Assembly: GCA_015067825.1 (NCBI GenBank)
Contig: SVLQ01000014.1
Location: forward strand, 1 to 64,000
Source of the DNA: Oscillospiraceae bacterium
Lineage (GTDB): Bacteria > Bacillota > Clostridia > Oscillospirales > QAMX01
Length of the DNA stretch: 64,000 nt
Reading direction: 5' to 3'
The position numbers were made by a program, and so were the translations under genes. The notes under the pieces are model-generated. The model was not told where the DNA came from. It did no database searches and worked only from the letters and a program-made list of their open reading frames with translations. Positions 1-64,000 of the stretch are shown here, one piece after another. Each line of letters begins with the position of its first letter. Position 1 is the stretch's first letter.

Positions 1-25
1 ACATTCAGCATACAAATCAAAATAG

Positions 26-64
26 CAAAAAATCCGACCATCGTGTTTGATGATCGGATTTTTG
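26..64 (-). terminator. Intrinsic terminator of the RCC1-protein gene
   Basis: An inverted repeat with arms reading AAAAATCCGA/TCGGATTTTT, a second short CATC/GATG pairing and a small loop. It lies about 90 bases beyond the stop codon of the minus-strand RCC1-repeat gene. A and T runs flank the stem on both sides, so it could act in both directions. Confidence 0.75.
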
Positions 65-153
65 CTTGCCCCGTACCGGCTTTCTCCCATTGGTCACTTT
101 TTGTCCCTTTGAGCGAAATCCCTTGGCTTTCGGTGCTTTTTTTATTGAAGTTC

Positions 154-1650
154 TTATTTTTCCATCAGGCCGAAATCAGTCCGGCCGTAAACGTCGGTGA
201 AGGGATTCAGTTTACCAACGATCGAAAGTGTGCCGTCGTTTTTGAGGATCAAGGAACAGCGTTCATCGCTTGCAAGCACACCGATGATACCGGTGTAGTA
301 GCCGAGGAAGCCCTGCTCGTTTTCGATATCGCCGACCGACCAAGCCGTGCCGTCGGCTTTTAAGAGAAGCGTATTCATCTCGGTGGCCGAAACCGCGATC
401 ACATCGGTGTATTCTTCGAAATCGCACTGGCCGAAAACGTTCTGACCGGTATAGACCAGCGTGCCATCGGACTTAACGCCGACCGTGTAGTACGGGCCGG
501 CGGCAACCATCGTGATATCGCGCCAGTCTTCCACATCGCACTGACCGTCATCGCCGTCACCGGCGGCCACAACCGTACCGTCGGCACGGAGGCCGACCGT
601 GTGCATTTCTCCGGCATCGATCATCACGATATCGCTCCAGTCCCCAACGTCGCACTGGTGGAATTCGTTGTCGCCCGTCGCCACGACCGTGCCATCGGCG
701 CGAAGACCGACGGAGTGCATATACGAAGCGGCAACCGAAACGATATCGCTCCAACCTTCGACGTCGCACTGGCCATAGGGATTTTCGCCCTTTGCAAGCA
801 CCGTGCCGTCGGCGCGCGCGGCGATCATATGGCGGCTGCCCAGCGCCACGGAAACAAGATCAGTCCAGCCATAGGCGTTGAGCTGGCCGTAGACGTTGTT
901 GCCGCTCGTAAAGAGCGTACCGTCCTTCCGCAAAACCGCGACCGTATTCGGGCCGGCATCCATCGCATTCGCCGTAACCTTATGGGCAATGCTGCGGGCG
1001 AGAGAAGCGCTGTCGCGGTAGTCATGGATATCAACAAAGATCGAAAGCGCGGTCTGGAATCTGCCCTCGGCAATCTGCTGCACCGCATAGTCGTACATCC
1101 GGGTACGGATTTCCTCGACTTTGGCGGCGGCATCGAGATAATCTCCGGCGCTCTGGTAATTTTTGTAGGCCGTCACGTAGTCTTCGTTTGCTTCGGCGGC
1201 TGCGGCGGTTTCGTAGTCGATCCGCTTGATCATCGTCGGGCCTTCGCCGTAGCCAAGCAACGCGGTGAAGGCACTGCGCGCCTTTGCAAGGTCGCCGGAT
1301 TCGTAGATATCCATCGCAATCTCAAACTTCGCCGCCTTGTAGCGTTCGCGGCTGTCTTCGTAGTCGCCGAGCGCGCGGAAGCCTTCGGCGGCAGCCTCGT
1401 AGTCACCCTGCTCCCAAAGCGCTTCGGCCTTGTTGTAGGCGATCATATCGGCAAAAACCGTTTTGGACAGAACCACGGCAACGACCGCGATGACCGCAAC
1501 AGCCACAGCGGCGATCACGATCTTCAAAATCAGTTTGTTGCGTTTTTTGGCGGCATCCCGCTTGGCCGCAAGAATTTTTTCGGCCTCTCGGCGCACCGCA
1601 TCGGACACAGGCGCGGAAGTTTGCGTTACTTTTTTCGGTTGATCTGCCAC
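154..1650 (-). CDS. Membrane-anchored protein with TPR-like and RCC1/BNR propeller repeats
   Basis: A 498-residue protein with no recognisable enzyme motif. Residues 1-39 are charged and probably cytoplasmic, and one hydrophobic helix spans about 40-62. Residues 73-225 hold four degenerate TPR/SEL1-like units marked by GDYEDS, GDYLDA and DYRDS. From about 230 to the end there are six or more RCC1-type units built on 'ADGTV..TGDN..GQCDV..W.DIV', the blades of a beta-propeller. The start is a GTG with AAAGGAG 12 bases upstream. It has its own consensus promoter and a downstream terminator, so it is probably monocistronic. With no cleavage site after the helix, the propeller should be displayed outside the membrane, presumably as a binding module. 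Architecture is clear; function unknown. Confidence 0.8.
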   Translation of the reverse strand: MADQPKKVTQTSAPVSDAVRREAEKILAAKRDAAKKRNKLILKIVIAAVAVAVIAVVAVVLSKTVFADMIAYNKAEALWEQGDYEAAAEGFRALGDYEDSRERYKAAKFEIAMDIYESGDLAKARSAFTALLGYGEGPTMIKRIDYETAAAAEANEDYVTAYKNYQSAGDYLDAAAKVEEIRTRMYDYAVQQIAEGRFQTALSIFVDIHDYRDSASLARSIAHKVTANAMDAGPNTVAVLRKDGTLFTSGNNVYGQLNAYGWTDLVSVALGSRHMIAARADGTVLAKGENPYGQCDVEGWSDIVSVAASYMHSVGLRADGTVVATGDNEFHQCDVGDWSDIVMIDAGEMHTVGLRADGTVVAAGDGDDGQCDVEDWRDITMVAAGPYYTVGVKSDGTLVYTGQNVFGQCDFEEYTDVIAVSATEMNTLLLKADGTAWSVGDIENEQGFLGYYTGIIGVLASDERCSLILKNDGTLSIVGKLNPFTDVYGRTDFGLMEK

Positions 1651-1731
1651 GGCAGAAACACACTCCTTTGGTGGATTTTTGCAACGAAAACAACATCGGC
1701 GACCGCAAGCGGCCGCCGACGGAACGGTTTC

Positions 1732-1760
1732 ATTATATCACGCCGAGTTACCGCTGTCAA
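1732..1760 (-). promoter_or_regulatory. Sigma-A type promoter of the RCC1-protein gene
   Basis: On the minus strand, TTGACA (1755-1760) and TATAAT (1732-1737) are separated by 17 bases, both perfect consensus boxes. They lie about 80 bases upstream of the GTG start at 1650. Confidence 0.85.
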
Positions 1761-1804
1761 CGGCATAGACCGGACGGATTTTTACCTTTTTGTAAAGTTT
1801 TCCG

Positions 1805-3178
1805 TTATTTTGCGTAGTTGCGGATGCGGTGGAAGGTGATATGGTTAGCGTTGTGGAAATTCTCGGCACCGTTGAGCGCCGTACGCACGGCTGCAAGGAT
1901 ATCGTCGCCGTCGAAGAGAAAGCTCGGGTACTGGAAGCCGACTTTTTTGCTGTCCTCGCCAAAGCAGTTGTCCTCGTAGTTCAAGATATCGCGTACCGTT
2001 GTCCAGTGCAGGAGATCGTCCGACACTGAAAGGCGCAGGATGTTGCGTTGGTGCAGGTTTGCGGTTGTGACCGGGTTGGAGAGCGCATAGTAACGGCCGT
2101 CGGCAGGGCTCTTCAGAACAAAGAACTTCGTCAGATTTCCGGGGAAATCGACCGTATCCACAAACTCCATCATCTGATCGGGTGCCGTCACACGCGTCAG
2201 ATAGGCCTTGCCGTAGCTCGGTTCGCAGAGCTCGGTGGAAAAGCGCAGCAGATCGACGAGTTCACCGTTCGGCGCAACAACGAGGTTGCCCTCGATCGTT
2301 CCGCCCTTGCTCTTGCCGGTCACACCGGTCACGGCCGACTGGTCGTAGGGCAAAAAGCCCGTGCAGACCCACGAGGACGGATCCATCAGATCGGCGTTTT
2401 CGTCGGCGGAAACGGCACCGGGACAGTGCATTTCCGTCGTCCACGAACCGAATTCGATCGCCGTCCAGATGCGCCCGGCGTGGAAAAGCACCGGCATGGG
2501 CGCTTTGTGCGGACCGCCCGCCTCACGCGAGCCGCCTTCGATCAAAACGACCGGACCGATCCAGCTGTCGCCGCCGTCGTCTGAACGGAAAATCTGCAGC
2601 GCGCCGTATTCGGTCGACATCGCAAGCATATAGACCGCACCGCGATGGGGAAACAGGCTGCCCCAGAAACACGGCGAAACCGCCGAGGCAAATTCCCAGG
2701 TCGTACCGTTATCCCGTGAGCGATAGACGTGGGTGAGATTTTGTCCGCCATTGCCACGGAAGATATCGTGAGAGATGAGCAAGTCGCCGTTTTCCAGACG
2801 GCAGATCGACGGGCTGCAGGTCGCCGTTCCGGAATCGTAGAACGTGCGGTCGGCCGGATGCAGATAGGCGACGACAACGCCCGGCACGAAATTCGTGCGG
2901 AACAGGCGATCGCAGCTTTGGGCAAGCCGCGCACCGCCGCCAGCTTCGGCGACGATCCGCAGCGAGCAATCGCGGCCGTTGGGCAGACCGGTCAGCACGA
3001 AATCGCAGGAATCGGTCTCCTGCCGCAGGATCAGCGCGTCGTTTTCACGCACCTCCGCAAAAAAGCGCGCGCCGGACAGTTGCAAGCCGTGGCGAAAGCT
3101 CACCTGCAGAGTCTGATCGTTGGGTGCCAAACGAGTTACAACGATCCCGTCGGCTGTCGGAACAGAACGATGCGGCAT
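1805..3178 (-). CDS. BNR-repeat sialidase-like glycosidase
   Basis: A 457-residue protein. Residues 1-95 resemble a small beta-sandwich, and from about 100 onward a six-bladed sialidase-type propeller is suggested by Asp-box-like turns such as 'SRDNGTTWEF' and 'SDDGGDSWIG'. The segment with 'SPSICRLENGDLLISHD' is typical of exo-sialidase/BNR families. No signal peptide is visible, so it is probably cytoplasmic, acting on imported glycans, or a non-catalytic relative. It sits 30 bases downstream of the GNAT acetyltransferase gene on the same strand, and GAGGTGAGG precedes its ATG, so the two are probably cotranscribed. The substrate cannot be given from the sequence. Confidence 0.7.
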   Translation of the reverse strand: MPHRSVPTADGIVVTRLAPNDQTLQVSFRHGLQLSGARFFAEVRENDALILRQETDSCDFVLTGLPNGRDCSLRIVAEAGGGARLAQSCDRLFRTNFVPGVVVAYLHPADRTFYDSGTATCSPSICRLENGDLLISHDIFRGNGGQNLTHVYRSRDNGTTWEFASAVSPCFWGSLFPHRGAVYMLAMSTEYGALQIFRSDDGGDSWIGPVVLIEGGSREAGGPHKAPMPVLFHAGRIWTAIEFGSWTTEMHCPGAVSADENADLMDPSSWVCTGFLPYDQSAVTGVTGKSKGGTIEGNLVVAPNGELVDLLRFSTELCEPSYGKAYLTRVTAPDQMMEFVDTVDFPGNLTKFFVLKSPADGRYYALSNPVTTANLHQRNILRLSVSDDLLHWTTVRDILNYEDNCFGEDSKKVGFQYPSFLFDGDDILAAVRTALNGAENFHNANHITFHRIRNYAK

Positions 3179-3208
3179 ATCCTCACCTCTGTTTTGGTTG
3201 ATTCCGGG

Positions 3209-4384
3209 TTATACGCGGTCGGCTTCGAGGGAAACGAGCGGCAGCGGGAACCAGCTGCGCGCCATTCTGAGTACGGCTTCGGGATGATCGTAGCCGATCA
3301 GCGCCATCGGCTGCGGGCCGGTGAGGGCGTAGACAGCGTCGAGCGCGCTGAAGGAGAGGTCGGCTGCCTTATCGGTCGCTTCGACGGAGACCTTTTTACC
3401 ATCAACAGAGAGTTCCCACTTACCGCGTTCGGCAATCTCGATGACCATCGAGCCGTTTTCGAGGTTGGCGTAGCTCGCCTTCAGCGTCAGGAACGCATCG
3501 AAAACGACCTCCCAGTCGAGGATGCTCCACATCTCCGTCGGACCAAACGAGTGGCCACCGCCGACGCGGATCAGCTTCGCGAACAGGACCATTTCCCAGT
3601 CACGGACGGTCAGGCGGAGATCTTCATGCGTTTTGAGCACGTAAGCCGCGAGCACTTCGGCGACATCGATGCCGTCGACAAACGCGTATTCACAGGCACT
3701 GCGCGGATTCGACGGGAGCTCGCCCAACGCAAGATAGCCGATAAGCTTATCGTCGGCGTCGTAGACGGCATAGGGCATACGGTTGTGCCAGTCGTAGAAG
3801 CGGAGCACAAAACCGTCGTCGTCGTAGTTGTAGTGGACGTCCTGCGCTTCGTAGATCGCCTTGCAGGCCGCGGCAGTTTCTTTGTCATCGGCAGTGAAGG
3901 CGCGGAAGTCGTACTTTTCGGTGATCGCCTTGTCGTAAACGGGTGCAACCTCTTCGTCGCCGATGCGCAGACCGTAGGCAGCGCCGCCGAGCTCATAGCC
4001 GAAGCGGTTGTAACGCGAGCGCTTGCCGCCCAGAATCGAGATCGCAACGCCGTCCTTTTTCAATTCTTCGACCGTGTAGCTCATCAGACGGCTCATGATG
4101 CCCTTGCCGCGCATACGCGGATGTGCGGCGACGTTGCCGATGCCAACGACCTTCATTTCTCTGCCGCAGACGGAAAGCACGCGTTCGTGCGCCAGCACCG
4201 AACCGATAACCTTGCCGTCTTCCCACATATTGATCATATCGTGCATCGATTCATCGGTGCGCTGATAGAGGTTCGGGTACATCGCGGGGAAATCGTGGGG
4301 TCTGCTGCTTCTGGAAAACACGTAGTCGATCAGGTTAATGATCTCATCAAATTCAGCGGCGGTGCCGCGGCGGATCTCAGTCAT
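3209..4384 (-). CDS. GNAT N-acetyltransferase, Eis-like architecture
   Basis: A 391-residue protein. The N-terminal GNAT fold has the acetyl-CoA loop 'RMRGKG' at residues 90-95, preceded by 'GIGNVAAHP'. A second GNAT-like domain follows, with a C-terminal sterol-carrier-like domain (about 290-390). This three-part layout and length match the Eis/YitI-type acetyltransferases, some of which acetylate aminoglycosides or lysines; the acceptor here is unknown. It is the first gene of a probable two-gene unit with the sialidase-like gene. The ATG at 4384 follows AAAGG about 11 bases upstream, so the ribosome binding site is weak. Confidence 0.78.
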   Translation of the reverse strand: MTEIRRGTAAEFDEIINLIDYVFSRSSRPHDFPAMYPNLYQRTDESMHDMINMWEDGKVIGSVLAHERVLSVCGREMKVVGIGNVAAHPRMRGKGIMSRLMSYTVEELKKDGVAISILGGKRSRYNRFGYELGGAAYGLRIGDEEVAPVYDKAITEKYDFRAFTADDKETAAACKAIYEAQDVHYNYDDDGFVLRFYDWHNRMPYAVYDADDKLIGYLALGELPSNPRSACEYAFVDGIDVAEVLAAYVLKTHEDLRLTVRDWEMVLFAKLIRVGGGHSFGPTEMWSILDWEVVFDAFLTLKASYANLENGSMVIEIAERGKWELSVDGKKVSVEATDKAADLSFSALDAVYALTGPQPMALIGYDHPEAVLRMARSWFPLPLVSLEADRV

Positions 4385-4444
4385 GGAAAAACCAACCTTT
4401 CTGTTTGTAGAATTTGTTTCCTATATAATATGGTTTGCTTGTTT

Positions 4445-5101
4445 TCAAAGAAGCAAGCGGCGCAGATCCCGCACGGTTTCGGCAATCGCGGTCGCGCCGG
4501 CACCTTCCAGCTCAGCCCGGTCGCCAAATCCATAGAGCACGCCGACCGAATCGATGCCGTTGGCAGATGCACCGAAGATATCGTGCTTGCGGTCGCCGAC
4601 CATCAGAGCTTTGGACTTATCTCTCACGCCGGCTCGCGCAAGCGCCTCGGCAACGACTTCATCCTTCTTCACGCGGCGCCCATCCAGCAGGCTGCCGACC
4701 ACACCGTCCAGAAATTCGGCAAAGCCAAACCGGACGGCGATCTTTTCGGCAAAGACCTCGGGCTTGGAGGTCGCCAGCCAGACCTGCCGGCCCTGCGCTT
4801 TGAGTGCCGAAAACAGCGCGCGCATACCGGGATAGATCGCATTTTCGTACATACCGCGCTCGCGGTAATACTCGCGATAGACCTCAACGGCCGCAAAGCT
4901 CTCCTCGCGGGAAAAGTTGCAATAGCGTTCAAACGATTCGTTGAGCGGCGGGCCGACGAAGAAATACAGCTCTTCCCGCGGCGGGATCGCAAATCCGTAC
5001 CGTTTCAACGCAAACATCACGGAATTGGTGATCCCCAGCGACGAATCGACGATCGTGCCGTCGAGATCAAAAAAAATCACCGATTTTTCGGTAAAAGGCA
5101 T
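4445..5101 (-). CDS. HAD-superfamily phosphatase, phosphoglycolate phosphatase type
   Basis: A 218-residue HAD hydrolase. Motif I is 'FFDLDGT' with the nucleophile D12 and acid D14. Motif II is the Ser in 'ATSKPE', and motif III/IV includes 'MVGDRKHDIFGA'. The helical cap between about 20 and 85 places it with the Gph/PGP-like phosphatases of small phosphorylated metabolites. It starts at ATG 5101 behind GGAGGTGAG and has its own promoter. It ends 61 bases before the GNAT gene on the same strand, so read-through is possible. The exact substrate is not readable. Confidence 0.85.
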   Translation of the reverse strand: MPFTEKSVIFFDLDGTIVDSSLGITNSVMFALKRYGFAIPPREELYFFVGPPLNESFERYCNFSREESFAAVEVYREYYRERGMYENAIYPGMRALFSALKAQGRQVWLATSKPEVFAEKIAVRFGFAEFLDGVVGSLLDGRRVKKDEVVAEALARAGVRDKSKALMVGDRKHDIFGASANGIDSVGVLYGFGDRAELEGAGATAIAETVRDLRRLLL

Positions 5102-5136
5102 AGCTCACCTCCGAAGATCACAATCAATTCACCCGT

Positions 5137-5166
5137 ATTATAACATAAATCCCCCGTCATTGGCAA
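5137..5166 (-). promoter_or_regulatory. Promoter of the HAD phosphatase gene
   Basis: Minus-strand TATAAT (5137-5142) with a weak -35 TTGCCA (5161-5166), spacer 18 bases. It is divergent from the yceD promoter about 70 bases away. Confidence 0.6.
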
Positions 5167-5235
5167 CCGTATCGGCAAGTTTTCAAAGCGTTTCGTCGGC
5201 AGAATATACAAAATTAAAAAAAGTCGTTTTTTTAC

Positions 5236-5264
5236 TTGACAAACGGTCGTATTTGCGATATAAT
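5236..5264 (+). promoter_or_regulatory. Promoter of yceD-rpmF
   Basis: TTGACA at 5236-5241 and TATAAT at 5259-5264 with a 17-base spacer, about 60 bases before the yceD start. Confidence 0.88.
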
Positions 5265-5325
5265 TTCTTTTGCGCGATCTCTGAATAAAGAGAAATGATT
5301 CTGTGAGACAAGAGGATTTTTGTCG

Positions 5326-5784
5326 ATGGTCGTTAACCTGAAAGCACTGCTCGACGGCAAGGTCAATACCCTTTCGTTTGAAGAAACGCAGGATATGTCG
5401 GATTTCGAGATGTACGGTGTGCGTCCGTTTCGCTCCGGCTTGACCGTCCGCGGTACGATCGAAAAGCGTACCGGCCTGATCACGCTGCAGCTTTCGCTTG
5501 CGGCTGAGTTGGACACGCTGTGTGCCAGTTGCGGCAAAGCGATCTCCCGTCCGTTTACGGTGGAAGCGGAATACCTGCTTGCCCGTACGATGTACGAAGA
5601 CAACGACGAGATCCTGCTCTACGCAGATGACAAGCTGGAGCTTGATGAAGTCGTCGCCGACCTGACGGCTTTGAACATGGACATGCGTCCGATGTGCTCG
5701 CCCGACTGCAAAGGCGTTTGCTTTGGTTGCGGTGCGAACCTGAACGACGGCCCATGTACCTGCGAGAGCCACGTCTCTGAATAA
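5326..5784 (+). CDS. yceD: YceD/DUF177 family protein
   Basis: A 152-residue member of the YceD (DUF177) family, which is almost always encoded just before ribosomal protein L32 and has been tied to rRNA and ribosome assembly. The cysteine pattern 'CASCG' in the middle and a cluster 'CSPDC...CFGCG...CTC' at the end suggest bound zinc. The ATG at 5326 is preferred over the in-frame TTG six bases upstream because AGAGGA (5311-5316) sits 9 bases from the ATG but only 3 from the TTG. It is 73 bases upstream of rpmF and almost certainly cotranscribed. Family assignment is firm; the molecular role is inferred. Confidence 0.9.
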   Translation: MVVNLKALLDGKVNTLSFEETQDMSDFEMYGVRPFRSGLTVRGTIEKRTGLITLQLSLAAELDTLCASCGKAISRPFTVEAEYLLARTMYEDNDEILLYADDKLELDEVVADLTALNMDMRPMCSPDCKGVCFGCGANLNDGPCTCESHVSE

Positions 5785-5807
5785 GATCGCAAACTTTATG
5801 ACTGAGC

Positions 5808-5831
5808 GCCCGCACTGCTTGCTGCGGGTTT
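5808..5831 (+). other. Hairpin between yceD and rpmF
   Basis: CCCGCA ... TGCGGG with an eight-base loop, followed by TTTT. It could be a weak terminator or processing site that sets the ratio of the two products. The rpmF ribosome binding site AGGAGGTG follows about 10 bases later. Confidence 0.45.
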
Positions 5832-5857
5832 TACACAAACAGGAGGTGTAATCCAAA

Positions 5858-6043
5858 ATGGCAGAACCGAAAAGAAAACACTCCAAGGCCAGACGTGATA
5901 CGCGCCGTAATTCCCACTGGAAAATGACGCTGCCGTCCATCGTCAAGTGCCCGCAGTGCGGCGCGGCGAGACTCCCGCACAGAATGTGCAAGGAGTGCGG
6001 CTACTACAACGGCCGTGAAGTCGTCAAAGTCGACGAGAAATAG
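5858..6043 (+). CDS. rpmF: Ribosomal protein bL32
   Basis: A 61-residue protein beginning MAEPKRKHSKARRDTRR, which is the diagnostic bL32 N-terminus. It carries the zinc-binding pairs 'CPQC' and 'CKEC' of the C+ form. It is a small structural protein of the large ribosomal subunit. AGGAGGTG precedes the ATG, and a long hairpin follows the gene. Confidence 0.98.
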   Translation: MAEPKRKHSKARRDTRRNSHWKMTLPSIVKCPQCGAARLPHRMCKECGYYNGREVVKVDEK

Positions 6044-6066
6044 TTTCTGATTTTTTTCGGAAGCTT

Positions 6067-6118
6067 ATAAGACAAACCTTTCTGGGGCGATAGTGATATG
6101 CGCCCCTATTTGTCTTAT
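6067..6118 (+). terminator. Terminator-like hairpin after rpmF
   Basis: Outer arms ATAAGACAAA (6067-6076) and TTTGTCTTAT (6109-6118) enclose an inner GGGGCG/CGCCCC stem, followed by a short T-rich stretch. It separates yceD-rpmF from the radical-SAM gene. Confidence 0.7.
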
Positions 6119-6159
6119 CGATTTTTATCAAAAACAGCATCTCAGAGAGGAGCGCACGC

Positions 6160-7473
6160 ATGGCGTCCAAGATCACCGCGGTCGACCGCGGCAGTCCGGC
6201 GTTTCGCGCGGGGATCGTCCCCGGAGAAACGCTGATCTCCATCAACGGCAACGAGATCACCGACGTGCTCGATTACCGGTTCTACGCCGCCGATCCCGAT
6301 CTGCGGCTTTTGGTCGCGGACGAAAACGGCCGCACGCGTGAGATCCACATCCGAAACACCGCGTACCGTCCGCTCGGTCTGGAGTTTGAGACCTATCTGA
6401 TGGACAAGCAGACGCATTGCCACAACAAATGCGTGTTTTGCTTCATCGATCAGCTTCCCAAGGGAATGCGCGAAAGCCTCTACTTCAAGGACGACGACAT
6501 GCGGATGTCGTTTCTGATGGGCAACTACGTCACGCTCACCAATTTAAAGGAAGCCGACTTCGCGCGCATCAAGCGCCTGCGCATCAGCCCCATCAACGTC
6601 TCCGTCCATGCGACCGATCCCGACGTCCGCCGCCAAATGTGCGGCAACCGCTTTGCCGGCGACTGCTACAAGATCATGCACGATCTGGCCGCCGCCGGGA
6701 TCACGATGAACGCGCAGATCGTTGTCTGCCCCGGCATCAACGACGGCGACGTGCTCGCGCGCAGCCTCGACGACTTGATCCTCCTCTACCCCTACGTCCA
6801 GTCGATCGCAGTCGTCCCCGTGGGACTGACGAAATACCGCGAAGGGCTCGCCCCGCTCGAACCCGTGACCGAGACTTCGGCCAATGAGATCCTTGCGATC
6901 TGCGAAGGCCGCGCCGCCGCCGCACTATCCCGCCACGGTACACGCATCGTCTTCGCCTCCGACGAGATCTATATCCGCGCCGGCCGCAGCCTGCCCGATT
7001 ACGACGCGTACGAAGAATTTCCGCAGATCGAAAACGGCGTCGGCATGCTTGCCAGCTTGATCAGCGAGTTTGATTCCGCGCTGGATCTTGCCGAAGACGG
7101 CGAGGTCGCTCCGCAGAGCGTTTCGATCGCCACCGGTTCGGACGCCGCACCGTTTCTTACAAAACTCGCCGAAAAGCTCATGCGGCGCTTTCCGCAGGTC
7201 TGCTGCAGGGTCTACGCTATCGAAAACCGCTTTTTCGGCCCGCAGATCACCGTCGCCGGACTGGTGACCGGCCGCGACCTGATCGACGGACTCGCCGGCA
7301 AAGAACTCGGCGACCGCCTGCTTGTAACGCAGTCGATGCTCCGCTACGACGGCGAGGTCTTCCTCGATGACGTCACCCCCGCCGAAGTCGAGTCGGCGCT
7401 CGGTGTGCGGCTGCAGGCCGTCCCCAACGACGGCGGCGCACTCTTCGACGCGATCTGCGGCATTGACTGCTGA
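6160..7473 (+). CDS. PDZ-domain radical-SAM protein of the DUF512 family
   Basis: A 437-residue protein. A short PDZ-like region (about 1-65) is followed by C87, C91 and C94 in 'CHNKCVFC', the CxxxCxxC motif that holds the radical-SAM 4Fe-4S cluster. The rest, including 'GIEN'-like and 'GSDAAPF' segments, is the DUF512 domain. The family is widespread in Clostridia and usually sits beside der and plsY, as here; its reaction is not established. GAGAGGAG lies ahead of the ATG, and der begins 44 bases after the stop. Family call is strong; function unknown. Confidence 0.9.
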   Translation: MASKITAVDRGSPAFRAGIVPGETLISINGNEITDVLDYRFYAADPDLRLLVADENGRTREIHIRNTAYRPLGLEFETYLMDKQTHCHNKCVFCFIDQLPKGMRESLYFKDDDMRMSFLMGNYVTLTNLKEADFARIKRLRISPINVSVHATDPDVRRQMCGNRFAGDCYKIMHDLAAAGITMNAQIVVCPGINDGDVLARSLDDLILLYPYVQSIAVVPVGLTKYREGLAPLEPVTETSANEILAICEGRAAAALSRHGTRIVFASDEIYIRAGRSLPDYDAYEEFPQIENGVGMLASLISEFDSALDLAEDGEVAPQSVSIATGSDAAPFLTKLAEKLMRRFPQVCCRVYAIENRFFGPQITVAGLVTGRDLIDGLAGKELGDRLLVTQSMLRYDGEVFLDDVTPAEVESALGVRLQAVPNDGGALFDAICGIDC

Positions 7474-7517
7474 CCGCATCCGCTCTCCATCAAGACAGAA
7501 AGGCTCGGTGAAAGCCT

Positions 7518-8873
7518 ATGCATAAACCGATTATCGCCATCGTCGGCCGACCGAACGTCGGTAAGTCGATGCTCTTCAATAAATTGACCGGTTCGCGCAG
7601 CTCGATCGTCGAGGATACACCCGGCGTCACCCGCGACCGTCTCTACGCCGACGCCGAATGGCGCGGCAGATCGTTCAAGGTCGTCGACACCGGCGGTATC
7701 GAACCGCGCGCCGACAGCGAGATCTTGAAATTCATGCGCCTGCAGGCCGAGATCGCCATCGAAAACGCCGACGTCGTCGTTTTCGTCACCGATCTGATGT
7801 CCGGCGTGACCGCCTCCGACAGCGAAGTCGCCGCCATGCTGCAGCGCTCCGGCCGTCCGGTCATCCTTTGCGTCAACAAGGTCGACAAACTCGGCACGCC
7901 CCCGCCGGAGATCTACGAATTCTACAACCTTGGCCTCGGCGACCCCTACCCGGTCTCCGCGCTCCACGGCCACGGCTCGGGCGACCTGCTCGATGCCTGT
8001 TTTGCCTACTTCCCGGACGAGACCGGCGAAGAAGAAGACGGCGAGCACATCCGCGTCGCCATCGTCGGCCGCCCCAACGTCGGCAAATCGAGCCTGGTCA
8101 ACACCGTGCTCGGCGAAAACCGCGTGATCGTCAGCGATATGGCCGGCACAACGCGTGACACCGTTGACGCCTACTTTGAAAACGAATACGGCAAATTCTG
8201 CTTCATCGACACCGCCGGCATCCGCCGCAAGGCCAAGGTCGACGAAGCGATCGAAAAATACAGCGTTCTGCGCGCGATGATGGCCATCGACCGCGCCGAT
8301 GTCTGCGTGATCATGCTCGACGCCGCCGACGGCGTGACCGAACAGGATGCACGCATCGCCGGCATGGTGCACGACCGCGGCAAGCCCTCGGTCATCGCCG
8401 TCAACAAATGGGACGCCGTTGAAAAAGAGACCAACACGATGGAACACCTGCGCGAACGCGTCAGCACGGATCTTTCGTACATGTCGTACGCGCCGATCGT
8501 GTTCATCTCCGCCAAAAACGGTGCCCGCCTGCAGACCCTCTTTGAAAATCTCCTCCACTCCAACGAAGAAGCGACCCGCCGTGTGCCGACGGGCCTGCTC
8601 AACGATATGCTCAACGACGCGACCGCGCGCGTTCAGCCGCCGACCGACAAGGGCAAGCGTCTGAAGATCTACTACATGACGCAGGTTTCAGTTCGTCCGC
8701 CGGCATTCGTGCTCTTCTGCAACGACAAAGAGCTCTTCCACTTCTCGTATCTGCGCTACATCGAAAACCGCCTGCGCGAGGTCTTTGGCTTCGGCGGTAC
8801 CCCGGTGAAGATGATCGTCCGCGAAAAGGGCGACAACGAAGAACTTCGGGTTGATTACGACGGGAGGAAATAA
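7518..8873 (+). CDS. der: Ribosome biogenesis GTPase Der (EngA)
   Basis: A 451-residue protein with two successive GTPase domains, each with the P-loop 'GRPNVGKS' (first at residues 10-17, second near 183), DTGG/DTAG switch II motifs, and 'NKVD' and 'NKWD' guanine-recognition motifs. A C-terminal KH-like domain contains 'YYMTQVSVRPPAFVLF'. Two tandem G domains are unique to Der, needed for 50S subunit assembly. It ends two bases before the plsY start, so translation is probably coupled. Confidence 0.97.
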   Translation: MHKPIIAIVGRPNVGKSMLFNKLTGSRSSIVEDTPGVTRDRLYADAEWRGRSFKVVDTGGIEPRADSEILKFMRLQAEIAIENADVVVFVTDLMSGVTASDSEVAAMLQRSGRPVILCVNKVDKLGTPPPEIYEFYNLGLGDPYPVSALHGHGSGDLLDACFAYFPDETGEEEDGEHIRVAIVGRPNVGKSSLVNTVLGENRVIVSDMAGTTRDTVDAYFENEYGKFCFIDTAGIRRKAKVDEAIEKYSVLRAMMAIDRADVCVIMLDAADGVTEQDARIAGMVHDRGKPSVIAVNKWDAVEKETNTMEHLRERVSTDLSYMSYAPIVFISAKNGARLQTLFENLLHSNEEATRRVPTGLLNDMLNDATARVQPPTDKGKRLKIYYMTQVSVRPPAFVLFCNDKELFHFSYLRYIENRLREVFGFGGTPVKMIVREKGDNEELRVDYDGRK

Positions 8874-8875
8874 GC

Positions 8876-9568
8876 ATGGAACTCTTGAACAGTTTTGTTG
8901 AGCTGCACGTTGCGATTAAGCTGCCCGTGATCGCGCTGATCGCCTATCTGCTCGGCAGCATCAACACTTCGATCCTCGTTTCCAAGATCGCGCTCAAAAA
9001 AGACATCCGCAACTACGGCAGCGGCAACGCCGGCTTCACCAACGCCGTGCGCTCGATGGGTTGGAAGAAAGGCCTGATCGTCATGTTCGGCGATATCGGC
9101 AAATGCGCCCTCGCCGTCGTGATCGGCCAGCTTCTCTACATCGGTAGCATGAACTTCGACGCCGGTGCAGGCGGCCGTCTGATCGCCGGCACGTTCGTCT
9201 TCCTTGGCCACATCTACCCGCTCTACTTCGGCTTCAAGGGCGGTAAAGGCGTTCTGACCTTCGGCATTACGATCCTGATGTTCGACTGGCGTATTTTCCT
9301 GATCGCCTTCTCGCTCTTCCTCATCATTCTGTTCACGACGAAGCTCATGTCGCTCGCGTCGATCTGCGCGGCAATCTCGGTTCTGCCGTTGGTCGTGGTC
9401 TTCCTGCAGACCCCGCTCAGCGGAACACCGATGCCATTCGGCTATTTCTTCGTCGCGCTGTTTATGGTGCTGGTGATTATCTTCAAGCACCGCACGAACA
9501 TTAAGCGCCTGATCACCAAGACGGAATCGAAATTCTCGTTTAAGAGCAACAAGCTGATGGAAAAGTAA
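8876..9568 (+). CDS. plsY: Glycerol-3-phosphate acyltransferase PlsY
   Basis: A 230-residue integral membrane protein with about five hydrophobic helices. The first conserved motif appears as 'GSGNAGFTNAVR' and the glycine-rich motif as 'FKGGKGVLTF'. PlsY transfers the acyl group of acyl-phosphate to glycerol-3-phosphate, the first step of phospholipid synthesis in most Gram-positive bacteria. GGGAGGA lies within the end of der. It is somewhat longer than the usual ~200 residues because of a polar C-terminal tail. Confidence 0.95.
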   Translation: MELLNSFVELHVAIKLPVIALIAYLLGSINTSILVSKIALKKDIRNYGSGNAGFTNAVRSMGWKKGLIVMFGDIGKCALAVVIGQLLYIGSMNFDAGAGGRLIAGTFVFLGHIYPLYFGFKGGKGVLTFGITILMFDWRIFLIAFSLFLIILFTTKLMSLASICAAISVLPLVVVFLQTPLSGTPMPFGYFFVALFMVLVIIFKHRTNIKRLITKTESKFSFKSNKLMEK

Positions 9569-9588
9569 GCACAAACTCCGGAATCCCC

Positions 9589-9617
9589 TTGACAAATGCG
9601 TAAAAAATGCGTATAAT
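9589..9617 (+). promoter_or_regulatory. Promoter of tRNA-Leu
   Basis: TTGACA (9589-9594), a 17-base spacer and TATAAT (9612-9617); perfect consensus, about 32 bases before the mature tRNA. Confidence 0.92.
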
Positions 9618-9648
9618 ATTTTGTGCGTGGTCTCCGCGCACAAAACAC

Positions 9649-9736
9649 GCCGGTGTGATGGAATTGGCAGACGTGACGGACTCAAAATCCGTTGGGCTAA
9701 TACCCCGTGCGGGTTCGACCCCCGCCACCGGCACCA
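9649..9736 (+). tRNA. tRNA-Leu (anticodon CAA)
   Basis: A class II tRNA. The seven-base acceptor stem GCCGGTG pairs with CACCGGC. The anticodon arm ACGGA-CTCAAAA-TCCGT gives anticodon CAA, reading UUG. There is a long variable arm, a GGTTCGA T-loop, discriminator A9733 and an encoded CCA end (9734-9736). Confidence 0.97.
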
Positions 9737-9738
9737 AA

Positions 9739-9779
9739 AATAAAAGACACCCGACAAAATCGGGTGTCTTTTATTTTTG
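9739..9779 (+). terminator. Terminator of tRNA-Leu
   Basis: A/T-flanked hairpin: ACACCCGA and TCGGGTGT enclose a CAAAA loop, with TTTTATTTTT after it. The 3' arm and everything after it are repeated 83 bases downstream. Confidence 0.85.
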
Positions 9780-9903
9780 GTGAATACTCGGGAAGGTGGC
9801 GGGGGCCACACGGCACCAAAAACAGAAAAGCATCCGACAAAATCGGGTGTCTTTTATTTTTGGTGAATACTCGGGAAGGTGGCGGGGGTCACACGGCACC
9901 AAA
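9751..9903 (+). repeat. Tandem 70-base direct repeat next to the tRNA
   Basis: 9751-9820 and 9834-9903 match over 70 bases with a single C/T difference. Each copy holds the terminator loop and 3' arm, then GGTGAATACTCGGGAA, and then a 13-base element (9795-9807, 9878-9890) that is the reverse complement of the tRNA 3' segment at 9717-9729, exactly in the second copy and with one mismatch in the first. A third, diverged copy of the terminator part lies at 10667-10716, after the AT-rich GNAT gene. This looks like the scar of duplication or integration at a tRNA 3' end. Confidence 0.85.
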
Positions 9904-9951
9904 TTAGCACGATCGTTTTGATACGAAACCATCATGCTTTTTCTATATTGG

Positions 9952-9980
9952 TTGATATTTACGCAGCTATTTGATATAAT
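9952..9980 (+). promoter_or_regulatory. Promoter of the AT-rich GNAT gene
   Basis: TTGATA (9952-9957), 17 bases, TATAAT (9975-9980), followed by GAAGGGG ahead of the ATG at 10017. Confidence 0.8.
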
Positions 9981-10016
9981 CTATTCGACAAACTCAAATT
10001 TGAAGGGGTACACACA

Positions 10017-10523
10017 ATGTATATTGAAACGGGCAGAATGGTCATTCGTGATTTTACAATGGCTGATTTGAACGATATGCACGATATTTTTGGTGACGAT
10101 GAAACAATGCAAAATTGCGAGCCTGCATATACCATTGAGAAAACAGCCGACTTTTTGCAAAAGTTCTGCATAGAAAAAAGGGGCGCTGTTGCCGCAGTCC
10201 ATAAAGATACCAACAAAGTAATTGGCTACATTCTCTTCAAAGAATATGATGAAGAAGTATATGAAATCGGCTGGATTTATAACAAGGACTATTGGAAGCA
10301 AGGTTATGCCTTTGAATCTTGTAAGGCTGTTATGGATTATGCATTCAATAGTATGAACATCCATAAAATATTCGCGGAAGCGATTGATGGAATAAAATCC
10401 GTTGGTCTGATGAAAAAACTCGGAATGAAATTAGAAGGAATACAAAGAAGTCAGACAAAGGATAATTTTGGAAACTGGGCAGACCTATACCTTTATGGCA
10501 TACTTGCAGAAGATAGACAGTAA
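10017..10523 (+). CDS. GNAT acetyltransferase, RimJ/RimL type
   Basis: A 168-residue single-domain GNAT protein. It has the N-terminal 'ETGRMVIRDF', the 'YEIGWIYNKDYWKQGYAFE' region that corresponds to motif A (acetyl-CoA binding), and the late motif 'SVGLMKKLGMKLEG' typical of RimJ/RimL ribosomal-protein and small-molecule acetyltransferases. Base composition is clearly AT-richer than its neighbours and codon use differs, which suggests recent acquisition. It is flanked by copies of a tRNA-linked repeat. The acceptor substrate is unknown. Confidence 0.85.
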   Translation: MYIETGRMVIRDFTMADLNDMHDIFGDDETMQNCEPAYTIEKTADFLQKFCIEKRGAVAAVHKDTNKVIGYILFKEYDEEVYEIGWIYNKDYWKQGYAFESCKAVMDYAFNSMNIHKIFAEAIDGIKSVGLMKKLGMKLEGIQRSQTKDNFGNWADLYLYGILAEDRQ

Positions 10524-10666
10524 TACAAACTCCAATTTGACAAGCTGAATCGCATAGTTTCAGTCCCAAAAGAGAGTTTCACTTCCCGTTTATTCGTTTC
10601 ATTCTTTGAGCAAAACCAAATGAAACTATTTGAAACCGTATCATTATTATCAATACACTTCAAAAA

Positions 10667-10716
10667 AAGAAAAGCATCCGATTTTTTCGGATGCCTTTTC
10701 CTTTTGGTGAATGCTC
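10667..10716 (+). repeat. Diverged copy of the tRNA-associated terminator repeat
   Basis: AGAAAAGCATCCGA, a changed loop, TCGGATGCCTTTTCCTTTTGG and then TGAATGCTC parallel the block at 9823-9873. It probably serves as the terminator of the AT-rich GNAT gene and marks the right side of that insertion. Confidence 0.7.
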
Positions 10717-10726
10717 ATATGTTCAA

Positions 10727-10768
10727 TATCCGGTGTTCCTCACTTTCGTGATGAACACCGGATATTTT
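10727..10768 (+). terminator. Terminator-like hairpin between GNAT and pepT
   Basis: AATATCCGGTGTTC and GAACACCGGATATT form a 14-base perfect stem around a 14-base loop, with TTTTTT on the plus-strand side. It lies between the convergent GNAT and pepT genes. Confidence 0.7.
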
Positions 10769-10813
10769 TTACCTATCATGTTTATTTGGTGCAGTGTTTC
10801 CGCTCTTTTTTTG

Positions 10814-12040
10814 TTATACTGCGGCGGGCTGTTCCTGATACAATCTGACGATTCCGAGCAAGATCTCAACCGCCTTATCCATTCCCTCAACAGTAATATG
10901 TTCATAGGGGCCGTGGAAGGCATAGCCGCCTGTACCAAGATTGGGGCAAGGCAATCCCTCAAAGGAAAGTCTTGCACCGTCCGTGCCGCCTCTGATGGGC
11001 TTGATGACAGGCTCAAGTCCCGCCGCAAGGATTGCCCGTTTTGCCGTCTCGACAACGTGGAAGCAGGGACGGATCTTCTCTTCCATATTTCTGTACTGCT
11101 CCTTCAGGGTAAGAACGACCGTTCCTTCTCCGTAGGCAGCATTGATCTGTTTTTCAATTTGACGGGCGAGCTCACAGCGTTTTGCAAAGGACTCTGCGGA
11201 GTGGTCGCGAATGATATATCTGACGGTCGCGTGCTCCACGCACCCCTCCATATCCGTCAAATGGAAGAATCCCTCATAACCCTCGGTTTTAGACGGTATT
11301 TCATCGGCAGGCAAAAGCGAATTGATCTCCATTGCTATCAAGGAAGCGTTGATCATCTTATCCTTTGCAGAGCCCGGATGAATATTAAAGCCGTTGATCT
11401 CAAAGGCAGCACCTGCGGCATTAAAATTCTCATATTCAATTCCGCCCTCTACGTCACCGTCTGCAGTATAAGCAAAGTCGGCTCCGAAGCGCGCCACATC
11501 AAAATGATCTGCGCCCTCTCCGATCTCCTCGTCGGGAGTAAAAGCAATACAGATCTTTCCGTGAGGCAGCTTGTTCTCGATCAGCGCAGCCGCAAAGGTC
11601 ATGATCTCGGCGATTCCCGCCTTGTCGTCAGCTCCGAGAAGTGTCTTTCCGTCAGTAACGATCAAGGTTCTTCCCTTCAACCCCGCAAGATGCGGAAAGT
11701 CGGCGCACTTGAGCGTTCTTCCCTCTCCCAGCTCCACGTCCTCGCCGTCATAATTTTCAATGATACGAGGAGAAACGTTTTCTCCGCAAAAATCGGGAGA
11801 CGTGTCCATGTGTGCTATAAACCCAATAGCAGGCACATTCTCACAACCCTCGGTAGCAGGGATCGTTGCGTAAACGTAGCAATATTCATCGCATTCAGCA
11901 GAGATTCCCATATTTTTAAGCTCTTCGACCAAACAGTGCGCCAAGTCAAATTGGATAGCGGAAGACGGGTGTGTTCCGCTTCTCTCATCGCTTGTCGTAT
12001 ACATTTTTGCGTATTTTAAAAATCTTTCGTATGCTTTCAT
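10814..12040 (-). CDS. pepT: Peptidase T (tripeptide aminopeptidase)
   Basis: A 408-residue M20B metallopeptidase of normal length. Zinc ligands and catalytic residues appear in 'FIAHMDTSPD', 'LLGADDKAGI', 'FTPDEEIGEG' and 'RGGTDGARLSF'. PepT removes the N-terminal residue of tripeptides in the cytoplasm. It has its own promoter and no operon partner, and is convergent with the AT-rich GNAT gene. GC content is moderate, lower than the core genes around it. Confidence 0.95.
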   Translation of the reverse strand: MKAYERFLKYAKMYTTSDERSGTHPSSAIQFDLAHCLVEELKNMGISAECDEYCYVYATIPATEGCENVPAIGFIAHMDTSPDFCGENVSPRIIENYDGEDVELGEGRTLKCADFPHLAGLKGRTLIVTDGKTLLGADDKAGIAEIMTFAAALIENKLPHGKICIAFTPDEEIGEGADHFDVARFGADFAYTADGDVEGGIEYENFNAAGAAFEINGFNIHPGSAKDKMINASLIAMEINSLLPADEIPSKTEGYEGFFHLTDMEGCVEHATVRYIIRDHSAESFAKRCELARQIEKQINAAYGEGTVVLTLKEQYRNMEEKIRPCFHVVETAKRAILAAGLEPVIKPIRGGTDGARLSFEGLPCPNLGTGGYAFHGPYEHITVEGMDKAVEILLGIVRLYQEQPAAV

Positions 12041-12078
12041 AGTTTCTCCATTTTATGAATCTATAAACGTTTTTTATA

Positions 12079-12107
12079 ATTGTATCACAGGATTTCACAT
12101 TTTTCAA
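12079..12107 (-). promoter_or_regulatory. Promoter of pepT
   Basis: Minus-strand TTGAAA (12102-12107), 17 bases, TACAAT (12079-12084), about 40 bases before the ATG. Confidence 0.75.
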
Positions 12108-12343
12108 TCCTATATAAAAATATATCCTCTCTCAGCTGACACCATCTTAACGGTTCGGATTTATCATCGCTCACTGCGCCAAGAAGAAACAAAGACAGCT
12201 TTACTCCCCAAAGCGTTGAATCAGCGTCCCAATTATGGTATAATACCTATTAAAGTAATACCCCGCAATCGAAAAAGATATCTTTTTCCATCGCGTTCCT
12301 TTGGTTTCTGACGAATATATGTTTTACAGCAAAAAGGGCGAGA
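12108..12343. other. Intergenic DNA between pepT and the aldo/keto reductase remnant
   Basis: This stretch holds the plus-strand promoter at 12216-12244 and otherwise AT-rich sequence with no gene that can be supported. The 5' part of the aldo/keto reductase that should follow this promoter is missing. Confidence 0.6.
12216..12244 (+). promoter_or_regulatory. Promoter reading into the aldo/keto reductase pair
   Basis: TTGAAT (12216-12221), 17 bases, TATAAT (12239-12244). It probably still drives the intact downstream aldo/keto reductase. Confidence 0.75.
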
Positions 12344-12679
12344 TACCATTCGGATCGCCCCGAGGTCGAATTTGTGCGGCTGCAGCTGAACTATCTGGAC
12401 TGGGATAATTCCGGCGTCGCCATCCCCTGCACCGCCTGCCGCTACTGCGTCAGCGAAACGAAATGCCCGATGGACATCATGATCCCGGATTATTTCGCTA
12501 TGTACAACGAGAAAAAGCGCTACAACACGATCACTTCCGGCGTTTATTACGCGAACCTGACGATGCACCACGGCAAGGCATCGGCGTGCATCGGCTGCGG
12601 CAAATGCGAATCGCACTGCCCGCAGCATCTGCCGATCCGCAAGCACCTGAAAGAAGTCGCGGAACTTCTCGAGAACTGA
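12344..12679 (+). pseudogene. Deletion remnant of a 4Fe-4S aldo/keto reductase
   Basis: In one open frame the sequence reads 'HSDRPEVEFVRLQLNYLDWDN', a mid-barrel segment of this reductase family, then jumps directly to 'IPCTACRYC', the start of the C-terminal ferredoxin part with clusters 'CTACRYCVSETKCP' and 'CIGCGKCESHCPQH'. The first ~140 residues and roughly 120 residues of the barrel are absent, so two deletions are needed. A GTG at 12374 could start a 101-residue two-cluster ferredoxin-like peptide, but no good ribosome binding site precedes it. The next gene is an intact member of a related family. Probably non-functional. Confidence 0.75.
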
Positions 12680-12703
12680 TATCAGAAAGGGACATTATTA
12701 CAT

Positions 12704-13810
12704 ATGGAATACAGACAGCTCCCGCACGGCACAGCCGCCGAAAAATTCAGCGTGATCGGTCTCGGTTTGGGCGGCATCGGCCAGACTCCTGCCGACGAGA
12801 TCGAAGCCATCATTCGCAAGGCGATCGACCATGGCATCAACTTCTTCGACCTCTGCACCGCCGGCGCCACTTACGCGCCGCTCGGCCGCGCCATCGCCGG
12901 CAAGCGCGACAAGGTGTTTTTGCAGATGCACTTCGGCGCGGTCTACAACGAAAACGGCGAATACGGTTGGTGTCGGGACTTCGACACGATCAAAAAAACC
13001 TTCCTTTGGGAACTGGAGACCATGGGCACCGACTACGCCGACTTTGGCTTTCTCCACTGCGTCGACGAAGACGCCGACTTTGATAAGCTCTGCGAAATCG
13101 GCGTGCTCGATTACTTAAAAGAGCTCAAAGCCCAGGGTACGGTCCGCCACATCGGCTTCTCCTCGCATACGCCGTCGGTTGCCAACCGCATCCTCGATAC
13201 CGGGCTGATCGACATGATGATGTTCTCCATCAACCCGGCGTACGATTTTGAAAAAGGCGACGACTACGGTATCGGCTCGGTCGGCGAGCGCTTTGCCCTC
13301 TTCCGCCGCTGCGCCAAAGAAGGCGTGGGCATCTCCGTGATGAAGCCGTTTTTCGCCGGTCAGCTGCTTTCGGCCGAGCATTCGCCGTTTGGGCAGGCGC
13401 TGACCCACGTCCAGTGCCTACAATACGCGCTCGATCGCCCCGCCGTTCTGACGGCTGTTCCGGGCGTACAGACGATGGAGCATTTGGATCAGGTACTCCG
13501 TTTCCTCTCGGCCACCGAGGAAGAGACTGACTATTCCGTCGTCGGTTCGTTCACAGCCGACACGATCTCCGGCACCTGCGTCTACTGTAACCACTGCCAG
13601 CCTTGCCCTGCCGGGATCGACATCGGTCTCGCCAATAAGTACTACGATCTGGCTCTTGCCGGCGATCGTATCGCCGCCAACCACTACACAAAGCTTAGTG
13701 TCAAGGCCGATGCCTGCCTGCAGTGCGGCCATTGCGACAGCCGCAGCCCCTTCGGCGTCAATCAGACGGCACGCATGGCAGAGATCGCAAACTACTTCGC
13801 GCAAGAATAA
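12704..13810 (+). CDS. Aldo/keto reductase with C-terminal ferredoxin-like domain
   Basis: A 368-residue protein. Residues 1-280 are an aldo/keto reductase barrel ('GLGLGGIGQT', 'GINFFDLCTAG', 'VRHIGFSSHTP'). The tail carries a first cluster motif 'CVYCNHCQPCP' and a second one 'CLQCGHCDSRSPFGV'. In the second, the fourth cysteine expected before PF is serine (AGC), so this cluster may be 3Fe-4S, or absent. AGAAAGG precedes the ATG at 12704, 24 bases after the remnant. Such proteins are thought to be cytoplasmic flavin- or ferredoxin-linked oxidoreductases; the substrate is unknown. Confidence 0.88.
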   Translation: MEYRQLPHGTAAEKFSVIGLGLGGIGQTPADEIEAIIRKAIDHGINFFDLCTAGATYAPLGRAIAGKRDKVFLQMHFGAVYNENGEYGWCRDFDTIKKTFLWELETMGTDYADFGFLHCVDEDADFDKLCEIGVLDYLKELKAQGTVRHIGFSSHTPSVANRILDTGLIDMMMFSINPAYDFEKGDDYGIGSVGERFALFRRCAKEGVGISVMKPFFAGQLLSAEHSPFGQALTHVQCLQYALDRPAVLTAVPGVQTMEHLDQVLRFLSATEEETDYSVVGSFTADTISGTCVYCNHCQPCPAGIDIGLANKYYDLALAGDRIAANHYTKLSVKADACLQCGHCDSRSPFGVNQTARMAEIANYFAQE

Positions 13811-13864
13811 ACGAGGCCGATCTGTTTTGGTTCAACAAATCAGAATTTACAAGGGGAAATGAAT

Positions 13865-14386
13865 ATGGGTAATGCTATATTAGTCTGCGGCTTGAACGGA
13901 GCAGGAAAAAGCACACTGGCAAAAGCACTTGCCGAAAGATTAAATCTCCGCTTCATTGATATTGAAGATATATACTTTGATAAAAAAGACAATCCTAATT
14001 ATCCGTATGAAAAATCTCGTTCCTATGGAGAGGTTGTATCACTGCTTACAAACATCGTAAACGATGAAAACGACTTCGTTTTGGCATCGGTAACGGGTAG
14101 TTTCGGAGATGGATTTATCTCTCATTTGAAGTGTGTAATATTAATTGAAGTCCCAAAAGAGATACGATTAAAGCGAGTAAATGATAGGTCATACATGCTT
14201 TTCGGCGAGAAAAGTTGTAAAGGCGGTGCTTTTTACGAGCAAATCGAGTCATTTCATAATTTTTGTGCTTCAAGGGATGAAAACTTAGTTAACGATTGGC
14301 TATCAACTATATGCTGTCCCATTATCAGAGTAGATGGAACGTTACCAATATGTGATAATGTGAATATAATTACTAAAAAGTTGTAA
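13865..14386 (+). CDS. AT-rich P-loop nucleoside/small-molecule kinase-like protein
   Basis: A 173-residue P-loop protein with Walker A 'GLNGAGKST' near the N-terminus and an Asp in 'FIDIEDIYF', like shikimate- and adenylate-kinase-fold enzymes. A later 'EVPKEIRLKRVNDRS' resembles a lid region. The ATG at 13865 is preferred to the ATG six bases earlier because AAGGGG (13851-13856) is 8 bases from it and only 2 from the other. Base composition is much AT-richer than both neighbours, suggesting acquisition. No partner gene hints at its substrate. Confidence 0.75.
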   Translation: MGNAILVCGLNGAGKSTLAKALAERLNLRFIDIEDIYFDKKDNPNYPYEKSRSYGEVVSLLTNIVNDENDFVLASVTGSFGDGFISHLKCVILIEVPKEIRLKRVNDRSYMLFGEKSCKGGAFYEQIESFHNFCASRDENLVNDWLSTICCPIIRVDGTLPICDNVNIITKKL

Positions 14387-14486
14387 ACCAAATCCCAATT
14401 TACTGCACGATCAAATAAAGCGGTTTTCAAACAAGGCTTTCGGTCGTCACGGTCATTTTTAGCGATACCAACTGTTTCTCCAACCG

Positions 14487-14515
14487 TTGACCGGCGCGCA
14501 AAAGTCTGCTATACT
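14487..14515 (+). promoter_or_regulatory. Promoter of eutH
   Basis: TTGACC (14487-14492), 17 bases, TATACT (14510-14515). Confidence 0.8.
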
Positions 14516-14547
14516 ATAGGAAAGTACGCAAAATAACGGGGTTTTCT

Positions 14548-15624
14548 ATGGATATTCTCATGTATATCTTCGCCGCCTTCGCGCTGCTCGGTGCAGCCGA
14601 CCGCATCATCGGCAACCGTTTCGGCGTCGGCCGCGAATTTGAAAAGGGCATCGAAGCGATGGCGCCGTTGGCGCTCGCGATGGTCGGTATGATCTGCATC
14701 TCCCCGGCGCTGACCAACCTCCTGCTGCCGGTCATCGGCCCGGTAGCCGAGTTTTGCGGGTTCGACCCGTCGGTCATCGCCGGCATCGTCTTCGCCAACG
14801 ACATGGGCGGTGCGGCCTTGGCGGCTGACCTCGCCAAAGATCCGCTCGTCGGCGGTTTCAACGGTCTGATCGTTGCGGCGATGATGGGCGCGACCTTGTC
14901 GTTTACGATCCCGACCGCGCTCTCGACGATCGACAAATCCTGCCACAAAGAGGTGCTCACGGGTATTCTCTGCGGCATCAGCACGATCCCCGTCGGCAGC
15001 TTCGTTTCCGGATTGATGCTCGGTATCCCGGTGGCCACGCTGCTAATAAATCTGCTGCCCGTGATCGTCATCGCCGCCCTCACCTGCGTTGGCATCGCGA
15101 AGTTTCCGCGTGTCTGTATTGCCGTCTTCTCCATCCTCGGCAAGCTGATCGTCGCGCTGATCACCGTCGGCTTGGCGGCCGGTATTTTCACCGCGCTGAC
15201 CGACAAAACGCTGATCCCCGGCGTTGGCGACATCGCCGACGGATTTGCCGTTGTCGCCGAGATCGCCGTCGTGCTTTCGGGCGTGTTCCCGCTGATCTAC
15301 GTTGTTTCCAAGCTGCTCGCGAGGCCCCTCTCGGCACTCGCGCGGAAGTTTGGGATGAAAGACGCTTCGATCCTCGGTTTTCTCTCCACGCTCGCCAACA
15401 GCATCCCCACGATGCAGATGGCCGGCGACATGGACCCCAAAGGCCGGGTTTTGAACCTCGCATTCGCCGTTTCGGCGGCTTTCGTCTTCGGCGACCATTT
15501 GGCCTTCACCACCGTTTTCAACGGCGATTTCACCCCGGCGTTGATCGTCGCCAAGCTCGTTTCGGGCGTTACGGCCGTCGCCGTCGCCGCACTCGTCTGG
15601 CGCGCACAGCAGAAAAAAGCATAA
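14548..15624 (+). CDS. eutH: EutH-family ethanolamine transporter
   Basis: A 358-residue membrane protein with about ten hydrophobic helices and the EutH hallmarks 'RFGVGREFEKGIEAMAPLAL', 'FANDMGGAALA' and a C-terminal 'FVFGDHLAF'. EutH moves ethanolamine across the membrane. No other eut gene is in the window: it stands alone between its own promoter and a strong terminator. It may therefore feed an unlinked ethanolamine pathway or carry a related amine. Family assignment is strong. Confidence 0.92.
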   Translation: MDILMYIFAAFALLGAADRIIGNRFGVGREFEKGIEAMAPLALAMVGMICISPALTNLLLPVIGPVAEFCGFDPSVIAGIVFANDMGGAALAADLAKDPLVGGFNGLIVAAMMGATLSFTIPTALSTIDKSCHKEVLTGILCGISTIPVGSFVSGLMLGIPVATLLINLLPVIVIAALTCVGIAKFPRVCIAVFSILGKLIVALITVGLAAGIFTALTDKTLIPGVGDIADGFAVVAEIAVVLSGVFPLIYVVSKLLARPLSALARKFGMKDASILGFLSTLANSIPTMQMAGDMDPKGRVLNLAFAVSAAFVFGDHLAFTTVFNGDFTPALIVAKLVSGVTAVAVAALVWRAQQKKA

Positions 15625-15628
15625 ATTT

Positions 15629-15662
15629 CACCCCGGAAGCGGCCGCTTCCGGGGTGTTTTGT
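15629..15662 (+). terminator. Terminator of eutH
   Basis: A 14-base perfect palindrome, CACCCCGGAAGCGG and its complement with no loop, followed by TTTTGTT. It lies between the convergent eutH and S-component genes. Confidence 0.92.
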
Positions 15663-15672
15663 TGGGAGTTCT

Positions 15673-16221
15673 TTAAAAAAAGCGTTTCAGCGACCGCACA
15701 AGGATCGGCAGCAGCAGCGAGAAGATCACGGCGGTAATGATCCCCGAAAGGACACGCATCGGCACGCCCGCAAAAATCGCCGCATACGACGCGTAGTAGG
15801 CATAGACCTTCTGCTCAACAAGCATAGCAGCGGTGTTACAGATCGTCACCAAAAGCGAGCTGATCGCCGTTTCTACAATCAGCACGCCGGGGTTCAGACT
15901 CTTTTTGAACGCGCGGAACAAAAGCCCCATCGAAAGCCCGCGCACGACCGCCGGCAGTACCCACAGCAAGGTGGTGGCCGAAAAGCCGTAGGTAATCATC
16001 TGCCCCAAAAACGCACCGATGAACCCGGTCGCCGCGCCCCACCACGGACCGCCGAAGATGGCGACCAGAATTACCGGCAGGCCCGAAAACGAGATCTTTA
16101 GGGTCCCACCAAAGGGTGCGCTGATGCTGACGGCCAAATAATCGAGCCCGACGTAGAGCCCGGCCATCACACCGGCAAGGCACATCAGCCGTACGTAGTT
16201 GCTTCTTCCTGTTTTTTGCAT
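15673..16221 (-). CDS. ECF transporter S component, probable folate (FolT-type)
   Basis: A 182-residue membrane protein with about six helices. The N-terminus 'LMCLAGVMAGLYVGLDYLAV', then 'LKISFSGLPVILVAIFGGPWWGAATGFIGAFLGQ', is the substrate-specific S component layout of group II ECF importers. No A/A'/T genes are nearby, consistent with a shared ECF module elsewhere. Its leader is a tetrahydrofolate riboswitch, so folate is the expected substrate. AAGGAGG sits 7 bases before the ATG and is buried in a hairpin. Confidence 0.9.
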   Translation of the reverse strand: MQKTGRSNYVRLMCLAGVMAGLYVGLDYLAVSISAPFGGTLKISFSGLPVILVAIFGGPWWGAATGFIGAFLGQMITYGFSATTLLWVLPAVVRGLSMGLLFRAFKKSLNPGVLIVETAISSLLVTICNTAAMLVEQKVYAYYASYAAIFAGVPMRVLSGIITAVIFSLLLPILVRSLKRFF

Positions 16222-16228
16222 AAAAATA

Positions 16229-16263
16229 CCTCCTTATTTCCCGTTTTATCCGAAAATAAGGAG
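16229..16263 (-). promoter_or_regulatory. Shine-Dalgarno-sequestering hairpin (riboswitch expression platform)
   Basis: On the minus strand CTCCTTATTT (16254-16263) can pair with AAATAAGGAG (16230-16239), which contains the ribosome binding site of the S-component gene. This blocks translation in one state of the upstream riboswitch. Confidence 0.82.
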
Positions 16264-16299
16264 ATCGAACGCGCGGCCGCGCAGGGGGATCCGATAGTT

Positions 16300-16396
16300 T
16301 CGGCAGCGGGATGCGACGACCGAACCGCGGTAACCCTTCGTCCGCATAACAACTCCCCGTTTATGCGGCACTTGACGCTCGGCCATCTACTCTGCA
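16300..16396 (-). ncRNA. Tetrahydrofolate (THF) riboswitch
   Basis: The minus-strand leader contains the conserved THF-aptamer blocks in order: GAGTAGATG, CGTCAAGTG, ACGAAGG...ACCGCGG and GCATCC. It folds as expected: a closing GCAG/CTGC helix, a GGCCGA/TCGGTC helix and a perfect CCGCATAA/TTATGCGG arm. It starts about 13 bases after the -10 box of a consensus promoter and precedes a FolT-type S component, the classical regulon member. Binding of reduced folate should favour sequestration of the ribosome binding site. Confidence 0.92.
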
Positions 16397-16408
16397 AAAT
16401 GCGTTTTT

Positions 16409-16437
16409 ATTATAATCCCGCCGGCCGCAAAAGTCAA
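16409..16437 (-). promoter_or_regulatory. Promoter of the THF riboswitch and S component
   Basis: Minus-strand TTGACT (16432-16437), 17 bases, TATAAT (16409-16414). Confidence 0.88.
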
Positions 16438-16448
16438 GCGCCAAGGCA

Positions 16449-16478
16449 TTGACATCCTGCCGAATTTTGCGGTACAAT
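16449..16478 (+). promoter_or_regulatory. Promoter of the glyoxalase-family gene
   Basis: TTGACA (16449-16454), 18 bases, TACAAT (16473-16478), divergent from the riboswitch promoter. Confidence 0.8.
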
Positions 16479-16515
16479 ATCCCTATAGTTTTGTTACGGA
16501 ATTTGAGGTGCGTTT

Positions 16516-16941
16516 ATGTTCAAGGGCGTTTCCCACACCGCGATCTTCCCCAAGGATTTTGAAACCACGCTGCGCTTCTACACCGAAACGCTTAGGATCA
16601 AAGAAGCGTTCCGCCTAAACCACGACGACGGCACGCCGTTTTTTGCCTATCTGATCGTCGCGCCCATGCAGTTTATCGAGCTGCTCGGCCCCGACGGCCG
16701 CGAACCGACCACCGCTCCCGAAGCGGCGGGATACCAGCACCTCTGTTTGGAAGTCGAGGATATCCAAGCGGCCTACGACGAAATGCAGGCCAAAGGTGTT
16801 CCGATCGCATCCGAAATCCGTACCGGTTACACCGGCTGCAAGCTCTTTTGGATCCTTGACCCCGACGGCAACCGCATCGAACTGATGGAGTTCCCACCCG
16901 AATCGATGCAGGCTGCGGCCTCGCGCCGATTCTTCGGCTGA
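16516..16941 (+). CDS. VOC-family (glyoxalase I-like) protein
   Basis: A 141-residue vicinal-oxygen-chelate protein made of two beta-alpha-beta-beta-beta modules. Metal ligands are likely H7 ('VSHTAIFP'), E57 in 'MQFIELLGP', H76 in 'YQHLCLEV' and E124 in 'GNRIELMEF', the layout of lactoylglutathione lyases and methylmalonyl-CoA epimerases. It has its own promoter and terminator. The substrate is undefined; GAGGTG precedes the ATG. Confidence 0.85.
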   Translation: MFKGVSHTAIFPKDFETTLRFYTETLRIKEAFRLNHDDGTPFFAYLIVAPMQFIELLGPDGREPTTAPEAAGYQHLCLEVEDIQAAYDEMQAKGVPIASEIRTGYTGCKLFWILDPDGNRIELMEFPPESMQAAASRRFFG

Positions 16942-16945
16942 CCAA

Positions 16946-16970
16946 AACCGCCCTTCCGGGGCGGTTTTTC
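16946..16970 (+). terminator. Terminator of the VOC gene
   Basis: AACCGCCC and GGGCGGTT around a short loop, then TTTTTCC. Reading the other way it follows the XRE regulator by a few bases. Confidence 0.88.
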
Positions 16971-16973
16971 CGT

Positions 16974-17771
16974 TTACTGCAAATCGATCGGGTAATCGCC
17001 GAACCCCATCTGACAGGATAGCCCCTCCAGCGACTGCCGCTGCATTTCCGCAGTCGCCGCCAAAAGGCAGAGCCCGCTATGGAACGTTTCGTGGACCGTG
17101 TAGGTCGTGCCGAGTGATTTGTGCTTGGAGACGACCTCAACGACCAGTTTGGATGCGATCAGCGGCGCAAGCGCGGCAGAGAGCTCTTCGTCGGAGAACC
17201 CAAGCTTTTCCTTGAGCTCGCCGAAGCTGATATCGCTCATCGAAAGGATCGCCAAAACGACGAGCAGGCGTTTTTCGTCGGCGAGCTGCGCAAACAGCCC
17301 TGCCGCAAATTCCACCGTGCCGCGGTTGATGAAACGGAAGTATTCCCGCGTGACGACCGCGCCGTAGGCGTTATCCGACCACACCGCAACGCCGTTTTCG
17401 TTGGAAATGTGGACGGTGCTGCCGGGGCAATATGCGTTTGCAAGAAAGAACGCTTTGTGCGCGGCGGTAAAGACCGCAAACAGCTCTTCAAACTGCTCGC
17501 GGCTCATTTGCAGGTGTGTTTTGATCTTTTGCGTGACCGCCTCAAAGAGATCGTCGTACACCAGCGTTTCCCCGTAGAAAAGGTAGTCGATGCTGACACC
17601 GAACCGCTCGGCGATCGCGGGGAGCATGGCCGCATCCGGCTGGCAGACGTCGTTTTCCCATTTGGAGACCGCCTGCGGTGTGACATTCAGAGATGCGGCG
17701 AGCTGCTCTTGCGTGAGGGCGGCGCGTTTGCGCAGGGCGGCAATATTTTTGGCGAGGTTGGCATTTTTCAT
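16974..17771 (-). CDS. XRE regulator with a second winged-helix domain
   Basis: A 265-residue protein from the ATG at 17771, chosen because GGAGGAG lies just upstream. Residues 1-65 are a Cro/C1-type helix-turn-helix ('LTQEQLAASLNVTPQAVSKWE'). The middle (about 66-145) is unrecognised. Residues about 150-235 look like an ArsR-type winged helix ('LADEKRLLVVLAIL', 'FGELKEKLGFSDEELSAALAPLIASKLV'). It is divergent from the OYE-aconitase-X operon, and its promoter overlaps a GTTTGTAAAC palindrome, so it may repress itself and that operon. Role inferred from position. Confidence 0.8.
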   Translation of the reverse strand: MKNANLAKNIAALRKRAALTQEQLAASLNVTPQAVSKWENDVCQPDAAMLPAIAERFGVSIDYLFYGETLVYDDLFEAVTQKIKTHLQMSREQFEELFAVFTAAHKAFFLANAYCPGSTVHISNENGVAVWSDNAYGAVVTREYFRFINRGTVEFAAGLFAQLADEKRLLVVLAILSMSDISFGELKEKLGFSDEELSAALAPLIASKLVVEVVSKHKSLGTTYTVHETFHSGLCLLAATAEMQRQSLEGLSCQMGFGDYPIDLQ

Positions 17772-17823
17772 CCGAAAGTCTCCTCCGTTTTTCGTTCCGT
17801 GTGCGCACGCGGTTACTGTTGAT

Positions 17824-17852
17824 ATTATAACACCGCGTTTTTTGTTTGTAAA
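17824..17852 (-). promoter_or_regulatory. Promoter and possible operator of the XRE gene
   Basis: Minus-strand TTTACA (17847-17852), 17 bases, TATAAT (17824-17829). A GTTTGTAAAC palindrome covers the -35 box and is a candidate operator. Confidence 0.7.
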
Positions 17853-17952
17853 CAACGCGTTCGGAAATCTTCACAACCTGCGGTTGAGCCGCCGTTTTGG
17901 TTTCATCTAACGGTTGATTTTATACCGATCCTCAAAAAACCTCCGCCAATTG

Positions 17953-17981
17953 TTGACACTTCAACGTTTTTGCGGTACAAT
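17953..17981 (+). promoter_or_regulatory. Promoter of the OYE-aconitase-X operon
   Basis: TTGACA (17953-17958), 17 bases, TACAAT (17976-17981); AAAGGGAG follows ahead of the ATG at 18016. Confidence 0.86.
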
Positions 17982-18015
17982 AACCTTACGAACAAAAGAA
18001 AGGGAGTTTTGATAC

Positions 18016-20088
18016 ATGGCAAACGTCGACGCAAAATACGAAGCGCTCTTTACGCCGTGGAAGATCGGCAACGTCGAGATCAAAAACAGGATCGTCATGT
18101 GTCCGATGGGCGGCACCTCGCTGTTTGGCTGGATGGAGCACACGGGCAACCACTTCGACAAAGAAGCCGCAAAGTTCTTTCTGGAAAAGGCGCGCAACAA
18201 CGTCGGTCTGATCATCCCCGGCATCGCGCCGATCAAAAGCACTTTCATGAACCAATGGCTCTACCAGAACAAAAAGATGTTCAAAGAGCTGAAGGTCTTT
18301 ATGGACGAGCTGCACCAGACCGGTGCCAAGCTCTTCGTGCAGATCACCGCCGGCATGGGCCGTTCATGGGCGATCCCCACTCCGCTCGTGATGCTGCACA
18401 ACATGCCCATCGTGCGCGATCTGATCAAGCCGATCATCAACATTCCCTACCAGTCGGCGAGCCCGAGCGAACTGCCCAGCCGCTGGAGCGACAAGGTAAA
18501 GTGCCGCGCGATCACCGAAAAGGAGATCAAAAAGATCATCGAAGCCTTCGCCAAAACCGCCAAGCTCTGCAAAGAAGCCGGTGTCGACGGCGTGGAGGTG
18601 CACGCGGTCCACGAGGGCTATCTGCTCGACCAGTTTACGCTCAACTACACCAACAAACGCACCGACCAATGGGGCGGTTCGTTTGAAAACCGCTACCGCT
18701 TCCCGGTCGAGATCGTCAAGGCGATCAAGGCCTCCTGCGGCAGCGACTATCCGGTCTCGCTGCGCTACTCCGTGACCTCCAAGGTCAAGGATTTCTGCGT
18801 CGGCGCCGTTCCGGGTGAGGAATACACCGAGATCGGCCGTGATATGGAAGAAAGCGAACGCGCGGCGAAATATCTGCAGGACGCGGGCTACGATATGCTC
18901 AACGCCGACAACGGCACCTACGACTCGTGGTATTGGGCGCATCCGCCGATGTACATGCCGCAGAACTGCAACCTCGACGACGTCGCACACATCAAACAGT
19001 TCGTCGACATCCCGGTCGTCTGCGCGGGGCGCATGGAGCCCGACGTGGGCGCAAAAGCCGTTGCCGAAGGCAAGATCGACGCAGTCGGCGTGGCGCGCCA
19101 GTTCCTCGCGGACAGCGAGTGGGTGACCAAGCTGATCGAAAACCGCATGGAAGACATCCGCCCCTGCATCTGCTGCCACAACGCCTGCTTCAACATGTCG
19201 CACTACAAGGGCGTGGCCAACGCGCAGTCGATCTACGACGCCAGCCACATCGCCCGCTGCGCGCTCGATCCGCGCGTGATGCAATCGGAGAAATATAAGC
19301 TCGAACCGGCCAAAACGCAGAAAAAGATCGCCGTGATCGGCGGCGGTATCGGCGGCATGGAAGCCGCACTCGTTTGCGCCAAACGCGGCCATACCGTCAC
19401 CCTCTACGAACAGAGCGACTGTTTGGGCGGTGTGTTCATCGCGGCGGCCGCGCCCTCGTTCAAGGAAAAAGACCGCGCGCTGATCGCGTGGTACGTCCGC
19501 GAACTGCAGAAATATCCGCAGATCGCCGTCAAGCTCAACACCAAAGTCTCTGACGTCGCCGCGCTCGATGCCGACGAAGTGATCGTCGCTACCGGCGCGA
19601 AGGCGCGTAAGCTGCCGGTCAAGGGCGCGGAAAAAGCGATCGAAGCCGTTGACTACCTGCTGGAAAAGCCGGATGTCGGCGAAACCGTTGTCGTCGTCGG
19701 CGGCGGTCTGACCGGCTGTGAGATCGCATACGATCTCTATCTCGAAGGCAAAAAACCGGTGATCGTGGAGATGCAGAACGACCTCATCGTCGCCAAGGGC
19801 GTCTGCCTCGCCAACTCCAGCTATCTGCGCGATTTCTTTGCGGCCAACAAGGTCGAGGTCCACCTCGAGACCGCACTTTCCGAGATCACCGACAAGGGCG
19901 TCGTCGTCCGCACGAAATCGGGCGAGACCCAAACGATCGCCGCCGATTCGGTCATCCTCTCGGTCGGCTACACGCCCGCTCCCGTCGCCAAAAAACAGAA
20001 GCACGTCCACGTGATCGGCGACGCCAAAGCCGTAGGCAACCTGCGCACCGTCATTTGGGGCGCGTGGGACGTTTGCACCAAACTGTAA
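18016..20088 (+). CDS. Old-yellow-enzyme/FAD-NAD(P) oxidoreductase (enoate or dienoyl-CoA reductase type)
   Basis: A 690-residue protein. Residues 1-375 are an FMN-binding OYE barrel. C384, C387, C391 and C415 form the 4Fe-4S site seen in 2,4-dienoyl-CoA reductase and BaiCD-like enzymes. A FAD motif 'VIGGGIGGMEAA' begins near 440, and a nested NAD(P) motif 'VVGGGLTGCEIA' near 560. Electrons would pass from NAD(P)H via FAD and Fe-S to FMN to reduce an activated double bond. It is 12 bases upstream of the aconitase-X large-subunit gene, so it shares a pathway with a dehydratase. Substrate unknown. Confidence 0.92.
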   Translation: MANVDAKYEALFTPWKIGNVEIKNRIVMCPMGGTSLFGWMEHTGNHFDKEAAKFFLEKARNNVGLIIPGIAPIKSTFMNQWLYQNKKMFKELKVFMDELHQTGAKLFVQITAGMGRSWAIPTPLVMLHNMPIVRDLIKPIINIPYQSASPSELPSRWSDKVKCRAITEKEIKKIIEAFAKTAKLCKEAGVDGVEVHAVHEGYLLDQFTLNYTNKRTDQWGGSFENRYRFPVEIVKAIKASCGSDYPVSLRYSVTSKVKDFCVGAVPGEEYTEIGRDMEESERAAKYLQDAGYDMLNADNGTYDSWYWAHPPMYMPQNCNLDDVAHIKQFVDIPVVCAGRMEPDVGAKAVAEGKIDAVGVARQFLADSEWVTKLIENRMEDIRPCICCHNACFNMSHYKGVANAQSIYDASHIARCALDPRVMQSEKYKLEPAKTQKKIAVIGGGIGGMEAALVCAKRGHTVTLYEQSDCLGGVFIAAAAPSFKEKDRALIAWYVRELQKYPQIAVKLNTKVSDVAALDADEVIVATGAKARKLPVKGAEKAIEAVDYLLEKPDVGETVVVVGGGLTGCEIAYDLYLEGKKPVIVEMQNDLIVAKGVCLANSSYLRDFFAANKVEVHLETALSEITDKGVVVRTKSGETQTIAADSVILSVGYTPAPVAKKQKHVHVIGDAKAVGNLRTVIWGAWDVCTKL

Positions 20089-20100
20089 AGGAGAGCGTAT

Positions 20101-21375
20101 ATGTTTTTAACCGATGAACAACAGGCGATACTGAACGGCGAAAAGGGCGAGACCCTTTCGAAGGTCATGCAGACCGTCGTGCGCTACGGCGAACTGTTCG
20201 GTGCGACCAAGCTCGTGCCGGTGACGAGCAAGTATAACCACCTCGTCACCTCGTTCGGTCTGAAAATGATCGGGCCGGTCTACGACCTGATGAACGAGCT
20301 GATCGAAGCCGGAGCCGTCAGCGCCCAGCAGTTTTCCGCCGACCCGCGTCCGGTCGACAAAAACGTCCCCGCAAACTTCCTGCAGAAGCTGATCTTCAAC
20401 AAATTCATGTATTCCAAGCAGGATTTCTACGAAGGCCAGCTCAGAGAGCTCGGTCTGATGGAAAAAGACGCATTCTCCTGCGCTTGCTACCTCGACGAAG
20501 TCGGCAATACCCCGGCCAAGGGCGAAGTTTTGAGTTGGTCGGAATCCTCGGCCGTCGTCTACGCTAACTCCGTGCTCGGTGCGCGCTGCAACCGCAACTC
20601 CGGCATCATCGACATCATGGGCTCGATCGTCGGCTACGTCCCCTATTTTGGTCTCGTGACCGACGAGGGCCGCAAGGCGACGTGGGTCGTTGAGATCAAA
20701 ACGACCAAAAAGCCCGAAGCCCAGCTTTTGGGTTCGGCGATCGGCATGAAGGTGATGGAAGCCGTGCCGTACGTTAGGGGGCTGGACAAATGGCTCGGCA
20801 GCGAACTCGATGACGCGGCCCGCGCTTACCTCAAGGATTTCGGCGCCGCCACCGCCTCCAACGGTGCCGTCGGCCTCTACCACATCGACAATCTCACGCC
20901 CGAAGCCAAGGAGCTTGGCAGCGCGCTGATCGCCGAAAACGCCGCCACCTACGTCATCGACGACGCCGAGCTGCAGCGCGTCTACGACAGCTATCCGGTT
21001 GTTTGGAAGAACAAAGACGCCAAGCCGAAGCTCTGCTTTATGGGTTGCCCGCACATGAGCATGGAGCAGCTCAAGAGCTGGACCGACCGTTTGGAGACCG
21101 CGCTGAAGGCCGCCGGCAACAAAAAAGTGCAGATCCCCACGGTGTTCACGACCGCACCTGCCGTGCTCCGAGAGTTCAGCAAAACCGACTACGCCGCCCG
21201 CTTGAAGGCAATGGGCGTCGTCGTCTCCTACATCTGCCCGCTCATGTACATGAACAACCCGCTCTGCGGCAAGATGCCCGTCATCACCTCGTCGAACAAG
21301 CTCCGCACCTACACCACGGCGCGCTACTACACCGACGATGAGATCCTCGAGCAGATCACAAAAGGGGGTAAATGA
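20101..21375 (+). CDS. Aconitase X catalytic (large) subunit
   Basis: A 424-residue AcnX (DUF521) protein, with 'GATKLVPVTSKYNHLVTSFG', 'CYLDEVGN', 'VLGARCNRNSGIIDI' and 'CFMGCPHMS' supplying probable Fe-S and substrate residues. Characterised AcnX enzymes dehydrate cis-3-hydroxy-L-proline in bacteria or mevalonate 5-phosphate in archaea. Here the catalytic and swivel parts are separate genes that overlap by four bases (ATGA). AAAGGAG lies ahead of the start at 20101. Family is clear; the substrate is not, and the OYE neighbour is unusual. Confidence 0.88.
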   Translation: MFLTDEQQAILNGEKGETLSKVMQTVVRYGELFGATKLVPVTSKYNHLVTSFGLKMIGPVYDLMNELIEAGAVSAQQFSADPRPVDKNVPANFLQKLIFNKFMYSKQDFYEGQLRELGLMEKDAFSCACYLDEVGNTPAKGEVLSWSESSAVVYANSVLGARCNRNSGIIDIMGSIVGYVPYFGLVTDEGRKATWVVEIKTTKKPEAQLLGSAIGMKVMEAVPYVRGLDKWLGSELDDAARAYLKDFGAATASNGAVGLYHIDNLTPEAKELGSALIAENAATYVIDDAELQRVYDSYPVVWKNKDAKPKLCFMGCPHMSMEQLKSWTDRLETALKAAGNKKVQIPTVFTTAPAVLREFSKTDYAARLKAMGVVVSYICPLMYMNNPLCGKMPVITSSNKLRTYTTARYYTDDEILEQITKGGK

Positions 21376-21821
21376 AGATGAAAACTTTTCAGGGACGCGT
21401 CGTTGCCCCCGGCACCGTGACGGCCGAAGCGCTCGTTTCGCACGGCGGACTCAACACGCTCGCATCGTTCCAGAAGGCGCTGCAGTTCGGCGATAAAAAT
21501 GCCACCTGCGGCGACCAGAACAACCCCGACCTCTACGGCAAACAGATGGCCGGCAAGGCGCTCTGCCTGCCGCAGACGATCGGCTCGACCACCGGCGGTT
21601 TGGTTCTCTACTGCGCCTGCGCGATGGGCCGCCAGCCGGCGTGCATGCTCTTCTCGCAGCCGATCGATTCGCTCGCCGGCGCCGGTGTTATCCTCGCCGA
21701 TATTTGGCTCAAGGACGCGAAAATGCCGGTCATCGACTCGCTCGGCGAAGAATTTTTGCAATACGCCCAAACGGGCATGACCATCGAGATCAAAGAAAAC
21801 GGTACGGTCGTCGTCGGCTGA
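21372..21821 (+). CDS. Aconitase X swivel (small) subunit
   Basis: A 149-residue DUF126/AcnX small domain, with 'FQGRVVAPGTVTAEALVS', 'CGDQNNPDLYGKQMAGK', 'PQTIGSTTGG' and 'SQPIDSLAGAGVILAD'. It completes the active site of the large subunit. The start overlaps the large-subunit stop as ATGA, which implies translational coupling. A second in-frame ATG at 21378 is also possible. A strong terminator ends the operon. Confidence 0.9.
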   Translation: MKMKTFQGRVVAPGTVTAEALVSHGGLNTLASFQKALQFGDKNATCGDQNNPDLYGKQMAGKALCLPQTIGSTTGGLVLYCACAMGRQPACMLFSQPIDSLAGAGVILADIWLKDAKMPVIDSLGEEFLQYAQTGMTIEIKENGTVVVG

Positions 21822-21833
21822 GCTCCAAAGAAC

Positions 21834-21877
21834 AAAAAACAGGTCGGAATGCAAATGCATTCCGACCTGTTTTTTTA
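21834..21877 (+). terminator. Bidirectional terminator
   Basis: A 15-base perfect stem, ACAGGTCGGAATGCA (21839-21853) with its complement (21856-21870), and A and T runs on either side. It ends both the aconitase-X operon and the converging LuxR-type gene. Confidence 0.95.
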
Positions 21878-23548
21878 TCATTTTTCCGGATTCTGCTCGT
21901 CTTCGTGCATCAGCGCCGCACATCTGAGCAGCTGCTTGAGCGAGTTGACCCCCAGCTTGCCGTAGATATTCTGGTTATGGTAGCGGAGCGTACTCTCCTT
22001 GATCCCGGCGATCTCGATAATTTCCTTCACGCTTTTGCCGGAGAGATAGTAGTCGAAGATCCGCCGCTCCGTCGGCGTCAGGCGGTCGATGCCCTCCAAA
22101 AACTGCCGATAGTCGGCGGGATCGATCTCGTTTTTGCGGTCGTAGGCGAGGCGGGCGATCTCGGCACGCGCCGTCTCGTACTGGTTCTGTGCGGCCGCAA
22201 ACTCCCGTTGCAAACGCTCTTTTTCCGCTTGGGCAAGCTCTTTTTCCCGCAGCAGCACCGAAAGCGCATCCTCGCGGTCCCGGTCCTTTTCGGCCAAGAA
22301 GCGGAAAAGGTCGTCGATCTCGGGGATCTCCGTCTGCGCATCGGTATGGGCGTCGGATTTCAGCTTTTCCAATCCGCGCAGGATCGGCGAAAGATAGCGG
22401 CGGCTGAAAAAGAGGCAGCAGCTGACACAGAAAAATCCCAGCAACGCCAGCAGCACCAAGAATTGCGCCCGTGTCTGCGCAATTTCGCGGTCGTAATCCG
22501 ACTGCCGAATCATCACCGCCAGCAAAAACGGCGGATTGTTCGGCGTTGGCTCATAGTGACGCAAAAGGCCGATATACGTAGTATCGCCGTCGGACACCGT
22601 CGCAAGGCTGCCGCGCTGCTCCATGGTCATCTGCGCATCCGGCACCAGTCCGCACCCATCGGAAGACCCGCAGAAGAGTCCTTTCTGCGCATCGAGTGTA
22701 TCGCCGTCGGGAACAACCATACACGTCAGTGAGGAGAGCTTCGTCGGCTGCGCGTGATAGGCCGTAAAATAACTCGTGCTGACCTCGTAGCCGCAGACGC
22801 CGTAGAACACACCGTCGGCACCGACGATCGGAGCGGTCATCAGCACCGCCTCGTCCGAAGTCCCCGGCAAAACAAAGCGGTCGGTCAGCAGATAGGACTC
22901 AACGTGCGTTTTTTCGGCGCAGGCACACAGCTCCCGGTAATTCGGGAACAGGTCGGTACGAAACTCCAGCCGCCATTTCCGATGCGGCATGATCCCAAAC
23001 TCTTTGCCGAGCTCAGCCGGTCCGCGGTACAGAAGTAAACTTTCATCGGCGGAATCGCGATAGCCGTTTCGCTGCAGATAAAGCCCAACACGCGAATATT
23101 CGGCACCGGCCACGCCGCTGTTGACCGTCGCATCCAGCATAAAAAACACGCCCGAGCAATTTTCCTTCTGCATCGTCTCCTGCAAAGGCTCGATCCATTC
23201 CCTTTGGATCTGCTCCAGCCTTTGGGTATCGTCGTTCAGCGCGGTCAGGCCGATCTCTTCTTCCGCAAGATAATCGTCGAGATATCCGCTGATCGCATGC
23301 GAAAGTTGCAGACCGGCGGCGGCAAGGTTCTCAAAATGCGAGGAAACGTCTTTCTCAAAAATTTCCAACTGGATATCCAGCGCCTCGTGCGTCCGTTTTT
23401 CAACGCTGTCAAAAAGCTCGAAAAAGAGCAGGCCGCCCACTAGCGCCAAGAGCAAAAGCATTGTCAGCAGCAGCATGTAGCCAAACAGCTTGCGCCGCAA
23501 TGACCACGCAGAATAGTGAAATGCTTTCCATCCGTGCATGAAACCCAC
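21878..23548 (-). CDS. Membrane-anchored sensor with C-terminal LuxR-type helix-turn-helix
   Basis: A 556-residue protein. A first membrane helix spans about 22-45, and an extracytoplasmic region of about 315 residues resembles a Cache-like sensor. A second helix lies near 365-385 and a coiled coil follows ('REKELAQAEKERLQREFAAAQ'). The C-terminal LuxR/GerE-type HTH (about 490-545) reads 'LTPTERRIFDYYLSGKSVKEIIE'. It has no histidine kinase or receiver domain, so it looks like a one-piece membrane-bound transcription regulator. It lies 9 bases after the solute-binding lipoprotein gene, which may present ligand to it. Confidence 0.82.
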   Translation of the reverse strand: MGFMHGWKAFHYSAWSLRRKLFGYMLLLTMLLLLALVGGLLFFELFDSVEKRTHEALDIQLEIFEKDVSSHFENLAAAGLQLSHAISGYLDDYLAEEEIGLTALNDDTQRLEQIQREWIEPLQETMQKENCSGVFFMLDATVNSGVAGAEYSRVGLYLQRNGYRDSADESLLLYRGPAELGKEFGIMPHRKWRLEFRTDLFPNYRELCACAEKTHVESYLLTDRFVLPGTSDEAVLMTAPIVGADGVFYGVCGYEVSTSYFTAYHAQPTKLSSLTCMVVPDGDTLDAQKGLFCGSSDGCGLVPDAQMTMEQRGSLATVSDGDTTYIGLLRHYEPTPNNPPFLLAVMIRQSDYDREIAQTRAQFLVLLALLGFFCVSCCLFFSRRYLSPILRGLEKLKSDAHTDAQTEIPEIDDLFRFLAEKDRDREDALSVLLREKELAQAEKERLQREFAAAQNQYETARAEIARLAYDRKNEIDPADYRQFLEGIDRLTPTERRIFDYYLSGKSVKEIIEIAGIKESTLRYHNQNIYGKLGVNSLKQLLRCAALMHEDEQNPEK

Positions 23549-23557
23549 ACCTCCGCT

Positions 23558-24883
23558 TCAGCGGATCGAGCAGAAGAGCGCCCAGGTTTCCGCCGTCAGC
23601 GTATCGATCGCTTCACCGGCATCGGCACGCGCCTTCAGTACGGGCTGCAGCTCGCGCAAGCCGTCGTACAGCGCATTGACCTTATCGTAGTAGCCGGCAA
23701 AATCCGGACGCACGACGGGAACGTAGCCCTCGCGCATGGTTTTGATGGCGGCAAACAACGAAGCGTGGGCTTCGTCGGCGAAGTCGTAGGATTCGATCGC
23801 CGCAAACGCGTCGTTGTGTACAGGCATATAGCCGGTCTCAACCACGAAGTCCAGGTTGCGCTCGCCCGTGGTGAGCCAGCGGACGAATTCGCCCGCCGCC
23901 TCGGCCTTTTGATCGGTCGTCCGCATCGCACAGATGCCGACACCCGTCACAGGCATATACTGCACGCCGTCGCCGCTCTTCGGCAACGGCAGCACGATCA
24001 GATTGGTCGGTTCGGAGGTGTTATCGGGGTAGGTGACGGTTTCGTTGTAGTACGCGACCGCCGCGGTCGAGCCGATGCCGCCCAGCGTCTCACCGGTCAT
24101 GACCTGCGTATTCGCATACTGATCGGCCACGGCAATATGCCCCTTGGCCAGCGGCTCGGCAAATTTCATCCACGATTCGTAAAACGACGCGTCGGCCGCA
24201 TCGTACCAGCCGTCGGCGGTGTATCCGACCTCGCCGCGGCGCGCCATCATATCGAGCTCGACGTGGCGGATCAGGTAATCCAGTGCGCAGAACGGCTTGC
24301 CGCCCGACCACACGTAGTACTTCGCAGCGGCGTCGAAAAAGCCCTCCCATGTGGCAAGCGATTCGCAGGTCACACCGGTGTCGGCGGAAAAGCACGCAAA
24401 CTGCGAGCCGTTTAAGAAAAGCGCATAGCTCGACTTGGAGACCGGAAAGACCGCCAGCGAATCACCGATCATCCCATCTTCCAAAAACTGCGGCACAAAC
24501 GCTTCCAGCTCTTTTTCATCAAACTGCGTTTGCCAGTCGAGCAGAGATTCCTCGCCGAACTCGGTCGCCGTGATCGTGTGGGCGGAAAAGAGATCCGGCA
24601 GCTCCGGCACATTGGGACCGCCGGCCCGCGCTTCGACCAGCTGCGGCAGGATCTTGGACGTGCTCGTCACGTTGGTAACCGTGACCACGATCCCCTTTTC
24701 CTTGCCGACCGTCGCGTTGAACTCGGCAATCAGGCGGTTCATCGGTGAATCGGCCTGCTCGCCGTAAACGTGCCACATCGTCAAGGTGACGGGTTCATCG
24801 GGCGACAGCAACGACGCTTCGCCGCATCCAAACAAGGCGGTTGCCATCAGCACCGCCAACAAAAGCATCCATATTTTTCTCAT
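23558..24883 (-). CDS. ABC-type extracellular solute-binding lipoprotein (sugar family)
   Basis: A 441-residue family 1 solute-binding protein. The start at 24883 is set by GGAGGAA just upstream and by the signal sequence. The lipobox 'ALFGC' puts the lipid-modified cysteine at residue 20. 'TLTMWHVYGE...MNRLIAEFN' and 'VTVTNVTSTSKILPQL' are typical of carbohydrate-binding components. No permease or ATPase gene is adjacent; the next gene is a membrane LuxR-type regulator. It may therefore act in signalling rather than, or as well as, transport. Confidence 0.9.
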   Translation of the reverse strand: MRKIWMLLLAVLMATALFGCGEASLLSPDEPVTLTMWHVYGEQADSPMNRLIAEFNATVGKEKGIVVTVTNVTSTSKILPQLVEARAGGPNVPELPDLFSAHTITATEFGEESLLDWQTQFDEKELEAFVPQFLEDGMIGDSLAVFPVSKSSYALFLNGSQFACFSADTGVTCESLATWEGFFDAAAKYYVWSGGKPFCALDYLIRHVELDMMARRGEVGYTADGWYDAADASFYESWMKFAEPLAKGHIAVADQYANTQVMTGETLGGIGSTAAVAYYNETVTYPDNTSEPTNLIVLPLPKSGDGVQYMPVTGVGICAMRTTDQKAEAAGEFVRWLTTGERNLDFVVETGYMPVHNDAFAAIESYDFADEAHASLFAAIKTMREGYVPVVRPDFAGYYDKVNALYDGLRELQPVLKARADAGEAIDTLTAETWALFCSIR

Positions 24884-25149
24884 ACCGGGTTCCTCCTCGG
24901 CGGTCATCCGCCAAATCGGGCAGGAACAGAAGTTTTTTCTCCCCTCTTCCCCTCAATTTGCGGGGTATTGATGGGGACAAAACCTGCCGCGACGATTAAA
25001 ATAGTAGGTGCAAGCATGCTGAAGGAGGGATAAGGCATTGCCGGATAGGTCGATTGAAAAAAGGGCCCCGATTGTTCTGCGGTTTGCCGCCGCAAAGCAA
25101 TGATCTCCGACATCGCGCCAACGGGCGGAGATCCCCTTTTATCGATCAA
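24884..25149. other. Untranslated leader of the solute-binding lipoprotein gene
   Basis: About 260 bases lie between the minus-strand promoter and the start at 24883. It contains a GATCTCCG/CGGAGATC inverted repeat (25101-25132) and no gene that can be supported. The leader is long for this window and may be regulatory. Confidence 0.45.
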
Positions 25150-25178
25150 ATTATACCATATTTCCTTTGCATTCGCAA
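25150..25178 (-). promoter_or_regulatory. Promoter of the solute-binding protein/LuxR operon
   Basis: Minus-strand TTGCGA (25173-25178), 17 bases, TATAAT (25150-25155). Confidence 0.68.
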
Positions 25179-25232
25179 GGATAGCGTGCGGTTTTGGAAA
25201 ACATTGCCGTAATTTTGCAAGGAGGTGTGTCG

Positions 25233-25700
25233 ATGACGGAATCGGACATTGCCGCATTGGAGCGGGTGATTTTTGACCGTGGACACGGTTCGGCCTGGGG
25301 AAACCAGTTTTTTACCGAGCTTACAGCCAAAGAATTGGTCGTCACCCGTTTTTTTGATCCCGCCGATCCAACGCGCACTCTGCTCACCCGCACAAATCAA
25401 GTACTGGCACCGGAAGAGTGGCCGCAACTCACCGCAGCCATAGCCACACTTTTGCCGCACCTATCCCGAAACAAGAGGTTCTTGCGGCTGTTTGTCCGCA
25501 AGAATTTTCCCGCCGCATCCGATGGTACGGCGTATCGCAGGCTGACGATTTTCTTCCATAGAGGCCGTAAGCTCCACCGCTTTGACGCCGCGTTGCCCGC
25601 ATGCCCCGAGTCTGCCACACTCGAGCAATTGCTCGAACAAATGAGCCTGACCCGCTTCGCCGCGGAATCTCATACAAATAATTCCAAAAGAAAGGTTTGA
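25233..25700 (+). CDS. Hypothetical protein, first gene of the surface-protein cluster
   Basis: A 155-residue soluble protein with no signal peptide, membrane helix or motif I recognise. The start at 25233 is chosen because AAGGAGGT (25219-25226) precedes it by 6 bases. It has a mixed alpha/beta appearance, with a basic middle ('FLRLFVRKNF', 'RLTIFFHRGRKLHRF'). It is followed within 10 bases by the next hypothetical gene, so it probably belongs to the plus-strand unit that runs into the SLH genes. Confidence 0.7.
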   Translation: MTESDIAALERVIFDRGHGSAWGNQFFTELTAKELVVTRFFDPADPTRTLLTRTNQVLAPEEWPQLTAAIATLLPHLSRNKRFLRLFVRKNFPAASDGTAYRRLTIFFHRGRKLHRFDAALPACPESATLEQLLEQMSLTRFAAESHTNNSKRKV

Positions 25701-25710
25701 GGTGTACACT

Positions 25711-26262
25711 ATGAGTATTTTTGACAAGCTGAAGAACAAAGCAACCCAGGCCGTGCAGTCGCTCGGCAACAAAAGCGAGACCTTTACCTTCACGTCTCTG
25801 CCCGAAAGCCTTGCACAGATGAAGGCGCTGCCCGAAGCGAGCCTGAGCTCGCCCTATCAGACGGCCGCGCTGACGGTCTGCGCGCTGTGCGCCTACGCCG
25901 CCGACAAGCAGATCGGCACGGAGATGCTCAACTTCCTGCGCGGCCCGCGCCCGCTGAGCGGCGTCGACATTTCTTTCCTGAACGACCGTTTCCGCGACGG
26001 CCACCACGTCCCCTTCTCCTACTTCCAGGGCGCGACACCCGAAAACAACTACACGCCGTCCGAACCCTACACGGTGACCATCACGTCCAACCCCTATTCC
26101 GACGCCAACGAAGGCTACAAGAAGCTCTTTATCGCCAGCGGCGGCGCCGACAATCCGCGTGAGATCGTGCTGCGCAGAAAAGGAGACGGCACGTGGTGCC
26201 TTTGGGAGCAGTTCCTGCTCGTCAGTATCCGCAAAGCGCACGAGGACGATCCGTGGGCGTAA
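25711..26262 (+). CDS. Hypothetical protein, possibly DUF6935-like
   Basis: A 183-residue protein beginning 'MSIFDKLKNKATQAVQSLGNK', an amphipathic N-terminal helix. A helical bundle follows ('YQTAALTVCALCAYAADKQIG'), then a beta-rich half ('YTVTITSNPYSD', 'REIVLRRKGDGTWCLWEQFLLVSIRKAHEDDPWA'). I associate this layout with the DUF6935 group but cannot confirm it. The ATG at 25711 lies 6 bases after GAGGTG. The next gene overlaps its end by 10 bases, which argues for a joint function. Confidence 0.7.
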   Translation: MSIFDKLKNKATQAVQSLGNKSETFTFTSLPESLAQMKALPEASLSSPYQTAALTVCALCAYAADKQIGTEMLNFLRGPRPLSGVDISFLNDRFRDGHHVPFSYFQGATPENNYTPSEPYTVTITSNPYSDANEGYKKLFIASGGADNPREIVLRRKGDGTWCLWEQFLLVSIRKAHEDDPWA

Positions 26263-26810
26263 GCAAGCCTGCGAGGCTCTTGGGCGCACTCCGAACAGCG
26301 TTTTGCCGCAAACCGACCGATACGGAAGCGATTGACGGCGGAAAGTACAGCGTTGTTGACACGACTGTGCCCAAATCGATCCGTTGCCGCAGGATCACCT
26401 CGTTTTTCTGCACGTTTTCCACCGTGGCGTATCTGGATTCCCCCGAAGCTCCGCCGGCCGGAATTTACCGACTGGAGGCCAGACGAACCGGAAACTCAGC
26501 CGACTGCCGATACAGCTTCCGTCCGCGCGACGACAGCTGTACCGACACGATATTTACCGCCGACCGTTCGTTTCTCGACGATCTCTCCGGAATCGTCGGG
26601 AAACGGAAGTTGGTGCAGTTCAACGGCATGCACACAAGCGTTTCCGGTCTGCCGGATTTCTACGGTGCCGAGCTCCGCATCTGCTACGCATCCGGTGAAT
26701 CCATCTCCGCATCCGACAATGAGGATTGTTTTCTGCCACCGGCTGCCCTGACAGATTTTGTCAGGGCTTTTGCCAATCGGGGCGCTATCCCTGAAAACCA
26801 AGAGCGATAA
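26253..26810 (+). CDS. Hypothetical protein overlapping the previous gene
   Basis: A 185-residue protein from the GTG at 26253, which overlaps the previous stop by 10 bases and has GAGG 7 bases upstream. A longer frame exists upstream but would overlap by 70 bases with no ribosome binding site. The sequence looks like a compact beta-sandwich ('GIYRLEARRTGNSADCRYSF') with no signal peptide or known motif. It ends 31 bases before the first SLH gene. Confidence 0.6.
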   Translation: MGVSKPARLLGALRTAFCRKPTDTEAIDGGKYSVVDTTVPKSIRCRRITSFFCTFSTVAYLDSPEAPPAGIYRLEARRTGNSADCRYSFRPRDDSCTDTIFTADRSFLDDLSGIVGKRKLVQFNGMHTSVSGLPDFYGAELRICYASGESISASDNEDCFLPPAALTDFVRAFANRGAIPENQER

Positions 26811-26841
26811 ACCGTTCATCAAGAGAAAGAGAGAATTTGCC

Positions 26842-29169
26842 ATGAAAAAGAGAATTGTCAGCTTGCTGCTCTGCTGTGCGATGCTTTTGAGCCTCGCGCC
26901 GTTTGGTGCTGCAGCCGAAACGGTTCGCGTTTCGTACAGCAAAATCGACCCCTACATCTACTCCGGCGGTATTTTCGACGCGGAAGTCTACGTTTCGTCT
27001 TCCTCGCCCAATATCAGTTACCAGTGGCAGGCAGACGCCGCATTCGGCGACGGTCACTGGTTAGATTTGGAAGATAATCAGCGCTGGAAGGGCACGCAGA
27101 CGGCGCACCTGCAGCTCCTGACCGAGCCCAACAACGGCAACACCCTCGGCTCCGGTTGGGAGGACATTCCCTACCGCTGCCTGGTCACCGTCGACGGCAA
27201 GCATTATCCCACGCAGCCCTGCCACATCAACATCCTGCCGCTCGAGCAGCTCTTCGACGATATGGAACGCTCCGGTCAGGGTAACTTCCGTGCGTTCTTC
27301 GATGACGTTACGGTCACCGCTAGCAGCAGCACGCCCTTCTCCTGTGAAGCCGGCGAAAGCTTCTCGTTCCGTCTGGAAGATATCGGAGGCGGTTCGGATG
27401 CCAACACCTATCTGGAGGAATCCGAAGTCGTTTTCGTGCCTGAGATCATCGTGACCGAAGGTACCGAGGTCACCCGATACCGCGGTGAAGGCACCTACAT
27501 GCCCCGCACGATCGGCAAAAACACCGTTCAGGTGCAGTTTGTGCTGCGCATGGAGATCGGCGGCAACAAGATCGAAGAGGCCATCACGGAACAGACCAAC
27601 TACGTCAGCGTGGTCGCACCCAACGCGATCGGCTCGGCGCAGACCCGTTACGAGTTCTCGTTGCTCGAATATCCCTACAACCAGTCGAAGAAGCTGATCA
27701 CCGTACCGAAAAACGACGGTGTCATTCTGCTCGCACCGGCCGGTTCCAGTTGGTGGCTCGTTTCCTACAAAAATACGATCGGTTATGCCGCCACGTCTGC
27801 GCTGGTCATCAACCAGTTTATCGGCTCGGTCGACGTGCGCCTTGAGGCCCCTGTCGCCGGGAATGTCGCCGATTCCACGGTTGAAATTACCGACACGACC
27901 TATACGCAGCACAGCGTTGACTGGTACGACAAAACTGCCGGCAGTTTTTTGGATCCGGGCGACCGTTTTATCGCCGGCCACACCTACTCCGCCACCATTT
28001 GGCTCGAGGTTGCCGACGGTTGCCAGTTTACGACCGATCTTTCCGGCAACCCCACCGTTATCGGCAAGCTCAACGGAGAAGTCGTGGGCGTCCACCGCCC
28101 CTATGAACAGGATCCGAGTTATGTGATCGAGCTTGTAAAAACGTACGCTCCGCTCGCCAGCACCCATACCTGCCACCGCGTTTTGATCCCGAAGGTGGAA
28201 CCGACCTGTACCGAATCCGGCCGCGCCGCTTACTACCGCTGTGAATGCGGCAAGATCTACCTCAACGCTACCGGCGGTTCGCCTGTTTCTCTCAGCTCGG
28301 TCGCCATAATTCCGGCAACCGGTCACACCGAATCGGATTGGGTGGTCAGCGAATACAAGCACTACAAGAAGTGCACCGACTGCGGCATTCAGATCGCGGG
28401 GACGGAAGGCCAGCACAGCGGTGGTTCCGCCACGGTAAATGAAGGCCCAATCTGCGTGGTCTGCGGCACGGAATATGGTTCGCCGAATGCGCACACGCAC
28501 AACTTTGTTCCCAAGCAGAGCGAATACATGCACTGGGACGAGTGCACGAGCTGCGGCGTGATGGACCAGATGGAGCTTCACACATTCGTGAACGGCGTCT
28601 GCACCGAATGCGGAGCCAAAGAAGTCACCTACGACGACGTTTTCTTCACCGACGTTTCCAAAACGGCCTACTACTATGACGCCGTGATGTGGGCGGTAGA
28701 GGAAGGAATTACCACCGGCACCTCTGCGACCACCTTCAGCCCCAACGCCACCTGCTCTCGTGCGCAGGCCGTGACCTTCCTCTGGCGCGCGACCGGTTCG
28801 CCTGAACCTTCGGTATTCGCCAAGGCCTTTGCCGACGTTCCGGCCGGCGCATACTACGAAAAGGCCGTCAAATGGGCGGTTGGCAGCGACATCACCAACG
28901 GCACCTCCGCGACCACCTTCAGTCCGAATCTCGACTGCTCCCGCGGCCAGATCGTCACGCTCCTGTGGCGTATGTTCGGCTGCCCCGAAGTCTCCGGCAA
29001 TAACCCCTTCACCGATGTCCCCGCCAACGCTTACTACTACGACGCCGTGATGTGGGCGGTCGAACGCGGTATCACCAACGGCACCTCGGCGACCACCTTC
29101 AGCCCCAACGCAGTCTGTTCCCGCGGTCAGATCGTCACCTTCCTCTACCGCGCGATCAGCGGCAATTAA
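26842..29169 (+). CDS. SLH-domain surface protein 1
   Basis: A 775-residue secreted protein. A signal peptide of about 26 residues ends in 'FGAAA'. The long body is beta-rich and probably Ig-like. Residues about 450-595 hold several CxxC pairs in 'YYRCECGKIY', 'CTDCG', 'CVVCG' and 'CTSCG', resembling small zinc-ribbon repeats found in Clostridial surface proteins. Three SLH repeats end the protein (about 600-775), each with 'WAV..GIT.GTSATTFSPN', and would bind it to cell-wall polymer. The ATG at 26842 fits the signal peptide. It is followed by a paralogue with a nearly identical SLH region. Confidence 0.9.
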   Translation: MKKRIVSLLLCCAMLLSLAPFGAAAETVRVSYSKIDPYIYSGGIFDAEVYVSSSSPNISYQWQADAAFGDGHWLDLEDNQRWKGTQTAHLQLLTEPNNGNTLGSGWEDIPYRCLVTVDGKHYPTQPCHINILPLEQLFDDMERSGQGNFRAFFDDVTVTASSSTPFSCEAGESFSFRLEDIGGGSDANTYLEESEVVFVPEIIVTEGTEVTRYRGEGTYMPRTIGKNTVQVQFVLRMEIGGNKIEEAITEQTNYVSVVAPNAIGSAQTRYEFSLLEYPYNQSKKLITVPKNDGVILLAPAGSSWWLVSYKNTIGYAATSALVINQFIGSVDVRLEAPVAGNVADSTVEITDTTYTQHSVDWYDKTAGSFLDPGDRFIAGHTYSATIWLEVADGCQFTTDLSGNPTVIGKLNGEVVGVHRPYEQDPSYVIELVKTYAPLASTHTCHRVLIPKVEPTCTESGRAAYYRCECGKIYLNATGGSPVSLSSVAIIPATGHTESDWVVSEYKHYKKCTDCGIQIAGTEGQHSGGSATVNEGPICVVCGTEYGSPNAHTHNFVPKQSEYMHWDECTSCGVMDQMELHTFVNGVCTECGAKEVTYDDVFFTDVSKTAYYYDAVMWAVEEGITTGTSATTFSPNATCSRAQAVTFLWRATGSPEPSVFAKAFADVPAGAYYEKAVKWAVGSDITNGTSATTFSPNLDCSRGQIVTLLWRMFGCPEVSGNNPFTDVPANAYYYDAVMWAVERGITNGTSATTFSPNAVCSRGQIVTFLYRAISGN
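28643..29166 (+). repeat. SLH-coding direct repeat, copy 1
   Basis: This roughly 520-base segment encodes the three SLH units of surface protein 1. It is very similar at the DNA level to 31077-31600, with long identical stretches through the third unit. Confidence 0.85.
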
Positions 29170-29215
29170 GCGGCACGTTTCCCCATATCCTTGACTGTAA
29201 ACGGAGGAATCAGCT

Positions 29216-31603
29216 ATGAAACGACGTCTTCTTTGCTTCCTTTTGTGTTTTTCATTTCTCTTCGCCCTGATGCCCCTGCCCGCACAAGCAACCTTCATCC
29301 CCTACGTTGAAGTCGGTATCACCCGTCCCGTCGTCGGCGGGCGGGCAATCCGCTACTGGAACGGCAACATCGAAGTCCCCGAAGACGCCCCGTACGAAGG
29401 CGTTTTCGTGAGCTATTGGCGGGACGAATACGGCAACGAGATCAACGACGAGAACTACCGCTTTGAAGCCAACCGCACCTATTCGATCAAGATCACCGTC
29501 CACACGGAATTGGCTGACGGTTTTACCACCGCAACCAAAATGCGCCTGAAGGATATCCCCACCTCGGCCTACTCGGTCCGGTTCGATAACTGCATCAACG
29601 GTTACCTTTCCTACGTCTTCACCTTCCGCCTCGGCGGAACCACGACCGATACCACAATCGACACGCTGCGTATCAGCGGTATCGGCACACCCCAGGTGTT
29701 GGGAACGCCGGCCGAAGAAGTGACGGTTACCTACAACAACACCAACGGCTACCACCTCTCCTGGCGCGGTGAATTCGATGCCGACGGCCGCTTCCGTGAC
29801 GGTTGGACCTATACGATGAAACTCACCGTCTACGCCGTCGACGGCTACAAATTCGCCACCGACGGTTCGCTCGACGTCACCATCGACGGCAAGCGCCCCG
29901 ACTATATCTCCAGCATCGGCAGAGCTGTCACCCTGACCAGCTACTACACGCTTCCGCCTTCCGATATCATCGGCTCCGTCTGCATTGAAGGACTGTGGCC
30001 GACCGCCGGCAGCTACGCGCATCCGTTGAAATCCGGCCAGCTCAAGGTCCCGTCCGATGCCAACTACAAGATCGACGATATCACCTACGAAGGCGTCTGG
30101 CACGACGAAAACGGCAAGGCAATGACCTCCAACGACCCGTTTATCTCCGGTCGGAAGTACTCCTACACCGTCTTCGTTTCACCCAAGAACCCCTTGACCC
30201 ATAAATTCAGCACCGATACCGCAGGCTATTTGAGCCACCATCCGTTCGACGCCTATTCGGCCAAGCAAGTTGCCTACAAGGACTATTCGAAGGAATATAC
30301 GCTCGGCTTCACCTACACCATCCTCTCGCGCCCCGCCACCGACAGTATTACCGACGTCAGCGTCTTTGAGATCGACGTACCCAAGGCCGGCCGCACGCCC
30401 GACATGCACTTTGCGCTCGGCAGCGCCGGATACTACCTGTACCCGACCGACGGCATGACCTGGACGGAAGACGGCTACAGCATGAATCCGACCGATACCT
30501 TCCGCGAAGGCCACCGCTACGCCGTTTCGATCTGGCTGCAGGCCAAGCCCGGCTACGAATTTGCCACCGGCGTTACCGGCAATCCCTCGGTTTCGGCCCG
30601 TTTTAACGGTGAGTCGATCAAGGTGAACCGCGCCTACGAACAGGATCCGTCGGACGTGATCGAGCTTTTCTACGATTTCGGCACGCTCCACACCCACCAG
30701 ATGACCGCGATCGCCCGCCTCGAACCCACCTGCACCGAAGACGGTCAGGAGGCGCACTATCTCTGCGTGACCTGCGGCAAGTTCTTTGCCGATGCCGCCG
30801 GATCGACCCAAATTGACCCCAAAACGTGGGGCGCGATCCCCGCACCCGGCCACACCGGCGGTACGGCAACCGTAACCGAGCTCGCCCACTGCGACGTCTG
30901 CGGTTCGCCCTACGGGGAATACGCCACCCACACGCATGAATACTACAGCAGTGCCCAGCTTTGGGAGCATTGGAAAGAATGCGCGATCTGCGGCGACATC
31001 ATCGACCTGGAATACCACCAGCTCAACGAGTACGGCAAATGTGAGGGCTGCGGTTTCATCGATCCGATGGCCTCGCCGTTCACCGACGTCAGTTCTTCTG
31101 CCTATTACTATGAGCCCGTTTTGTGGGCCGTTGCCTATGACATCACCACAGGTACCTCTGCTACCACCTTCAGCCCCGACGCCACCTGTTCTCGTGCGCA
31201 GGCCGTGACCTTCCTTTGGCGCGCAACCGGTTCACCCGATCCGTCGGTATTTGCCAAGACCTTTGCCGATGTTCCGGCCGGTGCGTATTACGAAAAAGCC
31301 GTCAAATGGGCGGTCGGCAGCAGCATCACCAACGGTACCTCCGCGACGACCTTCAGCCCGAACACCGACTGTTCCCGCGCTCAGATCGTCACGCTCCTGT
31401 GGCGTATGTTCGGCTGTCCCGAAGTCTCCGGCAAAAATCCCTTCACCGATGTCCCCGCCAACGCTTACTATTACGACGCTGTGATGTGGGCGGTTGAACG
31501 CGGTATCACCAACGGCACCTCGGCGACCACGTTCAGCCCCAACACCGTCTGTACGCGCGGTCAGATCGTCACCTTCCTCTTCCGCGCGATCAGCGGTGAA
31601 TAA
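29216..31603 (+). CDS. SLH-domain surface protein 2
   Basis: A 795-residue secreted protein. The signal peptide (about 26 residues) ends in 'PAQA'. Repeated beta-rich modules recur, marked by 'FREGHRYAVSIWLQAKPGYEFATGVTGNPS', matching a module of protein 1. A cysteine-rich stretch ('CVTCGKFF', 'CDVCG', 'CAICG', 'CEGCG') precedes three SLH repeats (about 620-795). GGAGG lies before the ATG, 46 bases after protein 1. The shared domain order shows that the two genes arose by duplication. Expected role: cell-wall-bound surface layer or adhesin component. Confidence 0.9.
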   Translation: MKRRLLCFLLCFSFLFALMPLPAQATFIPYVEVGITRPVVGGRAIRYWNGNIEVPEDAPYEGVFVSYWRDEYGNEINDENYRFEANRTYSIKITVHTELADGFTTATKMRLKDIPTSAYSVRFDNCINGYLSYVFTFRLGGTTTDTTIDTLRISGIGTPQVLGTPAEEVTVTYNNTNGYHLSWRGEFDADGRFRDGWTYTMKLTVYAVDGYKFATDGSLDVTIDGKRPDYISSIGRAVTLTSYYTLPPSDIIGSVCIEGLWPTAGSYAHPLKSGQLKVPSDANYKIDDITYEGVWHDENGKAMTSNDPFISGRKYSYTVFVSPKNPLTHKFSTDTAGYLSHHPFDAYSAKQVAYKDYSKEYTLGFTYTILSRPATDSITDVSVFEIDVPKAGRTPDMHFALGSAGYYLYPTDGMTWTEDGYSMNPTDTFREGHRYAVSIWLQAKPGYEFATGVTGNPSVSARFNGESIKVNRAYEQDPSDVIELFYDFGTLHTHQMTAIARLEPTCTEDGQEAHYLCVTCGKFFADAAGSTQIDPKTWGAIPAPGHTGGTATVTELAHCDVCGSPYGEYATHTHEYYSSAQLWEHWKECAICGDIIDLEYHQLNEYGKCEGCGFIDPMASPFTDVSSSAYYYEPVLWAVAYDITTGTSATTFSPDATCSRAQAVTFLWRATGSPDPSVFAKTFADVPAGAYYEKAVKWAVGSSITNGTSATTFSPNTDCSRAQIVTLLWRMFGCPEVSGKNPFTDVPANAYYYDAVMWAVERGITNGTSATTFSPNTVCTRGQIVTFLFRAISGE
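31077..31600 (+). repeat. SLH-coding direct repeat, copy 2
   Basis: The partner of 28643-29166, in the same orientation about 2.4 kb away. The low divergence suggests recent duplication or gene conversion. Confidence 0.85.
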
Positions 31604-31624
31604 CCAGAAGATTGGAGAGCAACC

Positions 31625-33238
31625 ATGAAACAGAGAATTTGCAGCATTCTGCTGCTGGCCGCAGTTTTAGCCGGCGTCTTCCTCCTGCCCGCGGCCGCCA
31701 TTCCGGGGTTCCCGACCATCGTCCTGCAGCCGCAGAGCCCCCATTACCCGGAAGGCGGTGAGGCCGTCTATTCCGTCGAGGTCGAAAGCTACGATATGAG
31801 CTGCACGTGGTATCTGGACTACAACGGCGTGACCTACAACCTTTCCGACCCAAACGCGTCCAGACCGTGGAAAGAGCACGTCAGCGTTGCGTTTGGTGCG
31901 CGTGAAGACGGCAATGTCTTCAGCTATTTCTTCGACGGCATCGGTGCCGGGCTCAGCGGCAGCCGGATCTGGTGCGAGATCACCGACGGCGTGAACACCG
32001 TCCGCAGCCAAAACGCCTACATCACCGTGCAGGGCAGCGCCGAACCGCCCACGATCCTCTATGTCCCCTACGGCATTACGGTTGCCCTCAACGAGCCGCT
32101 GGATATTCCCTGTGTTGCTGCGGCTCCGGAAGGCCACCAGCTCACCTATATTTGGTACGAAACCACCACCGGCGAGCTCCCCGACATCAAGGCGTTGGAA
32201 GATGCCTCGATGTATTCCGATTATCTGACCTGTGATACCTCCGTGACCGGCACGCGTTACTACGTCTGCGGTGTCCAGACCGATGAAGGCGCCATGACCT
32301 ACAGCAACGTCATCGCCGTTACGGTCGAAGAGCCGCAGGCCGCGCCGCCGAAGATCCTGACCGATTCGCTTCCCAATGCCGTCGTCGGAGAATCCTACTC
32401 CGTCACGCTCGGTTGCACCGATCCCAACGCGATCTTCTACCCCTATCTTTCCCCCACCGGCCCCAACCAAATGGCCGATGCGGGACTGGAAATCACCTCG
32501 GACGGTGTCCTCTTTGGCACGCCTACAACCCCCGGCACCTATTCCTTCGCGATTTGCGCGATGGGTGCGGCAAACGAGGACTATAAGTTCTACACGCTCG
32601 TCGTCGAAGAAGCCGAAGTCTACTACCCGCCGGAAATCACCGTGCTTTCGATTTCTGACGCGACTGCGGACGAACCGTACGAATTCCAGCTCACCTGCTC
32701 CGAACCCAACGCGTTCTTCTACATCTATACCCTTACCGGTCCCACGGACTTTGAAAAAACCGGATTGAAGCTCTCCGAGGACGGTCTCCTCTCCGGCACC
32801 CCCACCACCCCCGGTACATATCGCTTCACAGTTTGCGCGATGGGCGCGCGTGACGAAGCCTACCGTGAATTCACCCTTACGGTTCACGCCCCCGAAACGA
32901 CTCCGGCCACTAATATCACCACACCCACAACCACCCTTCCGACCACGCCCGCACCGACAACCGAAGTGACCTCCGAGGCCACCACTCCGGCTACCACCCC
33001 GGCAACGTCCGAAACGACACCCGCACCGACCGGTGAGACCACACCTGCCGCGACCACGGTCGAAGCGGTCACCACTCCGGCAACCGAACCGGATGCCACA
33101 CAGACCACGCCGTCGGCTACTGAGCCGACCGAAGAACCCAAATCGGGGCTTCCGGTTTGGGCGGCGCCCGCGATCGGTGTTGCAGCTGCTGCCGCTGGTG
33201 TCGGCGGAACGCTGGTGTTCCTCAAAAAGCGCAAGTAG
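31625..33238 (+). CDS. Ig-like surface protein with Thr-rich stalk and C-terminal membrane anchor
   Basis: A 537-residue protein. The signal peptide (about 25 residues) ends in 'LPAAA'. Ig-like domains follow; two of them (about 240-335 and 336-425) are clear tandem copies with the putative-Ig signature 'GLL.GTPTTPGTY.F..CAMGA'. Residues about 428-505 form a Thr/Pro/Ala stalk of TTPATT-type repeats. A hydrophobic helix ends in KKRK. No LPxTG-type sorting motif precedes the helix, so the protein is held in the membrane. It is 22 bases after SLH gene 2 and probably part of the same operon. Confidence 0.88.
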   Translation: MKQRICSILLLAAVLAGVFLLPAAAIPGFPTIVLQPQSPHYPEGGEAVYSVEVESYDMSCTWYLDYNGVTYNLSDPNASRPWKEHVSVAFGAREDGNVFSYFFDGIGAGLSGSRIWCEITDGVNTVRSQNAYITVQGSAEPPTILYVPYGITVALNEPLDIPCVAAAPEGHQLTYIWYETTTGELPDIKALEDASMYSDYLTCDTSVTGTRYYVCGVQTDEGAMTYSNVIAVTVEEPQAAPPKILTDSLPNAVVGESYSVTLGCTDPNAIFYPYLSPTGPNQMADAGLEITSDGVLFGTPTTPGTYSFAICAMGAANEDYKFYTLVVEEAEVYYPPEITVLSISDATADEPYEFQLTCSEPNAFFYIYTLTGPTDFEKTGLKLSEDGLLSGTPTTPGTYRFTVCAMGARDEAYREFTLTVHAPETTPATNITTPTTTLPTTPAPTTEVTSEATTPATTPATSETTPAPTGETTPAATTVEAVTTPATEPDATQTTPSATEPTEEPKSGLPVWAAPAIGVAAAAAGVGGTLVFLKKRK

Positions 33239-33275
33239 AACACCCGAGCGGTCGGAGAGGAGTGATCGAATCCTT

Positions 33276-33647
33276 ATGGTAAACAAAGAAACCGCCGCCT
33301 ACAAAATCATCTCTGCCGCCGACGGCAATCGCTACTGTTTTTACTGCGATCTGTCCGGCGCAGCCATCTGCACGACAGGCCCATACCGCCGCCAGACACC
33401 CGAAGCCGAACTGATGGCCGCGTGGGAAACAGAAGGCCGCAGTCACTTCAACCACTGCAAAAAATGTGGGAAATGGGTTTCGGACACGATGTTCAACGCC
33501 GACGTACTCGAATGTGTCGCCTGTACGCCGTGGGAAAGCGATCTCAACTATTGTCCGCAGTGCGGGTATAAGCTCGATGCCGTAAGCCCATCCTGTCCCA
33601 ACTGCGGCGTATCGTTTTTTGACGAAGGAGGCCAAAACGATGCCTGA
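33276..33647 (+). CDS. Zinc-ribbon protein 1
   Basis: A 123-residue cytoplasmic protein. It carries CxxC pairs in 'CFYCD', 'CKKCGKW', 'CVAC', 'CPQCG' and 'CPNCG', which make up to two or three zinc ribbons around a short helical region. The ATG at 33276 is the first sensible start; GAGAGG lies about 15 bases upstream, so initiation may be weak. It overlaps the next gene by 8 bases. Proteins of this kind often act as scaffolds or regulators; no specific function is evident. Confidence 0.75.
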   Translation: MVNKETAAYKIISAADGNRYCFYCDLSGAAICTTGPYRRQTPEAELMAAWETEGRSHFNHCKKCGKWVSDTMFNADVLECVACTPWESDLNYCPQCGYKLDAVSPSCPNCGVSFFDEGGQNDA

Positions 33648-33945
33648 CCCCCGCGAAGTGCGCGCCGAAGCAATGAAGCGCTTTGGCTTCGGCCCGGAGG
33701 CGATGAAGCAGCGCAAGGTCTGCCGCGTTTGTGGCGCGACCGAGGATGCTGCGGAAAGCTTCTGCCGAAGATGCGGCACGGTTTTGCCCAAAGAGACACT
33801 CTTTGATCTCTACAAGGTGCACCATCTCTACTGCCCGGTGTGCGACACGGTCGTTGCGAATACGGCGCGTTTCTGCCCCAGCTGCGGTGCCGTGCTCCGG
33901 CAGCCGGTGGTGACCGAATTCCGCCCAACCAAAGCCGCATTGTAA
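33640..33945 (+). CDS. Zinc-ribbon protein 2
   Basis: A 101-residue protein with a helical N-terminus ('DPREVRAEAMKRFGFGPEAM') and two four-cysteine ribbons, 'CRVCG...CRRCG' and 'CPVC...CPSCG'. The ATG at 33640 has GAAGGAGG 8 bases upstream and lies inside the end of zinc-ribbon gene 1, implying coupled translation. A strong terminator follows and closes the surface-protein cluster. Confidence 0.78.
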   Translation: MPDPREVRAEAMKRFGFGPEAMKQRKVCRVCGATEDAAESFCRRCGTVLPKETLFDLYKVHHLYCPVCDTVVANTARFCPSCGAVLRQPVVTEFRPTKAAL

Positions 33946-33957
33946 GCCACCCGATCT

Positions 33958-33999
33958 CTCGCCCCGCAAGACAGATTCTTGCGGGGCGAGTTTTGTTTT
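33958..33999 (+). terminator. Terminator of the surface-protein cluster
   Basis: CTCGCCCCGCAAGA pairs with TCTTGCGGGGCGAG, followed by TTTTGTTTT. Confidence 0.93.
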
Positions 34000-34024
34000 G
34001 GGCGCTTTTTCAGGCGGTATTTGC

Positions 34025-34053
34025 TTGATTTTGGCCGACAGATATATTATAAT
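34025..34053 (+). promoter_or_regulatory. Promoter of uxaE
   Basis: TTGATT (34025-34030), 17 bases, TATAAT (34048-34053), about 80 bases before the start. Confidence 0.78.
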
Positions 34054-34132
34054 GTATATATAATTGAGCGAGTATGCCTTGCGCGTTTTTTCAAAAAAAC
34101 GGCAGGCCGAACGCACAAAGGAGAATGCTGAT

Positions 34133-35557
34133 ATGGCCAGAAAATTGGGTGTTGCATACCAGTCCTCGATTGCCCCGTTGGGCGACAGTTCTGTTTTCAT
34201 GGTTGCCGACAACGGTGCGGACTATATTATCGCCCCGCCCGAGCTCGGCTTTTGCGGCGAAACCGTTCGCCTCGCCCGCCACGAATATACCAAAGCGCCG
34301 CTGACGCACGAAGCTGCCGTTTTGCTGCGCAAGCTCTTCCCCTTCTGCGCACCGCAGCGCGTTCTCACCCGCGAGAAAACGATCGGTCTGGGCGACCGCC
34401 TCGGGATCGCCGGTACGGCGCATTGCCGTCTGCTGCAGTCCCACCCCGATTTTACCCCCATTCTCGCTCAACAGTCGATGCGTGAACTCGATCTGACCGG
34501 CCGCACCTACGACGACGTTTTAGACGCGGCGACCTTCGCCGTATTCCGTGCGGGCTACCGCGGCGGTTTCGGCGCAGACGGCGACCATCTGAAAACGATC
34601 GCCGACATCCAAGACTCTCTCCAAAAAGGCTACACGATGATCACGCTCGACCTGAGCGACCATATCGACAAATCCGCAGTCACGCTGCCGTGTACCGAGC
34701 TCGAACTCCCCGCCGACGAACAGGATGCGCTCTACGCCGACCGCACCTTTGCCGTCGAAGACATCGAAATCGCGATCTCGCGCGAGGATTATCTGCGCGC
34801 CCGCCGCATTTACGGCAAGGCGCTCGATTTCGCCGCAGAGGTCTGGCAGACCTGCTTTGCCGGTTCCGACACCGCCGATCTGGAGATCTCCGTCGATGAG
34901 ACCGATACCGAAACCACACCAGCCCAGCTTTGGTACGTCGCCTCCGAACTGACGCGCCGAGGCGTGCGCTTTGCCACGATCGCACCGCGCTTTACCGGCG
35001 AATTCCAGAAGGGCATCGACTACATCGGCGATATCGCCGCCTTTACCAAGGATATTTACGCCGACGCGGCGATCGCTCGCCACTTCGGCTGCAAACTGAG
35101 CGTACACTCCGGCTCGGATAAATTCTCGGTCTTCCCCATTGTCGCCGAGGCGACTAAGGGGCAATTCCATCTGAAGACAGCCGGTACCAACTGGCTCTGC
35201 GCGATGCAGGTCATCGCCGAAGCGGATCCGGCGCTCTACCGCAAGGTCCACGCCTTCGCGCTCGAAAACTTCGCCGAAGCCTGTAAATACTACAAGGTAA
35301 CGACCGATCTCGCTAAAGTTCCCGCGCTCGACACGCTTTCCGACGCCGAGCTGCCCGATCTTCTCACCCAAAACGACAGCCGCCAGCTCATCCACATCAC
35401 CTACGGTCTGATCTTGGAAGCGCGCAACGCCGACGGCAGCTATCGTTTCCGCGATCGCCTGTACGCCTGTTGGAGCGAAAACGCCCAAGTCTACGCCGAT
35501 GCGCTCCATACGCATATCGGCCGCCATCTGACCCTTTTGGGCAGCAAAGCGGTATAG
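34133..35557 (+). CDS. uxaE: Tagaturonate/fructuronate epimerase UxaE
   Basis: A 474-residue member of the UxaE family. Landmarks are 'EYTKAPLTHEAAVLLRKLFPFC', 'FRAGYRGGFGADGDHLKT' and 'LSVHSGSDKFSVFP', a metal-dependent TIM-barrel region. The enzyme interconverts D-tagaturonate and D-fructuronate, joining galacturonate and glucuronate breakdown. The start is the ATG at 34133, 9 bases after AAGGAG, rather than an in-frame start further upstream. It is followed after 4 bases by an aldo/keto reductase. No other hexuronate genes are in the window. Confidence 0.88.
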   Translation: MARKLGVAYQSSIAPLGDSSVFMVADNGADYIIAPPELGFCGETVRLARHEYTKAPLTHEAAVLLRKLFPFCAPQRVLTREKTIGLGDRLGIAGTAHCRLLQSHPDFTPILAQQSMRELDLTGRTYDDVLDAATFAVFRAGYRGGFGADGDHLKTIADIQDSLQKGYTMITLDLSDHIDKSAVTLPCTELELPADEQDALYADRTFAVEDIEIAISREDYLRARRIYGKALDFAAEVWQTCFAGSDTADLEISVDETDTETTPAQLWYVASELTRRGVRFATIAPRFTGEFQKGIDYIGDIAAFTKDIYADAAIARHFGCKLSVHSGSDKFSVFPIVAEATKGQFHLKTAGTNWLCAMQVIAEADPALYRKVHAFALENFAEACKYYKVTTDLAKVPALDTLSDAELPDLLTQNDSRQLIHITYGLILEARNADGSYRFRDRLYACWSENAQVYADALHTHIGRHLTLLGSKAV

Positions 35558-35561
35558 GACG

Positions 35562-36518
35562 ATGCGTGCGTTTCAATTCCCGGGTACCGACCTCACCGTT
35601 TCTGCGCTTTGCTTCGGGACGGCGGGATTCGGCAGCTCGATCGACGAGAAAACCGCACATTCCCTGCTCGATGCCTACACCGATGCCGGTGGACGCATGA
35701 TCGACACCGCACGCATCTACGGCGGCGGAGTCGGCGAAGAGATCATTGGCCGCTGGCTGCGCAGCGGCGGACGCGGCAAAGCAGTCGTCGCCACCAAGGG
35801 CGGCCACTACGACCACCGCGGCCCAAGCGTTTCGCGCGTGACCAGCGCGGACGTTTGCGCCGACGTTGAGACCAGCCTGCGGCTGCTGCATCTGGACGCG
35901 ATCGACTTCTACTGGCTCCACCGCGACAATTCTGCACTCCCCGTCGCGGAGATCGCCGGATTTATGAACGAGCTTGTCTGCGTTGGTAAGATCCGCTATT
36001 GGGCGATCTCCAACTGGGAGCAGGATCGCGCCGCAGAAGCGTACACGTTGGGCGCCAAGGCCGTTTCCAACCGCTTTTCGCTGGCCAAAGTCCCCTCGGA
36101 CGGCCGCGCCGACCAAAACGGACTGGTCGCAACCGACGATGAGTTTTACCGTTTCCACCGCGAAAGCGGCCTGCCGCTCGTGCCGTATTCGGCGCTGGCG
36201 TTCGGTTTTTTCGAAAAGCTCACGCGCGCCGGAGCCTCCGTCCAAGACGGAACGATCGTCTGCGACACCGCGCAGATCGCGCCGTCGCTCCTCTCTTCGC
36301 TCGGCACGCCCGAAAACGCCCGCCGTTTCCAAACCCTCACGCGCCTCTGCGCCGAGACCGGCCGCACCGTCACCGACTACACCGTCGGGTTCCACCTCGC
36401 GCAGCCCTTCCCCGATATCCCCGTGATCGCCGCCCGCACGACCGACCAGCTCCTGCCGCTCCTTTCCGCCTGCGAGAGCCCGATCAGCTGCGAGGAACTG
36501 GCGATCCTCCCCGCGTAA
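35562..36518 (+). CDS. Aldo/keto reductase
   Basis: A 318-residue NAD(P)H-dependent reductase barrel. It shows 'CFGTAGFGSSID', 'GGRMIDTARIYGGG' with the catalytic Asp and Tyr, 'TKGGHY' with the catalytic Lys region, and 'DFYWLHRDN'. It starts 4 bases after the uxaE stop and is probably cotranscribed, suggesting a role with sugar acids or related carbonyls. There is no Fe-S tail, unlike the family member at 12.7 kb. Substrate not defined. Confidence 0.88.
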   Translation: MRAFQFPGTDLTVSALCFGTAGFGSSIDEKTAHSLLDAYTDAGGRMIDTARIYGGGVGEEIIGRWLRSGGRGKAVVATKGGHYDHRGPSVSRVTSADVCADVETSLRLLHLDAIDFYWLHRDNSALPVAEIAGFMNELVCVGKIRYWAISNWEQDRAAEAYTLGAKAVSNRFSLAKVPSDGRADQNGLVATDDEFYRFHRESGLPLVPYSALAFGFFEKLTRAGASVQDGTIVCDTAQIAPSLLSSLGTPENARRFQTLTRLCAETGRTVTDYTVGFHLAQPFPDIPVIAARTTDQLLPLLSACESPISCEELAILPA

Positions 36519-36559
36519 GAAAAAACACTGCCAAAACAGTTTGATAAGGAGACGTAACC

Positions 36560-38362
36560 ATGCCTGAAACGAAAAAGATCCCCAAGAGAAGCGAAGCCGA
36601 AAAACAGTACACCTGGGCGACGGAAGATATGTTCGCCTCGGACGAAAAATGGGAAGAAGCCCTTGCCGAAATGAGCTCGATGCCCGACCGCCTGGCCGCT
36701 TACAAGGGCAAGCTCGGCGAAAGCGGCGCCACGCTGCTGGAGTACCTGCAGCTCGGCGATGAGCTCGGTCTGGCCATCGGCCTGATCGCCAACTACGCCT
36801 TCCGCAAAGCCGACGAAGATACGTCCGTCGGCAAATACCAGGAGATGCGCGGCAAGGTCATCAGCATGGACGTCGCGATCAGCTCGGCTTCGGCGTTTGA
36901 CACGCCGGAGATTCTGGCAATCCCGGACGAAACGCTGGAAAAATTCTACGCCGAAACCCCGGGCTTGGAGCTCTACCGCCGCGCCCTCGACAAGATGCGC
37001 GCCCGCCGCGCCCACATCCTCTCCGATGCCGAAGAAAAACTGTTGGCTGCCGCCGGTGAGCTTTCGGAAGCGCCGGAAAACATCGGATCGATGTTCCGCA
37101 ACGCCGACCTCAAGTTCCCCGATGCCGTCGACGCCGAAGGCAACAAGCATCAGCTCACGCAGGGTTCCTACATCCCAATGCTCGAAAGCGCCGACCGCGT
37201 TCTGCGCAAATCGGCGTTTGAAACGCTGTATGCGACGTTTGGCAGCTTCAAAAACACCACCGCCGCTTTCCTCGATGCGCAGATGAAGCAGCTTCTGTTC
37301 TTCTCCCGCGCCAGAAAATACGGCAGTGCGCTGGAAGCCTCGCTCTCGCGCACGGAAGTTCCGGTTGAAGTCTACCACAACCTGATCAAAACCGTCAACG
37401 ATAACCTCTCCTACATGCACCGCTACGTCGAACTGCGCAAGAAGCTGATGAACGTCGACGAGCTGCACATGTACGACCTCTACACCACGCTGGTCTCCGA
37501 CGTTGAAAGCGAAATTTCCTACGAAGACGCGCAGAAAAACGTCCTCGAAGGTCTGGCTCCGCTGGGCGAGGGCTACCTCAACGTTTTGAAGGAAGGCTTT
37601 GCCAACCACTGGATCGACGTTTACGAAAACGAAGGCAAGCGCAGCGGCGCCTACTCCTCCGGCGGCCATCCGCATCCGTACGTCCTTTTGAACCACAAGA
37701 ACACGCTCGACTCCGAGTTCACGCTTGCCCACGAAATGGGCCACGCGCTCCACAGCTACTTCTCGATCAAAACCCAGCCGACCGTCTACTCGCATTACGT
37801 GATCTTCGTCGCCGAAGTCGCCTCGACCTGCAACGAAGTCCTCCTGATGCGCCACCTGCTCGCCAAAACGACCGATAAGCGCGAACGCGCCTACCTGATC
37901 AACCACTTCCTCGAACAGTTCCGCGGCACGCTCTACCGCCAGACGATGTTCGCCGAATTCGAACTGATGATGAGCCAGAAGGCCGAAGCCGGCGAAAGCC
38001 TGACGGCTGAGGCGCTGTGCGCAATGTACTTCGAGCTGAACAAGAAGTACTACGGCGAAGCCATCATCACCGACAAGGAAATCGCGATGGAATGGGCGCG
38101 CATCCCGCACTTCTTCTACAACTTCTACGTCTTCCAGTACGCGACGGGCTTTTCCGCCGCCGTGGCGATCGCCAACCGCATCCTCACCGAAGGCCAGCCG
38201 GCGGTCGACGATTACCTCAAGTTCCTCTCCTCGGGCTCGACGGCCGATCCGATCTCGCTTCTCAAGATCGCCGGTGTCGATATGACCACGCCCGCTCCGA
38301 TCAACGACGCGCTGAAGCTCTTCGGCGAACTGATCGACGAAATGGAAGCGCTCTGCGAATAA
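36560..38362 (+). CDS. pepF: Oligoendopeptidase F
   Basis: A 600-residue M3B metallopeptidase. The HExxH zinc motif appears as 'AHEMGH' near residue 391, with the third ligand region 'VAEVASTCNEVLL' downstream. Length and the N-terminal 'YTWATEDMFASDEKW' fit PepF. It cuts oligopeptides of about 7-17 residues in the cytoplasm. AAGGAG precedes the ATG. It is followed after 28 bases by an HD-domain gene. Confidence 0.95.
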   Translation: MPETKKIPKRSEAEKQYTWATEDMFASDEKWEEALAEMSSMPDRLAAYKGKLGESGATLLEYLQLGDELGLAIGLIANYAFRKADEDTSVGKYQEMRGKVISMDVAISSASAFDTPEILAIPDETLEKFYAETPGLELYRRALDKMRARRAHILSDAEEKLLAAAGELSEAPENIGSMFRNADLKFPDAVDAEGNKHQLTQGSYIPMLESADRVLRKSAFETLYATFGSFKNTTAAFLDAQMKQLLFFSRARKYGSALEASLSRTEVPVEVYHNLIKTVNDNLSYMHRYVELRKKLMNVDELHMYDLYTTLVSDVESEISYEDAQKNVLEGLAPLGEGYLNVLKEGFANHWIDVYENEGKRSGAYSSGGHPHPYVLLNHKNTLDSEFTLAHEMGHALHSYFSIKTQPTVYSHYVIFVAEVASTCNEVLLMRHLLAKTTDKRERAYLINHFLEQFRGTLYRQTMFAEFELMMSQKAEAGESLTAEALCAMYFELNKKYYGEAIITDKEIAMEWARIPHFFYNFYVFQYATGFSAAVAIANRILTEGQPAVDDYLKFLSSGSTADPISLLKIAGVDMTTPAPINDALKLFGELIDEMEALCE

Positions 38363-38390
38363 GCCACTCTTTGAAAGAAGGTCCGACGAT

Positions 38391-38981
38391 ATGACCCACA
38401 TCGATCGCTTTCAGGCGATTTTCAAAAAAGAGGTCAAGCGCGAAGGTGCCGACAAGCTCCTCGCCTACCTCTGCTCGCGCGCCTGCGACTTCACGACCGC
38501 CCCGGCCAGTACGCGCTTTCACGGCTCGTACCCCGGCGGACTTTTGGAGCACAGTCTGAACGTCTACGACTGTCTGGTCGACTATCTCGCGCGGCCGCGC
38601 GTTAAGGAGCGCTACGGCCTGAACGTGAGCGGTGAGACCGTGGCGATCGTTGCGCTGCTGCACGATCTCTGCAAGATCAACTGCTACAAAGAGGGCAAGC
38701 GCAAGGTGCGCGATTCCTCGGGCGATTGGCAGACGGTCACGAGCTACGAGTTCGAGGATATGCTCCCCTACGGCCACGGCGAAAAATCGGTGCTCTTGAT
38801 CTCCGACTACATGAAGCTCACGCGCGAAGAGGCGTTTGCCATCCGCTACCACATGGGCTTTACCGGCACGGAAGACAACCGCACGATCGGCCAAGTGTTC
38901 GAGCTCTATCCGCTGACGCTCGCGCTCTTCACCGCCGACATGGAAGCGACCTTCTGTATGGAAAAAACACCGAAAAAATAG
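38391..38981 (+). CDS. HD-domain phosphohydrolase-like protein
   Basis: A 196-residue protein with metal-binding residues in 'GGLLEHSLNVYDC' (H near 53) and 'ALLHDLCKIN' (HD near 89), the core HD pattern, then 'DMLPYGHGEKSVLLI' and 'AIRYHMGF'. This subgroup is common in Firmicutes as an uncharacterised hydrolase of nucleotide-like substrates. GAAGG lies ahead of the ATG. A long hairpin follows the gene. Confidence 0.82.
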   Translation: MTHIDRFQAIFKKEVKREGADKLLAYLCSRACDFTTAPASTRFHGSYPGGLLEHSLNVYDCLVDYLARPRVKERYGLNVSGETVAIVALLHDLCKINCYKEGKRKVRDSSGDWQTVTSYEFEDMLPYGHGEKSVLLISDYMKLTREEAFAIRYHMGFTGTEDNRTIGQVFELYPLTLALFTADMEATFCMEKTPKK

Positions 38982-38988
38982 AAAAAAA

Positions 38989-39022
38989 ATACCGCCCGAA
39001 ACAGTTTTGTTTCGGGCGGTAT
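38989..39022. other. Perfect 15-base hairpin between two plus-strand genes
   Basis: ATACCGCCCGAAACA and its exact complement are separated by four bases. An A8 run lies on the left and no T run on the right, so it looks like a terminator for minus-strand transcription although both neighbours are on the plus strand. The ribosome binding site of the next gene (GAAAGGA) follows directly. Confidence 0.8.
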
Positions 39023-39040
39023 TGAAAGGAACGCAAACGT

Positions 39041-39517
39041 ATGACGAATGATCCGATTTCTCCGGCTGCGCGCGCCGATGCGGCGTGCGCGCTCTTTTGC
39101 GGCGGCGCCAACTGTGCGCAGGCTGTCGCGGCGGCGTTTGCCGATCTCGTCGGCGTGGATACCGAGACGATGCTGCGCATCTCCTCGTCGTTCGGCGGCG
39201 GCATGGGACGGATGCGCGAGGTCTGCGGCGCTTGCTCGGGGATGTTTTTGATCGCCGGTTGGCTCTACGGCTACAGTGATCTCACCGACGATACCGTTAA
39301 GAAAGAGCACTACGCTCTGATCCAGCGGATGGCTGCCGACTTCCGCGCCAAGCACGGCACGATCATCTGCCGCGAGCTGCTGGCAAGCCTCAAACCCACC
39401 GACACGCCCGAACCGACCAAGCGCACCGCCGAATTCTACAAGGTTCGGCCTTGCGTCCGTTTCGTCGAAACCGCCGCGGAGATCCTGGCAAATTTGATTG
39501 CCGAGCGCCAAAAATAG
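39041..39517 (+). CDS. C-GCAxxG-C-C family redox protein
   Basis: A 158-residue protein with the family pattern: N-terminal Cys in 'ALFCGGANCAQAV', the central 'FGGGMGRMREVCGACSG' and late cysteines 'IICRELL' and 'RPCVRFV'. Members are thought to bind a metal or take part in electron transfer, and often accompany radical-SAM or redox genes; the reaction is not known. It has its own ribosome binding site after the hairpin, and a terminator follows. Confidence 0.88.
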   Translation: MTNDPISPAARADAACALFCGGANCAQAVAAAFADLVGVDTETMLRISSSFGGGMGRMREVCGACSGMFLIAGWLYGYSDLTDDTVKKEHYALIQRMAADFRAKHGTIICRELLASLKPTDTPEPTKRTAEFYKVRPCVRFVETAAEILANLIAERQK

Positions 39518-39523
39518 CCAAAA

Positions 39524-39560
39524 CGGAGATGAAACGCAATGTTTCATCTCCGCTTTTTCT
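39524..39560 (+). terminator. Terminator between the C-GCAxxG-C-C gene and GH43
   Basis: CGGAGATGAAAC and GTTTCATCTCCG with a five-base loop, then CTTTTTCTT; it lies between convergent genes. Confidence 0.9.
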
Positions 39561-40447
39561 TATACCGTCATCGTCACGGGCTGCAGCTTGCCGTCGGCAA
39601 TATCCTGACGGTCGATGCAGAGTTGGCGATGGTGAGCGTTTGTGTCGCCGATGATGCGGCGGTGGTAGGCGACGTAGTGCACGCCGCGGAAGGTGAACGC
39701 ACTGTTGTGGCCGGGGCCGTCGGCGATTTCGGAGGCCGAAAGCACCTCGCCGTAGCAGACAAACGGCGCACACGGATCGTCGGCGACCGCCGCCTTCACG
39801 CGGTAGCTGCCGTTGGTCCAGTTGCCCGAGGAATACATCAGGTGGTACTTGCCGTCGATCTTCTCCACGTAGGGCGCCTCTTTGTATTCCTCCGGCGTCA
39901 ATTCGCGGGCAATGCCGCCGAACGCGGGCTCGGCCATCGGCAAAAAGCCGTCCATCGTTTCGTTCATGCGGCAGACCATCATGTGGCCCCAACCGCCGTA
40001 GTAGAGATAGATCGTGCCGTCGTCATCCTTGAAAAAATGGGCGTCGATCGGTTGAGCGCGGTTGAAGATCGCATTCAGAAGCGGACGGCCGTCGGCAAAG
40101 ACGTTGGCAAACGGGCCGTAGGGCGTGTCGGCCACACCGAGGTACAGGCCGCCGACCTCTTCCTCGCTGTGGATATCGTTGGCGGCAAAGATGAGGTAGT
40201 ATTTGCCGTCTTTGTCGATCACGCTGGGCGCCCAGATCGCAAAATGCGCACCGACGTAGGTCGGCATATCGAGGATATCGGGATGGATCGCAAAGTTGGT
40301 CAGATCGTCCGTCGTCACCAAAACGAGGTTGTCCTGCTCCTCAAACGGGCGCGATTTCGTCACGTACATAAAAACGGTATCGCCGTACACGCGCGATTCC
40401 GGATCGGCATACCAGCCGTCGACCACGGGATTCGTCCAGGTCTTCAT
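39560..40447 (-). CDS. Glycoside hydrolase family 43 protein
   Basis: A 295-residue five-bladed propeller glycosidase. The catalytic base is D15 in 'WYADPE', the pKa modulator D135 in 'PIDAHFF' and the acid E190 in 'YKEAPY'. It lacks a signal peptide, so it probably trims imported arabino- or xylo-oligosaccharides in the cytoplasm. CGGAGGA precedes the ATG. It is 18 bases downstream of the S51 peptidase gene and likely shares its promoter. Confidence 0.9.
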   Translation of the reverse strand: MKTWTNPVVDGWYADPESRVYGDTVFMYVTKSRPFEEQDNLVLVTTDDLTNFAIHPDILDMPTYVGAHFAIWAPSVIDKDGKYYLIFAANDIHSEEEVGGLYLGVADTPYGPFANVFADGRPLLNAIFNRAQPIDAHFFKDDDGTIYLYYGGWGHMMVCRMNETMDGFLPMAEPAFGGIARELTPEEYKEAPYVEKIDGKYHLMYSSGNWTNGSYRVKAAVADDPCAPFVCYGEVLSASEIADGPGHNSAFTFRGVHYVAYHRRIIGDTNAHHRQLCIDRQDIADGKLQPVTMTV

Positions 40448-40465
40448 CGATTCGTCCTCCGCGTT

Positions 40466-41170
40466 TTACAGCTTGCTGGCGTCCACTTCGCTCAGGGCAA
40501 AGTCGTTATCTTTGTCCATGAACCAAACCTTACCGCGGCCTCCGTTGCCGTGGACCGCTTCGTACTTGCCGTCGCAGTAGACGAGCGCCGCACCGTTTTC
40601 GCAGCCGATGCACGAATACGGGCGAGAATCGCGCTCGCGAAGCGCCGGAATCACGCTCTGCCAGTACTCGCTTTCAAAATGCGGACAGTTGCAGTAGGGC
40701 AGCAGACCGACACAGTCGACAAACAAAAACTGTTCGTCGCCGCGGCAGTCATCGTAGCCTTCGTCGAACCAGCACATTGCACCCGAGCTGACACCGGCCA
40801 GAACGATCCCCTGCGCAAAAGCTTCGCGCAGCGCCTCAGTCGCACCGGTCGCGTTCCATGTATTCATCAAAAATTCCAGATTGCCGCCGCCGACAAAAAC
40901 GATATCCGCACCCAGCAGCTTCGCACGCACTTCTTCGCGCGTCAGTTGGGTATTCGAAAGCGTGATCGTTTCAAACGAGGAGCAGCCCAGTCCCTTAAAG
41001 ATCGTTTCCAGTTCTTCTTCGCCGTCGAGATGGTCAAAGCTCGCCGTCGGCAGCGAGATCACCTTCGGCGCGGCCTTTTCGGTCATCGCCACGATGCGTT
41101 CAAACACCGGCATCATTTCGCCGTCATCAAATCCACCGCCGCCCATAGCGACGATTCTGCCTTTTTTCAT
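40466..41170 (-). CDS. Peptidase S51/cyanophycinase-like protein
   Basis: A 234-residue class I glutamine-amidotransferase fold. The likely nucleophile is S129 in 'LAGVSSGAMCWF', as in PepE and cyanophycinase, with 'FVGGGN' before it and 'CPHFESEYW' after. Relatives hydrolyse Asp-containing dipeptides. It has its own promoter and is followed by GH43 on the same strand. There is no signal peptide. Confidence 0.88.
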   Translation of the reverse strand: MKKGRIVAMGGGGFDDGEMMPVFERIVAMTEKAAPKVISLPTASFDHLDGEEELETIFKGLGCSSFETITLSNTQLTREEVRAKLLGADIVFVGGGNLEFLMNTWNATGATEALREAFAQGIVLAGVSSGAMCWFDEGYDDCRGDEQFLFVDCVGLLPYCNCPHFESEYWQSVIPALRERDSRPYSCIGCENGAALVYCDGKYEAVHGNGGRGKVWFMDKDNDFALSEVDASKL

Positions 41171-41203
41171 CGGAATTCCTCTTCTTTCTCGTTAGTATAC
41201 CTA

Positions 41204-41232
41204 ATCTTACCATATGCCACTTCGTTTGTCAA
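41204..41232 (-). promoter_or_regulatory. Promoter of the S51 peptidase-GH43 pair
   Basis: Minus-strand TTGACA (41227-41232), 17 bases, TAAGAT (41204-41209). Confidence 0.78.
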
Positions 41233-41267
41233 GAAACGGCCCTTCGCTCTATGGGATGTGTATCACC

Positions 41268-42833
41268 TTACGGCTCCTCGCTCAGCCAATCCGGAATTTC
41301 CTTACCGGCATACTTCTCCAGAATCGATTGTTTCCATTCATTTTCCAGAGCCTCCCAGGTTTTGCCGGTCACGTCAATGACCGTGTCCGGAAACAGCATC
41401 AGATTCGTTATCGCAGCTTCTCCAAAGTTTTTGATCAAATAGTGGGTAAAAGAGCTGATAAATGCGCCGTCTCTATGATAATCCAGACGAAAATCATCAT
41501 TGAGCGCATAGACCAAAACATCAAATACTTCGAAATAGTTCTCCATTCCCGCCTTGTAGGTGTGCCCGGTCAAGTAGTAAAAGAGTTCGGCCCATTTCGG
41601 GTTCTGCGTAAACGTTTTTTCCGTAGCATAGAGAGCTGGCTGAGAGTATGACCGACCGATTTCGCAAAAGGCCTGCGATTGCCATGACATCTCCGAATCC
41701 GGATTGATTAAGTTCTCAATATGTTGGTAATATGCATGCAGATACAGACTGATCGTTGTGACGTACGCCTCTTGTCGGAGGACGTAACACGTATTGACAT
41801 GGCGCTTTGCAAATTTTGTCACAGCGCTTTCTTCGGAAAGCCAGTTGATGCTGATGTTGCCGGCCCTGTCCTCCAAGTCAAAACGCTCCACCGCGTCAGC
41901 GATTTCTTCGTCCAAAAGCTCGGCAGCTTTGTAGATGGTGATATAATCGCCAAAATAGTCTTCGAATATATCACCGTGATAATCCTTGTAACCGTGGTCT
42001 ACAATATGTGTGGCATAGGTCGTCTGAATACAGAGGGGCTGATAAGGCCCCCGGTATGCGTAGCCGCAAGCCTGCGGCGAAAACGAAGCGCCGATCTTCC
42101 CGGCATACCCGCGGAGCAATCCCCGAAACGCATCCAACTGTGTTTCGATCGGCTGCTTGCATGCATCCCACAAGTTGATTTGTTCAAACAAATCAAGACT
42201 CAGTAATTTGGAATACCGGATGGTTTCATCCGTTGCATAGCGTGCTGTAAATGCAGGGTACAAAAGGTTGAGCGCTTCGGGATTCTCGTGAAAAAACGCA
42301 TCCATCGCAGACGGTTCTGCCGTCTGTAAAGCGTCCGTTTCCCACCCAAGTTGCGCGGCAATGGCGTTGGCCTTGGCATAGACGTATCCATAATCGGTAT
42401 AGTCTCCCCAAAGCGCTTGCAAAGTCACAAGCACCTGCCGCCAAGTCGAAGCGGACGAAAGGGCGATATATGCGTTGTCTTTCGCGCTTTCGCTAAAGTT
42501 GTCGTCGAAATTTACGGCGACGTAGTTCAGTTCCCGCAGTGCTACCCCGTTATTGCGAAGAAATTGCAGGAGCGTGCGCTGCGCGTTGATAAAGGAATCC
42601 GCCTGTGCCGCTTCCGTTGTCATACAGACAAAGTAACCATCCGCCGTGGATACGCTCAAAACTTCCGTTTTCTCATTTTCATTCGTAAAAGAAGGAAAGA
42701 AGCAAGCCTTTTCCCGCTGCTTGTATGCATATTGCTCCTGAACCGGCTCTATCGGAGTTGTGCAACCGACCAGAACAAGCAAAATCAAAAGAACTGTGAA
42801 GGTAAAACGCAGTACGGCCGATCGATTTCGCAT
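41268..42833 (-). CDS. Hypothetical large lipoprotein
   Basis: A 521-residue exported protein. A hydrophobic signal leads to the lipobox 'VLVGC', with the lipidated cysteine at residue 24. The body is helical and rich in Tyr and Ala. Its end ('FTHYLIKNFGEAAITNLML') is reminiscent of the tail of extracellular peptidase-MA-like proteins, but no HExxH motif is visible, so I do not call it a peptidase. GAAGGAGG precedes the ATG. Base composition is less GC-rich than the flanking operons. Confidence 0.75.
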   Translation of the reverse strand: MRNRSAVLRFTFTVLLILLVLVGCTTPIEPVQEQYAYKQREKACFFPSFTNENEKTEVLSVSTADGYFVCMTTEAAQADSFINAQRTLLQFLRNNGVALRELNYVAVNFDDNFSESAKDNAYIALSSASTWRQVLVTLQALWGDYTDYGYVYAKANAIAAQLGWETDALQTAEPSAMDAFFHENPEALNLLYPAFTARYATDETIRYSKLLSLDLFEQINLWDACKQPIETQLDAFRGLLRGYAGKIGASFSPQACGYAYRGPYQPLCIQTTYATHIVDHGYKDYHGDIFEDYFGDYITIYKAAELLDEEIADAVERFDLEDRAGNISINWLSEESAVTKFAKRHVNTCYVLRQEAYVTTISLYLHAYYQHIENLINPDSEMSWQSQAFCEIGRSYSQPALYATEKTFTQNPKWAELFYYLTGHTYKAGMENYFEVFDVLVYALNDDFRLDYHRDGAFISSFTHYLIKNFGEAAITNLMLFPDTVIDVTGKTWEALENEWKQSILEKYAGKEIPDWLSEEP

Positions 42834-42928
42834 GATTTTTCCTCCTTCAAACGTCGGTATCGTTACAGAACGGTATGAAAAAGCAGAACGGAAGCCTATT
42901 TATCCTTCCGCGTTTTATCGGGAAAGAG

Positions 42929-42960
42929 ACAGCCGATGCACGTCAGGGCGCATCGGCTGT
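42929..42960 (-). terminator. Terminator of the aromatic amino-acid operon
   Basis: On the minus strand ACAGCCGATGC and GCATCGGCTGT pair around a ten-base loop, followed by a T-rich CTCTTT. It lies just after the last gene of the aro operon. Confidence 0.8.
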
Positions 42961-42966
42961 GATTTT

Positions 42967-43401
42967 TTACAGCAGCGCCAGAATCTGTGCGCACGCTTCT
43001 TCGATCGTCGTTTCGCCCGACACAACGTGGACGTCGTGCGGTTCCGCATCAAAAACACCGTGCTGGCGCTCAAGCATCGCCGCAACCGGCGGCGGCAGCA
43101 CGCCGCGCATCCGCTGGGCAAAACGAGTTTTGATCAATTCGAGCTCCGCCGTTACCAAAACGCGCACCGCGCCATCCGGAACCAGCGCCAAAAGCTTCGG
43201 CTCCGTACAGAGATAGATCACGTTTCCGTCCGATAGCGCTTCCGCGAGCTTGGCACGGAAAGCGGCTTCGGCTGCCGCTTCGTTTTTGGCAAGGCGCAGA
43301 TAATCTCTGCCGGCGTAGCATTCCGCCGAAATCTGCTCCGACAGCGCTTTGGCAAGCGTTGACTTGCCGGTACAGCTTTCGCCGAAGATTGCAACAACCA
43401 T
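42967..43401 (-). CDS. Small P-loop kinase-like protein, last gene of the aro operon
   Basis: A 144-residue ATP-binding protein with Walker A 'GESCTGKST' at residues 7-15. Its fold resembles shikimate or cytidylate kinase but is short, and the shikimate-binding DxD/GGG motifs are absent. It begins 3 bases after aroQ, so it is transcribed with the aromatic pathway. Shikimate kinase is already supplied by the AroE-AroK fusion, so another small-molecule phosphotransfer or a regulatory role is more likely. Function unknown. Confidence 0.78.
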   Translation of the reverse strand: MVVAIFGESCTGKSTLAKALSEQISAECYAGRDYLRLAKNEAAAEAAFRAKLAEALSDGNVIYLCTEPKLLALVPDGAVRVLVTAELELIKTRFAQRMRGVLPPPVAAMLERQHGVFDAEPHDVHVVSGETTIEEACAQILALL

Positions 43402-43404
43402 CTC

Positions 43405-43839
43405 CTACGCCTCTTCCAGACCGGCGAGGAAACGGATCGCCTTGCGGTAACCCTCGAAGCCGAGGCCGCAGTAGGTCTTGACGCAGGCCATGCCCGCGTA
43501 GGAGACGTGGCGGAAGGCCTCGCGCTCGTAGACGTTCGACAGATGCACCTCGACCGCCGGCAGCGCGACCGCCTTGAGCGCATCCAGGATCGCCACGCTC
43601 GTATGGGTATAGGCCGCCGGGTTGATGACGATGCCATCGTAAACGCCGAGGGCCGCCTGGATCGTATCGACGAGCACGCCTTCGTGGTTCGACTGCACGA
43701 TCTCGGCCGCAACTCCGGCTTCTGCAGCGGCTTCACGGACAAACGCACAGAGCGCGGCGTAGTCGGCTTTGCCGTAGACGGCCGGTTCACGGATGCCGAG
43801 CATATTCAGGTTCGGGCCGTTAATAACAAGCAGTTTCAT
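43405..43839 (-). CDS. aroQ: Type II 3-dehydroquinate dehydratase
   Basis: A 144-residue protein from the ATG at 43839, behind GGAGGA. Catalytic residues lie in 'NGPNLNMLGIREPAVYG' (Asn and the Tyr of the lid), 'QSNHEG', 'NPAAYTHTS' with the catalytic His, and 'EVHLSN'. It removes water from 3-dehydroquinate to give 3-dehydroshikimate. The start overlaps the end of the aroE-aroK gene by 20 bases. Confidence 0.96.
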   Translation of the reverse strand: MKLLVINGPNLNMLGIREPAVYGKADYAALCAFVREAAAEAGVAAEIVQSNHEGVLVDTIQAALGVYDGIVINPAAYTHTSVAILDALKAVALPAVEVHLSNVYEREAFRHVSYAGMACVKTYCGLGFEGYRKAIRFLAGLEEA

Positions 43840-45058
43840 AAAAATCCTCCAAAATCGCCGCAGCAGCATCGGCCGCGGTTCCGTTGTTGGCAACCGTCAC
43901 GTCACTCGCGAGCGCATAAAGCGGTGCGCGCACGCGCTCCATTTCTCGGAGCGCTTCCGGGCTTTTGGACAGCGGCCGACCCGCGGTCGACAGCGTTTCC
44001 AACGCGCGCTGCAGGCAGTAAACGCGCCCGTTTTGGCGCAGAGATGCGCGATTTTTTTCCGTCAAAATGATCCCGCCGCCGCCGGCGATCACAAGACCCT
44101 TCTGTTTGCCGAAGTCGGCGGCCGCCTCCGCTTCCATTTGGCGGAACGCGGCTTCGCCCTGCGAGGCAAAGATCTCCGGCACGCTCATACCCGCACGCGC
44201 GGCGACGACTGCGTCGAGATCGACGAGCTCGCGTCCCAAACGCGCAGCCACCAGCTTGCCCACGGTCGTTTTGCCGCTGCCGGGCATCCCGACCAAAACG
44301 ACGTTTTCGACCGACTGCAGAAGCTCGCGGTAGACCCGATCCAAAACGCTCGGCGCGAGCGTTTTGCCGATGAAGCGCTCGTAGGCGTAGGCGGCCTGCG
44401 CCGTGAGCATATAAAGTCCGCCCGTGTGGGGAATGCCGCGCTCACACGCATCCGAGATGATCGCAGTACGCAGAGGATTGTAGATGACGTCGATGACGCC
44501 GCAGCAATTGGGGAAGGCATCGAGAGGGACGACGGCCTCGCCGTTTTTGGGGTACATACCGATGGGCGTCGTGTTGATGACGATGTCGCTGTCGGCCACC
44601 GGCGAAAGATCACCGTAGTTGACCGCGCCGCTGCGCGAAACGACCACGACTTCGCGCGCACCCTCGTCGGCGGCGACCGTACGCGCCGTCAGCGAAGTGC
44701 CGCCGCTGCCTAAAATCGCCACTTTGCGCCCGGCAAACGAGATGCCCGCGCGCGCCGCCATCGCCGAAAATCCGGCGTAGTCGGTGTTGTCGCCAAAGAG
44801 CGAACCGTCGGCGCGCTTGACGATCGTGTTGACGCTGCCGATCTTTTGGGCCGTCGCAGAGATCTCGTCGCAGTACGGCATCACCGTTTTCTTATACGGG
44901 ATCGTCACGTTGATGCCGCGGAAGCTTTTTTCCGTCAGAAAGGGCCCGACCGCTTCCGGCGGCATGCTCTTGAGTTCGTAGTCGTAGGCACCGAAGGCGC
45001 GATGGATCTCGGCGGAATAGCTGTGGCCCAGCCGCTCGCCGATCAGACCGAATTCCAT
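43820..45058 (-). CDS. aroE-aroK: Fused shikimate dehydrogenase-shikimate kinase
   Basis: A 412-residue two-enzyme polypeptide. Residues 1-250 are shikimate dehydrogenase: 'GHSYSAEIH' for shikimate, 'NVTIPYKK' with the catalytic Lys, 'DNTDYAGF' with the catalytic Asp, and a nucleotide loop 'LGSGGTS'. Residues about 252-412 are shikimate kinase: Walker A 'GMPGSGKTT' (257-265), the DxD in 'VDLDAVV', 'FRQMEAEA' and 'AGGGGI'. There is no frameshift or stop between the parts. It carries out two successive steps, dehydroshikimate to shikimate-3-phosphate. The separate genes are absent from this otherwise complete operon. Confidence 0.93.
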   Translation of the reverse strand: MEFGLIGERLGHSYSAEIHRAFGAYDYELKSMPPEAVGPFLTEKSFRGINVTIPYKKTVMPYCDEISATAQKIGSVNTIVKRADGSLFGDNTDYAGFSAMAARAGISFAGRKVAILGSGGTSLTARTVAADEGAREVVVVSRSGAVNYGDLSPVADSDIVINTTPIGMYPKNGEAVVPLDAFPNCCGVIDVIYNPLRTAIISDACERGIPHTGGLYMLTAQAAYAYERFIGKTLAPSVLDRVYRELLQSVENVVLVGMPGSGKTTVGKLVAARLGRELVDLDAVVAARAGMSVPEIFASQGEAAFRQMEAEAAADFGKQKGLVIAGGGGIILTEKNRASLRQNGRVYCLQRALETLSTAGRPLSKSPEALREMERVRAPLYALASDVTVANNGTAADAAAAILEDFYETACY

Positions 45059-45061
45059 GTC

Positions 45062-46204
45062 TTAGCCCTCCGAATAGCTGCCAAGGAACACGAACTGCTC
45101 CGGTCCGCCCGCCAGTTCGTCCAAGAGCGAAAGCACCGCCGGCGAATAGACCGAGGCTTCCATATCGAAATAGAAGAGGAATTCGAAATCGCGGCCGGGG
45201 ATCGGACGGCTTTCGAGCTTGGTCAGGTTCAGGCCGAGTGCCGAGAACTTCGAGATCATCGTGTACAGCGCGCCCGGCGTATGCGGCACGGAGAGCATCA
45301 GGCTGATGCGGTTGGCACCGGGATAGATCGCCATTTCTTTGGCGATGCAGATAAAGCGCGTGTAGTTGCTGTCGCTGTTCTGGATGCCGTCCTCAGCGAC
45401 CTGCAGACCGTAGAGCGCAGCGCAATCGCGCGAGGAGATCGACGCGCAATCCTTGCGGCCGCTTTCCGCGACTTTCTGCGCGGCCATTGCGGTATTTTCA
45501 CAGATCGTGACCTTGATCTGCGGGTATTTTTTCAAAAATTCGGAGCACTGGCCGACCGCCTGCTCGTGCGAGAAGATCTCGCGGATGTCGGTCATGCGCA
45601 CGCCCGGCGCAGTCAGAAGCGCGTGGTCGATCTTGAGCTTGACGCTGCGGACGATGTAGAAGCGGAAGTGGCGCATGAGATCGTAGACCTCGTTGACCGT
45701 GCCGTGGATGCTGTTTTCGATCGGCAGCATGCCGTACTGGCAGAGACCGCGTTCGACCGCGCTGAAAACACCTTCAAAATTCTTGAAGTAGATGATGTTG
45801 GCCGAGGGGAAGAGCTTGTCGCAGGCGTGCTGCGAGTACGCGCCTTCCACGCCCTGACAGGCGACGATGCCGCGTTTTGGGAAGAGCTGGGGCGTGTTTT
45901 CCAGCGCAGATTGGATCTTCGACGACAAAACACCGCCGTTTGGATTAAGCTTGCGGGTCTGATAGGAGCGGCTGAGATCAAAGAGCGTCGTATAGAGAAT
46001 GCGCGTATAGTCCTCGAGCTCTTCGCCGGATTTTTCGCAGACGCGCTCTAAGATCGAGCGTTCGCGCTTCGCGCTGAGCACGGGCAGATTGTGTTCCTTC
46101 TTGTAATCGGCGATCTTGCCGACGGTCTCCATGCGTTCGAGAAACAGGCGCAGGATCTCATCGTCGACACCGTTGAGTTTTTCGCGTAAGGCTTCCAGAT
46201 CCAT
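45062..46204 (-). CDS. pheA: Bifunctional chorismate mutase-prephenate dehydratase
   Basis: A 380-residue protein from the ATG at 46204 (GGGAGG upstream). Residues 1-85 are an AroQ-class chorismate mutase ('LREKLNGVDDEILRLFLERM'). Residues about 105-285 are prephenate dehydratase ('GVEGAYSQHA', 'PIENSIHGTVNEV', and the catalytic TRF in 'SNYTRFICI'). The tail is an ACT domain with the Phe-binding ESRP motif ('KLESRPIPG'). It converts chorismate to phenylpyruvate and should be inhibited by Phe. It ends 4 bases before aroE-aroK. Confidence 0.96.
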   Translation of the reverse strand: MDLEALREKLNGVDDEILRLFLERMETVGKIADYKKEHNLPVLSAKRERSILERVCEKSGEELEDYTRILYTTLFDLSRSYQTRKLNPNGGVLSSKIQSALENTPQLFPKRGIVACQGVEGAYSQHACDKLFPSANIIYFKNFEGVFSAVERGLCQYGMLPIENSIHGTVNEVYDLMRHFRFYIVRSVKLKIDHALLTAPGVRMTDIREIFSHEQAVGQCSEFLKKYPQIKVTICENTAMAAQKVAESGRKDCASISSRDCAALYGLQVAEDGIQNSDSNYTRFICIAKEMAIYPGANRISLMLSVPHTPGALYTMISKFSALGLNLTKLESRPIPGRDFEFLFYFDMEASVYSPAVLSLLDELAGGPEQFVFLGSYSEG

Positions 46205-46227
46205 GGTTTTTTCCTCCCAAATATCGG

Positions 46228-47307
46228 TTATTTCTTTTCCAAAAGCAGATCCATCGCGATAATCGCGGCGATCGCCTCGACACACGGCACGGCGCGCGGC
46301 ACAATGCACGGGTCGTGGCGGCCTTCGATCGTGATCGTCGTTTCTTCCATCTTCGCCAGGTCGACCGTCTGCTGCGGCTGTGCGATCGACGGTGTAGGCT
46401 TAAAGGCCACGCGGAACACCACGGGCATCCCGCTGGTCATACCGCCGAGCACCCCGCCGTGGCGGTTGGTTTTCGTACGGACGCGGCCGTTTTCGATGCA
46501 ATAGGGGTCGTTGTGCTGCGAGCCACGCATCGCGGCGGCGGCAAAACCGTCGCCGAACTCGATCCCGCGCACCGCGCCGAGACCAAAGATCGCGCTCGAC
46601 AGGCGATTCTCGACGCCGCCGTAGAGCGGTTCGCCCAAACCGACCGGCAATCCGACGATCGCGCATTCGACCACGCCGCCGACCGAATCCTTTTCGGCGG
46701 CCGCTGCGGCAATCTCTGCCTGCATGGCCTCACCCGCAGCCTCGTCCAAAACCGGGAACGCACGGCCGCCGGCAAGCGCAAGCTCTTCGGCCGTGACAGA
46801 GACGGGATCGTAGCGCGCATCGGCAATCTGGCCGACGGAGGCGATATGGGCGCCGACGAAGATACCGTGCCGCGCCAGCATCTGCTTGCAGATCGCGCCG
46901 GCCGCACAGAGCGGTGCGGTCAGACGGCCGGAAAAATGGCCGCCGCCGCGGGCATCGGCAAACCCGCCGTATTTGACCCACGCAGGATAATCGGCGTGGG
47001 AGGGACGCGGTTTGTTTTCGAGTGCGCTGTAATCCTTCGAGCGCACGTTGGTGTTTTCGATAACGGCGCAGATCGGCGAACCGGTGGTCACACCGTCGCG
47101 CACGCCGGAGAGAAAGTGCGGCAGGTCGGCTTCTTTGCGGGCGGTCGAGAACCGTTTGCCGCCCATGCGCCGTTCCATAAAGGCATAGATCTCGGCTGCG
47201 TCGACCGCTTCGCCTGCGGGCACACCGTCCATCGTCATGCCGATGGCTGTCCCGTGCGATTCGCCGAAGATCGTGATTTTCAGGTTATTTCCCAGTTCCG
47301 ATGACAT
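46228..47307 (-). CDS. aroC: Chorismate synthase
   Basis: A 359-residue protein from the ATG at 47307, which has GGAGGG upstream and overlaps the end of aroA by 23 bases. Signatures are 'FGESHGTAIG' near the N-terminus, 'GGGHFSGRLTAP' and 'RGSQHNDPY'. It forms chorismate from EPSP using reduced FMN. Confidence 0.96.
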   Translation of the reverse strand: MSSELGNNLKITIFGESHGTAIGMTMDGVPAGEAVDAAEIYAFMERRMGGKRFSTARKEADLPHFLSGVRDGVTTGSPICAVIENTNVRSKDYSALENKPRPSHADYPAWVKYGGFADARGGGHFSGRLTAPLCAAGAICKQMLARHGIFVGAHIASVGQIADARYDPVSVTAEELALAGGRAFPVLDEAAGEAMQAEIAAAAAEKDSVGGVVECAIVGLPVGLGEPLYGGVENRLSSAIFGLGAVRGIEFGDGFAAAAMRGSQHNDPYCIENGRVRTKTNRHGGVLGGMTSGMPVVFRVAFKPTPSIAQPQQTVDLAKMEETTITIEGRHDPCIVPRAVPCVEAIAAIIAMDLLLEKK

Positions 47308-48544
47308 CTGCGATCCCTCCGAGTTGTCTGAAATCTTCAAAAAAGCGCGGATACGATTTGCGCACGGCTTCGGCATGGCCGATCACGACCGGCTCCTCGC
47401 ACAAAACCGAGGCAATCGCCGCCGCCATCGCAATGCGGTGGTCGCCGCAGCTATCGACACAGCCGCCGCAGAGCTTGCCGGTGCCATAGATCACGAGCGC
47501 GTCTTCGCGCTCGCTAACATTGCCGCCGAGGGCTTGGAGCATCTGCGCCGTCGTTTGGATGCGGTCGCTCTCCTTCAGGCGCAGGCGGGCGGCATTTTCG
47601 AGCACCGTCTCGCCGCAAACGCCGGCAGCCGCGACCGAAAGGATCGGGAACAGGTCCGGACACTCCGACACGTCGATGCGCATGGGCTTGCCGTCAGCAG
47701 CGGGGGCAACCGTGTAGTCGCCGCCGGCATTCTTGCAGTCCGCGCCGAATCCGGCGAGGAGAACGGCGATCGCGCGGTCAGCTTGGGGAGAATCGGGCAT
47801 CAGGTCGGTCACGGTGACGGGGCTGCCGAGCATTCCCGCCGTGAGGAAAAACGCCGCGTTCGACCAGTCGCCCTCGACCGCCAACTTCTGCGGCCACGTA
47901 TAGCGCTGGTTGCCGGGGATCTCGTAGCCGTCGGCGGTCTCGCAGATGCGGATGCCAAAGGCGCGCAGCGTGCGCAAGGTCATTTCGACGTAAGCGGCCG
48001 ATTGGAGCTTGCTCGTGAGCACGATGCGGCTATCGGAACCGAGCATCGGCAGAGCAAGCAGCAGGCCGGTGACGTACTGTGAGCTGACGTTGCCCGGGAG
48101 CGTATAGGTACCGCCGGTCAGACGGCCGCGCACGGTAAACGGCAGGCATGGGGCAGAAAATTTGCAGCCATGGGCCTCCATTTCGCGCTTCAATTCGCCG
48201 AGCGGCCGCTCCGGCAGACGGCCATGGCCGTCAAACGCTGCGGCATCGGCAACCGCCATCGCCACCGGCAGCAAAAAACGGAGGGTCGAACCGCTTTCGC
48301 CGCAGTCGAGCGTGGGGATCTGCGCGCCGCTTTTGAACGCGCGCAGGCAGGCGATTGTCGCTAAAATATCTTCCGAAGGGTCGAAACCGGCCTCGCCGCC
48401 GACGAAACGCGCACAAAGCGCATCGAATGCGTCGCCTGCTCCATCGCACAGCGCGGCACAGATCAGAACTCTGTGGGCGTCGGATTTGGAAGCGATCGCG
48501 CGGAGGCGGCCGGAAAGGGCGTGCGGTGTGATTTTAATATCCAT
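47285..48544 (-). CDS. aroA: 3-phosphoshikimate 1-carboxyvinyltransferase (EPSP synthase)
   Basis: A 419-residue protein of two inverted domains. 'ASKSDAHRVLICAAL' binds shikimate-3-phosphate, 'CGESGSTLRFLLP' contributes the PEP site, and 'RLKESDRI' and 'DHRIAMA' are the family signature. 'GESGS' replaces the usual NAGT-type loop, as in class II-like enzymes. It sits 18 bases downstream of aroB. Confidence 0.95.
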   Translation of the reverse strand: MDIKITPHALSGRLRAIASKSDAHRVLICAALCDGAGDAFDALCARFVGGEAGFDPSEDILATIACLRAFKSGAQIPTLDCGESGSTLRFLLPVAMAVADAAAFDGHGRLPERPLGELKREMEAHGCKFSAPCLPFTVRGRLTGGTYTLPGNVSSQYVTGLLLALPMLGSDSRIVLTSKLQSAAYVEMTLRTLRAFGIRICETADGYEIPGNQRYTWPQKLAVEGDWSNAAFFLTAGMLGSPVTVTDLMPDSPQADRAIAVLLAGFGADCKNAGGDYTVAPAADGKPMRIDVSECPDLFPILSVAAAGVCGETVLENAARLRLKESDRIQTTAQMLQALGGNVSEREDALVIYGTGKLCGGCVDSCGDHRIAMAAAIASVLCEEPVVIGHAEAVRKSYPRFFEDFRQLGGIADVIGTGK

Positions 48545-48562
48545 AGAAGCCTCTCGTTTCGT

Positions 48563-49621
48563 TTATCCGGCAAACACGGTTTCCAGCGAAGCGAGCGGTA
48601 CGGGGTGCAGCACGCATTCGCCGATTTTGGCGGGCAGGACGAGCGTGATCGCGTCCCCCGCCGCTTTTTTATCGTTGCGCATGACCGACGCCAGCGTTTC
48701 GACGGCGATATCGGTTTTCGTCGGCAGGCCAAGGCGCGTCAGCAGCGCGTAGACGCGCTCGCTGACCGCCGAATCGCACAAGCCAAGGCGCACCGCCGTT
48801 TTGGCGGCGGCGACCATGCCGATGGCGACGGCGTGGCCGTGGGTCACGGCGTAATCGCTGCATTTTTCCACCGCATGACCGAGCGTATGGCCGTAGTTTA
48901 AGATTTGGCGCAGGCCGCGGTCGAATTCGTCGGCCGCGACAAATTGGCTCTTGATTGCAACGCATCGCGCCGTGATCGCTTCGATCTCGGTCTCCAGTGC
49001 ACCGGCCTCCAGCTTGGCAAACAGATCGGCATCGGCGATCACACCGTACTTGACCGTTTCGGAAACACCGTCGAGGAAGGTCTCTTTGGGCAGCGTTTCA
49101 AAGCAGGCGCAGTCGCAGAGCACGTAGGACGGCTGCCAAAACGCACCGACGAGGTTTTTGCCCGCCGGCAGATTGACGCCGGTCTTGCCGCCGACGGACG
49201 AATCGACCGCGGCGAGGAAGGTCGTCGGCAATTGGATCACGGAGATGCCGCGCAGATAGATCGAAGCGGCAAAGCCTGCCACGTCGCCGACGATACCGCC
49301 GCCCAAAGCGACGATGCAGTCCGTGCGGGTAAGGCCGTTTTCGGTCAGAAAATCGAGGATCTTGCCGATGGTTTCCAGATTTTTGCTCGTTTCACCGGGG
49401 GCAAAGGCAAATTTGCACACCTGAAAGCCCGCCGCGGAGAGCGAATCACACACGACGGGCGCATAGAGCGCTTCGACGGTCGTATCGGTGATGACAGCAA
49501 GGCGTTTGGCCTTGGTAACCGCGCGGATCGCGGTACCGGAGGAAGCAAGCACGTTGCGGCCGATCTCCACACGATAGGGTTTGGCGGCGGCCACTTCGAC
49601 CGTTTGCAGGATTCCGTTCAT
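48563..49621 (-). CDS. aroB: 3-dehydroquinate synthase
   Basis: A 352-residue NAD- and metal-dependent enzyme. 'GGGIVGDVAGFAASIYLRG' binds NAD, 'VGGKTGVN' holds the catalytic Lys, and metal ligands lie in 'ILNYGHTLGHAVE' and the late 'HGHAVAIGM'. It closes DAHP to 3-dehydroquinate. It begins 15 bases after tyrA. Confidence 0.96.
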   Translation of the reverse strand: MNGILQTVEVAAAKPYRVEIGRNVLASSGTAIRAVTKAKRLAVITDTTVEALYAPVVCDSLSAAGFQVCKFAFAPGETSKNLETIGKILDFLTENGLTRTDCIVALGGGIVGDVAGFAASIYLRGISVIQLPTTFLAAVDSSVGGKTGVNLPAGKNLVGAFWQPSYVLCDCACFETLPKETFLDGVSETVKYGVIADADLFAKLEAGALETEIEAITARCVAIKSQFVAADEFDRGLRQILNYGHTLGHAVEKCSDYAVTHGHAVAIGMVAAAKTAVRLGLCDSAVSERVYALLTRLGLPTKTDIAVETLASVMRNDKKAAGDAITLVLPAKIGECVLHPVPLASLETVFAG

Positions 49622-49636
49622 ATCGTTTCCTCCGTC

Positions 49637-50488
49637 TTACCCCTGCGTACCGTCCATACGGTCGCAGAGAGCTTTCATCATCACGCCGTCCTCCAACAGA
49701 CGGCGGAGCGCATCGGCGTCGTTTTCTTTCAGCGCCCGGCTGTACTCGGTCAGACGATCGGCCAGCGTATCGATCTCGGTGATCAGATTGTCGCGGTTTT
49801 CAAAGAAGAGCTCGACCCACATCGTCGGATTCAGGGTGGCCACACGCGTCATATCGCGGAAGCTGCCTGCCGAAAGACCGCTGTGGTAGGGTGCGGTCGG
49901 ACTTTTGATGTAGGCGTTGGACAAAACGTGGGCGAGCTGCGAGGTATAGGCGATGATGCGGTCGTGTTCCTCGGGCGTGCGGATCGTGATGCGGCCGAAG
50001 CCGATGGAGAGAAAGAGCTTTTTCGCCCGTTCGATCTCGCGGATATCGGTATCGGCGTAGGGCGTTAAGATCATCGACGCTTTTTTGAACATTTCGCTCG
50101 TGGAGAAGTCAAAGCCCGAGCGCTCGCGGCCGGCCATCGGATGGCCGCCGATGAAGACAAAACCGTGCTCCTCCGCCAGATCCTTCACGCGGTCGCAGAC
50201 GTATTTCTTGACGCCGCAGCAATCGACCACAAGGGCGTGCTTGGCAATGCGCTTGGCGTTTTCGCGCAGCCAGCGCACGGCGGCTTCGGGATACAACGCG
50301 ATGATCACCGTTTCGCATTCGGGGAGATTTGCTTCCGTCAGCGCATCGTCGATCGCTTCGGTCAGCTTGGCGCGCAGCAGAACGCTCTGCACGATGTCGG
50401 CGCCCAAAACGGTGTGGTCGGTCTGCTCTTTGATCGCCTTGGCGATCGAACCGCCGATCAGACCAAGCCCGATAACAGCAATTTTCAT
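49637..50488 (-). CDS. tyrA: Prephenate dehydrogenase
   Basis: A 283-residue protein from the ATG at 50488. The NAD loop is 'GLGLIGGSIAKAI', and the catalytic region includes 'GGHPMAGRERSGFD' and 'YTSQLAHVLSNAY'. It oxidatively decarboxylates prephenate to 4-hydroxyphenylpyruvate for Tyr. The C-terminal ACT domain found in Bacillus TyrA is missing, so allosteric Tyr control by that domain is not expected. It is 13 bases downstream of aroF. Confidence 0.94.
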   Translation of the reverse strand: MKIAVIGLGLIGGSIAKAIKEQTDHTVLGADIVQSVLLRAKLTEAIDDALTEANLPECETVIIALYPEAAVRWLRENAKRIAKHALVVDCCGVKKYVCDRVKDLAEEHGFVFIGGHPMAGRERSGFDFSTSEMFKKASMILTPYADTDIREIERAKKLFLSIGFGRITIRTPEEHDRIIAYTSQLAHVLSNAYIKSPTAPYHSGLSAGSFRDMTRVATLNPTMWVELFFENRDNLITEIDTLADRLTEYSRALKENDADALRRLLEDGVMMKALCDRMDGTQG

Positions 50489-50501
50489 GGAGCCCGCCTC
50501 C

Positions 50502-51527
50502 CTATTTCGCCATGCGGCCGTGGGAGTACGGCAGGATATTGCGCACGGCGTCGGCGACCTCGGCAAATCCTTCAGGCGTCAGCGACTGCGGGCCGTCGCA
50601 GAGGGCGTGAGCGGGATCATTGTGAACCTCGATGATCAGGCCGTCGGCACCGGCTGCCGTCGCCGCCAGCGACATCGGCATGACCATGCGCGAAATACCG
50701 GTGGCGTGGCTGGGGTCGATGATGACCGGCAGATGGGTCATTGCCTTGAGGGCCGGAATGGCAGAGATATCGAGCGTATTTCTCGTGTAGGTTTCAAAGG
50801 TGCGGATGCCGCGTTCGCAGAGGATCACGTTGTCGTTGCCGCCGGCCATAATGTACTCCGCGCTCATCAAAAGCTCCTGCAGCGTGTTGGCGAGGCCGCG
50901 TTTGAGCAAAATCGGCTTGCGGCTGTGGCCAAGTTCTTTCAGAAGCTCAAAGTTCTGCATATTTCTCGCGCCGACCTGAATGACGTCGACGTCGGCGAAG
51001 AGCGACAGCTGCGAGATATCCATGATCTCCGAAACGATAGGCATGCCCGTCAGCTTCTTCGCCTCCAGCAGAAGGCGGATGCCGTCGCCGCGCAGACCCT
51101 GGAAGGCGTACGGCGAGGTACGGGGCTTGAACGCGCCGCCGCGCAGGATCGTCGCGCCCGATTTCTTCACGCTTTCGGCGACCGCGCAGATCTGCTCTTC
51201 CGATTCGACCGAGCACGGCCCGGCGATCAACTGGAAGCTGCCGTTGCCGATCGAGATCCCCTGCGCCGAGTCGATCACGACCTCGGTGTCGGCAGGGTGG
51301 AATTTGCGGTTGGCATTTTTATACGGTTCCTGAATGCGCTTGACTTCTTCGACGATGTCGAGCGCTTTGATCAGATCGATGTCCACGCTGCTCGTGTCGC
51401 CTACGAGACCGAGAATCGTGTGCTTCATACCTTCGCTGAAGTGGATCTCGATCTCCATGCTTTTCAGCCAATCGACCAAATTATCGAGTTGCGCCTGATT
51501 GTACTGTTCTTTGAGAATGACTACCAT
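50502..51527 (-). CDS. aroF: 3-deoxy-7-phosphoheptulonate (DAHP) synthase, type I-beta with regulatory domain
   Basis: A 341-residue protein. An N-terminal ferredoxin-like regulatory domain (about 1-70, 'MVVILKEQYNQAQLDNLVDWL') precedes the KDO8PS-type barrel with 'LIAGPCSVES', 'LRGGAFKPRTSPYAFQGL', 'PVIIDPSHATG' and 'IIEVHNDP'. In characterised relatives the first domain gives feedback inhibition by Tyr or Phe. It catalyses the committed step of the shikimate pathway. It is the first gene of the aro operon, behind the attenuator leader, with GGAGGA ahead of the ATG. Confidence 0.96.
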   Translation of the reverse strand: MVVILKEQYNQAQLDNLVDWLKSMEIEIHFSEGMKHTILGLVGDTSSVDIDLIKALDIVEEVKRIQEPYKNANRKFHPADTEVVIDSAQGISIGNGSFQLIAGPCSVESEEQICAVAESVKKSGATILRGGAFKPRTSPYAFQGLRGDGIRLLLEAKKLTGMPIVSEIMDISQLSLFADVDVIQVGARNMQNFELLKELGHSRKPILLKRGLANTLQELLMSAEYIMAGGNDNVILCERGIRTFETYTRNTLDISAIPALKAMTHLPVIIDPSHATGISRMVMPMSLAATAAGADGLIIEVHNDPAHALCDGPQSLTPEGFAEVADAVRNILPYSHGRMAK

Positions 51528-51581
51528 ACTACTTTTCCTCCATTTTCCCGAAGTACCCTTTCAAAATTGCGGAGACCCAAC

Positions 51582-51617
51582 AAAAAAGACCCCCGCGGCG
51601 TTTGCCACAGAGGTCTT
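51582..51617 (-). terminator. Attenuator terminator before aroF
   Basis: On the minus strand AAGACCTCTGTGGC pairs with GCCGCGGGGGTCTT through Watson-Crick and G-U pairs, followed by TTTTTT. It lies 55 bases before the aroF start. The segment TGCCAC (minus strand, 51634-51639 complement) can instead pair with GTGGCA inside the 5' arm, opening the terminator. Confidence 0.88.
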
Positions 51618-51638
51618 CGGTTTCCTTTTGCAAGTGGC

Positions 51639-51659
51639 AGGCGACTGAAAAAATCGCCT
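51639..51659 (-). promoter_or_regulatory. Leader hairpin at the stop codon of the aromatic leader peptide
   Basis: AGGCGA and TCGCCT pair around a nine-base loop, right at the leader-peptide stop codon. A ribosome finishing the peptide would cover it, so it is a candidate pause or switch hairpin of the attenuator. Confidence 0.65.
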
Positions 51660-51778
51660 TACCCGTTCAGTGAAACCAGATCTTTGGACAAACACGAATA
51701 AGCCTTACCCCCATAAAAGTAGGTAAAGCTAAAGCGGAAATAAAAATATCCGATTGTCGAAACGCTCGTCCGAACCAC
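51659..51778 (-). CDS. Aromatic-rich leader peptide of the aro operon
   Basis: A 39-residue peptide from the GTG at 51778, with AAGGAG (51789-51794) 10 bases upstream. Residues 11-22 read YFYFRFSFTYFY: nine Phe or Tyr codons out of twelve (51713-51748). It lies between a consensus promoter and a terminator upstream of DAHP synthase. A ribosome stalling at these codons when Phe- or Tyr-tRNA is scarce would favour the antiterminator. The same frame extends upstream without a ribosome binding site, so the GTG start is preferred. Confidence 0.88.
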   Translation of the reverse strand: MVRTSVSTIGYFYFRFSFTYFYGGKAYSCLSKDLVSLNG

Positions 51779-51811
51779 GATCCGCCGTCTCCTTATACTG
51801 AACTGCCTAAT

Positions 51812-51840
51812 ATTATACCACACCCGCTCCTGTTTGTAAA
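51812..51840 (-). promoter_or_regulatory. Promoter of the aromatic amino-acid operon
   Basis: Minus-strand TTTACA (51835-51840), 17 bases, TATAAT (51812-51817), about 15-20 bases before the leader-peptide ribosome binding site. Confidence 0.87.
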
Positions 51841-51884
51841 GCATATTTTCCCACGGAAGCGGAAATTTATTCGTCCAACGCGCA

Positions 51885-51916
51885 AATCCCGCGGCCAAAG
51901 GTTTGGCCGCGGGATT
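51885..51916 (-). terminator. Hairpin after the LRR lipoprotein gene
   Basis: AATCCCGCGGCCAAA and its near-complement form a long GC-rich stem with a poor T tract. It probably ends the upstream YtrA-type operon before the aro promoter. Confidence 0.75.
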
Positions 51917-51936
51917 CGCATCAAACAGGAGGAGTT

Positions 51937-53037
51937 TTAACGCGGAGTTTCCGCCAGATAATCGCGATAGATTTCTGTATAGACGTCGTCGTTCCAGCCT
52001 TTGTCGTTGCGCAACAGCGTACTGTCGGCGTCGGTCAGCATAGGTGCGCCGCCCGCTGTGTAGGCGTAATAATACCTGTGAACCGGCAGCGAATCCAGCT
52101 CCACCGACGTCGCCAGTCTTTGATACACCTGCAAATAGCGCAGCTCCGGCAAATTCAGCAAGTACTTGACGTCATCGTCGGTAAAGTTGATGTCGTCCTG
52201 TTCCAGCAGCGTATGCACCTGATCGTTCACGTCCTTGAGCGCACCGATCATCAACGCTTCGATAGTTTGCGGCAGAACGGAGAAATCGTCGATCTGGCTA
52301 TGGGAAAGAGAGAGCGCGCGGATCGGCAAATCTTGCAGAGCGGCAATATTCCCTGCAAACGAATCCAGTTTCAGGTATTCAAGCTGTCCCAAAGCCGCTA
52401 TGGGCAGCAGGTCGGTGAGCATTGTGACCGAGGCCTTATCGCTCCAGCGCGTTAGGCTGAGACTGTGCAGCTGCTGCAGCTTGGCCAGAGGTTTGAGGTC
52501 GGTAAAGCTACAGCCGTGGCCGTTGAGCGCCAAATGTTCGAGCGAGCCGAGCTTTCCGATCTCCTGCAAATCGCCCACGCGATAGCCGCTGATCTGCAGA
52601 TACGCGAGGTTGGAAAGATTTTGCAGCGCCGTCAGATCCGGCGTCGGGCCGGTCAGCATATCGCCGCCGTCCCATTTCAGTTCCAGCAGCCGCAGCTTCG
52701 GCACGTCCTCTAAAAACGCCAGCGACGTACCATTATAATAGGAGATCCGCAGACTGCGCAGCGCGGTCAGATACTCTAATCCTTGTAGGTCTTCCGCCGT
52801 GTGCTCGCTGAACGAACCGTCGGATTCCTGCGGGTCGAACGCCACGTCGAGCATCACAACGCCCGCGAGCAGCTCCGGCGTCAGTTCCCCTTCAAAAATC
52901 CCGTCGCCGATCGCCGACCGCACCGCCTTTTCCACCGTCGGAGACAGCTTGAGTTCCTTATCGTCGGAACCGCACGCCCCAAACAGCGGACACAAGAGGC
53001 AGACCGCCAAAATCAGCGTGAATATGCGTCTTTTCAT
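51937..53037 (-). CDS. Leucine-rich-repeat lipoprotein
   Basis: A 366-residue exported lipoprotein. The lipobox 'LFGAC' puts the lipidated cysteine at residue 22. From about 60 to 300 there are leucine-rich repeats of the bacterial type ('LQNLSNLAYLQISGY', 'LGSLEHLALNGHG', 'LAKLQQLHSLSL', 'LGQLEYLKLDSF'). The ATG at 53037 has AAGGA upstream and starts the signal peptide. It is the last gene downstream of the GntR/ABC unit; the gap of about 115 bases leaves cotranscription open. Probably a ligand- or protein-binding cell-surface component. Confidence 0.83.
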   Translation of the reverse strand: MKRRIFTLILAVCLLCPLFGACGSDDKELKLSPTVEKAVRSAIGDGIFEGELTPELLAGVVMLDVAFDPQESDGSFSEHTAEDLQGLEYLTALRSLRISYYNGTSLAFLEDVPKLRLLELKWDGGDMLTGPTPDLTALQNLSNLAYLQISGYRVGDLQEIGKLGSLEHLALNGHGCSFTDLKPLAKLQQLHSLSLTRWSDKASVTMLTDLLPIAALGQLEYLKLDSFAGNIAALQDLPIRALSLSHSQIDDFSVLPQTIEALMIGALKDVNDQVHTLLEQDDINFTDDDVKYLLNLPELRYLQVYQRLATSVELDSLPVHRYYYAYTAGGAPMLTDADSTLLRNDKGWNDDVYTEIYRDYLAETPR

Positions 53038-53153
53038 TTCAACCATCCTTTCTTCCACCGAATATTCGGTAAAATGGTCGCGGAGAATCTGTGTTTACAG
53101 CTTCGTCAGTCAGAAAATTTCACCGTTCTATTCTTTCAATCAATCGATTTTTC

Positions 53154-53567
53154 TCAGTACCCGTGGTCGAGATGCTTCCATTTTCCGTTTTGGGTTCGGC
53201 CCAGGATCCATTTCCAGCCCGTATAGGTGCTGTTGGGATTCAGAGAGCCGTCACCGCCAAACGAATCGACGTCAAACGAGGAAACCAGCACGATGACCTC
53301 ATCCATCTGATGACGCTCCGCAAATTCCTTCCACTCCGCAAGCTTATCATCACCAAAATAGGTGATTTCGGTGAGAGTACAGCCGTCGAACTGTTTTTGG
53401 AAGTATTCGATCGCAACGTCGATCGCGCTGTCGATTTCCGCGTCGGAATAAATCACAGAGCGATACACACCGATCTGCACGTTCTCCACGTTGCCCACGT
53501 TCCTGCTGCAGCCGACCAAGCCCAGCACACAGCCGACTGCCAGCAGCAACGCTATCGCTTTCTTCAT
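53154..53567 (-). CDS. Small lipoprotein, unknown
   Basis: A 137-residue protein with signal sequence and lipobox 'GLVGC' (cysteine 20), from the ATG at 53567. The mature part is a single alpha/beta domain ('SAIDVAIEYFQKQFDGCTLTEITYFGDD', 'VIVLVSSFDVDS...GWKWILGR'). The pattern resembles small Clostridial lipoproteins that accompany ABC exporters, possibly the DUF4829-like group; I cannot confirm this. It is 53 bases downstream of the ABC permease. Confidence 0.75.
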   Translation of the reverse strand: MKKAIALLLAVGCVLGLVGCSRNVGNVENVQIGVYRSVIYSDAEIDSAIDVAIEYFQKQFDGCTLTEITYFGDDKLAEWKEFAERHQMDEVIVLVSSFDVDSFGGDGSLNPNSTYTGWKWILGRTQNGKWKHLDHGY

Positions 53568-53620
53568 GCCAACCACCCTTTCTTTTTCCAGTCGGGTAAA
53601 ACTTTGCAAAATTTCGGCCG

Positions 53621-55750
53621 TTATTTTGCCAATTCGTTATCCTGCTCCGGCATAAACGAAGCGAAGATCTCCTCGGCTTCCAGCTCCGTCACCGGCAGGT
53701 AGACCGTGCCGTCGTAGTAAGACCAACCGTCTTCATTGTCGACCTCACAGCTAAAGCGGATCAGCAGCAGAGGCACGGCGGAATCGATCGTTTCGTGCGC
53801 GGTCGGCGTTTCGGCAATGGCGCGTGCCATAAGTTCGGTCAGCGGATTGTCGCCCGGATCGAGCGTTTTCGTCTTTCCGCCGTTGACGTAGGCAATCATC
53901 TGGTTCACTGCTTCGTTATAGCGGTTGTAGTCCACGTTGATCGAATTGTAGAAGTTGCCGCAGTTGAGGAAATCGATCTGCACCCAGCCGTAGCTCATGT
54001 TGCCCGACTCCGGATCCGCATACGCGTTGGCAGCGATTTCCAAAGCGCGGGCGCTCCGCTCGTTCAGTTCGCGGATGCAGGCAGCCAGCGTTTTGGGCGT
54101 ATAGGAATTGAGCGGATAGCTCGAACGGTAGCTCGTGACACCGCGGTCACCGCTGACACCGAGCATCAGAAAATCGACATACGGCGAATCCGTGATCGCT
54201 TTGTCGTAGGTCTCGCCGCTGTAGGCGCTGAGCTCGGAGAGATAGAGCTTCCACAGTTCCTCCGACACGTGCGTGCCGTTGAAGGTGAGGCTTTGCACCT
54301 CGCCCGGTTTCGGCAGCTCGCGCTGGGCGGCGATGTATTTCGGATTTTCCTGGATCAACTGGCGCAGTTGGCGGTGTTCCTTTTCCGTTAAGGCGACTTT
54401 GCGCGTAAACGAGGAGAAACCGGTATCAAAGGTCACCTCGTAGGCCACCATACCCGAGAACGCCGAGAACCTCTCTTCGATATCGTTGATCGTGCGTTCA
54501 TGCGCTTTGGCGAGCAAGGCAAGCAGCGTTTCGCTCTCGTAGTCGATCTCGTCGGTCGCGATCTGGGTATAGGTCGGACGGCCGTAGCCATCGTGCAGCG
54601 CGATCTGCACCGAGTCGAGTTCCTCGGCCGTGGCCGAGCGGGAAAGCATGACGTTGGCGATCCCCTTGCTGGGCAGATACGCCGCAAGCGGAATGGCAAC
54701 CGCCAGCGCGAGGAAGAGCGGCAGCGTTGAGAGCAGGTTTTTGAAGCGTTTGGTCGTGATCAGTTCGTAGGCAAAATAGAGGATCGCGGACAACACCACC
54801 ACGACGAATACTACATCGGTCTCGCTGCCAAGTAAGCCCGACAGCGACTGGCGATCCATGATCGCCCAGAACCCGATGATTGAAAGCAGCGGCACGGTCA
54901 GCGCACAGCGGTAGACGTGCTGCATCAGGCGCGAAGGCGCGCTTTGGCCGGCGGTTTCGGAGCGGCGGCGGCAGTAGAGCCACAGACCGAGGGCAAGCCA
55001 GACGAGTGCCAGCCCCAACGTATACAGGTAGGCCGGGATCGAGGTGATGACCTCGAGCGATTCGGTTCCGAACCCGCTCGTAAAGAGCGAGAACGGCATA
55101 GCCGTGACGTTGCAGTTGGGCGTTAAGAGGAACGGCAGCGCGCTTTGGGGCACGTTGCGCGCGACCTCGCAGATCGACAGACCCACCAACGTCAGCAAAA
55201 AGCGCGGCAGGAAGAGGATCAGCGCGGTCAGAGTCAGGTTCGAGAACTTCGTGCCCGAGATGCAAACGGCGATCGCCGCACAGGCCGCAACCAGAAGCGT
55301 GCCGCTGGCAAAATAGGCGATCAGATAGAGCACGTAGCTAAAATTCGTCCACGCACCGCACAGACCGTAGCCGATCCAGCCGATGAAAACCGTACCGACG
55401 ACCGTGCCAAAGATCCACGTGGCGACAGCGGCGATATTGGAGAGATAGATCGCCCGCGCCTTGCTGGGCAGGCTGTAGTAAAAGTCGCAGGCGTTGCGCT
55501 GGGTCAGATAGGAAAACGCCGCGTAGATGAGCCCGGCACCACCGATGTAGAGAAAGCCCCACAGCGCCGGAGCGATTTCGGCGATGTGGATCTCGCCGGG
55601 GGTATGGCCGTCGATCAGGTTGACGGCCGGCGGCAGCAGCGTGATCACCACGCACGCACCGGCGAGGATGAAGCCGACCAGCTTGAGCTGGCGCAGCATA
55701 TCGACGTACAGCCGCAGGTTAAACCATTTGTGTTGTTTCGCTTGGGTCAT
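53621..55750 (-). CDS. ABC transporter permease, YtrC/D-like
   Basis: A 709-residue membrane protein. Helices cluster between residues 20 and 360 in an ABC-2-like arrangement ('CDFYYSLPSKARAIYLSNI' is typical of this family), followed by a soluble C-terminal half of about 350 residues with no membrane segment. It overlaps nothing, and starts 16 bases after the ATPase gene. With the ATPase and YtrA-type repressor it resembles the Bacillus ytr system, which responds to cell-wall antibiotics. The substrate is unknown. Confidence 0.85.
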   Translation of the reverse strand: MTQAKQHKWFNLRLYVDMLRQLKLVGFILAGACVVITLLPPAVNLIDGHTPGEIHIAEIAPALWGFLYIGGAGLIYAAFSYLTQRNACDFYYSLPSKARAIYLSNIAAVATWIFGTVVGTVFIGWIGYGLCGAWTNFSYVLYLIAYFASGTLLVAACAAIAVCISGTKFSNLTLTALILFLPRFLLTLVGLSICEVARNVPQSALPFLLTPNCNVTAMPFSLFTSGFGTESLEVITSIPAYLYTLGLALVWLALGLWLYCRRRSETAGQSAPSRLMQHVYRCALTVPLLSIIGFWAIMDRQSLSGLLGSETDVVFVVVVLSAILYFAYELITTKRFKNLLSTLPLFLALAVAIPLAAYLPSKGIANVMLSRSATAEELDSVQIALHDGYGRPTYTQIATDEIDYESETLLALLAKAHERTINDIEERFSAFSGMVAYEVTFDTGFSSFTRKVALTEKEHRQLRQLIQENPKYIAAQRELPKPGEVQSLTFNGTHVSEELWKLYLSELSAYSGETYDKAITDSPYVDFLMLGVSGDRGVTSYRSSYPLNSYTPKTLAACIRELNERSARALEIAANAYADPESGNMSYGWVQIDFLNCGNFYNSINVDYNRYNEAVNQMIAYVNGGKTKTLDPGDNPLTELMARAIAETPTAHETIDSAVPLLLIRFSCEVDNEDGWSYYDGTVYLPVTELEAEEIFASFMPEQDNELAK

Positions 55751-55766
55751 TTGGGCCGCCCCCTTT

Positions 55767-56663
55767 CTACAAAACGTCGTGGAAGGCGTAGCCGAGCGCT
55801 TCCATTTCGTGGATGAAGATCTCTTCCAGCGTCAGCGGCAGGATATCAAGCAGCAGCGGCGAATCGGCCGTCAGCTTTGCCCGCACCGCTTCGCGGTCTC
55901 CGCGCACGATCGCGTTGGCGACCGAGCCTTTTTTGACCCAGCTTAAAACCTCGACGCCGTCTAAAACGTGCTTGTCGTAGTCGCCGGCAAAGGCAAACTG
56001 CACCTTGAAGAGATTGGTTTTTAAGTTTTCGATGTCGCTTTCAAAGATCAGACCGCCCTTATGCAAGAGTGCGAGCTGGTCGCAGGTATCTTCGAGATCG
56101 CGCAGAGAATGGCTGGAGATGACCGCCGTGGCGTTGCGCTCCTCGACGTCGCCGTAGATCACCTTGCGCACCAGATTGCGCATGACCGGGTCGAGCCCGT
56201 CGAAGGTCTCGTCGAAGAGGATGTAGTCCGGCATCGTCGAGAGGGCGAGGATGATCGCCGCCTGACGGCGCATACCCTTTGAGAAGGTGCCGATATTGGC
56301 CTTGCGGTCGAGGCCGAAGCCGTCGGAAAGCTCGGCGTAACGCGTGCGGTTGAACTTCGCGTAGTTGGCTTCGTAGAGCTCCGCCATGCGGTCCATCGAC
56401 GCGTGTGGCAGGAAAAAGAGATCGTCGGGCACAAATACCACCTTCTCCTTTACCTCCGGCGAATCGTAGACGGGAACGCCCTCAACCGTCACCTGTCCGG
56501 CATACGGACGGTAGACGCCGGCGATCAGACGCATAAAGGTCGATTTGCCCGCACCGTTGGATCCGACGAGGCCGTAGACGCAGCCGCGTGGGATCGAGCA
56601 TTGCAAGTGATCAAGGGCAGTAAACTGCCCGAATTTCATCGTTACCTGTTCGGCACAGATCAT
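55767..56663 (-). CDS. ABC transporter ATP-binding protein
   Basis: A 298-residue ATPase with Walker A 'GSNGAGKST', signature 'FSKGMRRQ' (a variant of LSGGQ), Walker B 'YILFDE' and a switch His in 'ISSHSL'. It has about 70 extra C-terminal residues like YtrB-type subunits. It overlaps the end of the GntR gene by 4 bases (ATGA) and is followed by the permease, so the three form one operon. Confidence 0.93.
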   Translation of the reverse strand: MICAEQVTMKFGQFTALDHLQCSIPRGCVYGLVGSNGAGKSTFMRLIAGVYRPYAGQVTVEGVPVYDSPEVKEKVVFVPDDLFFLPHASMDRMAELYEANYAKFNRTRYAELSDGFGLDRKANIGTFSKGMRRQAAIILALSTMPDYILFDETFDGLDPVMRNLVRKVIYGDVEERNATAVISSHSLRDLEDTCDQLALLHKGGLIFESDIENLKTNLFKVQFAFAGDYDKHVLDGVEVLSWVKKGSVANAIVRGDREAVRAKLTADSPLLLDILPLTLEEIFIHEMEALGYAFHDVL

Positions 56664-57052
56664 TCTTTGTTCTCTCCTTTCGCGCTCTGGCGGCGATATC
56701 CCTCGCGCAGAGCTTCTTCCGCCGCTTCCGGCGCAATGCCGTAGACCGCAAGCTGTTCGGCCAGCTCGCGCAGGCTTTCCAGCAGGGCTTCTTTTTCGCC
56801 ACGCAGGATCTGGACGGCGTTGAGTGTGATAAAGCGGCCCGTGCCCGGCGCGGTAAAGCTGAGACCGCGGCGTTCGAGCTCGGTGTACGCCTTTTGGATC
56901 GTGTTCGGGTTGACCGACAGCTCCTGCGACAAAGCGCGAACCGAAGGCAAAACGGCGTTGGGCGCTAAAATGCCCAGCAGAATCAGCCGTTCAAACTGCG
57001 CGATCAGCTGTTCGTAGATCGGGATCGGCGAATATCGGTCGATGGTAAACAC
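56660..57052 (-). CDS. GntR-family repressor, YtrA subfamily
   Basis: A 130-residue protein from the GTG at 57052, which has GGGGAG just upstream; another in-frame GTG at 57076 lacks one. The N-terminal winged helix is 'PIYEQLIAQFERLILLGIL...LPSVRALSQELSVNPNTIQKAYTELERRG', and a short helical tail gives the small size of the YtrA group. It is the first gene of the ABC operon, and a palindrome just downstream of the -10 box is its probable operator. Confidence 0.92.
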   Translation of the reverse strand: MFTIDRYSPIPIYEQLIAQFERLILLGILAPNAVLPSVRALSQELSVNPNTIQKAYTELERRGLSFTAPGTGRFITLNAVQILRGEKEALLESLRELAEQLAVYGIAPEAAEEALREGYRRQSAKGENKE

Positions 57053-57085
57053 AGGCTCTCCCCTTTCTGTCCGCACACCACAACT

Positions 57086-57110
57086 GGTGTACTATGCTTC
57101 GTAGTACACC
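57086..57110. promoter_or_regulatory. YtrA-type operator
   Basis: A perfect inverted repeat GGTGTACTA (57086-57094) and TAGTACACC (57102-57110) around seven bases, placed directly downstream of the -10 box of the GntR/ABC operon. The GTGTACTA half-site matches operators of YtrA-group repressors. Confidence 0.88.
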
Positions 57111-57111
57111 T

Positions 57112-57140
57112 ATTATAGCATGTGTCGTTCCTCGTGTCAA
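57112..57140 (-). promoter_or_regulatory. Promoter of the GntR/ABC operon
   Basis: Minus-strand TTGACA (57135-57140), 17 bases, TATAAT (57112-57117); a strong promoter of the kind expected to need repression. Confidence 0.92.
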
Positions 57141-57317
57141 TAGTGCGGGGAAAATTTTTCTATCGGATGACCGCGCGCTGCTTTGGAATAAAAAAAGATC
57201 GGCAGAGAAAATCTCTCTGCCGATCAAACGGATAGCAAAACCATCGTCAAAACCGGACGCGGCGTTTTTTCGTGCCGCTTGGTCTCGGTTCCGCGCTTTT
57301 TCGTCTATTCAGTTATC

Positions 57318-57749
57318 TTACAGCTTGCAGACGTCCGCGAGCGTGATCATATGGAAGCCGGCGTCCGTCAGAACCTGTTCGGCGGCCGCATTGTCCTCCA
57401 CGCGCAGGACCACGTAGGCATGACGCTCCGTGCGCGCCATAAACGCGTAGAGGTACTCGACGTTGATGTCGGCCTTATCGAGCACACCAAGTGCTGCACT
57501 CAGCTTGCCGGGCGCATCGCCGATCTTCACACCGACCACGTCGATCGTTTTGATCAGGTAGCCGTTTTCCTTCAGCACCGATTCAGCGAGTTCCGCGTTG
57601 TCCACGATCAGGCGCAGAATGCCGAAATCCTGCGTTTCCGCGATGGAAAGTGCCCGCAGGTTGATGTTGTTTTGCGAAAGGATGTTCGTCACGGAAACGA
57701 CCGTGCCCTTCTTGTTTTGCACAAATACGGTTAATTGCTGGATTGCCAT
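57318..57749 (-). CDS. Tandem ACT-domain protein
   Basis: A 143-residue protein made of two ACT domains: 'LTVFVQNKKGTVVSVTNILSQNNINLRALSIAE' and 'VVGVKIGDAPGKLSAALGVLDKADINVEYLYAF'. ACT domains bind amino acids, so this stand-alone protein is probably a sensor or allosteric partner. It lies 20 bases after paaK and under the same Phe-specific T-box, which suggests that it binds an aromatic amino acid. It is commonly found beside arylacetate-CoA ligase genes. Confidence 0.9.
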   Translation of the reverse strand: MAIQQLTVFVQNKKGTVVSVTNILSQNNINLRALSIAETQDFGILRLIVDNAELAESVLKENGYLIKTIDVVGVKIGDAPGKLSAALGVLDKADINVEYLYAFMARTERHAYVVLRVEDNAAAEQVLTDAGFHMITLADVCKL

Positions 57750-57769
57750 GTTTGTCGCCCCTTTCTCAA

Positions 57770-59080
57770 TTAGATCAGCTTGCGCTTATCGATCACTCGA
57801 ACCGCCTTGCCTTCGCTGCGCACGATGCTCTTCGGCGGGACGAGGTGGACCGCAGGATTGATGCCGAGCATGGTTTTCAATGCGCCGGCGAGGGATTTTT
57901 CCATCGCCATCACTTCGGCGACCTTATCCGTGAATTTTTCGGCCGGCATTTCGACGTTGACGTCAAAGGTGTCGTTGTTTTTCACGCGGTCAACGACGAT
58001 CTGATAGTTCGGTTCATAGCCTTCCTTCAGCAGGACGGTTTCGATCTGGCTGGGGAACACGTTGACGCCGCGGATGATCAGCATATCGTCGGTACGGCCC
58101 ATCGGTTTGGCCATTTTGACGAGCGTACGGCCGCAGGAGCACGGTTTGCGCGAGAGCACGCAGATGTCGCGCGTGCGGTAGCGCAGCAGCGGGAAGGCTT
58201 CTTTGTCGAGCGAGGTGAACACGAGTTCGCCCTTGCTGCCCTCGGGCAGCACTTCGCCCGTGTCGGGATCGATGATTTCTGCGTAGAAATGGTCTTCGTT
58301 GATGTGCATACCGGTCTGCTCGCTGCATTCAAACGAGACCCCCGGACCGGTGGTTTCGGTCAGACCATAAATATCGTAGGCTTTGATGCCCAGCGTTTTT
58401 TCAATGCCGCGGCGCATTTCTTCCGTCCACGGTTCCGCGCCGAAGATACCCGCTTTCAGCGGAATATCCTCCGGTTTGTAGCCCATTTCCTTCAGGCTTT
58501 CGCCGATGTACGCCGCATACGACGGGGTGCAGCAGAGGATCGTCGCCTGCAGGTCGGTCATGAACTGGATCTGCCGTTCGGTATTGCCGGAGGAGAGCGG
58601 CAGCGTCAGGCAGCCGACCTTATGCGAACCGCCGTTGAGACCCGGGCCGCCGGTGAACAGGCCGTAGCCGTAGGCGACCTGGCAAACATCCTTTTTGGTG
58701 CCGCCGACCGCAACGATCGCGCGGGCGCAGCAATCTTCCCAAAGGTCGATATCGTTCTGCGTATAGAAAGCGACCACACGGCGGCCGGTCGTGCCCGAGG
58801 TGGACTGGATGCGCACACAATCTTCCAACGGCTTGGCCAGCAGACCGTAGGGATACGCATCGCGGAGGTCTGCCTTGGTCAAAAACGGCAGCTTGTGCAG
58901 ATCGTCGATGCTTTGGATATCATCGGGAGAAACGCCTTTTTTGTCCATCAGATCGCGGTAGTAGGGCACGTTTTCGTAAACGTGTTTGACCTGCTTGACC
59001 AGTTTTTCCGACTGGAGCTTGCGCATTTCCTCTCTCGGCATGGTTTCAATTTCTTTTTGGAAGTAGTTCTGCTGTTCCAT
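57770..59080 (-). CDS. paaK: Phenylacetate-CoA ligase
   Basis: A 436-residue adenylate-forming enzyme of the PaaK family. The phosphate loop is 'SSTSGTTGRRVV'-like ('QSTSGTTGR'), the adenine motif 'YGLTETTGPG', and the C-terminal 'RGVNVFPSQIE' the hinge region. It makes phenylacetyl-CoA (or indole/hydroxyphenyl analogues) from acid, CoA and ATP. Since a Phe T-box controls it, an anabolic role is likely: phenylacetyl-CoA can be carboxylated by arylpyruvate:ferredoxin oxidoreductase to give Phe. AAAGGATG lies ahead of the ATG. Confidence 0.94.
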   Translation of the reverse strand: MEQQNYFQKEIETMPREEMRKLQSEKLVKQVKHVYENVPYYRDLMDKKGVSPDDIQSIDDLHKLPFLTKADLRDAYPYGLLAKPLEDCVRIQSTSGTTGRRVVAFYTQNDIDLWEDCCARAIVAVGGTKKDVCQVAYGYGLFTGGPGLNGGSHKVGCLTLPLSSGNTERQIQFMTDLQATILCCTPSYAAYIGESLKEMGYKPEDIPLKAGIFGAEPWTEEMRRGIEKTLGIKAYDIYGLTETTGPGVSFECSEQTGMHINEDHFYAEIIDPDTGEVLPEGSKGELVFTSLDKEAFPLLRYRTRDICVLSRKPCSCGRTLVKMAKPMGRTDDMLIIRGVNVFPSQIETVLLKEGYEPNYQIVVDRVKNNDTFDVNVEMPAEKFTDKVAEVMAMEKSLAGALKTMLGINPAVHLVPPKSIVRSEGKAVRVIDKRKLI

Positions 59081-59122
59081 GATGCTTCATCCTTTCGATT
59101 TTGGTTTCCCGGAACTTCGGCG

Positions 59123-59405
59123 GACAAATAAAAAAGCCCTCCGCATTCCGAAAGAATACAGAGGACGAGAAAAAACTCCCGTGGTACCACCTCAATTCGC
59201 CGTCATCTCGCAATAACGGCCTTTTCAGGTACACAAAATACCTTAGTTCTGTAACGGGAACACCCGTTGCATCCTACTACGGAACGATCCGATTCAGCGC
59301 ACTGCTAACAGAATGAATTCGAGAAGGACGCCCCCTTTGCCTCGCACCGACCGGCAACTCTCTCCAGGTTCTTTCCAACCTACTGGTTTCTGCTCTTCGC
59401 ATTTG
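59123..59405 (-). ncRNA. T-box leader, specifier UUC (Phe), upstream of paaK
   Basis: The minus-strand leader has the standard parts in order: AGCAGAAAC...AGTAGG and GGAGAGAG with GGTGCGAGGC in stem I, the specifier-loop side CTCGAATTCATTC with codon UUC at 59315-59317, and the T-box sequence TGAGGTGGTACCACGG (59179-59194). A terminator CCTCTGTATTC/GAATGCGGAGG followed by TTTTTT lies at 59130-59164. Uncharged tRNA-Phe should stabilise the antiterminator and switch on paaK and the ACT gene. Confidence 0.95.
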
Positions 59406-59413
59406 TTGCGGAT

Positions 59414-59442
59414 ATTTTATCACATCATTCCGGCAAAGTCAA
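59414..59442 (-). promoter_or_regulatory. Promoter of the T-box-paaK transcript
   Basis: Minus-strand TTGACT (59437-59442), 17 bases, TAAAAT (59414-59419). Confidence 0.83.
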
Positions 59443-59530
59443 GACTTTTTTGAAACTTTTTATCCTTTGTTCCGTCATCCTCCCGCTGTGCGCATTTTTG
59501 TGTCCGTTTGGTAAATTTTCGCGGTTTTGC

Positions 59531-59559
59531 TTGCTTTTCCCATGGCAGTGGCATATAAT
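59531..59559 (+). promoter_or_regulatory. Promoter of the P-type ATPase gene
   Basis: TTGCTT (59531-59536), 17 bases, TATAAT (59554-59559). Confidence 0.75.
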
Positions 59560-59612
59560 AAGGATAGTAAAAGAATAAGCGGTACCGACCGTTTTCCACG
59601 GAGGTTTTGCAT

Positions 59613-61982
59613 ATGGAACAGACAAATCCGACCTTTTCCCGCCGGATCGCCCCACCCGACCAAGGGCTGACCGCCGCCGAGGTCAACGAGCGCTACGCCC
59701 GCGGGCTTGCCAACACGCCCGTTTCCTCGCCGACCAAATCGGTGCGGCAGATCATTCTCTCCAACGTCCTCACCTATTTTAACTGCATCTTTTTCGTACT
59801 GGCTGCCGCGCTCATTGCCGTCGGCTCGTTCCACAACCTGACGTTTTTGTTCGTCGTCGTGGTCAACACGGTCATCGGCATCGTGCAGGAGCTCAACGCC
59901 AAGAAAACGCTGGACAAGCTCACGCTGCTCTCCCAGCCGCACGCCACCGTCGTGCGCGAGGGGCAGACCTTCCCCGTCGAGACCGCCGCACTTGTCCTCG
60001 ACGACATCGTCTGTTTTTCCGCCGGCAATCAGATCTGCGCCGACGCGGTCGTCGTCGACGGCGAGGTGCAGGTCAACGAATCGCTGATCACCGGCGAGGC
60101 CGACGAGATCGTCAAGCGCGCCGACGACGAGCTGCTCTCCGGCAGTTTCGTTATTTCCGGCTCGTGCCGCGCACGGCTGACGCGCGTCGGTGCCGAATCG
60201 TTTGTTTCACGGCTGACCTTAGAAGCCAAAAAACACAAGAAAAAGCAGGCCCCCGGCATGATGCGCTCGCTGACGCGCCTCGTGCAGGTCATCGGCATTG
60301 CCATCATTCCCATGGGTGTTGCGATCCTTTTGCGCCAGCATTTGCTTTTGGAGCTTCCGATCCGCGAAAACGTGGAAAAAACGACTGCCGCGCTGATCGG
60401 CATGATCCCCGAGGGGCTCTACCTGCTCGCCAACGTCGCACTTGCCGTCAGCGTGGTCAAGCTCGCCAAACAGCGCACGCTCGTCCACGACCTCACCTGC
60501 ATCGAAACGCTGGCCAGAGTCGACGTTTTGTGCGTGGACAAGACCGGTACGATCACCGAGCCGACGATGAAGGTCGACGAGCTGATCTCGCTCTCGCCCG
60601 ACTACGCCGAACCGCGCCTGACCGCGCTGATGGCCGATTTCGTCGGCAACATGAGCGTTGACAACGCAACGATGAAGGCGCTTTCCGAGCGCTTTAAGAA
60701 GGCATCCTACCGCCGTGCCAAGCAGACCAAGCCCTTCTCCTCAACAACCAAAACAAGCAGCGTTTCCTTCGGCGAAAGCGAGACCTACCTGCTCGGTGCG
60801 CCGGAATTTCTGCTCCGGGAGGGCTACGAAGTTTGGCGCGAGCACGTCGAGCCCCACGCGCAAAAAGGTGCGCGCGTTCTGATGCTCGCCCTGCTCGACC
60901 ACGATGGGATCTTGACACCGCTGGCGCTCGTGCTGCTCTCGAACCGCCTGCGCATCAACGCCAAGGAAACGTTTTCGTATTTTGTGGAGCAGGGTGTTGC
61001 GATCAAGGTCATCTCCGGCGACAACCCGCTCACCGTCTCGGCCGCAGCCGCGGCGGCCGGTATCCCCAACGCCGACTGCGCGATCGACCTCTCGGCGATC
61101 AAGAGCGACGAAGAGCTTGCCCATGCCGCCGAGGAGTACACCGTGTTCGGCCGCGTCACCCCTGACCAAAAGCGCCGGCTGGTGCAGCATCTAAAGGCCG
61201 CCAAGCACACCGTCGCCATGACCGGTGACGGCGTCAACGACGTGCTCGCGCTCAAAGAGGCCGACTGCAGCGTGGCGATGGCCTCGGGCAGCGACGTCGC
61301 CTGTCAGGTCTCGCACCTCGTCCTGCTCGATTCCGACTTTTCGGCGATGCCCGCCGTCGTCCGCGAGGGACGGCAGGTCATCAACAACCTCGAACGCTCG
61401 GCCTCGCTCTTTTTGGTCAAGAACATCTTTTCCTTCGTGCTTTCGCTGATCTCTATCTTCGCCGTGTTTGCCTACCCGCTCACACCGTCGCAGATCTCGC
61501 TGATCAGTATGGTCACGATCGGCATTCCCGCCTTCTGCCTCGCGCTGGAGAAAAACGAAAACCGTGTCCGCGGGAAGTTTTTGCGCAACGTGATCTTCCG
61601 CGCGCTGCCCGCAGCTGTGACCGATCTCTTCGTCATCGGCGGCGTGCTGCTCTTCGTTTCCGCCTTCTCGCTCACAGATGCCACCGCCACCACGATCGCC
61701 ACCCTCTTGATGAGCTTCGTCGGATTTGCAATGATCGTGCGGATTTCTTTGCCCTTCAACAAGCTGCGCGCCGCCCTGCTTGCTGCCCTCGTCGTGATTT
61801 TCTTCGCCGCGATCCTCTTGATGCCGAAATTCTTTACGCTTTCCGCGCTTGATCTGCGCGGTTGGCTGATCCTCGTCGTATTCACCCTACTGATCCCGTC
61901 GGTGTTCTTCGCCGCCAACTACGCGCTGAATTTCACGGCCAAAAAATACCGCGAGATCCGCGCCAAGCTCAGAGACGAATAA
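59613..61982 (+). CDS. P-type cation-transporting ATPase (CtpE-like)
   Basis: A 789-residue pump. It has the actuator motif TGE in 'LITGEADEIVK', the ion-site helix 'GMIPEGLYLL', the phosphorylated D309 in 'VDKTGT', and the hinge 'TGDGVNDVLALKEADC'. About eight to ten membrane helices are present and there is no N-terminal metal-binding domain, so it is not a heavy-metal type; it resembles the CtpE-like calcium/unknown-cation group. The ATG at 59613 is preferred to a TTG two codons earlier because GGAGG is 8 bases away. A small membrane protein follows. Confidence 0.92.
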   Translation: MEQTNPTFSRRIAPPDQGLTAAEVNERYARGLANTPVSSPTKSVRQIILSNVLTYFNCIFFVLAAALIAVGSFHNLTFLFVVVVNTVIGIVQELNAKKTLDKLTLLSQPHATVVREGQTFPVETAALVLDDIVCFSAGNQICADAVVVDGEVQVNESLITGEADEIVKRADDELLSGSFVISGSCRARLTRVGAESFVSRLTLEAKKHKKKQAPGMMRSLTRLVQVIGIAIIPMGVAILLRQHLLLELPIRENVEKTTAALIGMIPEGLYLLANVALAVSVVKLAKQRTLVHDLTCIETLARVDVLCVDKTGTITEPTMKVDELISLSPDYAEPRLTALMADFVGNMSVDNATMKALSERFKKASYRRAKQTKPFSSTTKTSSVSFGESETYLLGAPEFLLREGYEVWREHVEPHAQKGARVLMLALLDHDGILTPLALVLLSNRLRINAKETFSYFVEQGVAIKVISGDNPLTVSAAAAAAGIPNADCAIDLSAIKSDEELAHAAEEYTVFGRVTPDQKRRLVQHLKAAKHTVAMTGDGVNDVLALKEADCSVAMASGSDVACQVSHLVLLDSDFSAMPAVVREGRQVINNLERSASLFLVKNIFSFVLSLISIFAVFAYPLTPSQISLISMVTIGIPAFCLALEKNENRVRGKFLRNVIFRALPAAVTDLFVIGGVLLFVSAFSLTDATATTIATLLMSFVGFAMIVRISLPFNKLRAALLAALVVIFFAAILLMPKFFTLSALDLRGWLILVVFTLLIPSVFFAANYALNFTAKKYREIRAKLRDE

Positions 61983-61991
61983 GGAGGCCAC

Positions 61992-62597
61992 ATGACCAAG
62001 CTGCAATCCTTCCTCAAGACTCAGGACGATATCATCGCCGCTGACCGCGCGCAAACGCTGGTCGCCCTCGGGCTGACCGAAAAAGAGTACGCCCCCGATA
62101 ACCTCCCCTCGCGCGAATACCCCCAGGAGGAGTTGGTCGACGGCGAAAAACGCTACTACCGCGAGGTAGCCATTTCTGTCACCGACGAGGAATACGCCCA
62201 GATTCTGGCCAAAACCGCCGCAGTTGAGGCCATCCGCCAGAAAAATACCGCCGAACAGGCAAAAAAGCGTCCTGCCAAGACCGAAAAGCAATGGCTGCCG
62301 ATTTTCAAGCTGCCCGAGCAGCGCGATGAAAACGGCCGTCCGATCGTTTTGGAGGAGACGGGAAAGTGCAAGCTCGCGTTTTTGCTGCGCGTGCTCGCCC
62401 TCGCGATCCTCGCCGTCGGGCTCATCAGCGGACTCGTTTTGCTCAATGACAGCGTTTTCTCCTTCCTGACCACGGCGATCGCCACGGTCGTTGAAGTTCT
62501 GCTGCTCTACGCGGTGGCTGAGATCTTGGACTATCTCGCCACCTTGAGCGCCGTCGCAAAGCAAGGGTATCATTACCGCGAAACGACCAAAAAATAA
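61992..62597 (+). CDS. Hypothetical membrane protein
   Basis: A 201-residue protein. The first 125 residues are soluble and charged, with a Lys/Gln-rich helix ('AVEAIRQKNTAEQAKKRP'). Two hydrophobic helices follow (about 128-150 and 155-178), and a short basic tail. GGAGG overlaps the end of the P-type ATPase gene and the ATG comes 9 bases after its stop, so the two are probably expressed together. No family recognised; it may assist the pump. Confidence 0.75.
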   Translation: MTKLQSFLKTQDDIIAADRAQTLVALGLTEKEYAPDNLPSREYPQEELVDGEKRYYREVAISVTDEEYAQILAKTAAVEAIRQKNTAEQAKKRPAKTEKQWLPIFKLPEQRDENGRPIVLEETGKCKLAFLLRVLALAILAVGLISGLVLLNDSVFSFLTTAIATVVEVLLLYAVAEILDYLATLSAVAKQGYHYRETTKK

Positions 62598-62616
62598 CCG
62601 ATCACGGAGAACATAC

Positions 62617-63297
62617 ATGGATATCACACTGCACGCCGTCGACGTCGGTGCGGGCAAGCCACTCGTTTTGCTCCACGGCAACGGCGAATCGAGCGAATAT
62701 TTCACCCACCAGCTCGCCGTTTTTCCGGCATCCCGCCGCGTGATCGCCGTCGATACGCGCGGCCACGGCAAGTCGCCGCGCGGCACAGCCCCCTTTACCC
62801 TCGCACAATTTGCTGAAGATCTGCGCGAGCTGCTCGACCAAAAAGGCATTGAAAAAGCCGACCTCCTCGGATTTTCCGACGGCGGCAACATCGCCATGCT
62901 GTTCGCGCTCAAGTACCCGGAGCGCGTTGACCGCCTCATTTTAAACGGCGCAAATCTTTACCCGCGCGGTGTCAAGCTCGCCGTGCAGCTGCCGGTCGTT
63001 TTGGGTTACGGCATCGTTTCGCTGATTGCGAAGTTCGATAAAAAGGCAGTCGCAAAAAAAGAGATCCTCGGCCTGATGGTCCGCGAACCGCATATCGACC
63101 CCAAATCGCTCGCCGCACTCCCCCACCAAACACTCGTCATCGTCGGCGACAGAGACATGATCCGCCACCGCCATTCCAAGCTGATCGCCGATTCGATCCC
63201 CAACGCCAAATTCGTCATCCTTCCCGGCAGCCACTTCATCGCCGCCGAGGAAAGCGCGGAGTTCAACCGCGCAGTCGAAGCGTTTTTGGCGGAATAA
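62617..63297 (+). CDS. Alpha/beta-hydrolase
   Basis: A 226-residue enzyme of the alpha/beta-hydrolase fold. The oxyanion region is 'LLHGNGESSEYF', the nucleophile S87 lies in 'GFSDGG', the acid is probably the Asp in 'VIVGDRDMI', and the base is H206 in 'PGSHFIAAEE'. No signal peptide. It starts 19 bases after the small membrane protein. Substrate not predictable. Confidence 0.9.
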   Translation: MDITLHAVDVGAGKPLVLLHGNGESSEYFTHQLAVFPASRRVIAVDTRGHGKSPRGTAPFTLAQFAEDLRELLDQKGIEKADLLGFSDGGNIAMLFALKYPERVDRLILNGANLYPRGVKLAVQLPVVLGYGIVSLIAKFDKKAVAKKEILGLMVREPHIDPKSLAALPHQTLVIVGDRDMIRHRHSKLIADSIPNAKFVILPGSHFIAAEESAEFNRAVEAFLAE

Positions 63298-63365
63298 GCG
63301 GTTGTCCGACGTTCTCCAATTTTCCGCCCAACAGTATTCTCCCGGTCTGCCATATCGTTTCAAGC

Positions 63366-63408
63366 AAAAACTCCGTCAGAAACAGTTGCTTCTGACGGAG
63401 TTTTCTTT
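63366..63408. terminator. Bidirectional terminator
   Basis: AAAACTCCGTCAGAA and TTCTGACGGAGTTTT with a short loop, A- and T-flanked. It separates the alpha/beta-hydrolase gene from the convergent oxidoreductase gene. Confidence 0.92.
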
Positions 63409-63412
63409 TCGT

Positions 63413-64000
63413 TTATTGCATGCCCGGCCGCAAAACCGTATCGGCAAAGCGTTTCCGCACCGCTTCGTAAACGCCTTCTTCCACCTCGGGCGTGCCGTTT
63501 TTCGAGGTCGGCAAGCGGAACTCTGCCGGTGTCCGCGGATCGGTGCAGTAGTGATCGCTGCGGTATTTTTCCCGGACAATTTTGTCCCGAAGATCCGGGA
63601 CCTCGTACGGCACGCCTTTGTCAACGATCGAACGAAACGCCAGCAAACCGGGGAGCGCCATATCCAGCGCGCGGTATACGTCGATGCTGTATTTTTTGCC
63701 CTCTTCATCGCCCAAAATCGCGCCGATGAAATATCCGAACGCCGCAAAATCGCCGTTTTCCACACCGCCGCGCGTTCCTTCCGGGCGATACCGATACGCT
63801 CGGTGGGCAAGCGCAATCTCCTGTTCATCGAACGAAAATCCACCCGTATAGCGGAGCGAATCGAGATGCGAGGTCGTCCCTTCCAGAGTTCCCTTCGAGC
63901 CGATCACGCGGAAGCTCGCTTCATACGGATGCTTCAGGTTGCCGTTTAGGCTTCTGGCGATACCGCCGTTATCCAGCTCCATCACTTCCATGCCGGCGCT
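63413..64000 (-). CDS. Gfo/Idh/MocA-family oxidoreductase, C-terminal part (runs off the window)
   Basis: The minus-strand frame is open to the window edge, so only about 195 C-terminal residues are seen. They match the substrate-binding half of Gfo/Idh/MocA dehydrogenases ('MELDNGGIARSLNGNLKHP...FRVIGSKGTLEG'), which oxidise or reduce sugars and related polyols. The N-terminal NAD(P)-binding domain lies beyond position 64000. The substrate cannot be assigned. Confidence 0.82.
   Translation of the reverse strand, partial: SAGMEVMELDNGGIARSLNGNLKHPYEASFRVIGSKGTLEGTTSHLDSLRYTGGFSFDEQEIALAHRAYRYRPEGTRGGVENGDFAAFGYFIGAILGDEEGKKYSIDVYRALDMALPGLLAFRSIVDKGVPYEVPDLRDKIVREKYRSDHYCTDPRTPAEFRLPTSKNGTPEVEEGVYEAVRKRFADTVLRPGMQ

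Follow-up and report, generated by a model that had tools for sequence, protein, structure and literature searches.

A gene pair in an Oscillospiraceae bacterium (assembly GCA_015067825.1, contig SVLQ01000014.1) raises the question of whether a membrane-bound LuxR-type regulator takes its signal from the solute-binding lipoprotein (SBP) encoded beside it. The window analysed is the stretch of 64,000 nucleotides from positions 1 to 64,000 of the forward strand of this contig. The locus is quite likely a kinase-free system of three parts, in which the SBP acts through a dCache sensor and a LuxR helix-turn-helix (HTH) on a divergent operon with an RNA leader. The secreted MalE/UgpB-like lipoprotein would bind an extracellular ligand, probably oligosaccharide-like, and would contact the dCache-type domain of the regulator, as strict pairing and co-divergence of the two suggest. 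The signal would run via the second transmembrane helix (TM2) and a coiled coil to the cytoplasm, where the LuxR HTH of the same chain would bind an inverted-repeat operator upstream of sbp. Operator and -35 region of the divergent promoter overlap, and the most likely effect of binding is therefore activation of the divergent DUF6935/SLH operon, from what the spacing suggests is a class II position. The divergent transcript would open with a conserved three-way-junction RNA and run against the sbp-luxR leader, so that switching the target operon on should dampen the sensor operon.

The regulator gene (21878..23539, minus strand) is defined by its ORF and RBS, a Pfam GerE match and an AlphaFold (AF2) model. 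Its start is the ATG at 23539, giving 553 amino acids, as the listed GTG at 23548 overlaps the Shine-Dalgarno sequence. The AF2 model (mean pLDDT 87) contains a first helix at residues 14-39 (TM1, 23500-23423), an extracytoplasmic domain at 41-356 (23419-22472), helices at 346-394 and 406-465, and HTH helices at 474-549 (22120-21893); TM2 is placed at about residues 357-378 and the coiled coil at 406-465 (22324-22145). Comparison by VIA with the PctA LBD (5t65_B; Z 17.7, 3.3 A over 228 residues) identifies the extracytoplasmic domain as dCache, and AF2 and VIA together recover the tandem PAS-like/dCache sensor by which SBP-dependent sensors are recognized. Two TM helices flank this domain in the model, with no N-terminal domain of 10-12 TM helices, and the TM count from hydropathy is 2 in most relatives. 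GerE/LuxR is the sole Pfam match over the cut-off (residues 489-544 of the 556-aa form, E 3e-12), and its 46.3 bits, against a cut-off of 23.5, place the HTH in the LuxR (GerE) superfamily. Pfam finds in the window regulator neither HisKA/HATPase over the cut-off, so that it is not a two-component sensor kinase, nor a receiver (Response_reg) before the HTH, nor the hybrid sensor kinase domains of the ChiS family. The canonical two-component reading was rejected on these grounds, and the original prediction of an external sensor, two membrane helices, a coiled coil and a LuxR HTH in one chain, with no kinase or receiver, is borne out by the model and by the single Pfam match.

The SBP gene (23558..24883, minus strand) lies upstream of luxR in the same operon, with 18 bp between its stop (23558) and the regulator ATG, and the operon is closed by a strong bidirectional terminator-like hairpin of 19 pairs (21834..21875, minus strand). 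The 441-aa product matches SBP_bac_8 (E 5e-19), and its AF2 model (pLDDT 93) has a MalE/UgpB-like fold, with 7bvt as the best Foldseek match (E 1.7e-20). The fold, and the fold only, suggests the label "sugar-binding". The lipobox cysteine (residue 20) is unchanged in 22 aligned relatives. No BPD_transp_1 permease is encoded on the contig of the window, while 14 matches are found elsewhere in the genome. Permease matches occur in only 1 of the 80 best SBP loci within the flank examined, and there beside an intact pair; the permease profile has no match in eight lower-tier SBP loci with non-LuxR outputs. As had been proposed, the lipoprotein has no permease in its locus, and its reading as part of an ABC importer was rejected. 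Relatives carrying permeases and no LuxR gene, named beforehand as evidence against the pairing, were not found among these 80 loci.

The conserved pairing in other Clostridia that the original prediction had proposed looking for was checked in both directions. An SBP homologue stands directly upstream of the regulator in 22/22 testable regulator loci, and the regulator directly downstream of the SBP in 76/76 testable loci that were found by the SBP motif alone. The pairing spans Clostridia to Desulfovibrio, and a dedicated binding protein gene conserved beside the sensor gene is a further mark of SBP-dependent sensors. Butyricicoccus pullicaecorum DSM 23266 and Massiliimalia massiliensis are cultured relatives with such a locus. 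A scan of genome contigs with the single regulator protein gave no relative, and a motif from the SBP alignment succeeded. Neighbour clusters came from a crude longest-ORF caller that selects antisense ORFs where loci are GC-rich, and the pairing counts were for this reason taken from tblastn and HMM matches. Over 70 pairs, the SBP diverges together with the sensor (r = 0.935) more closely than with the HTH (r = 0.659), which with the pairing counts gives strong support to a link between lipoprotein and regulator. Remoter SBP relatives without LuxR were found in eight places. In every one (8/8) the next gene downstream encodes a dCache sensor of this kind, whose output is GGDEF, GGDEF-EAL or a (hybrid) histidine kinase. 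The SBP-dCache input is exchangeable, also driving c-di-GMP enzymes and kinases. Alternatively, a small ligand would be sensed by the dCache domain alone, and the SBP, co-expressed but not in contact with it, might for example scavenge that ligand for a distant permease. In general, dCache domains bind ligands directly, the PDB matches of this sensor are chemoreceptor domains with bound ligand, and the genome does hold permease matches at other places; this course is nevertheless unlikely in view of the strict pairing across Clostridia and Desulfovibrio, the strong co-divergence, the presence of the SBP also beside sensors with c-di-GMP enzyme or kinase outputs, and the rarity of permease matches among the loci.

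An SBP-driven membrane regulator may be set beside several known systems. ToxR, CadC and TcpP are likewise single membrane-anchored chains that combine a sensor with an HTH, but both domains are of other kinds and no solute-binding protein is known as a partner. LuxP-LuxQ, TorT-TorS, XylFII-LytS and CuaD-CuaS-CuaR each combine an SBP with a sensor kinase, and in systems of the LuxP-LuxQ type the SBP contacts the extracytoplasmic domain of the sensor (PMC6321045, PMC10384115). The likeness lies in a dedicated binding protein, encoded beside the membrane sensor or working with it, that need not take part in transport; those sensors, however, are histidine kinases and depend on a response regulator, whereas the present sensor carries its own DNA-binding domain and lacks both kinase and receiver. 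Binding proteins are a familiar input of kinases and of chemoreceptors (PMC6321045). Closest in working principle is CBP-ChiS of Vibrio cholerae, where the activator of a DNA-binding membrane protein is a binding protein (PMC11856585, PMC8092284), the only comparable case found of a binding protein driving a membrane transcription factor. The DNA-binding domain of ChiS is of the ChiS family and sits in a hybrid sensor kinase, while the present regulator has only dCache, coiled coil and LuxR HTH and is encoded with its SBP. DadR, HcdR and CadR of Coriobacteriia are LuxR-type membrane activators of gut bacteria encoded beside their target genes, with a polytopic N-terminal sensor of 10-12 TM helices and no dCache, unlike the window regulator; the main text of the source (PMC9734109) contains no occurrence of "solute-binding".

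The predicted operator, GTCCCCATCAAT-N9-ATTGAGGGGAA, is an inverted repeat of the TTGA type upstream of sbp (24947..24978, minus strand). As RNA, the repeat is also able to form a hairpin. The strict pattern has a sole match in the 2.71-Mb genome, at 24949-24976 (reversed-pattern control 0), so that no wider regulon is visible. Recognition helices of the form R..S[LM] go with TTGA half-sites in 14/15 loci and with GGGT in 0/15, and those of the form K..S[RK] with TTGA in 2/32 and GGGT in 21/32, the operator classes having been set after inspection of the sequences. A GGGT-type site is lacking in 11/32 K-type loci, and 12/59 promoters have unclassified HTHs with nearly no operator matches. Of five independent tree contrasts, on average 4.8 are concordant and 0.0 opposite; the number of contrasts is too small for the phylogenetic sign test (median p 0.06). 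This co-variation of helix and operator supports, from sequence, binding of the predicted operator by the LuxR HTH. No operator arrays were found elsewhere in the loci.

The sbp-luxR operon has a predicted sigma-A-type promoter (25150..25178, minus strand; TTGCGA-N17-TATAAT, 10/12 matches with a TG extension), and the operator lies downstream of the predicted start, inside the region transcribed from it. On the plus strand, the predicted divergent promoter (24974..25002) has its -35 region GGGACA inside the operator, a 17-bp spacer (18 from GGGGAC) and -10 TAAAAT, with a transcript start predicted at about 25009. From operator edge to divergent -10 there are 17 bp in 16 and 18 bp in 4 of the 20/20 promoters, and this predicted arrangement matches that of class II activator sites. 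The LuxR protein might instead be a repressor that blocks the sbp-luxR transcript from the operator, the divergent genes not being targets. An operator position past the sbp-luxR start, and half-sites that reach toward the sbp start codon, would fit such a role; it is made rather improbable by the conserved spacing to the divergent -10, the conserved divergent gene direction and the co-location of DUF6935. Least probable is a reading of the inverted repeat as RNA, a hairpin or anti-SD switch in the sbp leader, with the HTH correlation a product of shared ancestry: the repeat does lie in the region predicted to be transcribed from the sbp promoter, its arms covary and the independent tree contrasts are few, but the half-site follows the HTH and not the SBP/sensor phylogeny in five such contrasts, extra half-site copies occur in direct orientation, the 17-18 bp spacing is to an opposite-strand -10, and the operator recurs before the SLH gene of a 7TM-LuxR locus.

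The divergent transcript would begin with the three-way-junction RNA (25059..25145, plus strand), which is recognized by covariation and by a covariance model match of 60.9 bits, the window sequence being itself part of the alignment behind the model. Double-change cells number 71 against 25.8 in shuffled alignments (0/500), in a shorter divergent-strand alignment with the structure specified by the author; RNAalifold on the ragged leader alignment of 27 loci gave no structure. The RNA is foldable on either strand, the divergent strand being more stable in 18/27 and the sense strand in 7/27. The model has no match of at least 26 bits in 35 of 72 loci searched. The leader RNA is absent from Rfam and previously undescribed: at E<=1, positions 24800-25800 of the window gave only a below-threshold snoRNA match at 25229-25294, outside the element, and eight loci at the gathering threshold gave only RNase P. 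Motif A (GGGGTACCCC), at first read as a DNA palindrome, belongs to the RNA; it has 13 exact copies in 1.11 Mb, each of them 191-223 bp ahead of an SBP start. The element is probably a leader or attenuator.

The candidate targets on the plus strand begin with a gene of about 155 amino acids with no Pfam family (25233..25700, RBS read), followed by a DUF6935 protein (25714..26262; PF22043, E 4e-57) and a secreted protein whose C-terminal part holds three SLH domains (26842..29169, Pfam). Further along lie a second SLH-domain secreted protein (29216..31603, Pfam), a secreted repeat protein whose C-terminal part has a hydrophobic segment resembling an anchor (31625..33238, an ORF with no Pfam match) and a zinc-ribbon protein (33270..33647, Pfam). 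DUF6935 is near the sbp-luxR pair in 12/12 genomes having both (17 genomes searched), the zinc-ribbon cluster is the direct divergent neighbour in 28/81 loci, and the divergent direction of the neighbour genes is conserved among loci. The balance of evidence tilts toward an undescribed class of LuxR activators in gut Clostridia, with interchangeable inputs (SBP-dCache or 7TM), a helix-matched operator, a divergent promoter and a new family of three-way-junction RNAs, controlling an envelope island of DUF6935, SPFH, DUF4428, zinc-ribbon and SLH proteins. Widespread and free of kinases, such a system would link the outside of the cell to its DNA by a compact switch whose operator code can be read, in gut bacteria with few known signals, and might serve as a tool for engineered sensors; for the conserved envelope island (DUF6935, SLH), the locus supplies an unexplored RNA together with a regulator that can be tested. 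In loci of 7TM-LuxR proteins, the same HTH type, RNA and locus layout recur. The K-type operator pattern over 26 genomes is near control level except in the 7TM island, and in a 7TM-LuxR locus an operator stands 17 bp from TATAAT, before an SLH gene.

The SBP lipoprotein gene (23558-24883, minus strand) and the LuxR regulator gene (21878-23539, minus strand; 553 amino acids), which follows it after 18 bp, form a two-gene operon whose end is marked by a 19-pair bidirectional terminator-like hairpin. They lie on a contig of 92,881 bp in a 2.71-Mb genome that is 98% complete. GerE is the sole Pfam domain above cut-off in the regulator. Its AlphaFold model, built on a 52-row alignment (mean pLDDT 87, pTM 0.66), begins with a transmembrane (TM) helix, followed by a long helix and an alpha/beta domain of two modules, then by the second TM helix, a coiled coil and finally the helix-turn-helix (HTH). 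The modelled extracytoplasmic part resembles dCache ligand-binding domains (PctA 5t65_B, VIA Z 17.7, with 228 residues aligned at 3.3 A; Foldseek against 6d8v, E 4.8e-7), and the SBP model (pLDDT 93) matches both oligosaccharide- and dinucleotide-binding proteins. A convergent operon 3' of the regulator (18016-21821, plus strand) encodes an OYE-like flavoenzyme, with bilirubin reductase/BaiCD as its closest NCBIfam models, under cut-off, and aconitase X, with the large and swivel parts in two separate genes.

The conserved pairing of the lipoprotein and regulator genes, the check attached to the original prediction, was borne out by searches in both directions. Of 394 genomes from the order, 53 matched the regulator query (E<=1e-6), many through the HTH only, and 20 fetched loci yielded 23 near-full-length regulators. 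All 22 testable cases have an SBP homologue immediately upstream in the same orientation; the remaining one (L040) begins at a contig edge. In reverse, one SBP motif scanned over 84,980 species genomes found 232 relatives. Among the best 80 of these 232, a sensor homologue lies next to and downstream of the SBP in 76/76 testable loci, excluding L084, L090, L096 and L130, whose contigs end too early. The HTH was detected in 75 of the 76 (L116 is broken off by the contig end), and a frameshift or stop breaks the regulator in three (L101, L113, L118). The majority of the genomes analysed are MAGs with short contigs. Carriers by record name include Butyricicoccus pullicaecorum, Massiliimalia, Levyella, Anaerotignum, Oscillibacter, Frisingicoccus, Tepidanaerobacter, Thermincola, Syntrophomonas and Desulfovibrio. 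Over 70 pairs, SBP distances correlate with those of the sensor at r 0.935, compared with 0.659 for the HTH. The proposed absence of a permease also held among relatives, as a profile built on 23 permeases from the pair-search genomes matched 1 of the best 80 loci, on the opposite strand (L063).

Some genomes hold multiple pairs, with four SBP places in G366 (L037-L039), three in G127 and two in G124, and adjacency is always kept. The paralogous SBPs of L066, L079 and L120 share just 33-35% identity. L071, recorded as a Paludibacteraceae MAG, has start residues and lengths identical to those of the Clostridia loci L072 and L077, and its contig is probably mis-binned. The regulator at L050:1936-4203 carries about 230 additional residues C-terminal to its HTH, with a response-regulator-like gene (start IVDDHESM) downstream, and may be tied to a kinase system.

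An SBP-family profile identified 31 places in 25 of the 394 order genomes. The 23 higher-scoring places comprise 22 LuxR pairs verified by tblastn and one that stops at a contig edge (G006). The 8 lower-scoring SBPs (L131-L138) each precede a dCache sensor with another output, namely GGDEF (2), GGDEF-EAL (4) or hybrid histidine kinase (2), which makes the SBP-dCache unit a reusable input with LuxR as one output among several. The GGDEF and GGDEF-EAL members are probably SBP-gated c-di-GMP enzymes within this bacterial order. A full-text literature search retrieved no evident SBP-LuxR membrane pair in titles and abstract openings. The SBP-driven receptors in the portions consulted of one review (PMC6321045) are chemoreceptors and sensor kinases. 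The one precedent found, in the part of PMC11856585 consulted, is CBP-ChiS, where a binding protein acts on a membrane DNA-binding protein. For the locus described here, we infer the SBP-regulator interaction, as well as ligand, activation, regulon and RNA function.

Among 59 non-redundant 400-bp regions upstream of SBP starts, many contain an inverted repeat some 60-170 bp ahead of the start codon, often with extra half-site copies. The recognition helix was classifiable in 47 loci. R..S[LM] helices (n=15) accompany TTGA half-sites in 14/15 and GGGT in 0/15; K..S[RK] helices (n=32) accompany TTGA in 2/32, GGGT-type in 21/32 and AGTA in 4/32 (Fisher p 5e-9 and 1.4e-5, with classes set after inspecting the sequences). 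Helix type switches six times on the SBP and sensor tree, from which the HTH was left out. In five independent contrasts the half-site shift agreed with the helix in a mean of 4.8 and opposed it in 0.0, contrasts too few for a firm sign test (median p 0.06). The window regulator has an R-type helix nested in a K-type clade and a putative TTGA operator. The strict TTGA pattern matches its genome once, exactly at this operator upstream of sbp; the reversed control matches 0 times.

In the 20 of 59 promoters with a definable operator edge, 20/20 have an opposite-strand -10 box separated from that edge by 17 bp (16 promoters) or 18 bp (4 promoters), with 0.3 expected from shuffles. An independent consensus scan agrees, predicting a divergent promoter GGGACA-N17-TAAAAT (24974-25002, plus strand) and an sbp-luxR promoter TTGCGA-N17-TATAAT (25178-25150, minus strand); all promoters and transcription starts here are predictions. 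The operator centre falls near -44 of the predicted divergent start, a class II activator position of the kind established for LuxR/NarL-type activators. An overlap of the two transcripts is predicted at about 25009-25143; turning on the divergent target should therefore interfere with sensor expression.

Inside this overlap lies a conserved three-way junction, composed of GGGGUA, a variable stem P2, a stem P1 with a CGCGCCAACG loop, and CCGCCCC. Over 21 loci in a MAFFT alignment, with the structure assigned by us from some of the same sequences, 85.7% of 414 cells are paired (shuffled 70.6%) and double changes occur in 17/24 pairs (71 cells vs 25.8 shuffled); 0/500 shuffles were as high in any measure. 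Rfam gave no relevant match in the part of the window searched or in 8 loci. A covariance model found 37 matches of >=26 bits in 72 loci, every one on the strand opposite the SBP, with the near end 161-240 bp ahead of its start. Over 335 order genomes it gave 13 matches in 11 genomes: 9 at SBP-LuxR pairs, 3 immediately upstream of 7TM-LuxR genes and 1 near an SPFH-like gene. This last copy (L160:1501-1559) precedes an island-type SPFH-like gene by about 0.7 kb, with no membrane LuxR in the 3-kb stretch covered.

DUF6935 (PF22043), for which the full-text search returned 0 papers, is present in 12 of 17 pair-bearing genomes searched, in all 12 on the pair's contig within about 25 kb; it was found in 79/394 order genomes and was absent from all 14 control genomes. 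Eight DUF6935 loci, a biased sample selected for a LuxR-HTH match on the same contig in the earlier regulator search, hold 7TM-LuxR proteins; both of those scanned with Pfam show PF16927 and GerE. Such proteins occur in 33/394 order genomes; 21 of these also carry DUF6935, which in 10 of the 21 shares a contig with the 7TM-LuxR gene at a distance of up to about 12 kb. A membrane LuxR of either kind lies near DUF6935 in 21/79 DUF6935 genomes; the other 58 show none nearby, partly because contigs are short. At L140-L147 and L036:6582-7793, proteins with 7TM (HisKA_7TM) and LuxR HTH adjoin DUF6935, SPFH-like and zinc-ribbon genes. The 7TM-LuxR locus L145 has the same layout again, with half-sites, GGGGAC-N18-TATAAT, the RNA, a Shine-Dalgarno sequence and a DUF4428 gene, and a second putative operator stands 17 bp from a TATAAT directly before an SLH gene.

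Follow-up and report, generated by a model that had tools for sequence, protein, structure and literature searches.

The window analysed here, a stretch of DNA 64 kb in length, carries on its minus strand an operon for aromatic amino acid synthesis. Its first gene is aroF, encoding DAHP synthase (50502..51527, ATG at 51527; NF006421 471 bits, TIGR01361 381 bits). This is followed on the same strand by tyrA (49637-50491), aroB (48563-49621), aroA (47285-48544), aroC (46228-47304), pheA encoding a chorismate mutase-prephenate dehydratase (45062-46207), an aroE-aroK fusion (43820-45058) and aroQ (43405-43845), each identified by NCBIfam and Pfam matches. The gene order is therefore aroF-tyrA-aroB-aroA-aroC-pheA-aroEK-aroQ, with the part after aroF spanning 43405..50491 (minus strand), and these gene identities indicate that the operon combines the common pathway with both the Phe and the Tyr branch.

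All elements ahead of aroF likewise read on the minus strand. A putative sigma-70-like promoter, read from the sequence, is located at 51812..51840 (TTTACA at 51835-51840 and TATAAT at 51812-51817, with a 17 nt spacer). A Shine-Dalgarno sequence, AAGGAG (51789..51794), precedes a leader ORF, MVRTSVSTIGYFYFRFSFTYFYGGKAYSCLSKDLVSLNG, that begins with GTG at 51778 and runs for 39 codons to a TAA ending at 51659 (51659..51778). Within this ORF a stretch of regulatory codons, YFYFRFSFTYFY (51713..51748), is aromatic at nine of its 12 positions, and the leader as a whole contains five Phe and five Tyr codons. Such density is rare: the six reading frames together yield 99,122 stop-free 12-codon segments over the 64 kb, of which three contained at least eight aromatic codons, and all three were this leader stretch. 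A first, sequence-only reading of the locus had proposed a leader with its own ribosome binding site; AAGGAG, GTG and the aromatic run are all present, and its coordinates were right.

Between the leader and aroF lies a predicted intrinsic terminator (51582..51617), composed of AAGACCTCTGTGGC AAAC GCCGCGGGGGTCTT (strands 3 and 4) followed by six T residues. Its 14-bp stem (51586-51617) has a predicted energy of -24.0 kcal/mol and the T-run occupies 51582-51587, in agreement with the earlier description of a strong terminator just ahead of aroF. An ORF with a ribosome binding site, enriched in codons for the end products and separated by a terminator from the first structural gene, is the arrangement of an attenuator.

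Conservation of the leader among relatives

When the window leader was used in a DNA similarity search, two family members matched over the aromatic-codon core only, and no NCBIfam model matched the leader peptides, this one included. Because the DNA search reached only this core, conservation was tested through the aroF protein, with relatives gathered from GTDB-species contigs, the window's family and the window's order. The sequence-only reading had suggested looking for the same leader in relatives, and automatic detection found an aromatic-dense leader ORF in 161 of 212 distinct aroF upstream regions, with the aromatic codons conserved. With a start codon and Shine-Dalgarno sequence required, a leader was detected in 70.3% of real sequences, compared with 1.4% of reverse complements and 2.1% of shuffled sequences; at a threshold of at least six aromatic codons in 12 the values were 63.7%, 0 and 0.3%, respectively. 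At about a quarter of the related aroF loci the automatic search did not detect a leader, and its first-pass start codon calls were sometimes placed too far upstream.

Named isolates with the leader include Angelakisella massiliensis, Yanshouia hominis, Oscillibacter valericigenes, Sporobacter termitidis and Anaerotignum neopropionicum. Leaders were also matched in MAGs labelled Lentisphaerae, Victivallales, Planctomycetia and Thermoguttaceae, where the labels are as given and mis-binning is possible. The window leader can be aligned by eye with the family relative MTRTNFAAEYFYFSFTGFYFGKAYSAFAAK, and a C-terminal motif, GKAxxxxAxN, recurs in many relatives. The Shine-Dalgarno sequence is present in relatives too, as is the stop codon, and terminators were found for 113 of 137 relatives' leaders (median -20.5 kcal/mol), leaving 24 of 137 without one by automatic search.

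Several variations on this theme were observed. One relative (L206, G170:C21) carries two tandem aroF genes, at 6495 and 5143, and both have an aromatic leader, which is of mixed codons for the first gene (F5 Y6) and Phe-rich for the second (F6 Y2). In some families, leaders of pheA-type operons (L213, L217, L218, L229 and L233) share a conserved Trp (SFLFSYGWARFM...GFFG), possibly reflecting a different architecture or an additional Trp signal. Two short leaders (L013 and L038) consist of nearly all-Tyr codons (MLQARYAKYYYVLYQTCRA and MLHSRFAYYYALYRKSRA), with no aro genes recognised within 2.5 kb downstream.

Codon mix and operon content

A leader peptide that senses Phe and Tyr predicts that its codon mix will track the content of the operon downstream, and this is what was seen. 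The median of Y/(F+Y) was 0.75 for tyrA-only operons (n=8), 0.43 for operons with tyrA and the rest of the genes (n=90) and 0.26 for operons without tyrA (n=34). Independent contrasts on the aroF tree, which includes 19 changes of operon class, assigned an effect of +0.16 to tyrA (p 2.8e-4) and of -0.27 to the rest (p 3.5e-4). Leader codons totalled 715 for Phe, 515 for Tyr and 18 for Trp.

Genomes with two aroF operons allow the comparison to be made within one cell. In all eight the leader of the tyrA copy was Tyr-rich and that of the pheA copy Phe-rich, as illustrated by G126 (MFTANKKGYYYYGGRYYYAVF... versus MIAVLFAAIFFYFYFF...). For a ninth genome (G072), an aroF-tyrA operon with a Tyr-rich leader was predicted before the sequence was read; MLKRTGYGYGYYRCYFASGVSACP was found with tyrA next to it, a prediction that leaned on the congeners G098 and G146. 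The nine same-genome pairs, all of which fit (9/9), span five genera. Because the codon mix follows the downstream genes, the family appears to provide a natural experiment on what each leader senses, and it supports the earlier proposal that mixed codons would sense both end products at once. In the window the regulatory codons match the amino acids that the operon is predicted to make.

Alternative pairings and ribosome position

Among the clear relatives, codons ahead of the aromatic run (strand 1; often FAAEY, TTTGCAGC...) pair with the codons after it (strand 2; often FAANK, ...GCTGCAAA), and strand 2 is also complementary to the 5' arm of the terminator (strand 3; CCGCAG...). Across 113 leaders the mean duplex energy was -14.9 kcal/mol for 2:3 within loci versus -11.2 kcal/mol with partners swapped between loci, and -20.6 versus -15.5 kcal/mol for 1:2. 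None of 5000 permutations was as low (z about -16), with the caveat that permutation leaves phylogeny in. In addition, an inner hairpin showed two-sided compensatory changes among relatives (ACC/GGT 15, GCC/GGC 7, ACT/AGT 3, GCT/AGC 3 and GCG/CGC 2), and this covarying RNA hairpin would explain the conserved GK(A/V) residues. The predicted pairings 1:2, 2:3 and 3:4 are mutually exclusive and, across the family, maintained by covariation, as classical attenuation requires.

The window leader has the same parts, with the switching pairs sitting inside the leader ORF, a point that the sequence-only reading had missed. Strand 1, GACAATCGGATA (51747..51758), was assigned from the predicted fold and the family-wide pairing test as the partner of strand 2, TATTCGTGTTTGTC (51687..51700), with which it would form the protector. 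The inner hairpin, AGCTTTACC...GGTAAGGCT (51701..51730; predicted -13.0 kcal/mol), is built from aromatic codons and the conserved GKA codons, and the predicted fold of 1:2 together with this hairpin is -19.3 kcal/mol. The GTGTTTGTC part of strand 2 (51687-51695) is complementary to GGCAAACGC in strand 3 (51598-51606), a candidate antiterminator with a predicted duplex energy of -13.1 kcal/mol. A further predicted pairing joins the leader Shine-Dalgarno region to the end of the ORF (51797-51803 with 51665-51671, minus strand; GTTCAGT/ACTGAAC and more) and could restrict renewed translation of the leader after full transcription.

We simulated the effect of ribosome position by masking the RNA at set positions before strand 4 is made, a crude simulation with assumed footprints. 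Over the family, the mean probability that strand 3 is held by upstream RNA was 0.68 for a mid-aromatic stall, 0.51 for a ribosome at the stop codon and 0.56 with no ribosome (mid-aromatic stall against the other two states, p 5e-11 and 4e-12), whereas dinucleotide-shuffled leaders were flat (0.58, 0.56 and 0.59). The window leader gave 0.60 with the ribosome on the first aromatic codon, 0.47 in the middle of the run, 0.43 on the stop codon and 0.40 without a ribosome, the right direction. Unlike the family-wide test, the switch predicted for the window alone is weak, and in one close relative (L087) the response was inverted. When the full-length window leader was folded to equilibrium, the terminator was favoured whatever the ribosome state; switching would therefore have to be kinetic.

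Two other structures had been noted by the sequence-only reading. A hairpin at the leader stop codon, GGCGATTTTTTCAGTCGCC (GGCGA/TCGCC, about 51640..51658; predicted -7.9 kcal/mol), does exist in the window, but it was not seen as a common feature among relatives of the family. The second is a complementary pair, TGCCAC (51634-51639) and GTGGCA (51603-51608), that had been put forward as an antiterminator option. As a variant of attenuation rather than an alternative to it, the window might switch through this pair and not through strand 2 of the leader; its two sequences are present, with a duplex energy of -10.7 kcal/mol, and the leader of the window has diverged within its family. We consider this doubtful. 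The pair is predicted to form in every ribosome state that was simulated, making it a competing static pair, it falls outside the arrangement common to relatives, which uses the leader-internal strand 2, and the duplex with strand 2 is the stronger.

We propose that the aroF leader attenuates transcription of a complete shikimate-Phe-Tyr operon by the trp/phe type of mechanism, through a ribosome translating the leader peptide, and we put the probability of this reading at about 0.92. Against it stand the GTG start codon, the weak folding result for the window and the quarter of related loci in which no leader was detected. The parts, their conservation, the co-variation of the pairings and the relation of codon mix to operon content can be read from sequence. 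From them we infer the start of the transcript, that the leader is translated, that transcription terminates and that amino acids act on the switch. When charged Phe- and Tyr-tRNA are ample, a ribosome would pass the aromatic codons, reach the end of the leader and cover strand 2, allowing strands 3 and 4 to form the terminator, so that transcription would end ahead of aroF. When either charged tRNA is scarce, the ribosome would stall within the aromatic run, keeping strand 1 open and the inner hairpin melted; strand 2 could then pair with strand 3, the terminator would not form and the operon would be transcribed. If the leader is not translated, 1:2 would form and the terminator would win. 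With its mixed codons the leader would respond to Phe and Tyr alike, as suits an operon that contains both pheA and tyrA. The earlier identification of the site as a Phe/Tyr leader-peptide attenuator is upheld by relatives that keep the leader, Shine-Dalgarno sequence, stop and terminator and in which the codon mix follows operon content.

The same stalling could in principle control translation of aroF or the stability of its mRNA, since termination is a prediction and 24 of the 137 relatives' leaders had no terminator by automatic search. We regard this as improbable, because in the other 113 a strong hairpin with a T-run separates the leader from aroF and because strand 2 is matched to the 5' arm of the terminator.

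T-boxes, significance and known systems

Could aroF be under a T-box, or under some other riboswitch that binds a ligand or tRNA, with the aromatic ORF being incidental? This genome has many T-boxes (12 matches, none at aroF), and one clade of the window's order carries a T-box directly upstream of aroF, heading aroF-aroB-aroC-pheA-aroA (L239, L247, L248, L255 and L258). Aligned at what we take to be the specifier position, these T-boxes carry UUC. Upstream of the window aroF, however, no match to the T-box family RF00230 was obtained at the gathering threshold nor at E values up to 10. No other Rfam family, Phe_leader, Trp_leader and His_leader included, exceeded its gathering score at the site; of these three only His_leader scored at all (14.8 bits against a gathering score of 49, E 5.7). 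Together with the conservation of the aromatic ORF with its Shine-Dalgarno sequence and terminator, and a codon mix that follows operon content, this makes riboswitch control very unlikely. A hydrophobic aromatic peptide with a recurrent C-terminal GKAxxxxAxN might instead be a small functional (e.g. membrane-active) peptide with a terminator of its own, but this is hardly credible given that the covarying hairpin accounts for GK(A/V), that length and sequence vary widely while the aromatic codons persist, and that the choice of Phe or Tyr tracks the downstream genes.

Attenuation by a leader peptide thus remains the preferred reading for the window, and leader peptide and T-box look like alternatives at aroF. 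This agrees with the expectation in the sequence-only reading that T-boxes usually do this job in Bacillota, as the one clade has an aroF T-box instead. A T-box was also considered as the general substitute at leaderless loci and rejected: none was found in the first 20 loci, mostly leaderless or weak, yet it is present in the one clade. Several genomes of the T-box clade also have an orphan aroF without a leader (e.g. L228 and L234).

Elsewhere in the window, a T-box at 59158-59406 (minus strand, 103.9 bits) lies directly ahead of a phenylacetate-CoA ligase-like gene (57770-59080; TIGR02155 528.6 bits, under the model's cutoff), and its sequence close to the specifier region is GAATTCATTC. 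For an aromatic-acid gene a Phe specifier, if true, would be of interest. A THF riboswitch aptamer is located at 16302-16396 (minus strand, 84.8 bits).

Looking beyond the window, it is likely that the leaders represent a widespread, undescribed family of aroF attenuators in Clostridia (plus the matches in MAGs that bear the names of other phyla). On this reading, evolution has retuned the Phe:Tyr ratio with every operon split and every loss of tyrA or pheA, a cell with paralogous DAHP synthase operons has separate Tyr and Phe sensors, and leader and T-box interchange at the same gene. T-boxes are the usual explanation where charged tRNA controls amino acid operons in Bacillota; in a large set of gut-type Clostridia that role would here fall to a leader-peptide switch. 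For studies of how an attenuator integrates the signals of several amino acids, the family would also supply many ready-made sensors, for Phe, for Tyr or mixed.

Leader-peptide attenuation is a classical mechanism. A search of literature outside the subscription journals found no paper on the clostridial leader family or its codon tuning, so that the mechanism looks to be of a known kind while its clostridial distribution and codon tuning appear unreported in the literature searched. The enterobacterial pheL-pheA and trpL attenuators (Rfam Phe_leader and Trp_leader) share the 1:2, 2:3 and 3:4 hairpins and the regulatory codons in a leader ORF, but they use codons for a single amino acid, belong to other operons and had no Rfam match at the window site. 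The T-box (RF00230) senses charged tRNA at the same gene in the one clade of the order, but by direct tRNA binding and with no leader ORF, and none is found at the window aroF.

Two systems at aroF itself can be compared by description. In the account of Neshat et al. 2014 given in PMC11802643, the AroR leader peptide of Corynebacterium glutamicum contains Phe-Tyr-Phe upstream of aroF, and ribosome stalling raises transcription under Phe limitation, with a reported response to Phe and not to Tyr. As described there, AroR resembles the clostridial leaders in placing Phe and Tyr codons ahead of a DAHP synthase operon, and differs in its actinobacterial host, an aromatic run of only three residues and its Phe-only response. 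The uORFC-13-1 motif, a uORF just before a terminator that occurs only upstream of aroF, was proposed to sense Phe incorporation; its 24 examples, from Acholeplasma and unassigned environmental sequences only, contain at least one Phe codon (PMC8632094). It shares the combination of uORF and terminator at aroF and could be a distant relative of the clostridial leaders, although no Phe/Tyr tuning is described for it. Finally, leader peptides have a precedent in Firmicutes at the hisS paralogues of bacilli (PMC2965389): there the codons are for His and the genes encode tRNA synthetases, but, as would be the case at aroF, a leader peptide replaces a T-box at the same kind of gene.
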